In this document: in pieces, positions 1 through 64,000 of the stretch
Numbering within the stretch: position 1 is the stretch's first letter
Layout: every line of letters starts with the position of its first letter
DNA from: Pegea sp. RAD2-039
Lineage: Eukaryota; Chordata; Thaliacea; Salpida; Salpidae
Reading direction: 5' to 3'
Assembly (NCBI GenBank): GCA_034620365.1
Contig: JAQGEQ010000318.1
Location: 310,001-374,000, forward strand
Length of the DNA: 64,000 nucleotides
The notes under the pieces: generated by a model
Told to the model about the DNA's origin: nothing
The model's database searches: none
Seen by the model: only the letters and a program-made list of their open reading frames with translations
Translations under genes and position numbers: made by a program

Positions 1-1370
1 CTTACTAAGCTTGAATCTCATTTATCGAGTCTTCTTTTTAAGAGGTCAACTTTTAAACAAGTCCTTAGTTTCAGCATGTATCTTGGTACTTGGTAAATCT
101 AAACTACTTTTACTTGGTTTATTGATCATTTTACATTCTTTACACAACTACGTAAGAAAACTGAAAAAAGACAGTAGCCTCTTTTTGTCATTTTCATCTA
201 ACACAGAAGATTAAATGCTTATTTCGTCATGCAGTATTTGAAATGACTCCATGCTTCACAGTAAATGTAATATACTCGTGATAATTACTTATTATTGATG
301 CTATCTAAGCATACACCTTAAGTGATAGATGTATTAGGATCTTTCTGTAATAAGTCAATATCATATATAAAGTATAACATATAAGCTTATTTAAATAATA
401 TAATAATTATGGCCACAATTTCCGATTAATAATATTTATATAAACGTAATTAAGACTTCTAAAATAAAAATATATTGAACACTAATAAGTGTTTATTAGT
501 AGTAAGTTTTGATTGTTTTTAATCAAACATGAAATTAAACGCAAGCAGGTTATTGATTAGCTTTCATAGTGAGTAAAAAATGGTTTGTCTACGATGCTAG
601 GAAAAGAAATTCTTTTATGATTATTGAAGTAAAACCATTAATTTTTCTCAATGTCATGATATTTGCATCGCATATGTCTTCTTGATCTTCTTTTTCTCCA
701 TCACTTGGTCAACATTTCTTTGAGATTAGGCAATCTGCAAGTTCTTTATTGTTTCTAAGCTAATCAAGTTGTAAAGTGACAAATAGTAGTCACAAAATCA
801 GAATCATAAAATCAGGAATAAAAATTTTATTAATTTGTGAATTGCTTTTAATATTCTACATAATAGAAGGTAATGTATTTGTTGCAATTCTTGTAAAATC
901 AAATGTTATAAAAGATCATCATACAAATTCAAGAGATGGAAAATAAACAGTTAAAAAAACTGCAAATTAGAAAATATTGACAATTTTCTTTTACAGAAGA
1001 CTTTATTCAAGTCAAACTTGATTTTAATCACAAACAGATTAGATATATTTTTCATCACTACAAAATTCTTTCAGTTTAAATGAACATTGATGTCAAATAG
1101 CAACTAAATAAAACATCTAATTTAATAAATTTCGTATTATTGATTATTACACTGATGTTTAAGAAGTTAAAACATACTATTTATTCATTTCAATCATACT
1201 TCAATCTAACTCTGTTATTTACCCTTTTAGTAAAACAAAATTTTATACAATTAATATATCAACGATTATGTATCTAAAAACATTTGAAATTTTAAAATCT
1301 AGTATCAACTTTATGTTAAATTAATATTTTTAGAATAATACAATTCAGCAAGAACTGAATTTGATTTTCA
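1..1370 (+). repeat. Spacer type S1, 5'-truncated by the window edge
   Basis: This stretch matches the S1 spacers after psiK, K4 and K7; compare 11-214 with 35182-35385 and 59860-60063. It is therefore the 3' flank of a further gene unit lying left of the window. It contains a 67-codon open frame at 11-214 (see the S1 open-frame entries) and otherwise AT-rich sequence without a recognisable gene. Near its end it lacks about 120 bp, including the TA-dinucleotide run seen in the S1 copies at 36551 and 61238. Confidence 0.8.
11..214 (+). pseudogene. S1 open frame, probable decayed coding fragment
   Basis: A 67-codon frame, rich in leucine, begins in the S1 spacer and recurs at 9047-9265, 35182-35385 and 59860-60063. 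The predicted peptide has a hydrophobic stretch (ILVLGKSKLLLLGLLIILHS) and a basic segment (YVRKLKK), but I recognise no family. In the 9047 copy a run of four T replaces five T just before the AGGAGG stretch. That places the frame in phase with an upstream ATG (MRATKLESHL), so the other copies look frameshifted. No expression signal is visible. It may be a fossil of an unrelated gene trapped in the repeat, or chance. Confidence 0.3.
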
Positions 1371-2169
1371 GAATTGTCTTGTAAGAGTTTCTATGAGGCT
1401 ATAAAGTATTCAGGAATTATGCAAAAATGAAAGTCCTATGGTCGTATATGTTTGCAGCTGTAACTTTTTCAAATATTATCAAAGATTTATAGTAAGTAAG
1501 TGCATATGCTGGAAGCATAAAGTCTGAAAGGTGGTAATTACTTCAGTTTTTTTTTTGTCAAAGCTTCGTATTCGAAAGCTGATGAAAGTATTACATTAAG
1601 CAAGTTTAGTTTAATAAGCTCATATCAATGTAAGATTGTTTTTTCTACTGATTAGATGGAATAACAACGAATTGGAGAAAATTTATTTCGGTTGTATATA
1701 AAAATGTGGATTATAAAATTTAGATAGATTCCAACTTTGTCGTCAAAGATACAAAATATTTTTACTTGGTAAAGAGTAATGTTTCCTAACGAACGCTGAA
1801 GTTATCTTTCCAAACTATGGATGAATAAGTTGTTTCAAAAAAAGGTGTAATAGTAAACCATGAAAGAAAATTTTTATTTATTGATCTCGAATTTACTTTT
1901 AATATCATAAACATCTATATAATAGACTTCTATTGTAAATTCAATAAATATATATAATTGAATTTCAATACAGAAAGTATCAATTTCTTTCTATCTACAT
2001 AGCTTATAAAGTTCAGCAGAAATTCTTTCAGTTGTTTAATAATTAGTTTGTCAGAGTTTTCTTTACATTTTTGAATAATTAAAATAAAATAACTGTTTGA
2101 CTTTATTGTTGTAACTAATAAAAGATAATCCCTTTAATAATCTCTTCAGCGACTTTTCACCAACCACCT

Positions 2170-2400
2170 CATGATAGCATCATGAAGCTTATTTGGGCTA
2201 ACCAATAACATCATTAATATCAATAGAAGCTGATATCAGCATTTGCATCAGTAGGACACCTGGTACATTTAATCTGGCATAATACAAAGCTATCTTTTAA
2301 AACTAAGGCGACCATTTATAGAGCGTTTGTCTCTTGTAAGCTATCGTACGTTAGCAAAACATGGACCTTGTCGAAAGCTAATGAAATTAAAATAAAAACT
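2170..2400 (-). other. Possible decayed coding fragment in block U
   Basis: Read on the minus strand, this less AT-biased section gives protein-like stretches broken by stops, for example LNVPGVLLMQMLISASIDIN followed, after stop codons, by YHEVVGEKSLKRLLKGLSFI. The same section recurs before every gene (for instance 11895-12130 and 21150-21380) with the same stops. It may be a fossil transposon or gene exon carried along in the duplicated unit. I recognise no family, and chance cannot be excluded. Confidence 0.2.
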
Positions 2401-2874
2401 TTCTGTTTTCGATTTTCTTGTTTCTGTCAAAAAAAAATTTAACGTGACAGCAAAAGATCTCAAACTAGAAAGTTTTGAAGCAAACTAATCTAACAATGTA
2501 GTTCATGCTAACATCAAAGGCTTCACATGCTCTACTACTTTTACTATTAATTTCAGAAAGGTCTTAAACAAATTATTTATTCTAGTTACTATATAATGTT
2601 AATTATGAAAATGATTTTTCGATTTCTTTCAACAAGTTAGAGAAAATAAAAATATTTTTTTAATTTTCTAGATTGATTTATTTTTGAAATTATTTTGTAG
2701 ATTTTTGGATATTTCTAATTTCGAATTATTTGAATTTTTTCTGATGATTTTTACATATGTTGTAATTATTCATTTATAGATTTTACAATTTTAAATTATA
2801 GTACTTTTATTTACAGCTACCTATAATATTATTTCAATAGTATTAGTAATTATAATATAACAGAAAAATATTTT

Positions 2875-2990
2875 GCCGCCGACGTAAATGGTTTTCATCA
2901 TTCGTTTTCAGATTACTGTCATCTGCTAATTAACTACTTGTAGCTAGCGTCTATCATTCTTGTAGTTGTCATTATTCTTAGTTGTCTTCT
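2875..2990 (+). promoter_or_regulatory. Conserved GC-rich motif block upstream of gene
   Basis: The motif GCCGCCGACGTAAATGG, with its following ATCATTCG and TGTCATCTGC stretches, is conserved before every gene. Copies start at about 12632, 21889, 31136, 38949, 47122, 55862 and 62850. It is one of very few GC-rich patches in the spacers and lies about 670 nt upstream of each ATG. It could be an enhancer, an alternative transcription start or a 5' untranslated exon. The role is inferred only from conservation and base composition. Confidence 0.3.
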
Positions 2991-3473
2991 TATTACTTTA
3001 AATAAATCTCTTTATAAGAATTATCTTTACTTTCAATAAAAATTTATCATCGTTTTGTTTTATCTAATATTTTTGTAATTTTTGGAAAACATTTTTAATT
3101 AATCTTTTTCTAAATTTTTCTTTTTATATCAAACTTTTTAAATTTATTTTATTGAAATATTTTCTTTTAATTTTAATGATGCTACTTGGTTAAATCGTTT
3201 CTATAATTTAATATATTTTCTTATGATTTTATTATTTTGTAGTTGAATTTAACTTGTTTAAACTTGGTGGTTTATGATTATAATAATTACTTTCTATCAA
3301 AATATGTTCGGCGTTTTACTGTTACAAGTTCTAAAAAATTTCTTTTAAAAGTTTGAAAAAAATTGCTAAAATTTAATTCAAATAATTATTTTAACTGTAA
3401 GATTATATATTATTTATTTTAGATTATTTATCTGATAATTCGATTTATTTGGTAGTTTTAAAATTAAACTGTT

Positions 3474-3481
3474 TATATAAA
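3474..3481 (+). promoter_or_regulatory. TATA-like box of K1
   Basis: TATATAAA lies 73 nt upstream of the start codon. The same octamer occurs at the same distance in K2 (13233-13240), K5 (39552-39559), K6 (47721-47728), K7 (56489-56496) and K8 (63450-63457). In an AT-rich spacer this is weak evidence alone; the fixed position and the conserved flank make it a reasonable core-promoter candidate. A second TATA-rich stretch lies about 20 nt further downstream. Confidence 0.35.
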
Positions 3482-3546
3482 TCAACTAATTCATTTATAT
3501 AACATCAACAGTTGGTAGATTTTCTAAACTTGTTAATTGCATCAAA

Positions 3547-6458
3547 ATGGTAGATAGATTAAATAGCAAAGTTGTTTTCGATTCAATTATGACACCTACA
3601 GATGATAAAAGGTTAGTAGAATTTTGTTTCTTCACTTAAAATTGTTCGCTAAGTAAACTTACTTTAAATTCACTTTTTATTTTAAATAAAAACAGATTAG
3701 AAAATTATTTATGTTGCATCTAAAAAGATTAACAACTTAAATTTTATCAATTTTAAATTGTAATTATTATTTTTCTAATTTGATTTAGAGTCATTTTAGT
3801 GTTACTCAATCATTTAAAAGAATTTAAATTTTATTGTTTTATTTATTTATAAATTTAAGAACTGAAATAAGTAATTGTGATTTTAATTATTCACTTTTTT
3901 TATTTTATCAAACTTGTTTCTAATTCTTTAATTATAATTTGATACTAAAGTAAATTATACTTTTAATAATTTTAGAGATGAAGTTTCGGAAGTTGATAAT
4001 TGTACAAATCTTCATCAACTTAAACTGAATGACTCTTCTGAAGATTCTCAGGTTCATGATGTTAGCATCAAAGTGAAATTAAATGAATTTGAAAGAAGTT
4101 TCAATTGTGACAAACGTATATTAGTTGCTGCTTCACCTTATTTTAAAGCAATGTTTCGTGGTAAGTTAGATTCAAGATTCAACTTCAATTGTGAAAATAA
4201 CTGAATATACAAAAAACTATTTGAATTTATTAAGGTGGTGGATTTAAAGAATCATATTCTCGTGAAGTTACCTTAAATGAGGTAGACCCAAATGTATTCT
4301 CTGATCTTCTAGGATACATTTACACAAACAAAATACAAATCAGTGAAGAAAATGTTGAGAAACTGATGATTGCAGATTCCATATTTCAAATAAATGGCTT
4401 AGAGAAGTTATGTAGCAAGTAAGCTAGTTTTATAATTCAGTTTCTTTCAATAGTTTTTGTAATTATACTTTATCAATTACAGCTTTTTGGAAAGTCAAAT
4501 AGAGATTTCCAACTGCTTCGAATTTGCAACATTTGCTGAGAATTATGGATTTTTGGAGCTTTCAACGAAAATAGGAAAATTTATTGGAAAAAACTTTATA
4601 GAAGTAAGAAAATAGAGAAATGTTATTTTCTTGACTAAAACATTTTAAGTAGAAAGATTTTTTCTACTTTATCAAGCTTAAATATTTATGAAATATTTAC
4701 TTGCTTCGTTATTTCTACTGATTTTGTTCTTTTCATATTTAATAAGAAAAAGTTTTTGATTGATCTCATGATTTTTACCAGATTTCAAAAAGTGATGAAT
4801 TCAAATTACAACCAGACTCTGTAATTTCTAAAATAATTTCAAAAGATGAGCTTCATGTGATTTGTGAATCCCAAGTATTCAATGCTCTTTTAGATTGGAT
4901 CAAATATGATTTAACTTCAAGAAAACATTGTTTAAATAAGTTAATTAAGAACGTAAGTATCTAGAAACTATAAAGTTGTAGACTTGTGAGTATAAAATTG
5001 TGATTTCTCTAGGTACGATGCTATTTAATAAATCCAAATTTTATTTCGATGAAATTAGAAAGTTGTAATGTAATTAGAGATACTTGTTATGAATATCTCA
5101 GCAAGGTCCTTGATGACCTCAAAGCTTACATCCCAATTGAAAGTAAGCCAAGACAACTTGATATTCGGCAGGTAAGATTATTTAATTAAATACTTTTCAC
5201 TTCAACCACTGACATATGACGTCACAGGTTATCTACATGGTTGATGGATTCAATAGATCTGATGACAAATCTTTGGAAAGTCAAAAGTTCCGTTTGTCTG
5301 AAACGGATGTTTGGTTTAAACTCCCAAAGATATGTCTTCGAAAAACTTGGGGATCTGTTGTCATCAACGGTTTCATTTACATGTTAGACTGGAATGGTGA
5401 TATGGAAAGGTTAGAAGCATGAAGCAAATGATGACATCATCATTGCAAACTAAATATGACGTCATCACATTTCTAGATACGACCCAATTTTAAATGAGTG
5501 GAAGAAGTGCAAAAGTTTAGAAGATAACTTTTATTTAGACGGTCGAATATGTTGGCCGAGATTTGGAGTTATTGAAAATGAATTGTACATTTTTCAAGAT
5601 TATTATGAAGATTATTATGAAGATTATTATTCAGAATATGATGAACATATTCATTATTTAAGAAAAACTAGAATAGTAAAGTGAGTGATGAAATGAGATT
5701 TCAACCAAAACTTCATTTGCCAAAAACTATTATGTTATTTCCAGATACGATCCGATCACTGATGAATGGACGCAAAGAGCTTCATTAAATAGATATCGTA
5801 ACTTTTTCGATTGTGCTGTCTTCAACCGGATGTTGTATGTTGTCGGTGGTTACGAATTGAATAACATAGTTGCTCGTGTGGAGAAATATGATCCACAGAG
5901 GGACGAATGGAGTTCTGTAAAATCGATGTTGACACCTCGAAGTGATCTAGGTATTTGTTGATGACGTCACGATGACGTTTTGATCTTATGATGGTAACTA
6001 ATTTTAAAATCATTATAGATGTAGTCACACTTGGCAACTATATCTACGCCATTGGTGGTGGGAATTACGGAGAAGAAAGTTTAAAAACTGTTGAAAGATA
6101 CGATGTCCTCAATGATAATTGGGAGTTTGTAGCAAGTATGAAATATGCAAGATACTTCCCAAAAGCTGTTGTCTTTAATAAGAAGATTTATGTTTTTGGT
6201 AAAACTTTTCTTATGTTTCGAATTGAAAAACTTTTTAATAAAATTTTTATGATGTTTACAATAATTTGCATAATTGTGATGAGCTTGTTGATTGTTTCAG
6301 GAGGTTATTATGGAAGAGATGATTTAGAAATTGTCGAATGTTACAATGAAGTAACAAATGAATGGAAAGAAGTTGCAAGAACGAATGAATGGGTTAGAGA
6401 AGTCATAGTCAGCTATCAACCATGTGTACCTGACATATGTGTAAATTTCCCATTTTAA
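3547..6458 (+). CDS. K1: BTB-BACK-Kelch protein (KLHL type), 11 exons, 604 aa
   Basis: Exons: 3547-3611, 3976-4160, 4235-4418, 4483-4603, 4782-4952, 5013-5171, 5228-5409, 5477-5680, 5745-5950, 6019-6198 and 6301-6458. All introns are GT-AG and the joined frame is open for 604 codons, the usual KLHL length. BTB spans about residues 49-150 (HDVSIKV, CDKRILVAASPYF, FRGGGFKES). BACK spans about 150-290 (NFLESQIEISNC, DELHVICESQVFNALLDWIK). About five to six Kelch blades follow, with the YDP-x-x-EW and VVGG patterns. Proteins of this family normally recruit substrates to CUL3 ubiquitin ligase in the cytoplasm or nucleus; that role here is inferred. K1 has K where the other copies have E in the SPYFEAMF segment. 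Exon 8 carries a (DYYE) repeat. The ATG is the first in a conserved context and is shared by all copies. Confidence 0.9.
5217..5224 (+). promoter_or_regulatory. TGACGTCA palindrome at the 3' end of intron 6
   Basis: A perfect CRE-type palindrome sits three bases before the exon 7 acceptor. Further copies lie in intron 7 (5457-5464) and intron 9 (5962-5969), and the same three sites recur in each full gene of the array. CRE octamers bind CREB/ATF factors in animals. Their location inside small introns could equally reflect a genome-wide repeat or a splicing role. The read-through of this intron end (MTSQ) is not a real protein start. Confidence 0.45.
5598..5634 (+). repeat. 12-nt coding repeat in K1 exon 8
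   Basis: Three consecutive near-copies of a GATTATTATGAA unit encode DYYEDYYEDYY inside a Kelch loop. The number and form of units differ between genes: one in K2 and K3, about four in K4 and K6, none in K5 and K7. All length changes keep the frame, so the loop length is a variable coding minisatellite. Confidence 0.8.
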
Positions 6459-6466
6459 TAAATAAA
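6457..6466 (+). terminator. Polyadenylation signal overlapping the K1 stop codon
   Basis: The stop TAA at 6456-6458 shares its last bases with AATAAA at 6457-6462, and a second AATAAA follows at 6461-6466. A GT-rich stretch lies about 50 nt downstream. Cleavage 10-30 nt after the hexamer would leave a 3' untranslated region of only about 20-40 nt. K2, K4, K5 and K6 have the same pair of hexamers; K3 and K7 keep only the first because the second reads AATCAA. Confidence 0.65.
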
Positions 6467-6529
6467 TTTTACTAGTAGATTGCTGTGAAGTTTATTTTCA
6501 GTATAAAGTTGCTTTTGAGGTCGTGTTTA

Positions 6530-7592
6530 TTTTCAAAAATATTTAGAATAAAATCAAAATGTTCTTTCATGAATATTTTCATATTTTTTAATTGTTTGAT
6601 AATTTACAAAATATAAAAAAGTTTGTTAGAATTTAGAGATTTATTTTAATCATCAAATCAGATCTTTTTTGTTTGAAGTTATTTAGAAATTGAAGTTCAT
6701 TAAATTTTTAACAAATTTTTGTCTAATAAGAAACAAATTCTGTGAAATTAGAAAATTTATTAACGATACATCTTATAGTGAAGTTCTAAACAAAAGTAGG
6801 ATTTGATTAATTACTAAAAGTTAACGATTTAAAGATTTGTTCATTCGTCATTTTCGACATAAACGAAAACGCATTCAGTTCTGACTACAAAATTTTATAA
6901 TAAATTGTTTAATCAAGATAAAAACTAAAAAAATATTTCACTTTATTCAACGAAATTTTACAACTTTTATAAATATTTTTATAAGTATCATTGACCTCGT
7001 CAATGATTTCATATAACATGATACCATGTTTCAAGGTTCTTGTGGTTTATTCTGTACATTAGTCTGACTTTCTCATTATTATTTCTTTGAATATTATGAT
7101 GAGATAAAATGTTAGGGGCTCTGAAACTCGCCCAGAAACACAAACAGATTCACAAGGTTCTCTTATTATAGATTTTATGGTGATAACCAGAATTACATAC
7201 AGATAGATATTTGAGGTTTTTAAACTTGTGGCCTGAAACATCTGCAGCGATGATATTGACCTCAATAATAAAAGCAATTACAGCAAATAACTTCTATTTT
7301 TATCTGAAAAATAATTTCCTGGTGAGAGTTAACTCAAAGAATTTAAAGAATATTAACTTCACTAAACAAATTTGTCAAACTATTTTACTTGCTTATAATA
7401 TTATACAAAGAGAAAGTTTCTACAATTAGTTTACTATTTTAATGTATGCTCTTTACTTATAATAATATCAGAATAGTGAACACTGTTTCAAAGTTTTTAT
7501 TAACATCAAATTTATCAAACTGAATATAAAGTATTAAGTTAAAAACAGACTAATATCTGATAATATGTCAAGTTAAAAATATACAAAATTTG
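6530..7592 (+). repeat. Spacer type S2, truncated copy after K1
   Basis: This is the first 1.06 kb of the S2 spacer; compare the stretches starting near 16258, 25500, 41480 and 50790. At about 7592 it switches abruptly into intron 7 of a Kelch gene, which begins pseudogene psiK. The remaining 2.2 kb or so of S2, with its candidate minus-strand genes, is missing here. Open frames on both strands at 7059-7429 recur in every S2 copy but overlap each other and show no known domain. Confidence 0.8.
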
Positions 7593-8604
7593 TACATCAT
7601 CATTGCAAACTAAATATGACGTCATCACATCTCTAGATACAACCCAATTTCAAATGAGTGGAAGAAGTGCAAAAGTTTAGACGATAAATTGCGTATGACG
7701 AAAATTGAAGTTATTGAAAATGAATTGTACATTCTTGAAGATTATTATGATTTTGAAGCAGATGATGATGATTCTGATTATTTGAAATAAACAGATTGAT
7801 AAAGTGAGAGATGAAATGACATTTCAACCAAAACTTCATTTGCCAAAAACTATTATTTTATTTCCAGATACGATCCGATCACTGATGAATGGACGCAAAG
7901 AGCTTCATAAAATAGAAACTGTCTCTTTTTCGGTTGTGCTGTCTTCAACCGGATGTTGTATGTTGTCGGTGGTTACGGTTTGTATAACCCAGTTTCTTGT
8001 GTGGATAAATATGATCCAGAGAGGGACGAATGGAGTTCTGTAAAATGGATGTTGACACCTCGAAATGCTCTAGGTAGTTGCTGATGACTTCACGATGACG
8101 TTTTGATCTTATGATGATAACTAATTATAAAATCATTAAAGATGTAGTCACGCTTGGCAACTATATCTACGCCATTGGTGGTGGGAATTACAAAGAACAT
8201 TTAAAGACTGTTGAAAGATATGTGTCCTCAACGATAATTGGGAGTTTGTAGCAAGTATGAAATATGCAATAGACTTCCCAAAAGCTATTGTCTTTAATAA
8301 GAAGATTTATGTTTTTGGTAAAACTTTTCTTATGTTTGGAATTGAAAAACTTTTTAATAAAATTTTTATGATGTTTACAATAAGTTGCATAATTGTGATG
8401 AGCTTGCTGATTGTTTCAGGAGCTTTACTTGATGCTGATGATGAAGAAAATGCAGGTCAAGAATGTTATGTTAAAATTGTCGAATGTTACAATGAAGTAA
8501 CAAATGAATGGAAAGAAGTTGCAAGAACGAATGAAAGGTTTTATCAAGTCATAGTCAGTTATCAACCATGTGTACCTGACATATGTGAAAATTTCCCATT
8601 TTAA
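7593..8604 (+). pseudogene. psiK: 5'-truncated Kelch pseudogene (exons 8-11)
   Basis: Starting inside intron 7, this copy has recognisable exon 8 (7637 to about 7803), exon 9 (7868-8073), exon 10 (8142-8317) and exon 11 (8420-8604). It lacks exons 1-7, so it has no BTB, no BACK and no promoter. It is also broken internally. Exon 8 runs into TAA at 7788-7790. Exon 9 has TTA changed to TAA at 7908-7910. Exon 10 has lost one base near 8221, where GATATGATGTCC reads GATATGTGTCC. Exon 11 carries about 24 extra bases encoding an acidic stretch (DADDEENAGQE). Its exon 9 loop (YGLYNPVSCV) matches K7 rather than its neighbours. Confidence 0.9.
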
Positions 8605-8683
8605 TAAATAAATTTTACTAGTAGATTGCTGTGAAGTTTATTTTCAGTATAAAGTTGCTTTTGAGGTCGCGTTTATTTTCAAA

Positions 8684-10312
8684 AACAACTGATGATGATG
8701 TTTTTATGATTTTATTTCTTGTTGATTCATTTGAAACATTTAGTAGAATTGATTTATTATTGAAAGATGTTGAACCAACTTAGTAAAACGCGTTGATGTC
8801 GTTTATTTCAGAAGATCATTATCCTCTACTGACTTTAGGAAAGTTTGAAAATCTTCATTTGATCATCTGTTTTAGAGTTTGAGATGTTGATGATTCTATT
8901 TCAAAGTTCTTTACAGTAATATCAGCCAGGGTTTACATAGTTTAGGTGATGCTAGAGAATTTTGTTTTGAAGTTATTCTTCATTTAAGAAATTTGAATAT
9001 TTTGTTTAGTTTGATATTTCAAAGTTTGTTTTAGTTACATTAGCATATGAGAGCTACTAAGCTTGAATCTCATTTATCAAGTCTTCTTTTAGGAGGTCAA
9101 CTTTTAAACAAGTCCTTATTTTCAGCATGTATCTTGGTACTTGGTAAATCTAAACTACTTTTACTTGGTGTAGTGATCATTTTACATTCTTTACACAACT
9201 ACGTAAGAAAACTGAAAAAACCAGTAGTCTCTTTTTGGCATTTTTCATCTAACACAGAAGATTAAATGCTTATTTCATCATGCAATATTTGAAATGACTC
9301 AATGCTTCACAGTAAATGTAATATATTCGTGATAATTACTTATCATTGATGCTATCTAAGCATACACCATAAGTGATAGATGTATTAGGCTTTTTCTGTA
9401 ATAAGTCAATATCAATTATAAAGTATAACATATAAGCTTATTTAAATAATATAATAAATATGGCCACAATTTCCGATTAGTAATATTTATATAAACGTAA
9501 TTAAGACTTCTAATATAAAAATATTTGAATAAGTTAAGTGTTTATTAATTGTAAGTTTTGATTGTTTTTAATCAAACATGAAATTAAACGCAAGCAGGTT
9601 ATTGATTAGCTTTCAAAGTGAGTAAAAAATGGTTTGTCTACGATGCTAGGAAAAGAAATTCTTTTATGGTTATTGAAGTGAAACCATTGATTTTGCTCAA
9701 AGTCATGATATTTGCATCGCATATGTCTTCTTGATCTACTTTTTCTCCATCACTTGGTTAACATTTCTTTGAGATTAGGCAATCTGCAAGTTCTTTATTG
9801 TTTCTAAGCTAATCAAGTTGTAAAGTGACAAATAGTAGTCACAAAATCAGAATCATAAAATCAGAAATAACAAATTTATTAATTTGTGAATTGTTTTTAA
9901 TATTCTACGTAAAAGAAGGTAATTTATTTGTTGCAATTCTTGTAAAATCAAATGTTATGAAACGGCATCATACAAATTCAAGAAATGGAATAAAAACAGT
10001 TAAAAAAACTGCAAATTAGAAAATATTGACAATTTTCTTTTACAGAAGACTTTTTTCAAGTCAAACTTGATTTTAATCACAAACAGATTAGATATATTTT
10101 TTCATCACTACAAAATTCTTTCAGTTTAAATGAACATTGATGTCAAATAGCAACTAAAGAAAACATCTAATTTAATAAATTTCGTATTATTAATTATTAC
10201 ACTGATGTTTAAGAAGTTAAGACATAATATTTATTCATTTCAATCATATTTAAATCTAACTTTGTTACTTACCCTTTTAGAAAACTAAAATTTTATACAA
10301 TTAATATTTTTA
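8684..10312 (+). repeat. Spacer type S1 after psiK
   Basis: Full-type S1 spacer except for a 196-bp deletion near 10298-10307, where the K4 copy shows two CAATTAATAT direct repeats (36418 and 36614) and this copy has only one. It holds two open frames. One is at 9047-9265. The other, at 9825-10019, is a basic 64-codon frame with a counterpart at 35945-36139. The first 350 nt, read on the + strand, give protein-like stretches such as DSFETFSRIDLLLKDVEPT that end in stops. Confidence 0.75.
9047..9265 (+). pseudogene. S1 open frame, least-damaged copy
   Basis: This 72-codon frame is the only S1 copy in which the upstream ATG (MRATKLESHLSS) stays in phase with the hydrophobic segment ILVLGKSKLLLLG. 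The other three copies have one extra T in the CTTTTTAGG run and switch frame there. Upstream of the ATG the same frame continues protein-like (REFCFEVILHLRNLNILF) before meeting stops, so it resembles the remnant of a longer coding sequence. I do not recognise the family. Confidence 0.3.
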
Positions 10313-13305
10313 CAATAATACAATTTAGCAAAAACTGAATTTGATTTTCAAAACTTTCTTATAAGAGTTTCTATGAGGCTATAAATTATTCAGGAATTGT
10401 GCAAAAATGAAAGTCCTATGGTCGTATATGTTTGCAGCTGTAACTTTTTCAAATATTATCAGAGATTTATAGTAGTGAGTGCATATGCTAGAAGCATAAA
10501 GTTTGAAAGGTGGTAATTACTTCAGTTTTTTTATGTCAAAGCTTCGTATTCGAAAGCTGATGAAAGCATTACAGTAAGCAAGTTTAGTTTAATAAGCTCA
10601 TATCAATGTAAGATGTAAGATATCAATTTACTAAATTCTTTGATAAAGAAAATAAGAATTTTGAAAAAAGAATATAGAAACTATCACGATGATTATCTAG
10701 GTTAAAATTCAATTAATTGTCTAAAGTTGTTTTATTTCCACAAATATTTCTCTTTGTTTAATAGATTAGTGGTTAGATTTACCTCCACAGTTTATAAAAC
10801 CTAATATTTGACTAGTTTAAAATTTCAAATCATTTTAGTGTAACCAACCATTATCCTTATAATAATGAAAGTTTTAGAAAAGTAATATTTTTACTTTTTA
10901 TATAATTTATCGTATTTGGGTCATAAGATAAGATTTTAAAGAAATAATAATGAAATCAAAATAAAATATTTGGAAAGTAGTTAGAAAAGATTCTTGTTGA
11001 AGTAGTTAATAATCATTTGTAAACTAAACTGAGTTTTTGAAGACGTTTCAGTGTTCACTTTCAGTAAAAGTTCAATTTTGACATTTGTATTTAGGAAATA
11101 TTGATGTAAGTTATTGTTATAAAATATTTCAATTTAAACAAAACTGACAAATAATTTCAAAACTTTTATTAATTCATGCTTTTACCACCCATATTTATAT
11201 AAATAATGAAATTTTAAAGTTAATAAATCATTATTACCAAGCAATTATACAAAAAATTAGGTTTCAGTTTATCTAAGAATCATTTTTCTATCATTGTTCA
11301 TTATTAAATGTTGACCAGAATGTTGATCTTAAAACAGCCGAAAATTGAAGAAAACAAACTTCCAGGATTTTTAAATAAATGTTTTACTACTAATTAGATG
11401 GAATAACAACGAATTAGAAAAAGGTTAAATCGATTGTATATAAAAATGTGGTTTATAAAATTTAGATAGATTCCAACTTTGTCGTCAAAGATACAAAATA
11501 TTTATACTTGATAAAGAGTAATGTTTCCTAACGAACGCTGAAGTTATCTTTCCAAACTGTGAAGGAATATAGTTGTTTCAAAAAAAGGTGTAATAGTAAA
11601 CCATGAAAGCAAATTTTTATTTATTGATCTCGAATTTACTTTTTACATCATAAACATCTATATAATAGACTTCTATTGTAAATTCAATAAATATATATAA
11701 TTGAATTTCAATAGAGTAAGTATAAATTTCTTTCTATCTACATAGCTTACAAAGTTCAGCAGAAATTCTTTCAGTTGTTTAATAATTAATTTTCAGAGTT
11801 TTCATTACATTTTGAAAAAATAAATTAAAATAACTGTTTGACTTTATTGTTGTAAATAGTAAAAGATAATCCCTTTAATAATCTCTTCAGCGACTTTTCA
11901 TCAGCCACCTCATGATAGCATCATGAAGCTTATTTCGGCTCACCAGTAACATCATTATAACCAATAGAAGCTGATATCAGCATCTGCATCAGTAGGACAC
12001 CTGGTACATTTAATTTGGCATAATACAAAGCTATCTTTTAAAACCAAGGCGACCATTTATAGAATGTTTGTTTCTTGTACGCTATCGTACGTTAGCAAAA
12101 CATGGACTTTGTCGAAAGCTAAAGAAATTAAAATAAAAACGTTCTATTTTCCATTTATGTTGTCTCTGTCAAAAATTGAATTTAACGTGACAGAAAAAGA
12201 TGTCAAACTAGAAAGTTTTGAAGCAAACTAATCTGCCAACAATGTAGTTCATGCTAACATCAAAGGGTTCACATGCTCTACTACTTTTACTATTAATTTC
12301 ATAAAGGTCTTTAACAAATTATTTTTTCTAGTTACTATATAATGTTAATTATGAAAATGATTTTTCGATTTCTTTCAACAAGTTAGGGAAAATCAAAATA
12401 TTTTTTTAATTTTCTAGATTGATTTATTTTTGAAATTATTTTGTAGCGTTTTACGTTTTTCTAATTTCGAATTATTTTAACTTTTCCTGATGAGTTTTAT
12501 ATGTTTTTAACAAATGTTAATATTATTTATTACTATCTAAAATATAATGTAATTATTCATTTATAGATTTACAAAATTCAACTTATACTACTTTTATTTA
12601 TAACTACCTATAATATAATTGTAAAATATTTTGCCGCCGACGTAAATGGTTTTCATCATTCGTTTTCAGATAACTGTCATATTCGGATTAATTACTTGTA
12701 ACAAGCGTCAATCATTCTTGTGCTTGTCATTATTGTTAGTTGTCTTCTTATTACTTTGAAAAAATCTCTTTATAAGAATTATCTTTACTTTCATTGAAAA
12801 ATTTATCATCGTTTTGTTTTATCTACTATTTTTTTAATTTTTGGAAAACATTTTTAATTAATCTTTTTCTAAATTTTTCTTTTTATATCAAACTTTTTTA
12901 ATTTATTTTAGTGAAATATTTTTCTTTTAATTTTAATGATGCTACTTGATTGAATTAATTTTTATAATTTAATACATTTTCTTATGATTTTATATTTTTG
13001 TATTTAATTTTAACTAATTTAACCTTGGTAGTTTATGATTATAATAATTACTTTTTATCAAAATATGTTCGGCGTTTTACTGTTACAAGTTCTAAAAATT
13101 TATTTTAAAAGTTTTAAAAAAATTGCTAATATTTAATTCAAATACTTTTTTTCTTTTGATATTATTTATTATTTATTTTAGATTATTTATCCGATATTTC
13201 AATTTATTTGGTAGTTTTAAAATCAAACTGTTTATATAAATCAACTAATTCATTTATATAACATCAACAGTTGGTAGATTTTCTAAATTTGTTAATTTCA
13301 TCAAA
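10313..13305 (+). repeat. Common upstream block U of K2, long form
   Basis: Same block as before K1 but with the extra internal segment at about 10616-11384. The GCCGCCGACG motif is at about 12632 and TATATAAA at 13233-13240. Apart from the decayed minus-strand coding look near 11895-12130, no gene is visible. Confidence 0.8.
10616..11384 (+). repeat. Optional segment of about 0.77 kb in block U
   Basis: This segment is present before K2 (here), K3 (19872-20640), K4 (29134-29899), K5 (36931-37698) and K6 (45105-45876). It is absent before K1, K7 and K8, where the flanks join near 1640, 54420 and 61610. No terminal inverted repeats or target duplications are obvious, and I see no coding potential. 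The join in the short forms (GTTTTTTCTACTGATTAG) suggests a deletion in one lineage of units rather than five insertions. Confidence 0.7.
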
Positions 13306-16184
13306 ATGGTAGATAGATTAAATAGCAAAGTTGTTTTCGATTCAATTATGCCACCTACAGATGATAAAAGGTTAGTAGAATTTTGTGTCTTCACTTAAAA
13401 TTGTTCGCTAAGTAAACTTACTTTAAATTCACTTTTTATTTAAAATAAAAACAGATTAGAGAATTATTTATGTTGCATTTAAAAAGATTAATAACTTAAA
13501 TTTCATCGATTTTAACTTGTAATTATTATATTTCTAATTTGTTTTAGAGTCATTTTAGTGTTACTCAATCATTTAGAAGAATTTAAATTTTATTGTTTTT
13601 TTTATTTATAAATTTAAGAACTGAATTAAGTATTTTTGATTTTAATTATTCACTTTTTTATTTTATCAAACTTGTTTCTAATTCTTTAATTATAATTTGA
13701 TACTAAAGTAAATTATACATTTAATAATTTTAGAGATGAAGTTTCGGAAGTTGATAATTGTACAAATCTTCATCATCTTAAACTGAATGACTCTTCTGAA
13801 GATTCTCAGATTCATGATGTTAGCATCAAAGTGAAATTAAATGAATTTGAAAGAAGTTTCAATTGTGACAAACGTATATTAGTTGCTGCTTCACCTTATT
13901 TTGAAGCAATGTTTCGTGGTAAGTTAGATTCAAGTTTCAACTTCAATTGTAAAAATAACTGAATATATCAACAAAAAACTATTTGAATTTATTAAGGTGG
14001 TGGATTTAAAGAATCATATTCTCGTGAAGTTACCTTAAATGAGGTAGACCCAAATGTATTCTCTGATCTTCTAGGATACATTTACACAAACAAAATACAA
14101 ATCAATGAAGAAAACGTTGAGAAACTGATGATTGCAGATTCCATATTTCAAATAAATGGTTTAGAGAAGTTATGTAGCAAGTAAGCTAGTTTTATAATTC
14201 AGTTTCTTTCAATAGTTTTTGTAATTATACTTTATCAATTACAGCTTTTTGGAAAGTCAAATTGAAATTTCCAACTGTATTGGATTTTCAACATTTGCTG
14301 AGAAATATGGATTTTTGGAGCTTTCAACGAAAATAGGAAAATTTATTGGAAAAAACTTTATAGAAGTAAGAAAATAGAGAAATGATATTTTCTTGGCTAA
14401 AACATTTTAAGTAGAAAGAGTTTTTCTACTTCTTCAAACTTAAATATTTATGAAATATTTACTTGCTTCGTTATTTCTACTGATTTTGTTCTTTTCATAT
14501 TTAATAAGAAAAAGTTTTTGATAGATTTCATGATATTTACCAGATTTCAAAAAGTGATGAATTCAAATTACAACCAGACTCTGTAATTTGTAAAATAATT
14601 TCAAAAGATGAGCTTCATGTGATTTGTGAATCCCAAGTATTCAATGCTCTTTTAGATTGGATCAAATATGATTTACCTTCAAGAAAACATTGTTTAAATA
14701 AGTTAATTAAGAACGTAAGTATCTAGAAACTATAAAGTTGTAGACTTGTGAGTATAAAATTGTGATTTCTCTAGGTACGATGCCATCTGATAAATCCAAA
14801 TTTTATCTCGATGAAATTAGAAAGTTGTGATGTAATTAGAGATACTTGTTATGAGTATCTCAGCAAGGTCCTTGATGACCTCAAAGCTTACATCCCAATT
14901 GAAAGTAAGCCAAGACAACTTGATATTCGGCAGGTAAGATTATTTAATTAAATACTTTTCACTTCAACCACTGACATATGACGTCACAGGTTATCTACAT
15001 CATTGATGGATTCAATAGATCTGATGACAAATCTTTGGAAAGTGCAAAGTTCTGTTTGTCTGAAACGGATGTTTGGTTTAAACTCCCAAAGATATGTCTT
15101 CGAAACACTTGGGGATCTGTTGTCATCAACAGTTTCATTTATATGTTAAAGTGGAATGGTGATTTGGAAAGGTTAGAAGCATGAAGCAAATGATGACATC
15201 ATCATTGCAAACTAAATATGACGTCATCACATTTCTAGATACGACCCAATTTTAAATGAGTGGAAGAAGTGCAAAAGTTTAGAAGATGGCTTGTATTTAG
15301 ACGGTCGAATATGTTGGCCGAGATTTGGAGTTATTGAAAATAAATTGTACATTTTTCAAGATTATTATGATGATTCTCATTATTTAAGAAATACTAGAAT
15401 AGTAAAGTGAGTGATGAAATGACATTTCAACCAAAACTTCATTTGCCAAAAACTATTTTGTTATTTTCAGATACGATCCGATCACTGATGAATGGACAGA
15501 AAGAGCTTCATTAAATAGATATCGTGACTTTTTCGGTTGTGCTGTCTTCAACCGGATGTTGTATGTTATCGGTGGTTGCGATTTGAATAACATAGTTGCT
15601 CGTGTGGAGAAATATGATCCTCAGAGGGACGAATGGAGTTCTGTAAAGTCGATGTTGACACCTCGAAGTCATCTAGGTATTTGTTGATGACGTCACGATG
15701 ACGTTTTGATCTTATGATGATAACTAATTCTAAAATCATTAAAGCTGTAGTCACGCTTGGCAACTATATCTACGCCATTGGTGGTTTGAATGACAGAGGA
15801 TTTTTAAAGACTGTTGAAAGATACGATGTCCTCAATGATAATTGGGAGTTTGTAGCAAGTATGAAATATGCAAGAGGATTTCCAAAAGCTGTTGTATTTA
15901 ATAAGAAGATTTATGTTTTTGGTAAAACTTTTCTTATGTTTGGAATTGAAAAACTTTTTGATAAAATTTTTATGATGTTTACAATAATTTGCATAATTGT
16001 GATGAGCTTGTTGATTGTTTCAGGAGGTTATTATGGAAGAGAAGATGATGTTAAAATTGTCGAATGTTACAATGAAGTAACAAACGAATGGAAAGAAGTT
16101 GCAAGAACGAATGAATGGGTTAGAGAAGTCATAGTCAGCTATCAACCATGTGTGCCTGACATATGTGTAAATTTCCCATTTTAA
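13306..16184 (+). CDS. K2: BTB-BACK-Kelch protein (KLHL type), 592 aa
   Basis: Exons: 13306-13370, 13734-13918, 13997-14180, 14245-14365, 14544-14714, 14775-14933, 14990-15171, 15239-15406, 15471-15676, 15745-15921 and 16024-16184. The joined frame is open for 592 codons. BTB and BACK are intact, with one conspicuous change: LPSRKHC replaces LTSRKHC at the end of the BACK helix encoded by exon 5. Exon 8 is 36 nt shorter than in K1 and has a single DYYD unit. Loop sequences specific to this copy are CLRNTWGS (exon 7), GGLNDRGFL and ARGFPK (exon 10). Exon 9 ends in SHL and exon 10 starts with AVV instead of DVV. Ligase-adaptor function is inferred from the domain order. Confidence 0.9.
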
Positions 16185-17979
16185 TAAATAAATTTTACTA
16201 GTAGATTGCTGTGAAGTTTATTTTCAGTATAAAGTTGCTTTTGAGGTTGTGTTTATTTTCAAAAATATTTAGAATAAAATCAAAATGTTCTTTCATGAAT
16301 ATTTTCATATTTTTTAATTGTTTGATAATTTACAAAATATAAAAAAGTTTGTTAGAATTTAGAGATTTATTTTAATCATCAAATCAGATCTTTTTTGTTT
16401 GAAGTTATTTAGAAATTAAAGTTCATTAAATTTTTGTCTATTACGAAACAAATTCTGTGAAATTAAAACATTTATTAACGATACATCTTATAGTGAACTT
16501 CTAAACAAAAGTAGGATTTGATTAATTACTAAAAGTTAACGATTTAAAGATTTGTTCATTCGTCATTTTCGACATAAACGAAAACGCATTCAGTTCTGAC
16601 TACAAAATTTTATAATAAATTGTTTAATCAAGATAAAAACTAAAAAAATATTTCACTTTATTCAGCAAAATTTTACAACTTTTATAAATATTTTCATAAG
16701 TATCATTGACCTCGTCAATGATTTCATATAACATGATACCATGTTTCAAGGTTCTTGTGGTTTATTCTGTACATTAGTCTGACTTTCTCATTCTTATTTC
16801 TTTGAATATTATGATGAGATAAAATGTTAGGGGCTCTGAAACTCGCCCAGAAACACAAACAGATTCACAAGGTTCTCTTATTATAGATTTTATGGTGATA
16901 ACCAGAATTACATACAGATAGATATTTGAGGTTTTTAAACTTGTGGCCTGAAACATCTGCAGCGATGATATTGACCTCAATAATAAAAGCAATTACAGCA
17001 AATAACTTCTATTTTTATCTGAAAAATAATTTCCTGGTGAGAGTTAACTCAAAGAATTTAAAGAATATTAACTTCACTAAACAAATTTGTCAAACTATTT
17101 TACTTGCTTATAATATTATACAAAGAGAAAGTTTCTACAATTAGTTTACTATTTTAATGTATGCTCTTTACTTATAATAATATCAGAATAGTGAACACTG
17201 TTTCAAAGTTTTTATTAACATCAAATTTATCAAGCTGAATATAAAGTATTAAGTTAAAAACAGACTAATATCTGATAATATGTCAAGTTAAAAATATACA
17301 AAATTTGTAAATTGTACATATTTGACTGTTCATTATAAATATCAAATTAACACATTAAAAGGCTTTCAATGCTAAAATATTAACAAAAAATATTAAATAG
17401 TTTATTTATACTAATTATTAGCTAAAACATCACAGAAAAAAGCTTTTAAAATAAAGCATTTCCAAAATTATTGAAATGTTAAATCATATAAAAACTTAAA
17501 CTTGCTTTTTAGATCTTTCAAAATTGGTTTGGTTCAATTATTTGAGTTAATCAGGAAATTAAAGAAGACTTTAAAATAAAAAACAATCTTTCGGAACTAG
17601 ATTGAAAAGTTTAGCTTGAAAAATTTTAACAACTAAAGCTGATAAAAATAATAATTGAAATTAATAATCTTTTTGAAAATAGTTAAAACACTTTTTCACT
17701 GTAATTTCTAAAAGTGGAACAGATACTCATGAGAAAAGTTATCTAAGTTTTGAAGAGATCTTGCTGATATAAAATATTTGTTTTTGTTAAAACAATTGTT
17801 TGATTTATAAAATGTTACAAAATAAGTCTTGAAAACGCTCAAGTCACAAAGAAAACGGTTTGAAAAAGTTTAATTAAAATGCTGGATACTCTGAAGGGAA
17901 TTGTCATCTATTGAGAAACCATCAAATTATGAGTTTTAATAACTTCTGTTATTCTCATTTGACAGGTTTTCTTATCTGA

Positions 17980-18380
17980 CTACAAATCGTCAGACTTTTG
18001 TCCAGCTGTTGATACAAAATTAATAGTTTTAAGAAATCAGATATAACAAGTTTTACTTTTACAGCTTAGATTAAAATTTCCTGATAATCATTTCAATACA
18101 AACTGTATGTCCTCTTCTTGTGCAACAAAAACTTTTTACATTTCTGCTTAATTTTTTTAAAGTAATTTTACTTACGACAAAAATTGAATATTTTGTAGAA
18201 AGACCCTTCGTGAACATATGAAGAATAACCCATAAAATCAAAAAACGCAATTCCACTTTGCTTATGCTTATTTTCTTTCCTATTTTCAAAACACGAAAAA
18301 TTGAAATTGGATATAGAGGATACAACTTTAGATTTTAATGTCTTGTTTATAAACTGGTTTAATTTTAGTTGTTTACTCAA
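17980..18380 (-). CDS. Candidate small spliced minus-strand gene in S2
   Basis: An ATG-initiated frame (MSKQLKLNQFINKTLK...) runs from 18380 to a perfect GTAAGT donor whose G is at 18175. A good acceptor (TTTTGTATCAACAG) ends at 18006, so exon 2 would be 18005-17980 and add PGQKSDDL before TAG, giving about 76 aa. I recognise no domain; the centre is basic (ENRKENKHKQ) and the end is aromatic (FYKIFNFC). The same structure recurs at 27422-27634, 43401-43613 and 52709-52921 (exon 1). A different frame of the same strand is also open for 84 codons, so this is only a candidate. Confidence 0.25.
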
Positions 18381-18542
18381 TTTTCACGGGAAATAACTTT
18401 ATCTTTACAAGTAATTTCATTTGAAAACTTTTTAGTAAAAAATTAACATAAGGGTAGATATTTGAAACCGTTTAAAAAATTTAACACAAAGTTATAAACT
18501 TACTGTCTATAAATATATAATAATCCTAAACATGATAAAAGT

Positions 18543-19323
18543 TTAACTGGATTTAGATAACAAATTTAGAAGCAAACATTTTATCAGATCTTCATCTTTT
18601 TGTTTATCAGTAACTTCTTCTTTTGCAGGACTTTTGGTAACATTATCATCAGTTACTGGGAAAGTTTCAGGTTTTGGCGATGTCAAAAATTATAAATTAA
18701 ATGATTTCAGATAAATATATTTAAATATATATATATTGAATAGATATAGAAAGTTATAAGTTGCAAAAAATCAAGACTAATAATAATTTTATTTATGGTA
18801 ATTTAATTTTTTTATACATTGTTACAAAAGCTCGATAATAAGATCAAGAAATTATAGCAAATAGACCAGATCGTCTTCTAGACCCAAAAATTATGCTTAC
18901 TAATTGGTGTTGAAGTACCAAGTGATGCAAATGTAAGTAAAAAGGTACTACTTGATATTGAAGTACCAAGTGGTGCAAATGTAAGTATACTTTTACACAT
19001 TTTACACAAACAACTTTTACTGTCTGATATCCCCCACAAACTAAGCATCACATCTTAACCGCTTTACTGCAATTAACTTCGTTCCACTTCATTAATCTTT
19101 AATTTTATTCACTAAAAAATAAATGAGTTAAATATTGTTACAGGGTTAAGTTTTTGAAAAGATTTTAAATTTGATATTTTACAATTTACTTTTGTATTTG
19201 TTTTTACAGAAGAAATATCTATAGAAATATCTTAAGGTAACCTAGAGGTATTTCTTGGACGATGCTAACTGCTATAATTTGCAAAGAACAAAGTTTGTCG
19301 GTGAACTTGTCAAGAAATTTCAT
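18543..19323 (-). CDS. Candidate small minus-strand gene in S2 (two coding segments)
   Basis: Segment 1 starts with ATG at 19323 (MKFLDKFTDKLCSLQIIAVS...) and is open to TAG at 19219-19221. Segment 2, 18655-18543, follows an acceptor-like TTTCCCAG and reads TDDNVTKSPAKEEVTDKQKD..., ending LLSKSS and TAA. The second segment is a strikingly charged, protein-like stretch in AT-rich DNA. Joining CTAG|GTTACC to this acceptor would keep phase and give a protein of about 64 aa, but that donor is weak. A Cys-x2-Cys-x8-Cys-x2-Cys pattern (RCLVCGGYQTVKVVCVKC) lies between them on the same strand, so more exons are possible. No family is recognised. Confidence 0.3.
18907..18987 (+). repeat. Two-copy direct repeat in S2
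   Basis: Two copies of TTGAAGTACCAAGTGRTGCA, each followed by AATGTAAGTA, lie about 48 bp apart. The stretch between them (GGTACTACTTGATATTGAAG and onward) can also fold as a hairpin with arms GGTACT and AGTACC. The unit recurs in all full S2 copies (near 28163, 44140 and 53450). Each repeat ends in an AATG|GTAAGT-like sequence on the + strand, which could be a chance donor. Confidence 0.6.
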
Positions 19324-19525
19324 GTTTAGTAAAAACGCTGTTTGTTAATTTACTTTTTGATAAAATTAATCTAAAACTAACTACAAAAGATTGGTCTCGA
19401 CCTGTCAAAGTAACGTGGTCTGATATTCGAGTTCCTCTCTTGTTCAAATTACAGAAACGAGAACTACGTATGTCAGTCATCAATCAAACATATCCAAAAA
19501 TAAATTCAACTTACAATGTAACTTG

Positions 19526-22500
19526 GTCAGCATTTACAGTCATTACACGTGTAACTTCATTTTGTATTTTTACAGTATTACGTTTTAACAAAAAGTGAAT
19601 TTGACTTAAAAATTTCTTATAAGAGTTTCTATGAGGCTATAAATTATTCAGGAATTGTGCAAAAATGAAAGTCCCATGATCGTATATGTTTGCAGCTGTA
19701 ACTTTTTCAAAAATTATCAGAGATTTATAGTAGTAAGTGAATATGCTGGAAGCATAAAGTCTGAAAGGTGGTAATTACTTCAGTTTTTTATGTCAAAGCT
19801 TCGTATTCGAAAGCTGATGAAAGTATTACATTAAGCAAGTTTAGTTTAATAAGCTCATATCAATGTAAGATGGTTTACTAAATTATTTGATAAAGAAAGT
19901 AAGAATTTCGAAATGAAGATTATAGGAAAAATCACAATGATTATCTAGATAAAAATTCAATTAATTGTCTTAAGTCGTTTTATTTCTACAAATATTTCTC
20001 TTTATTTAATAAATTAGTGGTTAGATTTACCTCCACAGTTTATAAAACCTAATAATTGACTAGTTTAAACTTTCAAGTCATTTTAGTGTAACCCACTAAT
20101 AACCTTCTAATGATAATGAAAGTTTTAGAAAAGTAATATTTTTTACTTTTTATAAAATTTATCGTATTTGGGTCATAAGATAAGATTTTAAAGAAATAAT
20201 AATGAAATCGAAATAAAATATTTGGAAAGTAGTTAGAAAATATTCTTGTTGAAATAGTTAATAATCAACTCTAAACTAAACTGAGTTTTTTAAAGACGTT
20301 TCAGTGTTCACTTTCAGTAAAAGTTCAATTTTGACATCTGTATTTAGGAAATATTGATGTTAGTTATTGTTATAAAATATTTCAGTTTAAACGAAACTGA
20401 CAAATAATTTCAAAACTTTTATTAATTCATGCTTTTACCACCCATATTTATATAAATAATGAAATTTTAAAGTTAAGAAATCATTATTACCAAACAACTA
20501 TACAATATATTAAGTTTCAGTTGATCTAAGATTCATTTTTCTATCATTGTTCATTATTAAATGTTGACCAGAATGTTGATCTTAAAACAGCAGAAAATTG
20601 AAGAAAATAAACTTCCAGAATTTTTAGATAAATGTTTTTACTGCTAATTAGATGGAATAACAACGAACTAGAGAAAAGTTAAATCAGTTGTATATAAAAA
20701 TGTTGCTTATAAAATTTAGATAGATTCCAACTTTGTCGTCAAAGATACAAAATATTTATACTTGATTAAGAGTAATGTTTCCTATCTAACGCTGAAGTTG
20801 TCTTTCCAAACTATAAATGAATATAGTTGTTTCAAAAAAAGGTGTAATAGTAAACCATGAAAGCAAATGTTTATTTATTGATCTCGAATTTACTTTTCAT
20901 ATCATAAACATCTATATAATAGACTTCTATTGTAAATTCAATAAATATATATAATTGAATTTCAATAGAGAAAGTATCAATTTCTTTCCATCTACATAGC
21001 TTACAAAGTTCAGCAGAAATTCTTTCAGTTGTTTAATAATTAATTTGTCAGAGTTTTCATTACATTTTAAAATAAGTATAATAAAATAACTGTTTGACTT
21101 TATTGTTGTAACTAATAAAAGACAATCCCTTTAATAATCTCTTCAGCGACTTTTCATCAGCCACCTCATGATAGCATCATGAAGCTTAGTTCGGCTAACC
21201 AATAACATCATTAATATCAATAGAAGCCGAAATCAGCATCTGCATCAGTAGGACACCTGATACATTTAATTTGGCATAATACAAAGCTATCTTTTAAAAC
21301 CAAGGCGACCATTTATAGAGCGTTTGTCTCTTGTACGCTATCGTACGTTAGCAAAACATGGACCTTGTCGAAAGCTAATAAAATTAAAATAAAAACGTTC
21401 TGTTTTCCATTTTTGTTGTCTCTGTCAAAAATTGAATTTAACGTGACAGAAAAAGATGTCAAACTAAGAAGTCTTGAATCAAACTAATCTGACAACATTG
21501 TAATTCATGCTAAACACCAAAGGCTTCACATGCTCTACTACTTTTACTAATAATTTCAGAAAGGTCTTTAACAAATTATTTTTTCTAGTTACTATATAAT
21601 GTTAATTATGAAAATGATTTTTCGATTTCTTTCAACAAGTTGGGGAAAATAAAAATAATTTTCTAATTTTCTAGATTGATTTATTTTTGAAATTATTTTG
21701 TAGCGTTTTACGTTTTTCTAATTTCGAATTATTTTAACTTTTCCTGATGAGTTTTATATGTTTTTAACAAATGTTAATATTATTTATTATTATTTAAAAT
21801 ATAATGTAATTATTCATTTATAGATTTACAAAATTCAACTTATACTACTTTTATTTATAACTACCTATAATATAATTGTAAAATATTTTGCCGCCGACGT
21901 AAATGGTTTTCATCATTCGTTTTCAGATTACTGTCATCTGCTAATTAACTACTTGTAGCTAGCGTCTATCATTCTTGTAGTTGTCAATATTGTTAGTTGT
22001 CTTCTTATTACTTTGAATAAATCTCTTTATAAGAATTATCTTTACTTTCATTGAAAAATTTACCATCGTTTTGTTTTATCTACTATTTTTTTTTAATTTT
22101 TGGAAAACATTTTTAATTAATCTTTTTCTAAATTTTTCTTTTTATATCAAACTTTTTTAATTTATTTTAGTGAAATATTTTTTTTTAATTTTAATGATGC
22201 TACTTGGTTAAATCGTTTCTATAATTTAATACATTTTCTTATGATTTTATTACTTTGTATTTGAATTTAACTTGTTTAAACTTGGTAGTTTATGATTATA
22301 ATAATTACTTTTTATCAAAATATGTTCGGCGTTTTACTGTTACAAGTTCTAAAAAATTTATTTTAAAAGTTTTAAAAAATTGCTAATATTTAATTCAAAT
22401 ACTTTTTTTCTTTTGATATTATTTATTTTAGATTATTTATCCGATATTTCGATTTATTTGGTAGTTTTAAAATTAAACTGTTTAGATAAATCAACTAATT

Positions 22501-22555
22501 CATTTATATAACATCAGCAGTTGGTAGATTTTCTAAACTTGTTAATTACATCAAA
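19526..22555 (+). repeat. Common upstream block U of K3, long form
   Basis: It contains the optional segment at about 19872-20640, the palindrome-rich section near 21150-21380 and the GCCGCCGACG motif at about 21889. The TATA-like box found at the same position in most copies is changed here to TAGATAAA (22483-22490). No intact gene is seen. Confidence 0.8.
22483..22490 (+). promoter_or_regulatory. Altered TATA-like box of K3
   Basis: TAGATAAA replaces TATATAAA at the conserved position 73 nt before the ATG. K4 has the same change at 31731-31738. If this octamer is the real TATA box, K3 and K4 may be expressed differently from the other genes. The shared change also links K3 and K4 as close relatives in this part of the unit. 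Confidence 0.3.
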
Positions 22556-25426
22556 ATGGTATATAGATTAAATAGCAAAGTTGTTTTCCATTCAATTATG
22601 CCACCTACAGATGATAAAAGGTTAGTAGAATTTTGTGCCTTCACTTAAAATTGTTCGCTAAGAAAACTTACTTTAAGTTCACTTTTTATTTAAGATAAAC
22701 ACAGATTAGAAAATTATTTATGTTGCATCTAAAAAGATTAATAACTTAAATTTTATCGATTTTAACTTGTAATTATTATATTTCTAATTTGTTTTAGAGT
22801 CATTTTAGTGTTACTCAATCATTTAAAAGAATTTAAATTTTATTGTTTTATCTATTTATAAATTTAAGAACTGAATTAAGTATTTTTCATTTTAATTATT
22901 CACTTTTTTTATTTTTATCAAACTTGTTTCTAATTCTTTATTTATAATTTGATACTAAAGTAAATTATACTTTTGATAATTTTAGAGATGAAGTTTCGGA
23001 AGTTGATAATTGTACAAATCTTCATCAACTTAAACTGAATGACTCTTGTGAAGATTCTCAGATTCATGATGTTAGCATCAAAGTGAAATTAAATGGATTT
23101 GAAAGAAGTTTCAATTGTGACAAACGTATATTAGTTGCTGCTTCACCTTATTTTGAAGCAATGTTTCGTGGTAAGTTAGATTCAAGATTCAACTTCAATT
23201 GTGAAAATAACTGAATATACAAAAAAATATTTGAATTTATTAAGGTGGTGGATTTAAAGAATCATATTCTCGTGAAGTTACCTTAAATGAGGTAGACCCA
23301 AATGTATTCTCTGATCTTCTAGGATACATTTACACAAACAAAATACAAATCAATCAAGAAAACGTTGAGAAACTGATGATTGCAGATTCCATGTATCAAA
23401 TAAATGGTTTAGAGAATTTATGTAGCAAGTAAGCTAGTTTTATAATTCAGTTTCTTTCAATAGTTTTTGTAATTATACTTTATCAATTACAGCTTTTTGG
23501 AAAGTCAAATAGAGATTTCCAACTGTATTGGATTTGCAACGTTTGCTGAGAATTATGGAATTTTGGAGCTTTCAACCAAAATTGAAAAATTTATTGGAAA
23601 AAACTTTATAGAAGTAAGAAAATAGAGAAATGTTATTTTCTTGGCTAAAACATTTTAAGTAGAAAGATTTTTTCTACTTCATCAAACTTAAATATTTATG
23701 AAATATTTACTTGCTTCGTTATTTCTACTGATTTTGTTCTTTTCATATTTAATAAGAAAAAGTTTTTGATTGATTTCATGATATTTACCAGATTTCAAAA
23801 TGTGAACAATTTAAATTACAACCAGACTCTGTAATTTGTAAAATAATTTCAAAAGATGAGCTTCATGTGATTTGTGAATCCCAAGTATTCAATGCTCTTT
23901 TAGATTGGATCAAATATGATTTAACTTCAAGAAAACATTTTTTAAATAAATTAATTAAGATTGTAAGTATCTAGAAACTATAAAGTTGTAGACTTGTGAG
24001 TATAAAATTGTGATTTCTCTAGGTACGATGCCATTTTATAAATCCAAATTTTATTTCGACGAAATTAGAAAGTTGTGATGTAATTAGAGATACTTGTTAT
24101 GAATGTCTCAGCAAGGTCCTCGATGACCTCAAAGCTTTCATCCCAATTGAAAGTAAGCCAAGACAACTTGATATTCGGCAGGTAAGATTATTTAATTAAA
24201 TACTTTTCACTTCAACCACTGACATATGACGTCACAGGTTATCTACATCATTGATGAATCCGATAGATCTGATGAGAAATCTTTGAAAAGTGCAAATTTC
24301 CGTTTGTCTGAAACGGATGTTTGGTTTAAACTCCCAAAGCTGTGTCTAGGAAATATTTCAAGATCTGTTGTCATCAATGGTTTCATTTATATGTTAAAGA
24401 GGAATGGTGATTTGGAAAGGTTAGAAGCATGAAGCAAATGATGACATCATCATTGCAAACTAAATATGACGTCATCACTTTTCTAGATACAACCCAATTT
24501 TAAATGAGTGGAAGAAGTGCAAAAGTTTAGAAGATAACTTGTATTTAGACGGTCGAATGTGTTGGCCGACATTTGGAGTTATTGAAAATGAATTGTACAT
24601 TCTTAAAGATTATTATGAAGATTTTCATTATTTAAAAAAAACTAGAATAGTAAAGTGAGTGATGAAATGAGATTTCAACCAAAACTTCATTTGCCAAAAA
24701 CTATTATGTTATTTCCAGATACGATCCGATAACTGATAAATGGAGGCAAAGAGCTTCATTAAATAGATATTGTATCTATTTCGGTTGTGCTGTCTTCAAC
24801 CGGATGTTGAATGTTGTCGGTGGTTACGATTTGAATAACATAGTTGCTAGTGTGGATAAATATGATCCACAGAGGGACGAATGGAGTTCTGTAAAATCGA
24901 TGTTGACACCTCGAAGTGATTTAGGTACTTGCTGATGACGTCACGATGACGTTTTGATCATATGATGATAACTAATTTTAAAATCATTAAAGATGTAGTC
25001 ACGCTTGGCAACTATATCTACGCCATTAGTGGTTATAATGGAGAAGAATATTTAAAGACTGTTGAAAGATATGATGTCCTCAATGATAATTGGGAGTTTG
25101 TAGCAAGTATAAAATATGCAAGGAGATGCCCAAAAGCTGTTGTCTTTAATAAGAAGATTTATGTTTTTGGTAAAACTTTTCTTATGTTTCGAATTGAAAA
25201 ACTTTTTGATAAAATTTTTATGATGTTTACAATAATTTGCATAATTGTGATGAACTTGTTGATTGTTTCAGGAGGTTATTATGGAATAGATGATAAAATT
25301 GTCGAATGTTACAATGAAGTAACAAATGAATGGAAAGAAGTTGCAAGAACGAAAGAAAAGATTAATCAAGTCATAGTCAGTTATCAACCATGTGTACCTG
25401 ACATATGTGAAAATTTCCCATTTTAA
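22556..25426 (+). CDS. K3: BTB-BACK-Kelch protein (KLHL type), 590 aa
   Basis: Exons: 22556-22620, 22986-23170, 23245-23428, 23493-23613, 23792-23962, 24023-24181, 24238-24419, 24487-24654, 24719-24924, 24993-25169 and 25272-25426. The frame is open for 590 codons. It is the most divergent full copy. Changes include MVYRL at the N-terminus, KIEKFIGKN and SKCEQFKL in BACK, ESDRSDEKSLKS at the first Kelch strand, KRNGD in place of KWNGD, and RMLNVVGG in place of RMLYVVGG. One blade reads AISGYNGEEYL, so a usual Kelch Gly-Gly pair has become Ser-Gly. Exon 11 is 3 nt shorter and has TKEKINQ in the last loop. No frame-breaking change is seen, so it may be functional. Confidence 0.88.
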
Positions 25427-27421
25427 TAAATCAATTTTACTAGTAGATTGCTGTGAAGTTTATTTTCAGTATAAAGTTGCTTTTGAGGTCGTGTTTATTT
25501 TCAAAAATATTTAGAATAAAATCAAAATGTTCTTTCATGAATATTTTCTTATTTTTTAATTGTTTGATAATTTACAAAATATAAAAAAGTTTGTTAGAAT
25601 TTAGAGATTTATTTTAATCATCAAATCAGATCTTTTTTGTTTGAAGTCATTTAGAAATTGAAGTTCATTAAATTTTTAACAAATTTTTGTCTAATAAGAG
25701 ACAACTTCTGTGAAATTAAAACATTTATTAACGATACATCTTATAGTGAACTTCTAACCAGAAGTAGGATTTGATTAATTACTAAAAGTTAACGATTTAA
25801 AGATTTGTTCATTCGTCATTTTCGACATAAACGAAAACGCATTCAGTTCTGACTACAAAATTTTATAATAAAATGTTTAATCAAGGTAAAAACTAAAAAA
25901 ATATTTCACTTTATTCAACGAAATTTTGCAACCTTTCTAAATATCTTTATAAGTATCATTGACCTCGTCAATGGTTTCATATAACATGATACCATGTTTC
26001 AAGGTTCTTGTGGTTTATTCTGTACATTAGTCTGACTTTCTCATTCTTATTTCTTTGAATATTATGATGAGATAAAATGTTAGTTGGCTCTGAAACTCGC
26101 CCAGAAACACAAACAGACTCACAAGGTTCTCTTATTATAGATTTTATGGTGATAACCAGAATTACATACAGATAGATATTTGAGGTTTTTAAACTTGTGG
26201 CCTGAAACATCTGCAGCGATGATATTGACCTCAATAATAAAAGCAATTACAGCAAATAACTTCTATTTTTATCTGAAAAATAATTTCCTGGTGAGAGTTA
26301 ACTCAAAGAATTTAAAGAATATTAACTTCACTAAACAAATTTGTCAAACTATTTTACTTGCTTATAATATTATACAAAGAGAAAGTTTCTACAATTAGTT
26401 TACTATTTTAATGTATGCTCTTTACTTATAATAATATCAGAATAGTGAACACTGTTTCAAAGTTTTTACTAACATCAAATTTATCAAACTGAATATAAAG
26501 TATTAAGTTAAAAACAGACTAATATCTGATAATATGTCAAGTTAAAAATATACAAAATTTGTAAATTGTACATATTTGACTGTTCATTATAAATATCAAA
26601 TTAACACATTAAAAGGCTTTCAATGCTAAAATATTAACAAAAAATATTAAATAGTTTATTTATACTAATTATTAGCTAAAACCTCACAGAAAAAAGCTTT
26701 TAAAATAAAGCATTTCCAAAATTATTGAAATGTTAAATCATATAAAAACTTAAACTTGCTTTTTAGATCTTTCAAAATTGGTTTGGTTCAATTATTTGAG
26801 TTAATCAGGAAATTAAAGAAGACTTTAAAATAAAAAAACAATCTTTCGGAACTAGATTGAAAAGTTTAGCTGAACAATTTTAACAACTAAGGCTGATAGA
26901 AATAATAATTGAAGTTAATAATCTTTTTGAAAATAGTTAAAACACTTTTTCACTGTAATTTCTAAAAGTGGAACAGATACTCATGAGAAAAGTTATGTGA
27001 TTTTTGAAGAGATCTTGCTGATATAAAATATTTGTTTTTGTTAAAACAATTGTTTGATTTATAAAATGTTACAAAATAAGTCTTGAAAACGCTCAAGTCA
27101 CAAAGAAAACGGTTTGAAAAAGTTTAATTAAAATGCTGAATATTCTGAAGGGAATTGTCATCTATTGAGAAACCATCAAATTATGAGTTTTAATAACTTC
27201 TGTTATTCTCATTTGACAGGTTTTCTTATCTGACTACAAATCGTCAGACTTTTGTCCAGCTGTTGATACAGAATTAATGATTTTAAGAAATCAAATATAA
27301 CAAGTTTTACTTTTACAGCTTAAATTAAAATTTCCTGATAATCATTTCAATACAAACTGTATGTCCTCTTCTTGAGCAACAAAAACTTTTTACATTTCTG
27401 CTTAATTTTTTTAAAGTAATT

Positions 27422-27634
27422 TTACTTACGACAAAAATTGAATATTTTGTAGAAAGACCCTTCGTGAACATATGAAGAATAACCCATAAAATCAAAAAAC
27501 GCAATTCCACTTTGCTTATGCTTATTTTCTTTCCTATTTTCAAAACACGAAAAATTGAAATTGGATATAGAGGATACAACTTTAGATTTTAATGTCTTGT
27601 TTATAAACTGGTTTAATTTTAGTTGTTTACTCAA
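27422..27634 (-). CDS. Candidate small minus-strand exon in S2 (copy after K3)
   Basis: Copy of the open frame described at 17980-18380, with the same start (MSKQLKLNQ) and the same GTAAGT donor near its end. The overlapping frame differs from the K2-side copy by one residue (CCSRRG for CCTRRG). Confidence 0.22.
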   Translation of the reverse strand: MSKQLKLNQFINKTLKSKVVSSISNFNFSCFENRKENKHKQSGIAFFDFMGYSSYVHEGSFYKIFNFCRK

Positions 27635-27796
27635 TTTTCACGGGAAATAACTTTATCTTTACAAGTAATTTCATTTGAAAACTTTTTAGTAAAAATTTAA
27701 CATAAGGGTAGATATTTGAAACCGTTTAAAAAATTTAACACAAAGTTATAAACTTACTGTCTATAAATATATAATAATCCTAAACATGATAAAAGT

Positions 27797-28577
27797 TTAA
27801 CTGGATTTAGATAACAAATTTAGAAGCAAACATTTTATCAGATCTTCATCTTTTTGTTTATCAGTAACTTCTTCTTTTGCAGGACTTTTGGTAACATTAT
27901 CATCAGTTACTGGGAAAGTTTCAGGTTTTGGCGATGTCAAAAATTATAAATTAAATGATTTCAGATAAATATATTTAAATATATATATATTGAATAGATA
28001 TAGAAAGTTACAAGTTGCAAAAAATCAAGACTAATAATAATTTTATTTATGGTAATTTAATTTTTTTATACATTGTTACAAAAGCTCGATAATAAGATCA
28101 AGAAATTATAGCAAATAGACCAGATCGTCTTCTAGACCCAAAAATTATGCTTACTAATTGGTGTTGAAGTACCAAGTGATGCAAATGTAAGTAAAAAGGT
28201 ACTACTTGATATTGAAGTACCAAGTGGTGCAAATGTAAGTATACTTTTACACATTTTACACAAACAACTTTTACTGTCTGATATCCCCCACAAACTAAGC
28301 ATCGCATCTTAACCGCTTTACTGCAATTAACTTCGTTCCACTTCATTAATCTTTAATTTTATTCACTAAAAAATAAATGAGTTAAATATTGTTACAGGGT
28401 TAAGTTTTTGAACAGATTTTAAATTTGATATTTTACAATTTACTTTTGTATTTGTTTTTACAGAAGAATTATCTATAGAAATATCTTAAGGTAACCTAGA
28501 GGTATTTCTTGGACGATGCTAACTGCTATAATTTGCAAAGAACAAAGTTTGTCGGTGAATTTGTCAAGAAATTTCAT
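27797..28577 (-). CDS. Candidate small minus-strand gene in S2 (copy after K3)
   Basis: Same two segments as at 18543-19323: ATG at 28577, open to 28473; segment 2 at 27909-27797. The span is 781 nt, exactly as in the other three S2 copies, so no net insertion or deletion has built up. One third-position change in segment 1 is silent (Lys AAA/AAG). The Cys-x2-Cys pair pattern is open here within 28098-28346 on the minus strand. Confidence 0.3.
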
Positions 28578-28787
28578 GTTTAGTAAAAACGCTGTTTGTT
28601 AATTTACTTTTTGATAAAATTAATCTAAAACTAACTACAAAAGATTGGTCTCGACCTGTCAAAGTAACGTGGTCTGATATTCGAGTTCCTCTCTTGTTCA
28701 AATTACAGAAACGAGAACTACGTATGTCAGTCATCAATCAAACATATCCAAAAATAAATTCAACTTACAATGTAACTTGGTCAGCAT

Positions 28788-31700
28788 TGAGAGTTATTAA
28801 ACGTGTAACTTCATTTTGTATTTTTACAGTAATATGTTTTAGTGAGAGGTATAGTTGATTAACAATAATTAATTTTTCTTATAAGAGTTTCTATGAGCCT
28901 ATAAAGTATTCAGGAATTATGCAAAAATGAAAGTCCATGGTCGTATATGTTTGCAGCTGTAACTTTTTCAAATATTATCAAAGATTTATAGTAGTAAGTT
29001 AATATGCTGGAAGCATAAAGTTTGAAAGGTGGTAATTACTTCAGTTTTTTAATGTCAAAGCTTCGTATTCGAAAGATGATGAAAGCATTACATTAAGCAA
29101 GTTTAGTTTAATAAGCTCATATCAATGTAAGATGGTTTACTAGATTCTTTGATAAAGAAAGTAAGAATTTCAAAATATAGACTATAGAAACTATCATGAT
29201 GATTATCTAGGTTAAAATTCAATCAAATGTCTAAAGTCGTTTTATTTCCACAAATATTTCTCTTTATTTAATAATTTAGTGGTTAGATTTACCTCCACAT
29301 TTTCTAATACCTAGTATTTGACTATATCAAAATTTCAAGTCATTTTAGTGTAACCAACCATTATCCTTTTAATAATAATGAAAGTTTTAGAAAAGTAATA
29401 TTTTTTACTTTTTATAAAATTTATCCTATTTGGGTCATAAGATAAGATTTTAAAGAAATAATAATGAAATCTAAATAAAATATTTGGAAAGTAGTTAGAA
29501 AAGACTCTTGTTGAAGTAGTTAATTATCAATTCTAAACTAAACTGAGTTTTTGAAGACGTTTCAGTGTTTACTTTCAGTAAAAGTTCAATTTTGACATTT
29601 GTATTTAGGAAATATTGATGTTAGTTATTGTTATAAAACATTTCAGTTTAAACAAAACTGACAAATAATTTCAAAACTTTTATTAATTCATGCTTTTACA
29701 AACCACATTTATATAATGAAATTTTAAAGTTAATAAATCATTATTACCAAGCAGCTATACAAAAAATTAGGTTTCAGTTTATCTAAGAATCATTTTTCTA
29801 TCATTGTTCATTATTAAATGTCAACCAGAATGTTGATCTTAAAACAGCCGAAAATTGAAGAAAATAAACTTCCAGAATTTTTAAATAAATGTTTTTACTA
29901 CTAATTAGATGGAATAACAACGAATTGGAGAAAGGTTAAATCGATTGTATATAAAATGTGGTTTATAAAATTTAGATAGATTCCAACTTTGTCGTCAAAG
30001 ATACAAAATATTTATACTTGATAAAGAGTAATGTTTCCTAACGAACGCTGAAGTTATCTTTCCAAACTATGGATGAATATGTTGTTTCAAAAAAAGGTGT
30101 AATAGTAAACCATGAAAGAAAATTTTTATTTATTGATCTCGAATTTACTTTTCATATCATAAACATCTATATAATAAACTTCTATTGTAAATTCAATAAA
30201 TATATATAATTGAATTTCAATAGAGAAAGTATCAATTTCTTTCTATCTACATAGCTTATAAAGTTCAGCAGAAATTCTTTTAGTTGTTTAATAATTAATT
30301 TTCAGAGTTTTATTTACATTTTGAAAAAATAAATTAAAATAACTGTTTGACTTTATTGTTGTAAATAGTAAAAGATAATCCCTTTAATAATCTCTTCAGC
30401 GACTTTTCATCAGCCACCTCATGATATCATCATGAAGCTTATTTCGGCTAACCAATAACATCATTAATATCAATAGAAGCTGAAATCAGCATCTGCATCA
30501 GTAGTGCACCTGGTACATTTAATCTGGCATAATACAAAGCTATCTTTTAAAACCAAGGCGACCATTTATAAAGCGTTTGTCTCTTGTACGCTTCATACGT
30601 TAGCAAAAGATGGACCTTGTCGAAAGCTAATGAAATTAAAATAAATACTCTCTGTTTTCGATTTTCTTGTCTATGTCAAAATAAATTTTAACGTGACAGC
30701 AAAAGATTTTAAACTAGAAAGTTTTGAAGCAAACTAATCTGCCAACAATGTAGTTCATGCTAACATCAAAGGGTTCACATGCTCTACTACTTTTACTATT
30801 AATTTCAGAAAGGTCTTAAACAAATTATTTTTTCTAGTTACTATATAATGTTAACTTTGAAAATGATTTTACAATATCTTTCAACAAGTTGGGGTAAATA
30901 AAAATAATTTTCTAGTTTTCTAGATTTATTTATTTTTGAAATTATTTTGTAGCTTTTTACGTTTTTCTAATTTCGAATTATTCTAACTTTTCTTGATGAG
31001 TTTTATAATTTTTAACAAATGTTAATATTATTTATTATTATTTAACATATATTTTAATTATTCATTTATAGAATTACAAAATTCAACTTATACTACTTTT
31101 ATTTATAACTACCTATAATAAAATAGTAAAATATTTGCCGCCGACGTAAATGGTTTTCATCATTCGTTTTCAGATAACTGTCATCTACTATTTAACTACT
31201 TGTAGCTAGCGTCTATCATTCTTGTAGTTGTCATTATTCTTAGTTGTCTTCTTATTACTTTCAAAAAATCTCTTTATAAGAATTATATTTACTTTCTTTA
31301 AAAAATTTATCATCGTTTTGTTTATCTAATATTTTTTTTTTTAATTTTTGGAAAACATTTTTAATTAATCTTTTTCTAATTTTTCTTTTTATATCAAACT
31401 TTTTTAATTTATTTTAGTGAAATATTTTTTTTTAATTTTAATGATGCTACTTGATTGAATTAATTTTTATAATTTAATACATTTTCTTATGATTTTATAT
31501 TTTTGTATTTAATTTTAACTAATTTAACCTTGGTAGTTTATGATTATAATAGTTACTTTTTATTAAAATATGTTCGGCGTTTTACTGTTACAAGTTCTAA
31601 AAAATTTATTTTAAAAGTTTTAAAAAATTGCTAATATTTAATTCAAATACTTTTTTTCTTTTGATATTATTTATTTTAGATTATTTATCCGATATTTCGA

Positions 31701-31803
31701 TTTATTTGGTAGTTTTAAAATTAAACTGTTTAGATAAATCAACTAATTCATTTATATAACATCAGCAGTTGGTAGATTTTCTAAACTTGTTAATTACATC
31801 AAA
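28788..31803 (+). repeat. Common upstream block U of K4, long form
   Basis: It holds the optional segment (about 29134-29899), the GCCGCCGACG motif at about 31136 and the altered TAGATAAA box at 31731-31738. No gene is seen. Confidence 0.8.
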
Positions 31804-34724
31804 ATGGTAGATAGATTAAATAGCAAAGTTGTTTTCCATTCAATTATGCCACCTACAGATGATAAAAGGTTAGTAGAATTTTGTGCCTTGACTTAAAATT
31901 GTTCGCTAAGAAAACTTACTTTAAATTCACTTTTTATTTAAAATAAACACAGATTAGAAAATTATTTTTGTTGCATCTAAAAAGATTAATAACTTAAATT
32001 TTATCGATTTTAACTTGTAATTATTATATTTCTAATTTGTTTTAGAGTCATTTTAGTGTTACTCAATCATTTAAAAGAATTTAAATTTTATTGTTTTATT
32101 TATTTATAAATTTAAGAACTGAATTAAGTATTTGTAATTTTAATTATTCACTTTTTTATTTTTATCAAACTTGTTTCTAATTCTTTATTTATAATTTGAT
32201 ACTAAAGTAAATTATACTTTTGATAATTTTAGAGATGAAGTTTCGGAAGTTGATAATTGTACAAATCTTCATCATCTTAAACTGAATGATTCTTCTGAAG
32301 ATTCTCAGGTTCATGATGTTAGCATCAAAGTGAAATTAAATGGATTTGAAAGAAGTTTCAATTGTGACAAACGTATATTAGTTGCTGCTTCACCTTATTT
32401 TGAAGCAATGTTTCGTGGTAAGTTAGATTCAAGTTTCAACTTCAATTGTGAAAATAACTGAATATACAAAAAACTATTTGAATTTATTAAGGTGGTGGAT
32501 TTAAAGAATCATATTCTCGTGAAGTTACCTTAAATGAGGTAGACCCAAATGTATTCTCTGATCTTCTAGGATACATTTACACAAACAAAATACAAATCAA
32601 TGAAGAAAACGTTGAGAAACTGATGATTGCAGATTCCATATTTCAAATAAATGGCTTAGAGAAGTTATGTAGCAAGTAAGCTAGTTTTATAATTCAGTTT
32701 CTTTCAATAGTTTTTGTAATTATACTTTATCAATTACAGCTTTTTGGAAAGTCAAATAGAGATTTCCAACTGCTTCGAATTTGCAACATTTGCTGAGAAT
32801 TATGGATTTTTGGAGCTTTCAACGAAAATAGGAAAATTTATTGGAAAAAACTTTATAGAAGTAAGAAAATAGAGAAATGTTATTTTCTTGGCTAAAACAT
32901 TTTAAGTAGAAAGATTTTTTCTACTTCATCAAACTTAAATATTTATGAAATATTTACTTGCTTCGTTATTTCTACTGATTTTGTTCTTTTCATATTTAAT
33001 AAGAAAAAGTTTTTGATTGATTTCATGATTTTTACCAGATTTCAAAAAGTGATGAATTCAAATTACAACCAGATTCTGTAATTTGTAAAATAATTTCAAA
33101 AGATGAGCTTCATGTGATTTGTGAATCCCAAGTATTCAATGCTCTTTTAGATTGGATCAAATATGATTTAACTTCAAGAAAACATTGTTTAAATAAGTTA
33201 ATTAAGAACGTAAGTATCTAGAAACTATAAAGTTGTAGACTTGTGAGTATAAAATTGTGATTTCTCTAGGTACGATGCCATTTAATAAATCCAAATTTTA
33301 TTTCGATGAAATTAAAAAGTTGTGATGTAATTAGAGATACTTGTTATGAATATCTCAGCAAGGTCCTTGATGACCTCAAAGCTTACATCCCAATTGAAAG
33401 TAAGCCAAGACAACTTGATATTCGGCAGGTAAGATTATTTAATTAAATACTTTTCACTTCAACCACTGACATATGACGTCACAGGTGATCTACATCGTTG
33501 ATGGATTCAATAGATCTGATGACAAATCTTTGGAAAGTGCAAAGTTCTGTTTGTCTGAAACGGATGTTTGGTTTAAACTCCCAAAGATATGTTTTTCATG
33601 TATTTCAAGATCTGTTGTCATCAATGGTTTCATTTATATGTTCAAGTGGAATGGTGATATGGAAAGGTTAGAAGCATGAAGCAAATGATGACATCATCAT
33701 TGCAAACTAAATATGACGTCATCACATTTCTAGATACGACCCAATTTTAAATGAGTGGAAGAAGTGCAAAAGTTTAGAAGATAACTTGTATTTAGACGGT
33801 CGAATATGTCGGCCGAGATTTGGAGTTATTGAAAATGAATTGTACATTTTTAAAGATTATTATGAAGATTATTTTGAAGATTATTATGAAGATTATTATT
33901 TAGAATATGATGATGAATTTCATTATTTAAAAAAAACTAGAATAGTAAAGTGAGTGATGAAATGAGATTTCAACCAAAACTTCATTTGCCAAAAACTATT
34001 ATGTTATTTCCAGATACGATCCGATCACTGATGAATGGACGCAAAGAGCTTCATTAAATAGATATCGTAACTTTTTCGGTTGTGCTGTCTTCAACCGGAT
34101 GTTGTATGTTGTCGGTGGTTACGATTTGAATTACATACGTGCTAGTGTGGATAAATATGATCCACAGAGGGACGAATGGAGTTCTGTAAAATCGATGTTG
34201 ACACCTCGAAGTGATCTAGGTATTTGCTGATGACGTCACGATGACGTTTTGATCTTATGATGATAACTAATTCTAAAATCATTAAAGATGTAGTCACGCT
34301 TGGCAACTATATCTACGCCATTGGTGGTTGGAATGAAGTAGGAAGTTTAAAGACTGTTGAAAGATATGATGTCCTCAATGATAATTGGGAATTTGTAGCA
34401 AGTATGAAGTTTGCAAGAGAAAATCCAAATGCTGTTGTCTTTAATAAGAAGATTTATGTTTTTGGTAAAACTTTTCTTATGTTTGGAATTGAAAAACTTT
34501 TTAATAAAATGTTTATGATGTTTACAATAATTTGCATAATTGTGATGAGCTTGTTGATTGTTTCAGGAAGTCATTCTGGAAGAGAAAATGTTAAAATTGT
34601 CGAATGTTACAATGAAGTAACAAATGAATGGAAAGAAGTTGCAAGAACGAATGAAAGTATTGATCAAGTCATAGTCAGTTATCAACCATGTGTACCTGAC
34701 ATCTGTGTAAATTTCCCATTTTAA
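31804..34724 (+). CDS. K4: BTB-BACK-Kelch protein (KLHL type), 607 aa
   Basis: Exons: 31804-31868, 32233-32417, 32492-32675, 32740-32860, 33039-33209, 33270-33428, 33485-33666, 33734-33949, 34014-34219, 34288-34464 and 34567-34724. The frame is open for 607 codons. The longer exon 8 (216 nt) encodes an extended acidic and aromatic loop (KDYYEDYFEDYYEDYYLEYD). Other copy-specific loops are CFSCISRS (exon 7), YDLNYIRASV (exon 9), GGWNEVGSL and ARENPN (exon 10), and GSHSGREN and TNESIDQ (exon 11). The GSHSG start of exon 11 replaces the usual GGY. Its exon 8 and exon 9 blocks match K6 closely, which suggests block exchange between units. It is followed by an S1 spacer. Confidence 0.9.
33855..33902 (+). 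repeat. 12-nt coding repeat in K4 exon 8
   Basis: Four near-copies of the GATTATTATGAA unit lie in frame within a Kelch loop. K6 has the same number at 49840-49887. This is the longest form of the variable loop in the window. Confidence 0.8.
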
Positions 34725-34797
34725 TAAATAAATTTTACTAGTAGATTGCTGTGAAGTTTATTTTCAGTATAAAGTTGCTTTTGAGGTCGCGTTTATT

Positions 34798-36580
34798 TTC
34801 AAAAACAACTGATGCTGATGTTTTTATCAGTTTATTTCTTGTTGATTCATTTGAAACATTTAGTAGAATTGATTTATTATTGAAAGATGTTGAACCAACT
34901 TAGTAAAACGCGTTGATGTCGTTTATTTCAGAAGATCATTATCCTCTACTGACTTTAAGAAAGTTTGAAAATCTTCCTTTGATCATATTTTTAGAGTTTG
35001 AGATGTTGATGATTCTATTTCAAAGTTCTTAAGAGTAATATCAGCCAGGGTTTACATAGTTTAGGTGATGCTAGAGAATTTTGTTTTGAAGTTATTCTTC
35101 ATTTAAGAAATTTGAATATTTTGTTTAGTTTGATATTTCAAAGTTTCTTTTAGTTACAATAGCATATGAGACTTACTAAGCTTGAATCTCATTTATCAAG
35201 TCTTCTTTTTAGGAGGTCAACTTTTAAACAAGTCCTTAGTTTCAGCATGTATCTTGGTACTTGGTAAATCTAAACTACTTTTACTTGGTTTATTGATCAT
35301 TTTACATTCTTTACACAACTACGTAAGAAAACTGAAAAAAACCAGTAGCCTCTTTTTGTCATTTTCATCTTACACAGAAGAATAAATGCTTATTTCGTCA
35401 TGCAGTATTTGAAATGACTCCATGCTTCACAGTAAATGTAATATACTCGTGATAATTACTTATCATTGATGCTATCTAAGCATACATCATAAGTGATAGA
35501 TGTATTAGGATCTTTCTGTAATAAGGCAATATCAATTATAAAGTATAACATATAAGCTTATTCAAATAATATAATAAATATGGCCACAATTTCCGATTAG
35601 TAATATTTATATAAACGTAATTAAGACTTCTAAAATAAAAATATTTGAATAAGTTAAGTGTTTATTAGTAGTAAGTTTTGATTGTTTTTAATCAAACATG
35701 AAATTAAACGCAAGCAGGTTATTGATTAGCTTTCAAAGTGAGTAAAAAATAGTTTGTCTACGATGCTAGGAAAAGAAATTCTTTTATGATTATTGAAGTG
35801 AAACCATTGATTTTTCTCAATGTCATGATATTTGCATCGCATATGTCTTCCTGATCTTCTTTTTCTCCATCACTTGGTTAACATTTCTTTGAGATTAGGC
35901 AATCTGCAAGTTCTTTATTGTTTCTAAGCTAATCAAGTTGTAAAGTGACAAATAGTAGTCACAAAATCAGAATCATAAAATCAGGAATAAAAATTTTATT
36001 AATTTGTGAATTGCTTTTAATATTCTACATAATAGAAGGTAATTTATTTGTTGCAATTCTTGAAAAATCAAATTTTATAAAACGTCATCATACAAATTCA
36101 AGAAATGGAATAAAAACAGTTAAAAAAACTGCAAATTAGAAAATATTGACAATTTTCTTTTACAGAAGACTTTTTTCAAGTCAAACTTGATTTTAATCAC
36201 AAACAGATTAGATATATTTTTTCATCACTACAAAATTCTTTCAGTTTAAATGAAGATTGATGTCAAATAGCAACTAAACAAAACATCTAATTTAATAAAT
36301 TTTGTATTATTGATTATTACACTGATGTTTAAGAAGTTAAAACATACTATTTATTCGTTTTAATCAAACTTCAATCTAACTTTGTTATTTACCCTTTTAG
36401 TAAAACAAAATTTTATACAATTAATATATCAACGATTATGTATCTAAAAACATTTGAAATTTTAAAATCTAGTAACAACTTTATGTTAAATTAATGTTTC
36501 TAAACATTCATTTTGTTGATATATTTTAGTTTATTTTTTCGGTTTAATATATTTAGTTAATATATATATATATATAATTT
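34798..36580 (+). repeat. Spacer type S1 after K4 (full length)
   Basis: The most complete S1 in the window. It begins with the protein-like but stop-broken stretch (34800-35170), followed by the 67-codon frame at 35182-35385 and the basic 64-codon frame at 35945-36139. It ends with a TA-dinucleotide run (about 36556-36577) next to the TTGGTCAGCATTGACAG stretch, where S1 and S2 spacers meet the common U block. No intact gene is recognised. Confidence 0.75.
35182..35385 (+). pseudogene. S1 open frame (copy after K4)
   Basis: Frameshifted relative to the 9047 copy by the extra T before AGGAGG. The hydrophobic ILVLGKSKLLLLGLL core is kept, and the end reads SSYTEE instead of SSNTED. Status as for the other S1 copies: probably a fossil. 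Confidence 0.28.
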
Positions 36581-39500
36581 GGTCAGCATTGACAGTCATT
36601 AAACGTTTAAATTCAATTAATATTTTTACAATATTACATTTTAGCAAGAACTGAATTTGATTTTCAGAATTGTCTTGTAAGAGTTTCTATGAGGTTATAA
36701 AGTATTCAGGAATTGTGCAAAAATGAAAGTCCCATGGTCGTATATGTTTGCAGCTGTAACTTTTTCAAATATTATCAGAGATTTATAGTAGTGAGTGCAT
36801 ATGCTAGAAGCATAAAGTTTGAAAGGTGGTAATTACTTCAGTTTTTTTATGTCAAAGCTTCGTATTCGAAAGCTGATGAAAGCATTACATTAAGCAAGTT
36901 TAGTTTAATAAGCTCATATCAATGTAAGATGGTTTACTAAATTCTTTGATAAAGAAAATAAGAATTTTGAAATGAAGATTATAGAAACTATCACGATGAT
37001 TATCTAGGTTAAAATTCAATCAATTGTCTAAAGTTATTTTATTTCCACAAATATTTCTCTTTGTTTAATAAATTAGTGGTTAGATTTACCTCCACAGTTT
37101 ATAAAACCTAATATTTGACAAGTTTAAATTTTCAAGTCACTTTAGTGTAACCAACCATTATCCTTATAATAATAATGAAAGTTTTAGAAAAGTAATATTT
37201 TTTACTTTTTATAAAATTTATCGTATTTGGGTCATAAGAAAAGATTTTAAAGAAATAATAATGGAATCAAAATAAAATATTTGGAAAGTAGTTAGAAAAG
37301 ACTCTTGTTGAAGTAGTTAATAATCAACTCTAAACTAAACTGAGATTTTCAAAGACGTTTCAGTGTTCACTTTCAGTAAAAGTTTAATTTTTACATTTTT
37401 ATTTAGGAAATATTGATGTAAGTTATTGTTATAAAATATTTCAATTTAAACGAAACTGACAAATAATTTCAAAACTTTTATTAATTCATGCTTTTACAAA
37501 CCACATTTATATAAATAATGAAATTTTAAAGTCAAGAAATCATTATTATCAAACAACTATACAAAAAATTAGGTTTCAGTTTATCTAAGATTCATTTTTC
37601 TATCATTGTTCATTATTAAATGTTGACCAGAATGTTGATCTTAAAACAGCAGAAACTGAAGAAAATAAACTTCCATAATTTTTAAATAAATGTTTTTACT
37701 ACTAATTAGATGGAATAACAACGAATTAGAAAAAGGTTAAATCGATTGTATATAAAAATGTGGTTTATAAAATTTAGATAGATTCCAACTTTGTCGTCAA
37801 AGATACAAAATATTTATACTTGATAAAGAGTAATGTTTCCTAACGAACGCTGAAGTTATCTTTCTAAACTGTGAATGAATATAGATGTTTCAAAAAAAAG
37901 GTGTAATAGTAAACCATGAAAGAAAATTCATATGTATTGATCTCGAATTTACTTTTCATATCATAAACATCTATATAATAGACTTCTATTGTAAATTCAA
38001 TAAATATATATAATTGAATTTCAATAGAGAAAGTATCAATTTCTTTCCATCTACATAGCTTACAAAGTTCAGCAGAAATTCTTTCAGTTGTTTAATAATT
38101 AATTTTCAGAGTTTTCATTACATTTTAAAATAAGTATAATAAAATAACTGTTTGACTTTATTGTTGTAACTAATAAAAGATAATCTCTTTAATAATCTCT
38201 TCAGCGACTTTTCACCAACCACCTCATGATAGCATCATGAAGCTTATTTCGGCTAACCAATAACATCATTAATATCAATAGAAGCCGAAATCAGCATCTG
38301 CATCAGTAGGACACCTGGTACATTTAATTTGGCATAATACAAAGCTATCTTTTAAAACCAAGGCGACCATTTATAGAATGTTTGTCTCTTGTACGCTATC
38401 GTACGTTAGCAAAACATGGACCTTGTCGAAAGCTAATGAAATTAAAATAAAAACGTTCTGTTTTCCATTTTTGTTGTCTCTGTCAAAAATTGAATTTAAT
38501 GTGACAGAAAAAGATGTCAAACTAAGAAGTCTTGAATCAAACTAATCTGACAACATTGTAGTTCATGCTTAACACCAAAGGCTTTACATGCTCTACTACT
38601 TTTACTAATAATTTCAGAAAGGTCTTAAACAAATTATTTTTTCTAGTTACTATATAATGTTAATTATGAAAATGATTTTTCGATTTCTTTCAACAAGTTA
38701 GAGAAAATAAAAATATTTTTTTAATTTTCTAGATTGATTTATTTTTGAAATTATTTTGTAGCGTTTTACGTTTTTCTAATTTCGAATTATTCTAACTTTT
38801 CCTGATGAGTTTTATATGTTTTTAACAAATGTTAATATTATTTATTATTATTTAAAATATAATGTAATTATTCATTTATAGATTTACAAAATTCAACTTA
38901 TACTACTTTTATTTATAACTACCTATAATATAATTGTAAAATATTTTGCCGCCGACGTAAATGGTTTTCATCATTCGTTTTCAGATTACTGTCATCTGCG
39001 GATTAACTACTTGTAACAAGCGTCTATCATTCTTGTAGTTGTCATTATTGTTAGTTGTCTTCTTATTACTTTGAATAAATCTCTTTATAAGAATTATCTT
39101 TACTTTCATTGAAAGATTTATCATCGTTTTGTTTTATCTACTATTTTTTTTTTTAATTTTTGGAAAACATTTTTAATTAATCTTTTTCTAAATTTTTCTT
39201 TTTATATCAAACTTTTTTAATTTATTTTAGTGAAATATTTTTTTTTAATTTTAATGATGCTACTTGATTGAATTAATTTTTATAATTTAATATATTTTCT
39301 TATGATTTTATATTTTTGTATTTAATTTTAACTAATTTAACCTTGGTAGTTTATGATTATAATAATTACTTTTTATCAAAATATGTTCGGCGTTTTACTG
39401 TTACAAGTTCTAAAAAATTTATTTTAAAAGTTTTAAAAAAATTGCTAATATTTAATTCAAATACTTTTTTTCTTTTGATATTATTTATTATTTATTTTAG

Positions 39501-39624
39501 ATTATTTATCCGATATTTCAATTTATTTGGTAGTTTTAAAATTAAACTGTTTATATAAATCAACTAATTCATTTATATAACATCAACAGTTGATAGATTT
39601 TCTAAACTAGTTAATTGCATCAAA
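36581..39624 (+). repeat. Common upstream block U of K5, long form
   Basis: It has the optional segment (about 36931-37698), the GCCGCCGACG motif at about 38949 and TATATAAA at 39552-39559. An 80-codon frame at 39316-39558, also present before K6, is made of AT-rich codons and ends at the TATA box; I treat it as chance. Confidence 0.8.
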
Positions 39625-41404
39625 ATGGTCGATAGATTAAATAGCAAAGTTGTTTTCGATTCAATTATGCCACCTACAGATGATAAAAGGTTAGTAGAAT
39701 TTTGTGTCTTCACTTAAAATTGTTCGCTAAGTAAACTTACTTTAAATTCACTTTTTATTTAAAATAAACACAAATTAGAAAATTATTTATGTTGCATTTA
39801 AAAAGATTAATAACTTAAATTTTATCGATTTTAACTTGTAATTATTATATTTCTAATTTGTTTTAGAGTCATTTTAGTGTTACTCAATCATTTAAAAGAA
39901 TTTAAATTTTATTGTTTTATTTATTTAAAAATTTAAGAACTGAATTAAGTATTTGTGATTTTAATTATTCACTTTTTTATTTTTATCAAACTTGTTTCTA
40001 ATTCTTTATTTATAATTTGATACTAAAGTAAATTATACTTTTAATAATTTTAGAGATGAAGTTTCGGAAGTTGATAATTGTACAAATCTTCATCAACTTA
40101 AACTGAATGACTCTTCTGAAGATTCTCAGGTTCATGATAAAGCTTATATCTCAAATGAAAGTAAGCAAAGACAACTTGATATTCGGCAGGTAAGATTATT
40201 TAATTAAATACTTTTCACTTCAATGACTGACATATGACGTCACAGGTGATCTACATCATTGATGGATCTGGTAGATCTGATGAGAAATCTTTGGAAAGTC
40301 AAAAGTTCCGTTTGTCTGAAACAGATGTTTGGTTTAAACTCCCAAAGATATGTTTTTCAACAACTATGGGATCTGTTGTCCTAAACGGTTTCATTTATAT
40401 GTTAAAGTGGAATGGTGATATGGAAAGGTTAGAAGCATGAAGCAAATGATGACATCATCATTGCAAACTAAATATGACGTCATCACATTTCTAGATTCAA
40501 CCCAATTTTAAATGAGTGGAAGAAGTGCCAAAGTTTAGACCTTTATATTTTTATGGCGAATCTGGAAGTTATTGAAAATGAATTGTATCTTTTTCAAGGT
40601 GGTATTGAAACTAGATTGATAAAGTGAGTGATGAAATGACATTTCAACCAAAACTTCATTTGCCAAAAACTATTATGTTATTTCCAGATACGATCCGATA
40701 ACTGATAAATGGAGGCAAAGAGCTTCATTAAATAGATATTGTTTCTTTTTCGGTTGTGCTGTCTTCAACCGGATGTTGTATGTTGTCGGTGGTAACGATT
40801 TGAATAACATAGTTGCTCGTGTGGATAAATATGATCCACAGAGGGACGAATGGAGTTCTGTAAAATCGATGTTGACACCTCGAAGTCATCCAGGTATTTG
40901 CTGATGACGTCACGATGACGTTTTGATCTTATGTTGGTAACTAATTTTAAAATCATTAAAGATGTAGTCACACTTGGCAACTATATCTACGCCATTGGTG
41001 GAAATAATGAAGAAGATGAAGTTTTAAAGACTGTTGAAAGATACGATGTCCTCAATGATAATTGGGAGTTTGTAGCAAGTATGAAATATGCAAGATACTT
41101 CCCAAAAGCTGTTGTATTTAATAAGAAGATTTATGTTTTTGGTAAAACTTTTCTGATGTTTGGAATTGAAAAACTTTTTAATAAAATTTTTATGATGTTT
41201 ACAATAATTTGCATAATTGTGATGAACTTGTTGATTGTTTCAGGAGGTTATTCTGGAAGAGAAGATGTTGTTAAAATTGTCGAATGTTACAATGAAGTAA
41301 CAAATGAATGGAAAGAAGTTGCAAGAACGAATGAAAGGATTGATCAAGTCATAGTCAGTTATCAACCATGTGTACCTGACATATGTGTAAATTTCCCATT
41401 TTAA
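39625..41404 (+). CDS. K5: Kelch-only derivative, BTB/BACK deleted in frame, 352 aa
   Basis: Exons: 39625-39689, fused exon 40054-40189, 40246-40427, 40495-40623, 40688-40893, 40962-41141 and 41244-41404. Inside exon 2, after the codons for SEDSQVHD, the sequence jumps to the middle of exon 6 (KAYISNESKQRQLDIRQ). About 1.07 kb is lost, covering nearly the whole BTB and the BACK domain. The join keeps the frame and all remaining splice sites, so a 352-residue protein with a short N-terminus and a complete Kelch propeller is possible. Without BTB and BACK it could not bind CUL3 or dimerise in the usual way; it might act as a decoy that binds substrate, or it may be a recent null allele. Exon 8 is the short type (FQGGIE) shared with K7. 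Confidence 0.8.
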
Positions 41405-43400
41405 TAAATAAATTTTACTAGTAGATTGCTGTGAAGTTTATTTTCAGTATAAAGTTGCTTTTGAGGTCGTGTTTATTTTCAAAAACAATTAGAATAAAAT
41501 CAAAATGTTCTTTCATGAATATTTTCATATTTTTTAATTTTTGATAATATACAAAATATAAAAAAGTTTGTTAGAATTTAGAGAATTATTTTAATCATCA
41601 AATCAGATCTTTTTTGTTTGAAGTTATTTAGAAATTGAAGTTCATTAAATTTTAAACAAATTTTTGTCTAATAAGAAACAAATTCTGTGAAATTATAAAA
41701 TTTATTAACGATACATCTTATAGTGAAGTTCTAAACAAAAGTAGGATTTGATTAATTACTAAAAGTTAACGATTTAAAGATTTGTTCATTCGTCATTTTC
41801 GACATAAACGAAAACGCATTCAGTTCTGACTACAAAATTTTATAATAAATTGTTTAATCAAGATAAAAACTAAAAAAATATTTCACTTTATTCAACGAAA
41901 TTTTGCAACTTTTCTAAATATCTTTATAAGTATCATTGACCTCGTCAATGATTTCATATAACATGATACCATGTTTCAAGGTTCTTGTGGTTTATTCTGT
42001 ACATTAGTCTGACTTTCTCATTCTTATTTCTTTGAATATTATGATGAGATAAAATGTTAGGGGCTCTGAAACTCGCCCAGAAACACAAACAGATTCACAA
42101 GGTTCTCTTATTATAGATTTTATGGTGATAACCAGAATTACATACAGATAGATATTTGAGGTTTTTAAACTTGTGGCCTGAAACATTTGCAGCGATGATA
42201 TTGACCTCAATAATAAAAGCAATTACAGCAAATAACTTCTATTTTTATCTGAAAAATAATTTCCTGGTGAGAGTTAACTCAAAGAATTTAAAGAATATTA
42301 ACTTCACTAAACAAATTTGTCAAACTATTTTACTTGCTTATAATATTATACAAAGAGAAAGTTTCTACAATTAGTTTACTATTTTAATGTATGCTCTTTA
42401 CTTATAATAATATCAGAATAGTGAACACTGTTTCAAAGTTTTTATTAACATCAAATTTATCAAACTGAATATAAAGTATTAAGTTAAAAACAGACTAATA
42501 TCTGATAATATGTCAAGTTAAAAATATACAAAATTTGTAAATTGTACATATTTGACTGTTCATTATACATATCAAATTAACACATTAAAAGGCTTTCAAT
42601 GCTAAAATATTAACAAAAAATATTAAATAGTTTATTTATACTAATTATTAGCTAAAACCGCACAGAAAAAAGCTTTTAAAATAAAACATTTCCAAAATTA
42701 TTGAAATGTTAAATCATATAAAAACTTAAACTTGCTTTTTAGATCTTTCAAAATTGATTTGGTTCAATTATTTGAATTAATCAGGAAATTAAAGAAGACT
42801 TTAAAATAAAAAAACAATCTTTCGGAACTAGATTGAAAAGTTTAGCTTGAAAAATTTTAACAACTAAAGCTGATAAAAATCATAATTGAAATTAATAATC
42901 TTTATGAAAATAGTTAAAACACTTTTTCACTGTAATTTCTAAAAGTGGAACAGAGATACTCATGAGAAAAGTTATGTGATTTTTGAAGAGATCTTGCTGA
43001 TATAAAATATTTGTTTTTGTTAAAACAATTGTTTGATTTATAAAATGTTACAAAATAAGTCTTAAAAACGCTCGAGTCACAAAGAAAACTGTTTGAAAAA
43101 GTTTAATTAAAATGCTGAATATTCTGAAGGGAATTGTCATCTATTGAGAAACCATCAAATTATGAGTTTTAATAACTTCTGTTATTCTCATTTTACAGGT
43201 TTTCTTATCTGACTACAAATCGTCAGACTTTTGTCCAGCTGTTGATACAAAATTATTAATTTTAAGAAATCAAATATAACAAGTTTTACTTTTACAGCTT
43301 AAATTAAAATTTCCTGATAATCATTTCAATACAAACTGTATGTCCTCTTCTTGTGCAACAAAAACTTTTTACATTTCTGCTTAATTTTTTTAAAGTAATT

Positions 43401-43613
43401 TTACTTACGACAAAAATTGAATATTTTGTAGAAAGACCCTTCGTGAACATATGAAGAATAACCCATAAAATCAAAAAACGCAATTCCACTTTGCTTATGC
43501 TTATTTTCTTTCCTATTTTCAAAACACGAAAAATTGAAATTGGATATAGAGGATACAACTTTAGATTTTAATGTCTTGTTTATAAACTGGTTTAATTTTA
43601 GTTGTTTACTCAA
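43401..43613 (-). CDS. Candidate small minus-strand exon in S2 (copy after K5)
   Basis: Copy of the MSKQLKLNQ frame with an unchanged protein sequence and an intact GTAAGT donor. Confidence 0.22.
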   Translation of the reverse strand: MSKQLKLNQFINKTLKSKVVSSISNFNFSCFENRKENKHKQSGIAFFDFMGYSSYVHEGSFYKIFNFCRK

Positions 43614-43775
43614 TTTTCACGGGAAATAACTTTATCTTTACAAGTAATTTCATTTGAAAACTTTTCAGTAAAAAAATAACATAAGGGTAGATATTTGAAA
43701 CCGTTTAAAAAATTTAACACAAAGTTATAAACTTACTGTCTATAAATATATAATAATCCTAAACATGATAAAAGT

Positions 43776-44556
43776 TTAACTGGATTTAGATAACAAATTT
43801 AGAAGCAAACATTTTATCAGATCTTCATCTTTTTGTTTATCAGTAACTACTTCTTTAGCAGGACTTTTGGTAACATTATCATCAGTTACTGGGAAAATTT
43901 CAGGTTTTGGCGATGTCAAAAATTATAAATTAAATGATTTCAGATAAATATATTTAAATATATATATATTGAATAGATATAGAAAGTTATAAATTGCAAA
44001 AAATCAAGACTAATAATAATTTTATTTATGGTAATTTAATTTTTTTATACATTGTTACAAAAGCTCGATAATAAGATCAAGAAATTATAGCAAATAGACC
44101 AGATCGTCTTCTAGATCCAAAAATTATGCTTACTAATTGGTGTTGAAGTACCAAGTGATGCAAATGTAAGTAAAAAGGTACTACTTGATATTGAAGTACC
44201 AAGTGGTGCAAATGTTAGTATGCTTTTACACATTTTACACAAACAACTTTTACTGTCTGATATCCCCCACAAACTAAGCATCACATCTTAACCGCTTTAC
44301 TGCAATTAACTTCGTTCCACTTCATTAATCTTTAATTTTATTCACTAAAAAATAAATGAGTTAAATATTGTTACAGGGTTAAGTTTTTGAACAGATATTA
44401 GATTTAATATTTTACAATTTACTTTTGTATTTGTTTTTACAGAAGAATTATCTATAGAAATATCTTAAGGTAACCTAGAGGTATTTCTTGGACGATGCTA
44501 ACTGCTATAATTTGCAAAGAACAAAGTTTGTCGGTGAACTTGTCAAGAAATTTCAT
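43776..44556 (-). CDS. Candidate small minus-strand gene in S2 (copy after K5)
   Basis: Segment 1: ATG at 44556, open to 44452. Segment 2: 43888-43776, with one replacement (PAKEVVTD for PAKEEVTD). The total span is again 781 nt. Confidence 0.3.
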
Positions 44557-44757
44557 GTTTAGTAAAAATGCTGTTTGTTAATTTACTTTTTGATAAAATT
44601 AATCTAAAACTAACTACAAAAGATTGGTCTCGACCTGTCAAAGTAACGTGGTCTGATATTCGAGTTCCTCTCTAGTTCAAATTACAGAAACGAGAACTAC
44701 ATATGTCAGTCATCAATCAAACATATCCAAAAATAAATTCAACTTACTATGTAACTT

Positions 44758-47700
44758 GGTCAGCATTTACAGTCATTACACGTGTAACTTCATTTTGTAT
44801 TTTTACAGTATTACGTTTTAACAAAAAGTGAATTTGATTTAAAAATTTCTTATAAGAGTTTCTATGAGGCTATAAATTATTCAGGAATTGTGCAAAAATG
44901 AAAGTCCCATGATCGTATATGTTTGCAGCTGTAACTTTTTCAAAAATTATCAGAGATTTATAGTAGTAAGTGAATATGCTGGAAGCATAAAGTCTGAAAG
45001 GTGGTAATTACTTCAGTTTTTTTATGTCAAAGCTTCGTATTCGAAAGCTGATGAAAGTATTACATTAAGCAAGTTTAGTTTAATAAGCTCATATCAATGT
45101 AAGATGGTTTACTAAATTATTTGATAAAGAAAGTAAGAATTTCGAAATGAAGATTATAGAAAAAATCACAATGATTATCTAGATAAAAATTCAATTAATT
45201 GTCTTAAGTCGTTTTATTTCTACAAATATTTCTCTTCGTTTAATAAATTAGTGGTTAGATTTACCTCCACAGTTTATAAAACCTAATAATTGACTAGTTT
45301 AAACTTTCAAGTCATTTTAGTGTAACCCACTAATAACCTTCTAATGATAATGAAAGTTTTAGTAGAGTAAAATTTTTTACTTTTTATAAAATTTATCGTA
45401 TTTGGGTCATAAGATAAGATTTCAAAGAAATAATAATGAAATCGAAATAAAATATTTGAAAAGTAGTTAGAAAATATTCTTGTTGAAATAGTTAATAATC
45501 AACTCTAAACTAAACTGAGTTTTTTAAAGACGTTTCAGTGTTCACTTTCAGTAAAAGTTCAATTTTGACATCTGTATTTAGGAAATATTGATGTTAGTTA
45601 TTGTTATAAAATATTTCAGTTTGAACGAAACTGACAAATAATTTCAAAACTTTTATTAATTCATGCTTTTACGAACCACATTTATGTAAATAATGAAATT
45701 TTAAAGTTAAGAAATCATTATTACCAAACAACTATACAATATATTAAGTTTCAGTTGATCTAAGAATCATTTTTCTATCATTGTTCATTATTAAATGTTG
45801 ACCAGAATGTTGATCTTAAAACAGCAGAAAATTGAAGAAAATAAACTTCCAGAATTTTTAGATAAATGTTTTTACTACTAATTAGATGGAATAACAACGA
45901 ACTAGAGAAAAGTTAAATCAGTTGTATATAAAAATGTTGCTTATAAAATTTAGATAGATTCCAACTTTGTCGTCAAAGATACAAAATATTTATACTTGAT
46001 TAAGAGTAATGTTTCCTATCTAACGCTGAAGTTGTCTTTCCAAACTATAAATGAATATAGTTGTTTCAAAAAAAGGTGTAATAGTAAACCATGAAAGCAA
46101 ATTTTTATTTATTGATCTCGAATTTACTTTTCATATCATAAACATCTATATAATAGACTTCTATTGTAAATTCAATAAATATATATAATTGAATTTCAAT
46201 AGAGAAAGTATCAATTTCTTTCCATCTACATAGCTTACAAAGTTCAGCAGAAATTCTTTCAGTTGTTTAATAATTAATTTTCAGAGTTTTCATTACATTT
46301 TAAAATAAGTATAATAAAATAAATGTTTGACTTAATTGCTGTAACTAATATAAGATAATCCGTTTAATAATCTCTTCAGCGACTTTTCATCAGCCACCTC
46401 ATGATAGCATCATGAAGCTTATTTCGGCTAACCAATAACATCATTAATATCAATAGAAGCCGAAATCAGCATCTGCATCAGTAGGACACCTGATACATTT
46501 AATTTGGCATAATACAAAGCTATCTTTTAAAACCAAGGCGACCATTTATAGAACGTTTGTCTCTTGTACGCTATCGTACGTTAGCAAAACATGGACCTTG
46601 TCGAAAGCTAATGAAATTAAAATAAAGACGTTCTATTTTCCATTTTTGTTGTCTCTGTCAAAAATTGAATTTAACGTGACAGAAAAAGATGTCAAACTAG
46701 AAAGTTTTGAAGCAAACTAATCTGACAACAATGTAGTTCATGCTAAACATCAAAGGCTTCACATGCTCTACTACTTTTACTAATAATTTCAGAAAGGTCT
46801 TTAACAAATTATTTTTTCTAGTTACTATATAATGTTAATTATGAAAATGATTTTTCAATTTCTTTCAACAAGTTAGAGAAAATAAAAATATTTTTCTAAT
46901 TTTCTAGATTGATTTATTTTTGAAATTATTTTGTAGCGTTTTACGTTTTTCTAATTTCGAAATATTTTAACTTTTCCTGATGAGTTTTATATTTTTTAAC
47001 AAATGCTAATATTATTTATTATTATTTAACATATATTTTAATTATTCATTTATAGATTTACAAAATTCAACTTATACTACTTTTATTTATAACTACCTAT
47101 AATATAATTGTAAAATATTTTGCCGCCGACGTAAATGGTTTTCATCATTCGTTTTCAGATTACTGTCATCTGCTAATTAACTACTTGTAGCTAGCGTCTA
47201 TCATTCTTGTAGTTGTCATTATTCTTAGTTGTCTTCTTATTACTTTGAATAAATCTCTTTATAAGAATTATCTTTACTTTCAGTAAAAATTTATCATGGT
47301 TTTATTTTATCTAATATTTTTTTAATTTTTGGAAAACATTTTTAATTAATCTTTTTCTAAATTTTTCTTTTTATATCAAACTTTTTTAATTTATTTTAGT
47401 AAAATACTTTCTTTTAATTTTAATGATGCTACTTGATTGAATTAATTTTTATAATTTAATACATTTTCTTATGATTTTATATTTTTGTATTTAATTTTAA
47501 CTAATTTAACCTTGGTAGTTTATGATTATAATAATTACTTTTTATCAAAATATGTTCGGCGTTTTACTGTTACAAGTTCTAAAATATTTCTTTTAAAAGT
47601 TTTAAAAAAATTGCTAATATTTAATTCAAATACTTTTTTTCTTTTGATATTATTTATTATTTATTTTAGATTATTTATCCGATATTTCGATTTATTTGGT

Positions 47701-47793
47701 AGTTTTAAAATTAAACTGTTTATATAAATCAACTAATTCATTTATATAACATCAACAGTTGGTAGATTTTCTAAACTTGTTAATTGCATCAAA
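44758..47793 (+). repeat. Common upstream block U of K6, long form
   Basis: It has the optional segment (about 45105-45876), the GCCGCCGACG motif at about 47122 and TATATAAA at 47721-47728. No gene is seen. Confidence 0.8.
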
Positions 47794-50712
47794 ATGGTAG
47801 ATAGATTAAATAGCAAAGTTGTTTTCGATTCAATTATGCCACCTACAGATGATAAAAGGTTAGTAGAATTTTGTGTCTTCACTTAAAATTGTTCGCTAAA
47901 TAAACTGACTTTAAATTCACTTTTTATTTTAAATAAAAACAGATTAGAAAATTATTTATGTTGCATCTAAAAAGATTAATAACTTAAATTTTATCAATTT
48001 TAACTTGTAATTATTATATTTATAATTTGTTTTAGAGTCATTTTAGTGTTACTCAATCATTTAAAAGAATTTAAATTTTATTGTTTTATTTATTTATAAA
48101 TTTAAGAACTGAATTAAGTATTTGTAATTTTAATTATTCACTTTTTTTATTTTATCAAACTTGTTTCTGATTCTTTATTTTTAATTTGATATTAAATTAT
48201 ACTTTTGATAATTTTAGAGATAAAGTTTCAGAAGTTGATATATGTACAAATCTTCATCAACTTAAACTGAATGACTTTTCTGAAGATTCTCAGATTCATG
48301 ATGTTAGCATCAAAGTGAAATTAAATGAATTTGAAAGAACTTTCAATTGTGACAAACGTATATTAGTTGCTGCTTCACCTTATTTTGAAGCAATGTTTCG
48401 TGGTAAGTTAGATTCAAGATTCAACTTCAATTGTGAAAATAACTGAATATACAAAAAACTATTTGAATTTATTAAGGTGGTGGATTTAAAGAATCATATT
48501 CTCGTGAAGTTACCTTAAATGAGGTAGACCCAAATGTATTCTCTGATCTTCTAGGATACATTTACACAAACAAAATACAAATCAATGAAGAAAACGTTGA
48601 GAAACTGATGATTGCAGATTCCATCTATCAAATAAATGGTTTAGAGAAGTTATGTAGCAAGTAAGCTAGTTTTATAATTCAGTTTCTTTCAATAGTTTTT
48701 GTAATTATACTTTATCAATTACAGCTTTTTGGAAAGTCAAATAGAGATTTCCAACTGCTTCGAATTTGCAACATTTGCTGAGAATTATGGATTTTTGGAG
48801 CTTTCAACGAAAATAGGAAAATTTATTGGAAAAAACTTTATAGAAGTAAGAAAATAGAGAAATATTATTTTCTTGGCTAAAACATTTTAAGTAGAAAGAT
48901 TTTTTCTACTTCATCAAGCTTAAATATTTATGAAATATTTACTTGCTTCGTTATTTCTACTGATTTTGTTCTTTTCATATTTAATAAGAAAAAGTTTTTG
49001 ATTGATCTCATGATTTTTACCAGATTTCAAAAAGTGATGAATTCAAATTACAACCAGACTCTGTAATTTGTAAACTAATTTCTAAAGATGAGCTTCATGT
49101 GATTTGTGAATCCCAAGTATTCAATGCTCTTTTAGATTGGATCAAATATGATTTAACTTCAAGAAAACATTGTTTAAATAAGTTAATTAAGAACGTAAGT
49201 ATCTAGAAACTATAAAGTTGTAGACTTGTGAGTATAAAATTGTGATTTCTCTAGGTACGATGCCATTTAATAAATCCAAATTTTATTTCGAGGAAATTAA
49301 AAAGTTGTGATGTAATTAGAGATACTTGTTATGAGTATCTCAGCAAGGTCCTTGATGACCTCAAAGCTTACATCCCAATTGAAAGTAAGCCAAGACAACT
49401 TGATATTCGGCAGGTAAGATTATTTAATTAAATACTTTTCACTTCAACCACTGACATATGACGTCACAGGTGATCTACATCGTTGATGGATTCTATAGAT
49501 CTGATGACAAATCTTTGGAAAGTGTAAAGTTCTGTTTGTCTGAAACGGATGTTTGGTTTAAACTCCCAAAGATATGTTTTTCACGTATTTCAAGATCTGT
49601 TGTCATCAACGGTTTCATTTATATGTTAAAGTGGAATGGTGATATGGAAAGGTTAGAAGCATGAAGCAAATGATGACATCATCATTGCAAACTAAATATG
49701 ACGTCATCACATTTCTAGATACGACCCAATTTTAAATGAGTGGAAGAAGTGCAAAAGTTTAGAAGATAAATTGTATTTAGACGGTCGAATGTGTTGGCCG
49801 AGATTTGGAGTTATTGAAAATAAATTGTACATTTTTAAAGATTATTATGAAGATTATTTTGAAGATTATTATGAAGATTATTATTTAGAATATGATGATG
49901 AATTTCATTATTTAAAAAAAACTAGAATAGTAAAGTGAGTGATGAAATGAGATTTCAACCAAAACTTCATTTGACAAAAACTATTATGTTATTTCCAGAT
50001 ACGATCCGATCACTAATGAATGGACGCAAAGAGCTTCATTAAATAGATATCGTAACTTTTTCGGTTGTGCTGTCTTCAACCGGATGTTGTATGTTGTCGG
50101 TGGTTACGATTTGAATTACATACGTGCTAGTGTGGAGAAATATGATCCACAGAGGGACGAATGGAGTTCTGTAAAATCGATGTTGACACCTCGACGTGAT
50201 CCAGGTACTTGCTGATGACGTCACGATGACGTTTTGATCTTATGATGATAACTAATTCTAAAATCATTAAAGATGTAGTCACGCTTGGCAACTATATCTA
50301 CGCCATTGGTGGTCGGAGTGAAGGAGAATTTTTAAAGACTGTTGAAAGATACGATGTCCTCAATGATAATTGGGAGTTTGTAGCAAGTATGAAATATGCA
50401 AGAGGATTCCCAAAAGCTGTTGTCTTTAATAAGAAGATTTATGTTTTTGGTAAAACTTTTCTTATGTTTGGAATTGAAAAACTTTTTAATAAAATTTTTA
50501 TGATGTTTACAATAATTTGCATAATTGTGATGAACACTTTGATTGTTTCAGGAGGTTATTCTGGAAGAGAAGATGTTGTTAAAATTGTCGAATGTTACAA
50601 TGAAGTAACAAATGAATGGAAAGAAGTTGCAAGAACGAATGAATGTATTGATCAAGTCATAGTCAGCTATCAACCATGTGTACCTGACATATGTGTAAAT
50701 TTCCCATTTTAA
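47794..50712 (+). CDS. K6: BTB-BACK-Kelch protein (KLHL type), 608 aa
   Basis: Exons: 47794-47858, 48218-48402, 48477-48660, 48725-48845, 49024-49194, 49255-49413, 49470-49651, 49719-49934, 49999-50204, 50273-50449 and 50552-50712. The frame is open for 608 codons. The N-terminal linker differs from the other copies (RDKVSEVDICTN, LNDFSED), and the BTB reads FERTFNCDK. Exon 8 has the long four-unit DYYE loop as in K4. Exon 9 ends in RRDP, using CCAG before the donor where most copies have CTAG. Loops: CFSRISRS, GGRSEGEFL, ARGFPK, GGYSGREDVV and TNECIDQ. All splice sites are intact. Confidence 0.9.
49840..49887 (+). repeat. 12-nt coding repeat in K6 exon 8
   Basis: Four in-frame GATTATTATGAA-type units, the same arrangement as in K4, encoding an acidic tyrosine-rich loop. 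Confidence 0.8.
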
Positions 50713-52708
50713 TAAATAAATTTTACTAGTAGATTGCTGTGAAGTTTATTTTCAGTATAAAGTTGCTTTTGAGGTCGTGTTTGTTTTTAAAAATATTTAG
50801 AATAAAATCAAAATGTTCTTTCATGAATATTTCATATTTTTTAATTGTTTGATAATATACAAAATATAAAAAAGTTTGTTAGAATTTAGAGATTTATTTT
50901 AATCATCAAATCAGATCTTTTTTGTTTGAAGTTATTTAGAAATTGAAGTTCATTAAATTTTTAACAAATTTTTGTCTAATAAGAAACGAATTCTGTGAAA
51001 TTAGAAAATTTATTAACGATACATCTTATAGTGAAGTTCTAAACAAAAGTAGGATTTGATTAATTACTAAAAGTTAACGATTTAAAGATTTGTTCATTCG
51101 TCATTTTCGACATAAACGAAAACGCATTCAGTTCTGACTACAAAATTTTATAATAAATTGTTTAATCAAGATAAAAACTAAAAAAATATTTCACTTTATT
51201 CAACAAAATTTTACAACTTTTCTAAATATCTTTATAAGTATCATTGACCTCGTCAATGATTTCATATAACATGATACCATGTTTCAAGGTTCTTGTGGTT
51301 TATTCTGTACATTGGTCTGACTTTCTCATTATTATTTCTTTGAATATTATGATGAGATAAAATGTTAGGGGCTCTGAAACTCGCCCAGAAACACAAACAG
51401 ATTCACAAGGTTCTCTTATTATAGATTTTATGGTGATAACCAGAATTACATACAGATAGATATTTGAGGTTTTTAAACTTGTGGCCTGAAACATTTGCAG
51501 CGATGATATTGACCTCAATAATAAAAGCAATTACAGCAAATAACTTCTATTTTTATCTGAAAAATAATTTGCTGGTGAGAGTTAACTCAAAGAATTTAAA
51601 GAATATTAACTTCACTAAACAAATTTGTCAAACTATTTTACTTGCTTATAATATTATACAAAGAGAAAGTTTCTACAATTAGTTTACTATTTTAATGTAT
51701 GCTCTTTACTTATAATAATATCAGAATAGTGAACACTGTTTCAAAGTTTTTATTAACATCAAATTTATCAAACTGAATATAAAGTATTAAGTTAAAAACA
51801 GACTAATATCTGATAATATGTCAAGTTAAAAATATACAAAATTTGTAAATTGTACATATTTGACTGTTCATTATAAATATCAAATTAACACATTAAAAGG
51901 CTTTCAATGCTAAAATATTAAGAAAAATTATTAAATAGTTTATTTATACTAATTATTAGCTAAAACCGCACAGAAAAAAGCTTTTAGAATAAAGCATTTC
52001 CAAAATTATTGAAATGTTAAATCATATAAAAACTTAAACTTGCTTTTTATATCTTTTAAAATTGGATTGGTTCAATTATTTGAGTTAATCTGGAAATTAA
52101 AGAAGACTTTTTATTAAAAAAACAATCTTTCGGAACTAGATTGAAACGTTTAGCTTGAACAATTTTAACAACTAAAGCTGATAGAAATAATAATTGAAAT
52201 TAATAATCTTTTTGAAAATAGTTAAAACACTTTTTCACTGTAATTTCTAAAAGTGGAACAGAGATACTCATGAGAAAAGTTATGTGATTTTTGAAGAGAT
52301 CTTGCTGATATAAAATATTTGTTTTTGTTAAAACAATTGTTTGATTTATAAAATGTTACAAAATAAGTCTTGAAAACGCTCAAGTCACAAAGAAAACGGT
52401 TTGAAAAAGTTTAATTAAAATGCTGAATATTCTGAAGGGAATTGTCATCTATTGAGAAACCATCAAATTATGAGTTTTAATAACTTCTGTTATTCTCATT
52501 TTACAGGTTTTCTTATCTGACTACAAATTGTCAGACTTTTGTCCAGCTGTTGATACAGAATTAATGATTTTAAGAAATCAAATATAACAAGTTTTACTTT
52601 TACAGCTTAAATTAAAATTTCCTGATAATCATTTCAATACAAACTGTATGTCCTCTTCTTGTGCAACAAAAACATTTTACATTTCTGCTTAATTTTTTTA
52701 AAGTAATT

Positions 52709-52921
52709 TTACTTACGACAAAAATTGAATATTTTGTAGAAAGACCCTTCGTGAACATATGAAGAATAACCCATAAAATCAAAAAACGCAATTCCACTTT
52801 GCTTATGCTTATTTTCTTTCCTATTTTCAAAACACGAAAAATTGAAATTGGATATAGAGGATACAACTTTAGATTTTAATGTCTTGTTTATAAACTGGTT
52901 TAATTTTAGTTGTTTAATCAA
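52709..52921 (-). CDS. Candidate small minus-strand exon in S2 (copy after K6)
   Basis: Copy of the MSKQLKLNQ frame with one change (MIKQ). The donor GTAAGT is intact. Confidence 0.22.
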   Translation of the reverse strand: MIKQLKLNQFINKTLKSKVVSSISNFNFSCFENRKENKHKQSGIAFFDFMGYSSYVHEGSFYKIFNFCRK

Positions 52922-53083
52922 TTTTCACGGGAAATAACTTTATCTTTACAAGTAATTTCATTTGAAAACTTTTTAGTAAAAAATTAACATAAGGGTAGAT
53001 ATTTGAAACCGTTTAAAAAATTTAACACAAAGTTATAAACTTACTGTCTATAAATATATAATAATCCTAAACATGATAAAAGT

Positions 53084-53864
53084 TTAACTGGATTTAGATA
53101 ACAAATTTAGAAGCAAACATTTTATCAGATCTTCATCTTTTTGTTTATCAGTAACTTCTTCTTTTGCAGGACTTTTGGTAACATTATCATCAGTTACTGG
53201 GAAAGTTTCAGGTTTTGGCGATGTCAAAAATTATAAATTAAATGATTTCAGATAAATATATTTAAATATATATATATTGAATAGATATAGAAAGTTATAA
53301 GTTGCAAAAAATCAAGACTAATAATAATTTCATTTATGGTAATTTAATTTTTTTATACATTGTTACAAAAGCTCGATAATAAGATCAAGAAATTATAGCA
53401 AATAGACCAGATCGTCTTCTAGACCCAAAAATTATGCTTACTAATTGGTGTTGAAGTACCAAGTGATGCAAATGTAAGTAAAAAGGTACTACTTGATATT
53501 GAAGTACCAAGTGGTGCAAATGTAAGTATACTTTTACACATTTTACACAGACAACTTTTACTGTCTGATATCCCCCACAAACTAAGCATCGCATCTTAAC
53601 CGCTTTACTGCAATTAACTTCGTTCCACTTCATTAATCTTTAATTTTATTCACTAAAAAATAAATGAGTTAAATATTGTTACAGGGTTAAGTTTTTGAAC
53701 AGATTTTAAATTTGATATTTTACAATTTACTTTTGTATTTGTTTTTACAGAAGAATTATCTATAGAAATATCTTATGGTAACCTAGAGGTATTTCTTGGA
53801 CGATGCTAACTGCTATAATTTGCAAAGAACAAAGTTTGTCGGTGAACTTGTCAAGAAATTTCAT
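53084..53864 (-). CDS. Candidate small minus-strand gene in S2 (copy after K6)
   Basis: Segment 1: ATG at 53864, open to 53760, with one replacement (GYHKIF for GYLKIF). Segment 2: 53196-53084, unchanged. Span 781 nt. Confidence 0.3.
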
Positions 53865-54062
53865 GTTTAGTAAAAACGCTGTTTGTTAATTAACTTTTTG
53901 ATAAAATTAATCTAAAAGTAACTACAAAAGATTGGTCTCGACCTGTCAAAGTAACGTGGTCTGATATTCGAGTTCCTCTCTTGTTTAAATTACAGAAACG
54001 AGAACTACGTATGTCAGTCATCAATCAAACATATCCAAAAATAAATTCAACTTACTATGTAA

Positions 54063-56561
54063 CTTGATCAGCATTGAGAGTTATTAAACGTGTAACTTCA
54101 TTTTGTATTTTTACAGTAATATGTTTTAGTGAGAGGTATAGTTGATTAACAATAATTAATTTTTCTTATAAGAGTTTCTATGAGGCTATAAAGTATTTAG
54201 GAATTGTGCAAAAATGAAAGTCCATGGTCGTATATGTTTGCAGCTGTAACTTTTTCAAATATTATCAAAGATTTATAGTAGTAAGTGCATATGCTGGAAG
54301 CATAAAGTTTGAAAAGTGGTAATTACTTCAGTTTTTAACGTCAAAGCTTCGTATTCGAAAGCTGATGAAAGCAATACATTAAGCAAGTTTAGTTTAATAA
54401 GCTCATATCAATGTAAGATGGTTTTTTCTACTGATTAGATGGAATAACAACGAATTGGAGAAAATTTATTTCAGTTGTATAGAAAAATGTGGTTTATAAA
54501 ATTTAGATAGAATCCAACTTTGCCGTCAAAGATACAAAATATTTATACTTGATAAAGAGTAATGTTTTCTATCGAACGCTGAAGTTATCTTTCCAAACTG
54601 TGGATGAATATAGTTGTTTCAAAAAAATGTGTAATAGTAAACCATGAAAAAAAATTTTTATTTATTGATCTCGAATTTGCTTTTTTTTTTTTTATAAATG
54701 CGAAGGAGGGTGCCTAAAGAGAGCACAACTCACTAACACACATTCTCAGGAGTTTTTTATGGTTTTTTTTTCTCAGGAGTTTTATATGTCTCCACCTGGG
54801 TTCGAACCCAGTACTTCCAAACTAGATGTTCCTTGTAGCTAGGTGTAGTAACCGCTTCGCCATCAAGCAGGACAATCATAAACATCTATATAATAGACTT
54901 CTATTGTAAATTCAATAAATATATATAACTGAATTTCAATACAGAAAGTGTCAATTTCTTTCTATCTACATAGCTTACAAAGTTCAGCAGAAATTCTTTC
55001 AGTTGTTTAATAATTAATTTGTCAGAGTTTTCTTTAAATTTTTGAATAAATAAAATAAAATAACTGTTTGACTTTATAGTTGTAACTAATAAAAGATAAT
55101 CTCTTTAATAATCTCTTCAGCGACTTTTCACCAACCACCTCATGATAGCATCATGAAGCTTATTTGGGCTAACCAATAACATCATTAATATCAATAGAAG
55201 CTGATATCAGCATTTGCATCAGTAGGACACCTGGTACATTTAATCTGGCATAATACAAAGCTATCTTTTAAAACTAAGGCGACCATTTATAGAGCGTTTG
55301 TCTCTTGTAAGCTATCGTACGTTAGCAAAACATGGACCTTGTCGAAAGCTAATGAAATTAAAATAAAAACTTTCTGTTTTCGAATTTCTTGTTTCTGTCA
55401 AAATAAATTTTAACGTGACAGCAAAAGATCTCAAACTAGAAAGTTTTGAAGCAAACTAATCTAACAACAATGTAGTTCATGCTAAACATCAAAGGCTTCA
55501 CATGCTCTACTACTTTTACTATTAATTTCAGAAAGGTCTTAAACAAATTATTTTTTCTAGTTACTATATAATGTTAATTATGAAAATGATTTTACAATTT
55601 CTTTCAACAAGTTAGGGAAAATAAAAATATTTTTCTAATTTTCTAGAGTGATTTATTTTTGAAATTATTTTGTAGCTTTTTACGTTTTTCTGATTTCGAA
55701 TTATTCTAACTTTTCCTGATGAGTCTTATATGCTTTTAACAAATGGTAATATTATTTATTATTATTTAACATATATTTTAACTATTCATTTATAGAATTT
55801 CAAAATTCAACTTATACTACTTTTATTTATAACTACCTATAATAAAATAGTAAAATATTTTGCCGCCGACGTAAATGGTTTTCATCATTCGTTTTCAGAT
55901 AACTGTCATCTGCTAATTATCTCTATGTAACTAGCGTCTATCATTCTTGTAGTTGTCATTATTCTTAGTTGTCTTCTTATTACTTTGAATAAATCTCCTT
56001 ATAAGAATTATATTTACTTTCTTTAAAAAATTTATCATCGTTTTGTTTATCTAATATTTTTTTAATTTTTGGAAAACAGTTTTAATTAATCTTTTTCTAA
56101 ATTTTTCTTTTTATATCAAACTTTTTTAATTTATTTTAGTGAAATATTTTCTTTTAATTTTAATGATGCTACTTGATAGAATTAATTTTATAATTTATCT
56201 CATTTTCTTATGATTATATATTTTTGTATTTGAATTTAACTTGTTTAAACTTGGTAGTTTAACCTTTGTAGTTAAACCTTTTTAGTTTATGATTATAATA
56301 ATTACTTTTTATCAAAATATGTTCGGCGTTTTACAGTTACAAGTTCTAAAAAAATTATTTTAAAAGTTTTATAGAAATTGCTAATATTTAATTCAAATAC
56401 TTTTTTTTCTTTTGAGATTATTTATTATTTATTTTAGATTATTTATCCGATATTTCGATTTATTTGGTAGTTTTAAAATTAAACTGTTTATATAAATCAA
56501 CTAATTCATTTTTATAACATCAACAGTTGGTAGATTTTCTAAACTTGTTAATTACATCAAA
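54063..56561 (+). repeat. Common upstream block U of K7, short form with SINE
   Basis: It lacks the optional 0.77-kb segment (flanks join near 54420) and is interrupted by a SINE at 54680-54873. The GCCGCCGACG motif is at about 55862 and TATATAAA at 56489-56496. A short local duplication near 56255-56290 repeats GTAGTTTAACCTTTGTAGTT-like units. No gene is seen. Confidence 0.8.
54680..54873 (-). mobile_element. tRNA-derived SINE, minus orientation
   Basis: This insertion of about 194 bp is absent from every other U block in the window. Read on the minus strand it starts GTCCTGCTTGATGGCGAAGC, resembling a tRNA 5' end with an A box (TGGCGAAGCGG). It has a perfect B box (GGTTCGAAC within the palindrome at 54796-54811) and ends in an A-run (the T-run at 54681-54693). 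The acceptor stem does not pair well, so it is a SINE rather than a working tRNA gene. The 3' body contains a TCTCAGGAGTTTT unit twice. No clear target-site duplication is visible; a few host bases seem lost. Confidence 0.8.
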
Positions 56562-59401
56562 ATGGTAGATAGATCAAATAGCAAAGTTGTTTTCGATTCA
56601 ATTATGCCACCTACAGATGATAAAAGGTTAGTAGAATTTTGTGTCTTCACTTAAAATTGTTCGCTAAGTAAACTTACTTTAAATTCACCTTTTATTTAAA
56701 ATAAACACAGATTACAAAAATTATTTATGTTGCATCTAAAAAGATTAATAACTTAAATTTTATCAATTTTATATTGTAATTAGTATATTTCTAATTTGTT
56801 TTAGAGTCATTTTAGTGTTACTCAATTATTTAGAAGAATTTAAATTTTATTGTTATATTTATTTATAACTTTAAGAACTGAAATAAATATTTGTGATTTT
56901 AATTATTCACTTTTTTTATTTTTATCAAACTTGTTTCTAATTCTTTAATTATAATTTGATACTAAAGTAAATTATACTTTTAATAATTTTAGAGATGAAG
57001 TTTCGGAAGTTGATAATTGTACAAATCTTCATCAACTTAAACTGAATGACTCTTCTGAAGATTCTCAGGTTCATGATGTTAGCATCAAAGTGAAATTAAA
57101 TGAATTTGAAAGAAGTTTCAATTGTGACAAACGTATATTAGTTGCTGCTTCACCTTATTTTGAAGCAATGTTTCGTGGTAAGTTAGATTCAAGTTTCAAC
57201 TTCAATTGTAAAATAGCTGAATATATGAACAAAAAACTATTTGAATTTATTAAGGTGGATTTAAAGAATCATCTTCTCGGGAAGTTACCTTAAATGAGGT
57301 AGACCCAAATGTATTCTCTGATCTTCTAGGATACATTTACACAAACAAAATACAAATCAATGAAGAAAACGTTGAGAAACTGATGATTGCAGATTCCATG
57401 TATCAAATAAATGGTTTAGAGAAGTTATGTAGCAAGTAAGCTAGTTTTTTCAAATCAGTTTCTTTCAATAGTTTTTGTAATTATACTTTATCAATTACAG
57501 CTTTTTGGAAAGTCAAATAGAGATTTCCAACTGTATTGGATTTTCAACATTTACTGAGAATTATGGATTTTTGGAGCTTTCAACGAAAATAGGAAAATTT
57601 ATTGAAAAAAACTTTATAGAAGTAAGAAAATAGAGAAATGTTATTTTCTTGACAAAAACATTTTAAATAGAAAGATTTTTTCTACTTTATCAAACTTAAA
57701 TATTTATGAAATATTTACTTGCTTTGTTATTTCCGCTGATTTTGTTCTTTTCATATTTAATAAGAAAAAGTTTTTGATTGATCTCATGATATTTACCAGA
57801 TTTCTAAATGTGATGAATTCAAATTACAACCAGACTCTGTAATTTGTAAACTAATTTCTAAAGATGAGCTTCATGTGATTTGTGAATCCCAAGTATTCAA
57901 TGTTCTTTTAGATTGGATCAAATATGATTTAACTTCAAGAAAACATTGTTTAAATAAGTTAATTAAGAACGTAAGTATCTAGAAACTATAAAGTTGTAGA
58001 CTTGTGAGTATAAAATTGTGATTTCTCTAGGTACGATGCCATTTAATAAATCCAAATTTTATTTCGATGAAATTAGAAAGTTGTGATGTAATTAGAGATA
58101 CTTGTTATGAATGTCTCAGCAAGGTCCTCGATGACCTCAAAGCTTTCATCCCAATTGAAAGTAAGCCAAGACAACTTGATATTCGGCAGGTAAGATTATT
58201 TAATTAAATACTTTTCACTTCAACGACTGACATATGACGTCACAGGTGATCTACATCGTTGATGCATCTTATAGATCTTATGAGAAATCTTTGGAAAGTG
58301 TAAAGTTCCGTTTGTCTGAAACAGATGTTTGGTTTAAACTTCCGAAGATATGTCTTCCAGGAGCTGAGAGATCTGTTGTCATCAACGGTTTCATTTATAT
58401 TATAAAGATGAATGGTCATTTGGAAAGGTTAGAAGCATGAAGCAAATGATGACATCATCATTGCAAACTAAATATGACGTCATCACATTTCTAGATTCAA
58501 CCCAATTTTAAATGAGTGGAAGAAGTGCAAAAGTTTAAACGGTCGATTGTTTTGGCCGAAAATGGAAGTTGTTCAAAATGAATTGTATCTTTTTCAAGGT
58601 GGTATTGAAAACAGATTGATGAAGTGAGTGATGAAATGAGATTTCAACCAAAACTTTATATTCCAAAAACTCTTTTGTTATTTCCAGATACGATCCGATC
58701 ACTGATGAATGGACGCAAAGAGCTTCATTAAATAGATTCCGTAACTTTTTCGGTTGTGCTGTCTTCAACCGGATGTTGTATGTTGTCGGTGGTTACGGTT
58801 TGTATAACCCAGTTTCTTGTGTGGAGAAATATGATCCACAGAGGGACGAATGGAGTTCTGTAAAATCGATGTTGACACCTCAAAGTTATCTAGGTATTTT
58901 CTGATGACGTCACGATGACGTTTTGATCTTATGATGATAACTAACTCTAAAATCATTAAAGCTGTAGTCACACTTGGCAACTATATCTACGCCATTGGTG
59001 GTTTGAATTACGGAGAAGGTTCAAAAACTGTTAAAAGATACGATGTCCTCAATGATAATTGGGAGTTTGTAGCAAGTATGAAATATGCAAGATACTTCCC
59101 AAAAGCTGTTGTCTTTAATAAGAAGATTTATGTTTTTGGTAAAACTTTTCTGATGTTTGGAATTGAAAAACTTTTTAATAAAATTTTTATGATGTTTACA
59201 ATAATTTGCATAATTGTGATGAACTTGTTGATTGTTTCAGGAGGTTTATCTGTAAGAGATGATGTTGTTAAAATTGTCGAATGTTACAATGAAGTAACAA
59301 ATGAATGGAAAGAAGTTGCAAGAACGAATGAATGGATTGATCAAGTCATAGTCAGTTATCAACCATGTGTACCTGACATATGTGTAAATTTCCCATTTTA
59401 A
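56562..59401 (+). CDS. K7: BTB-BACK-Kelch protein (KLHL type), 578 aa
   Basis: Exons: 56562-56626, 56993-57177, 57255-57435, 57501-57621, 57800-57970, 58031-58189, 58246-58427, 58495-58623, 58688-58893, 58962-59138 and 59241-59401. The frame is open for 578 codons. It is the shortest complete copy. Exon 3 begins GTGGATTT where the others have GTGGTGGATTT, so the BTB reads FRGGFKESSSR with one glycine fewer. Exon 8 is the short type (129 nt) with FQGGIE and no acidic repeat. It starts with ATTCAAC, so the blade motif is RFNP instead of RYDP. Loops: CLPGAERS, IKMNGHL, YGLYNPVSCV and GGLNYGEGSK. The exon 9 loop matches psiK, and exon 8 matches K5. Followed by S1. Confidence 0.9.
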
Positions 59402-59476
59402 TAAATCAATTTTACTAGTAGATTGCTGTGAAGTTTATTTTCAGTATAAAGTTGCTTTTGAGGTCGTGTTTATTTT

Positions 59477-61257
59477 CAAAAACAACTGATGCTGATGTTT
59501 TTATGATTTTATTTCTTGTTGATTCATTTGAAACATTTAGTAGAATTGATTTATTATTGAAAGATGTTGAACCAACTTAGTAAAACGCGTTGATGTCGTT
59601 TATTTCAGAAGATCATTATCCTCTACTGACTTTAGGAAAGTTTGAAAATCTTCCTTTGATCATCTGTTTTAGATTTTGAGATGTTGATAATTCTAATTCA
59701 AAGTTCTTTACAGTAATATCAGCCAGGGTTTACATAGTTTAGGTGATGCTAGAGAATTTTGTTTTGAAGTTATTCTTCATTTAAGAAATTTGAATATTTT
59801 GTTTAGTTTGATATTTCAAAGTTTCTTTTAGTTACAACAGCATATGAGACTTACTAAGCTTGAATCTCATTTATCAAGTCTTCTTTTTAGGAGGTCAACT
59901 TTTAAACGAGTCCTTAGTTTCAGCATGTATCTTGGTACTTGGTAAATCTAAACTACTTTTACTTGGTTTATTGATCATTTTACATTCTTTACACAACTAC
60001 GTAAGAAAACTGAAAAAAACCAGTAGCCTCTTTTTGTCATTTTCATCTAACACAGAAGATTAAATGCTTATTTCGTCATGCAGTATTTGAAATGACTCCA
60101 TGCTTCACAGTAAATGTAATATACTCGTGATAATTACTTATTATTGATGCTATCTAAGCATACACCTTAAGTGATAGATGTATTAGGATCTTTCTGTAAT
60201 AAGTCAATATCCATTTTAAAGTATAACATATAAGCTTATTTAAATAATATAATAATTATGGCCACAATTTCCGATTAATAATATTTATATAAACGTAATT
60301 AAGACTTCTAAAATAAAAATATATTGAACACTAATAAGTGTTTATTAGTAGTAAGTTTTGATTGTTTTTAATCAAACATGAAATTAAACGCAAGCAGGTT
60401 ATTGATTAGCTTTCATAGTGAGTAAAAAATGGTTTGTCTACGATGCTAGGAAAAGAAATCTTTTATGATTATTGAAGTAAAACCATTAATTTTTCTCAAT
60501 GTCATGATATTTGCATCGCATATGTCTTCTTGATCTTCTTTTTCTCCATCACTTGGTCAACATTTCTTTGAGATTAGGCAATCTGCAAGTTCATTATTGT
60601 TTCTAAGCTAATCAAGTTGTAAAGTGACAAATAGTAGTCACAAAATCAGAATCATAAAATCAGGAATAAAAATTTTATTAATTTGTGAATTGTTTTTAAT
60701 ATTCTACGTAAAAGAAGGTAATTTATTTGTTGCAATTCTTGTAAAATCAAATGTTATAAAAGATCATCATACAATTTCAAGAGATGGAAAATAAACAGTT
60801 AAAAAAACTGCAAATTAGAAAATATTGACAAGTTTCTTTTACAGAAGACTTTATTCAAGTCAAACTTGATTTTAATCACAAACAGATTAGATATATTTTT
60901 TCATCACTACAAAATTCTTTCAGTTTAAATGAACATTGATGTCAAATAGCAACTAAACAAAACATCTAATTTAATAAATTTCGTATTATTGATTATTACA
61001 CTGATGTTTAAGAAGTTAAAACATACTATTTATTCATTTCAATCATACTTCAATCTAACTTTGTTATTTACCCTTTTAGTAAAACAAAATTTTATACAAT
61101 TAATATATCAACGATTATGTATCTAAAAACATTTGAAATTTTAAAATCTAGTATCAACTTTATGTTAAATTAATGTTTTTAAACATTCATTTTGTTGATA
61201 TATTTTAGTTTATTTTTTCGGTTTAATATATTTAGTTGATATATATATATATAATTT
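59477..61257 (+). repeat. Spacer type S1 after K7 (full length)
   Basis: Matches the S1 after K4, with a 67-codon frame at 59860-60063. The basic frame of the other copies is interrupted near 60780 (GAGATGGAAAATAAAC). It ends with a TA-dinucleotide run near 61238-61253. No intact gene is seen. Confidence 0.75.
59860..60063 (+). pseudogene. S1 open frame (copy after K7)
   Basis: Same frame as at 11-214 and 35182-35385, with NESLV in place of NKSLV. It carries the extra T that takes it out of phase with the upstream MR(L)TKLESHL start. Confidence 0.28.
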
Positions 61258-63522
61258 GGTCAGCATTGACAGTCATTAAACGTTTAAATTCAATTAATAT
61301 TTTTACAATAATACAATTTAGCAAGAACTGAATTTGATTTTCAGAATTGTCTTGTAAGAGTTTCTATGAGGCTATAAAGTATTCAGGAATTATGCAAAAA
61401 TGAAAGTCCTATGGTCGTATATGTTTGCAGCTGTAACTTTTTCAAATATTATCAAAGATTTATAGTAGTAAGTGCATATGCTGGAAGCATAAAGTTTGAA
61501 AAGTGGTAATTACTTCAGTTTTTAACGTCAAAGCTTCGTATTCGAAAGCTGATGAAAGCATTACATTAAGCAAGTTTAGTTTAATAAGCTCATATCAATG
61601 TAAGATTGTTTTTTCTACTGATTAGATGGAATAACAACGAATTGGAGAAAATTTATTTCGGTTGTATATAAAAATGTGGTTTATAAATTTAAGATAGATT
61701 CCAACTTTGTCGTCAAAGATACAAAATAATTATACTTGGTAAAGAGTAATGTTTTCTATCGAACGCTGAAGTTATCTTTCCAAACTTTGGATGAATATAG
61801 TTGTTTCAAAAAAAGGTGTAATAGTAAACCATGAAAGAAAATTTTCTATTTATTGATCTCGAATTTACTTTTTATATCATAAACATCTATATAATAGACT
61901 TCTATTGTAAATTCAATAAATATATATAGTTGAATTTCAATACAGAAAGTATCAATTTCTTTCCATCTACATAGCTTATAAAGTTCAGCAGAAATTCTTT
62001 CAGTTGTTTAATAATTAGTTTGTCAGAATTTTCTTTACATTTTTGAATAAATAAAATAAAATAACTGTTTGACTTTATTGTTGTAACTAATAAAAGATAA
62101 TCTCTTTAATAATCTCTTCAGCGACTTTTCACCAACCACCTCATGATAGCATCATGAAGCTTATTTGGGCTAACCAATAACATCATTAATATCAATAGAA
62201 GCTGATATCAGCATTTGCATCAGTAGGACACCTGGTACATTTAATCTGGCATAATACAAAGCTATCTTTTAAAACCAAGGCGACCATTTATAGAGCGTTT
62301 GTCTCTTGTAAGCTATCGTACGTTAGCAAAACATGGACCTTGTCGAAAGCTAATGAAATTAAAATAAAAACTTTTTGTTTTCGATTTTCTTGTCTTTGTC
62401 AAGATAAATTTTAACGTGACAGCAAAAGATCTCAAACTAGAAAGTTTTGAAGCAAACTAATCTGCCAACAATGTAGTTCATGCTAACATCAAAGGCTTCA
62501 CATGCTCTACTACTTTTACTATTAATTTCAGAAAGGTCTTAAACAAATTATTTTTTCTAGTTACTATATAATGTTAATTATGAAAATGATTTTTCGATTT
62601 CTTTCAGTAAGTTAGGGAAAATAAAAATATTTTTCTAATTTTCTAGATTGATTTATTTTTGAAATTATTTTGTAGATTTTTGGATTTTTCTAATTTCGAA
62701 TTATTTGAATTTTTTCTGATGATTTTTACATATGTTGTAATTATTAATTTTTAGATTTTACAATTTTAAATTATAGTACTTTTATTTACAGCTACCTATA
62801 ATATTATTTCAATAGTATTAGTAATTATAATATAACAGTAAAATATTTTGCCGCCGACGTAAATGGTTTTCATCATTCGTTTTCAGATTACTGTCATCTG
62901 CTAATTAACTCTATGTAACTAGCGTCTATCATTATTGCAGTTGTCATTATTGTTAGTTGTCTTCTTATTACTTTGAATAAATCTCTTTATAAGAATTATA
63001 TTTACTTTCATTGAAAAATTTACCATCGTTTTGTTTTATCTACTATTTTTTTAATTTTTGGAAAACATTTTTGATTAATCTTTTTCTAAATTTTTCTTTT
63101 TATATCAAACTTTTTTAATTAATTTTAGTGAAATATTTTTCTTTTAATTTTAATGATGCTACTTGATTAAATCGTTTCTATAATTTAATATATTTTCTTA
63201 TGATTTTATATTTTTGTATTTAATTTTAACTAATTTAACCTTGGTAGTTTATGATTATAATAATTACTTTTTATCAAAATATGTTCGGCGTTTTACTGTT
63301 ACAAGTTCTAAAAAATTTCTTTTAAAAGTTTGAAAAAAATTGCTAATATTTAATTCAAATACTTTTTTTCTTTTGATATTATTTATTATTTATTTTAGAT
63401 TATTTTTCCGATATTTCGATTTATTTGGTAGTTTTAAAATTAAACTGTTTATATAAATCAACTAATTCATTTATATAACATCAACAGTTGGTAGATTTTC
63501 TAAACTTGTTAATTTCATCAAA
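61258..63522 (+). repeat. Common upstream block U of K8, short form
   Basis: It lacks the optional segment (join near 61610). The GCCGCCGACG motif is at about 62850 and TATATAAA at 63450-63457. Near 62680-62830 it shares a divergent sub-block (GATTTTTGG, then ATTATAGTACTTTTATTTAC) only with the U block of K1, so the K1 and K8 units are close relatives here. No gene is seen. Confidence 0.8.
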
Positions 63523-64000
63523 ATGGTAGATAGATTAAATAACAAAGTTGTTTTCGATTCAATTATGCCACCTACAGATGATAAAAGGTTAGTAGAATTT
63601 TGTGTCTTCACTTAAAATTGTTCGCTAAGTAAACTTACTTTAAATTCACCTTTTATTTAAAATAAACACAAATTAGAAAATTATTTATGTTGCATTTAAA
63701 AAGATTAATAACTTAAATTTTATCGATTTTAACTTGTAATTATTATATTTCTTAAATGTTTTAGAGTCATTTTAGTGTTACTCAATTATTTAAAAGAATT
63801 TAAATTTTATTGTTTTATTTATTTATAAATTTAAGAACTGAATTAAGTATTTTTGATTTTAATTATTCACTTTTTTTATTTTATCAAACTTGTTTCTAAT
63901 TCTTTATTTATAATTTGATACTAAAGTAAATTATACTTTTGATAATTTTAGAGATGAAGTTTCGGAAGTTGATAATTGTACAAATCTTCATCAACTTAAA
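63523..64000 (+). CDS. K8: BTB-BACK-Kelch gene, 5' end only
   Basis: Exon 1 (63523-63587) and the first part of exon 2 (from 63952) are present. They encode the same N-terminus as the other copies (MVDRLNNKVVFDS, then RDEVSEVDNCTNLHQLK), with N for S at residue 7. The window ends before the BTB domain, so integrity cannot be judged. Confidence 0.85.

Follow-up and report, generated by a model that had tools for sequence, protein, structure and literature searches.

Diversifying selection on the predicted ligand loops of a tandem BTB-BACK-Kelch gene family in a salp

Known systems

Large and fast-turning families of cullin adaptors are known from nematodes, namely the F-box and MATH-BTB families, for which a defence role has been proposed, and passages of PMC4334554 and PMC4063957 cite Thomas (2006) for positive selection in their substrate-binding and not in their cullin-binding part. 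In C. elegans, the genes that microsporidia induce show an enrichment of F-box, MATH and Kelch_1 domains (PMC4063957). The salp family described here resembles them, as far as these passages go, in being a large family of putative cullin adaptors with positive selection in the predicted substrate-binding part only. In contrast to the nematode families, the binder is a Kelch propeller carried on BTB-BACK, the copies are tandemly arrayed mosaics of short tracts, and amplification and truncation have reached CUL3 as well. The nematode likeness is a parallel only: SL1 had no match in the genome at up to one mismatch. The spliced leader of bdelloid rotifers gave no match here at up to three mismatches. 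COX1, Chitin_bind_4 and Col_cuticle_N likewise had no match, but for the two domains the controls also stayed blank, so that their absence does not follow.

The ligand-contact residues of KEAP1 were taken from a part of PMC4506958. Judged by sequence, KEAP1 and other KLHL proteins share with the salp genes the domain order, a six-blade Kelch alignment, the phi-x-E motif in BTB and the BC and DA ligand loops of the top face. KLHL genes elsewhere are mostly single and conserved and have fixed partners, whereas here they form a hypervariable family of more than 100. In MHC class I genes the ligand-site exons are more diverged than the adjoining introns because of selection and exchange, and the same relation of ligand-site exons to neighbouring introns is found here; MHC class I variation is allelic, however, while here tandem paralogs appear to encode an intracellular ligase receptor. 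Positive selection acts also on the plant S-locus F-box (SLF) genes, which belong to F-box/SCF, lie at one locus and have a known partner, S-RNase. In the salp BTB/CUL3 stands in place of F-box/SCF. What the two have in common is tandem ligase adaptors, which in plants take part in non-self recognition (a passage of PMC6649718). Expanded Kelch families, with suggested roles such as defence, were reported for a bdelloid rotifer in a passage that is without BTB-BACK-Kelch loop analysis (PMC3846280). None of the titles and abstract openings searched described a BTB-Kelch family as hypervariable.

Array and gene anatomy

The window, that is the whole stretch of 64,000 nucleotides that was analysed, belongs to an array on contig C116 in which 26 BTB-BACK-Kelch genes stand in tandem, all in the same orientation (Table 1). 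The spliced product of the first window copy, K1, is a single open protein of 604 aa, in which Pfam recognises BTB (39-150), BACK (156-254) and four Kelch_1 stretches, each above cut-off. The KLHL order of BTB, BACK and Kelch repeats is present in one protein; its best PDB sequence match is KEAP1, and the six blades of the Kelch part were assigned via hand alignment to KEAP1.

Table 1. Positions of genes and gene parts in the window
Feature	Position	Strand	Remark
K1 (c08), full BTB-BACK-Kelch gene	3547..6458	+	11 exons, ten introns all GT..AG
K1 exons 1-6	3547-3611, 3976-4160, 4235-4418, 4483-4603, 4782-4952, 5013-5171	+	
K1 exons 7-11	5228-5409, 5477-5680, 5745-5950, 6019-6198, 6301-6458	+	
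K1 Kelch part, exons 7-11, six predicted blades	5228..6458	+	stretch named in the original prediction
CLRKTWGS, variable patch in exon 7; predicted blade 1 DA loop	5333..5356	+	KEAP1 Ser363 equivalent inside
Intron 7, nearly invariant across family	5410..5476	+	
GNYGEESL, loop in exon 10; predicted blade 5 BC loop	6060..6083	+	
Intron 10, 102 bases	6199..6300	+	intron compared in the original prediction
NEWVRE, last loop in exon 11; predicted blade 6 DA loop	6384..6401	+	KEAP1 Ser602/Gly603 equivalents
3' Kelch fragment downstream of K1, exons 8-11 only, exon 8 partial	7637..8604	+	blastn exon matches 77-94%
K2 (c09), full copy	13306..16184	+	
K3 (c10), full copy	22556..25426	+	
K4 (c11), full copy	31804..34724	+	
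K5 (c12), BTB-BACK-less, 352 aa, frame kept	39625..41404	+	part of exon 2 joined to end of exon 6
K6 (c13), full copy	47794..50712	+	
K7 (c14), full copy, exon 3 shorter by one codon	56562..59401	+	
Start of next copy (c15), runs on past window	63523..64000	+	

An intact reading without premature stop was found in 23 of the 26 C116 copies, the other three (c04, c05, c17) carrying such a stop; c25 has lost a splice donor, and the stop codon of c01 fell outside the alignment cut. The summed Kelch exons are in frame in 37/41 copies of C116 and C97 and in 16/20 of those on other contigs, and cut ends account for some of the rest. An intron 7 tag of 47 bases had 177 matches in the genome at up to three mismatches (0 for the reversed control) and a BACK exon tag had 133, and the family is spread across many contigs instead of one locus. 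The 26-copy array, the genome-wide tag matches and the broken copies together present a large tandem birth-and-death family. In the search of viral_contigs with a Kelch query of 133 aa no viral relative was confirmed. Intron 10 is stop-free and in frame in 47/61 copies, and its reading as a retained in-frame membrane segment was given up, because the frame is mostly broken in the diverged groups and its openness is probably due to chance.

The BTB-BACK half is constrained, with a dN/dS of 0.47 (0.32-0.73; 21 copies) over exons 1-6; the BTB stretch alone, where there is little divergence, gives 0.77. The phi-x-E motif, which we take to be the CUL3-binding motif of BTB, reads F-K-E-S in all 23 BTB-bearing copies of C116 and is absent, along with the entire BTB, from the three Kelch-only copies. 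The junction by which BTB-BACK is deleted, as in K5, has six matches genome-wide (four exact, two with one mismatch), and the frame was open in 4/4 of those checked.

Selection on Kelch loops

Loop residues had a dN/dS of 2.49 (95% 1.77-3.72) against 0.38 (0.23-0.63) for the rest of Kelch in 34 of the 41 C116 and C97 copies, the by-eye loop set having been drawn after the variation had been seen; the neutral expectation derived from the intron mutation spectrum is 0.92-0.95. Left out were L033, L036 and L042 (frame or exon-end trouble) and the near-duplicates c15, c26, L038 and L040. With the loop set derived from KEAP1 the contrast is weaker, at 2.20 (1.47-3.56) for the loops and 0.72 (0.48-1.12) for the remaining residues. 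When the loop set was kept as already chosen and applied to ten copies on other contigs, loop dN/dS was 1.55 (1.16-2.06) versus 0.40 elsewhere, and 1.47 (1.05-2.17) for the KEAP1 set. Four further copies, those of C182, C50 and C198, gave 0.94 (0.50-2.12), so that loop dN/dS is above 1 at the putative substrate-binding sites of every group but this one. These ten and four were drawn from 20 copies, of which L046 was excluded for a frameshift and L050 and L058 as near-duplicates, while L059-L061 were placed in no dN/dS group. The entropy profiles of the C116/C97 copies and of the ten are correlated (Spearman 0.71), a correlation to which shared descent and exchange contribute. The closest 5% of pairs reach 3.12 (2.03-5.28) in the loops, and dN/dS of the whole Kelch part, 1.17 (0.87-1.61), is not distinct from 1. 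One of the 12 loops, DA5, stands at 0.67, and the turns of the bottom face at 0.26 and 0.35.

The original prediction held that differences between copies cluster in Kelch loops, and the 21 loop strings it quoted for K1-K7 from exons 7, 10 and 11 were all recovered from the spliced copies c08-c14, although the YAIGG called conserved before the exon 10 loop reads YAISG in K3. Counted in 38 of the 41 copies, near-duplicates retained, the exon 7 patch has 17 variants (dN/dS 2.56), the exon 10 loop 24 (4.0; both figures taken minus the last L) and the last loop of exon 11, counted as TNEWVRE, 19 (9.2, where dS is only 0.023). In K1-K7 alone the three loops give 3.06 (bootstrap 1.41-8.68; 21 codons), and Kelch residues outside every loop set 0.34. 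The variation is indeed present in the three named loops but not confined to them: each of the 12 predicted BC and DA loops has its variants, and the loop combination is different in each of the 38 copies. By homology, 51 of 54 hypervariable residues would lie in loops and not scattered through buried strands.

Ten of the 14 equivalents of KEAP1 ligand contacts are hypervariable, those of Y334, R336, R380 and N382 falling below the cut. Mean entropy at the contact equivalents is 1.32 versus 0.53, and none of 100,000 random sets was as high; in blades 1-3 the equivalents were aligned by hand. That diversifying selection acts on the Kelch loops at sites aligned with KEAP1 ligand contacts is thus a supported conclusion.

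Divergence and exchange between copies

Among the 23 of 26 C116 copies keeping all 11 exons, the mean pairwise difference is 11.6, 11.9, 7.8, 8.1 and 8.2% in exons 7-11, 1.5-4.4% in BTB/BACK exons 1-6, and 0.5, 5.2, 4.0 and 4.2% in introns 7-10, introns overall differing by about 3.4%. Between K1 and K2 intron 10 differs at exactly 2 of 102 bases, as had been counted by eye, and over the 21 pairs of K1-K7 at 0-5. Introns are less diverged than the loops and than exons 7-11, and to this extent their described near-identity stands. Nevertheless they are not a clean neutral clock and the baseline is partly constrained, since intron 7 has 3/67 segregating sites versus 18.4% in the other introns pooled (21 copies; P 8e-4, for an intron chosen post hoc out of ten). 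RNA structure was considered as a cause of the low variation of intron 7, but with a z of -1.9 in K1 and of -3.1 and -0.2 in two diverged copies this reading was not retained.

Linkage between sites, calculated with 22 C116 copies in one analysis and 21 in another, decays from an r2 of 0.47 at 1-5 bases to below 0.1 within about 60 bases; it is 0.08-0.09 from 31 to 400 bases and 0.05 beyond 1.5 kb, where the shuffled background is also 0.05. With so fast a decay no single tree fits the copies. Mantel r between exons is at most 0.20 in 48/55 pairs (maximum 0.43), and Kelch exons differ by 7.6% between adjacent copies and by 7.9% between copies more than 10 apart. Near-background linkage, together with neighbours no more alike than distant copies, points to frequent short-tract exchange. 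It can be said that the array is an unusually clear case of paralogs brought near linkage equilibrium by such exchange while selection holds their binding loops apart.

The palindrome TGACGTCA occurs 22 times in the window, where 0.37 are expected. Each window copy has three of them, in introns 6, 7 and 9 adjoining Kelch exons, and they resemble M26/CRE, a recombination hotspot in fission yeast. In nine diverged copies the conservation of the palindrome against the rest of the intron is 0.89 v 0.92, 0.92 v 0.86 and 0.89 v 0.82, and it is lost in some groups. The hotspot reading was rejected, as there is no clear extra conservation and exchange is no faster in the Kelch half.

Interpretation

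It appears fairly probable that the family is a germline-encoded repertoire of receptors that pick substrates for CUL3, and that it has been diversified via selection and gene conversion. As read from its domains, the array protein probably marks other proteins for destruction, and differing loops on a constant remainder suggest that the animal inherits target detectors in large number. The near-constant BTB-BACK half is predicted to dock on CUL3, and the top-face loops of the six-bladed Kelch propeller would be held different between copies by diversifying selection. Each copy may bind a distinct target protein and hand it to CUL3 for ubiquitylation, Kelch-only copies binding targets without delivery, and the pressure to differ would come from fast-changing target proteins, most plausibly those of intracellular parasites, viruses or selfish elements. 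If this is true, an animal has made a family of cullin adaptors serve as a diversified repertoire for recognition, built on a well-understood propeller, the ligand pocket of which can be modelled and swapped, with loop, partner and outcome each measurable. Ubiquitin-based recognition of foreign proteins would become directly testable, with controls at hand in the naturally occurring Kelch-only receptors and the truncated copies of CUL3.

Much as with the F-box genes that stand in tandem in plant self-incompatibility, the same loop diversity could arise from conflict within the genome or between mates instead of from parasites, as in self or gamete recognition, toxin-antidote systems or transposon control. 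Plant tandem ligase adaptors, too, act in non-self recognition (in the cited part of PMC6649718), and the co-amplified truncated CUL3 and the Kelch-only copies look like members of a single pathway that compete with or oppose each other. Such an origin is nevertheless judged rather unlikely, as the sequence examined gives no hint of gametes or of any linked partner and the family lies on many contigs and not at one locus. Free drift of the loops under relaxed constraint, with introns held by splicing needs, is already disfavoured and taken as highly improbable: the invariance of intron 7, the conservation of introns across contigs and the C182/C50/C198 loops would agree with it, but loop dN/dS exceeds the neutral expectation in two separate copy sets and most copies of both keep their Kelch exons in frame.

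KLHL proteins have structural roles too, and these roles lend something to a scaffold function in which the propellers bind varied cytoskeletal or structural partners in a tissue-specific way and nothing is degraded. That stable host partners should be served by dozens of similar genes diversified mainly on the ligand face, none of 38 copies alike in all loops, seems a poor fit, and the scaffold role is regarded as quite improbable. We give very little chance to a dedicated mechanism, by which gene conversion of Kelch exons would be programmed or driven by hotspots, perhaps somatically. The excess of palindromes beside Kelch exons and the strong mosaicism speak for it; linkage in the BTB-BACK half, however, decays at least as fast as in the Kelch half, which argues that exchange is not aimed at the variable Kelch exons, and the palindrome is conserved about as well as its introns.

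CUL3 in the genome

The repertoire of CUL3 receptors was originally pictured as a diversifying system plugged into a constant CUL3 adaptor. Selection on the loops and constraint on BTB-BACK bear this out for the receptor; CUL3, in contrast, cannot simply be called constant, amplified as it is in the genome in truncated form. In each of the 12 truncated copies examined, the reading frame closes at a shared early stop. Truncated CUL3 could bind receptors but not the remaining ligase, and Kelch-only receptors would be unable to recruit CUL3. Added to more than 100 gene-converted CUL3 receptors with 12 reassorted loops, these two components might make up an inherited, antibody-like intracellular repertoire, working either as a tunable recognise-and-destroy network or as a two-sided conflict over CUL3, a proposal which we hold only tentatively. 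Scoring covered 71 of 94 cullin candidates. The first exon, which faces BTB, has changed more than any other part in the one truncated CUL3 that was compared, and an apparently full-length CUL3 gene is located at C278:90.5-93.1 kb.

Gene family and array

The window has a G+C content of 25.8% and belongs to a genome of 105.7 Mb in 387 contigs. Its first copy, K1, consists of 11 exons with GT..AG introns and encodes an open protein of 604 residues, in which Pfam recognises BTB, BACK and four Kelch_1 stretches, each above its cut-off; the top PDB sequence match is KEAP1, across BTB-BACK and across the last three blades. By domain order and motif the copies are members of the BTB-BACK-Kelch family, and CUL3 binding is predicted: F-K-E-S, which we take to be the phi-x-E CUL3 motif, is present in 23 of 23 copies. 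When the neighbouring stretches of the contig (C116) are joined, 26 copies in the same orientation are found, ending 1 kb short of the contig end, besides a 62-base piece of exon 7 on the opposite strand. More copies lie on contig C97, and 15 of them were fetched, all on one strand and reaching near the contig end; one further tag lies on the opposite strand. C97 may be the continuation of the array. Genome-wide, a 47-base intron 7 tag gave 177 matches at up to 3 mismatches and a BACK-exon tag 133, the reversed controls giving 0. Two array copies 171 kb apart, c06 and c26, are 99.86% identical over 2949 bases and represent a recent long-range duplication inside the array. The Kelch fragment following K1 resembles copy c04 in the loops of exons 10 and 11. 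Exon 8, with a repeated YEDYY unit, varies between 117 and 216 bases in multiples of three, frameshifted copies excepted.

Coordinates of the array, of elements in and around K1 and of related loci
Feature	Location	Strand or remark
Window	C116:310001-374000	
Array of 26 copies	C116:254224-468525	same orientation
c06	C116:294804-297692	
c26	C116:465637-468525	
K1	window 3547-6458	+
3' Kelch fragment	window 7637-8604	directly 3' of K1; exon 8 partial
Intron 7 (K1)	window 5410-5476	
Exon 8 (K1)	window 5477-5680	
Intron 10 (K1)	window 6199-6300	
TGACGTCA palindromes	window 5217, 5457, 5962	introns 6, 7, 9
Further tag	C97, 104.6 kb	opposite
Apparently full-length CUL3	C278:90.5-93.1 kb	
Truncated CUL3	C92:178.9-181.0 kb	
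CUL3 fragment	C92:615.4 kb	

Divergence of exons and introns

The original prediction held that differences between copies cluster in Kelch loops while introns stay nearly identical. All 21 loop strings quoted for K1-K7 were found, and K1 and K2 indeed share all but 2 of the 102 bases of intron 10. Differences among the 23 full-length C116 copies amount to 1.5-4.4% in exons 1-6, 1.7-3.8% in introns 1-6, 7.8-11.9% in exons 7-11 and 0.5-5.2% in introns 7-10; intron diversity pooled without intron 7 is 3.4% (21 copies), and that of the 600 bases 5' of the start codon 5.2% (26 copies). It is therefore the Kelch exons that are the outlier, two- to threefold, and not the introns; the observation was correct and even understated. 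Of 20 copies retrieved from other contigs, 13 retain 88-100% identity to K1 in introns 6-10 and only 79-88% in exon 7; seven copies (C182/C50/C198 and C240/C75/C336) have lower identity to K1 in these introns and exon 7 alike. Intron 7 is itself an outlier, with 3 of 67 sites variable and adjoining exons differing by about 12%; among the matches listed for its 47-base tag, 54 are exact, spread over eight contigs. Because of this invariance and the conservation of introns across contigs, introns do not behave as a purely neutral clock, and the claim of selection is therefore based on dN/dS.

An identical intron 7 tag with the acceptor AG changed to AT occurs on at least nine small contigs (C120, C130, C131, C133, C138, C143, C144, C149, C158), which may carry a repeated group of defective copies. 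Introns 6, 7 and 9 each contain the palindrome TGACGTCA once, with equivalents in each window copy (22 observed in the window, 0.37 expected), its conservation being not clearly higher than that of the remainder of the host introns. Of 61 copies, 47 have an intron 10 that is in frame and stop-free and that would encode a hydrophobic stretch; this open frame is probably due to chance.

Selection on the Kelch ligand face

Nei-Gojobori counts on 34 Kelch copies gave a dN/dS of 1.17 (0.87-1.61) for the whole Kelch part, 2.49 (1.77-3.72) for residues of the twelve predicted BC and DA loops and 0.38 (0.23-0.63) for other residues, the neutral value for loop codons under the intron mutation spectrum being 0.92-0.95. 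Residues with entropy above 1.2 bits fall in loops in 51 of 54 cases, and the DA loop of blade 5 is the sole loop below 1 (0.67). Since this first loop set had been chosen by eye when the variation was already known, the count was repeated with 70 residues placed by KEAP1, giving 2.20 (1.47-3.56) against 0.72 (0.48-1.12) elsewhere. Ten copies of C14, C81, C153, C264 and C23 yielded 1.55 (1.16-2.06) against 0.40 with the loop set fixed beforehand, while the KEAP1 set gave 1.47 (1.05-2.17) for them; in four copies of C182/C50/C198 the loop value is 0.94 (0.50-2.12) and selection there is unsupported. The closest 5% of pairs reach 3.12 (2.03-5.28). For the three loops first singled out (exon 7 patch, exon 10 loop, last loop of exon 11) the value in K1-K7 alone is 3.06 (1.41-8.68), thus above 1, and exons 1-6 stand at 0.47 (0.32-0.73). 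The per-residue entropies of C116/C97 and of the other contigs are correlated (Spearman 0.71), and shared descent and exchange contribute to this.

Variable residues were placed on the propeller by homology to KEAP1, blades 4-6 from a phmmer alignment with the exception of Gly603; this residue and blades 1-3 were aligned manually. The ligand contacts were taken from an excerpt of PMC4506958. Hypervariability is found in 10 of 14 contact equivalents and in 54 of 309 residues overall, and mean entropy at contact equivalents is 1.32 against 0.53 (0 of 100,000 random draws as high); the equivalents of Y334, R336, R380 and N382 lie below the cut (0.96, 0.38, 0.99 and 0.51). Turns of the opposite face have dN/dS of 0.26 and 0.35. 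These sequence comparisons give good support to diversifying selection on the predicted ligand face of a Kelch domain fused to a constant BTB-BACK half, and the targets might be pathogen or self proteins. The family resembles the F-box and MATH-BTB adaptors of C. elegans, with a different binder; PMC4334554, citing Thomas 2006, reports for these strong positive selection in substrate-binding, not cullin-binding, domains and considers them candidate detectors of foreign proteins.

Exchange between copies

In 38 copies each of the twelve loops has 15-31 variants, all 38 loop combinations are distinct and the median pair has 0 loops in common, a few near-duplicate pairs having 11 of 12. Linkage r2 falls from 0.47 at 1-5 bases to about 0.15 at 6-30 and 0.09 at 31-60, stays at 0.08-0.09 up to 400 bases and reaches 0.05 past 1.5 kb, where the shuffled background is 0.05. 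Of 55 pairwise correlations between exon distance matrices, 48 do not exceed 0.20 and the highest is 0.43, the closest relative differs between exons (3.2 different ones across five exons, 41 copies), and array neighbours are no more similar than distant copies. Judged from such patterns, short tracts are exchanged across the whole array. Exchange in the BTB-BACK half is at least as strong as in the Kelch half, so there is no hint of aimed diversification; selection determines which differences persist. Synonymous divergence of the Kelch exons (0.08-0.11) exceeds that of introns, presumably because selected loops drag close neighbours along through linkage.

Kelch-only copies and truncated CUL3

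In K5 and two other C116 copies, part of exon 2 is joined to the end of exon 6, with frame and splice sites intact and a protein of 352-372 residues. The junction has six matches, of which C116 has three, C97 two and C14 one; four are exact and two carry one mismatch. Among the four copies read, the fourth (L034) also has an open Kelch part. Loop dN/dS in these four is 2.92 (1.75-5.69), a value not independent, given exchange with full copies. Such proteins would bind targets without recruiting CUL3.

A cullin search revealed a second amplification, that of CUL3, on C92, C134 and C96 (L064, L066-L088, L093). The tabulated C92 copy matches CUL3 in the PDB at 635 bits and CUL4A at 256, and the apparently full-length gene on C278 is named CUL3 because it is nearly identical to this copy. 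In twelve copies of these contigs no Pfam match extends past model position 473 of 620 (71 of 94 cullin candidates scored), and one early stop position is common to 12 of 12 examined; in the one copy tested, no credible C-terminal exon match was found in the next 3 kb. Intervening exons are open in the two copies read, L064 and L066. Relative to full-length CUL3, 12 of the 55 first-exon residues of the C92 copy are changed, against 16 of the 353 encoded by the following eight exons (Fisher P 6e-5), six of the changes falling in a 23-residue first-exon stretch, presumably part of the BTB-binding surface, where host full-length and human CUL3 are identical. Truncated copies would bind BTB adaptors and would not carry the RBX1-binding half of CUL3; they may serve, restrain or fight the array. 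In a second group of four copies (L089-L092, on C203, C369 and C370) the first exon is open, and C92 holds an additional CUL3 fragment.
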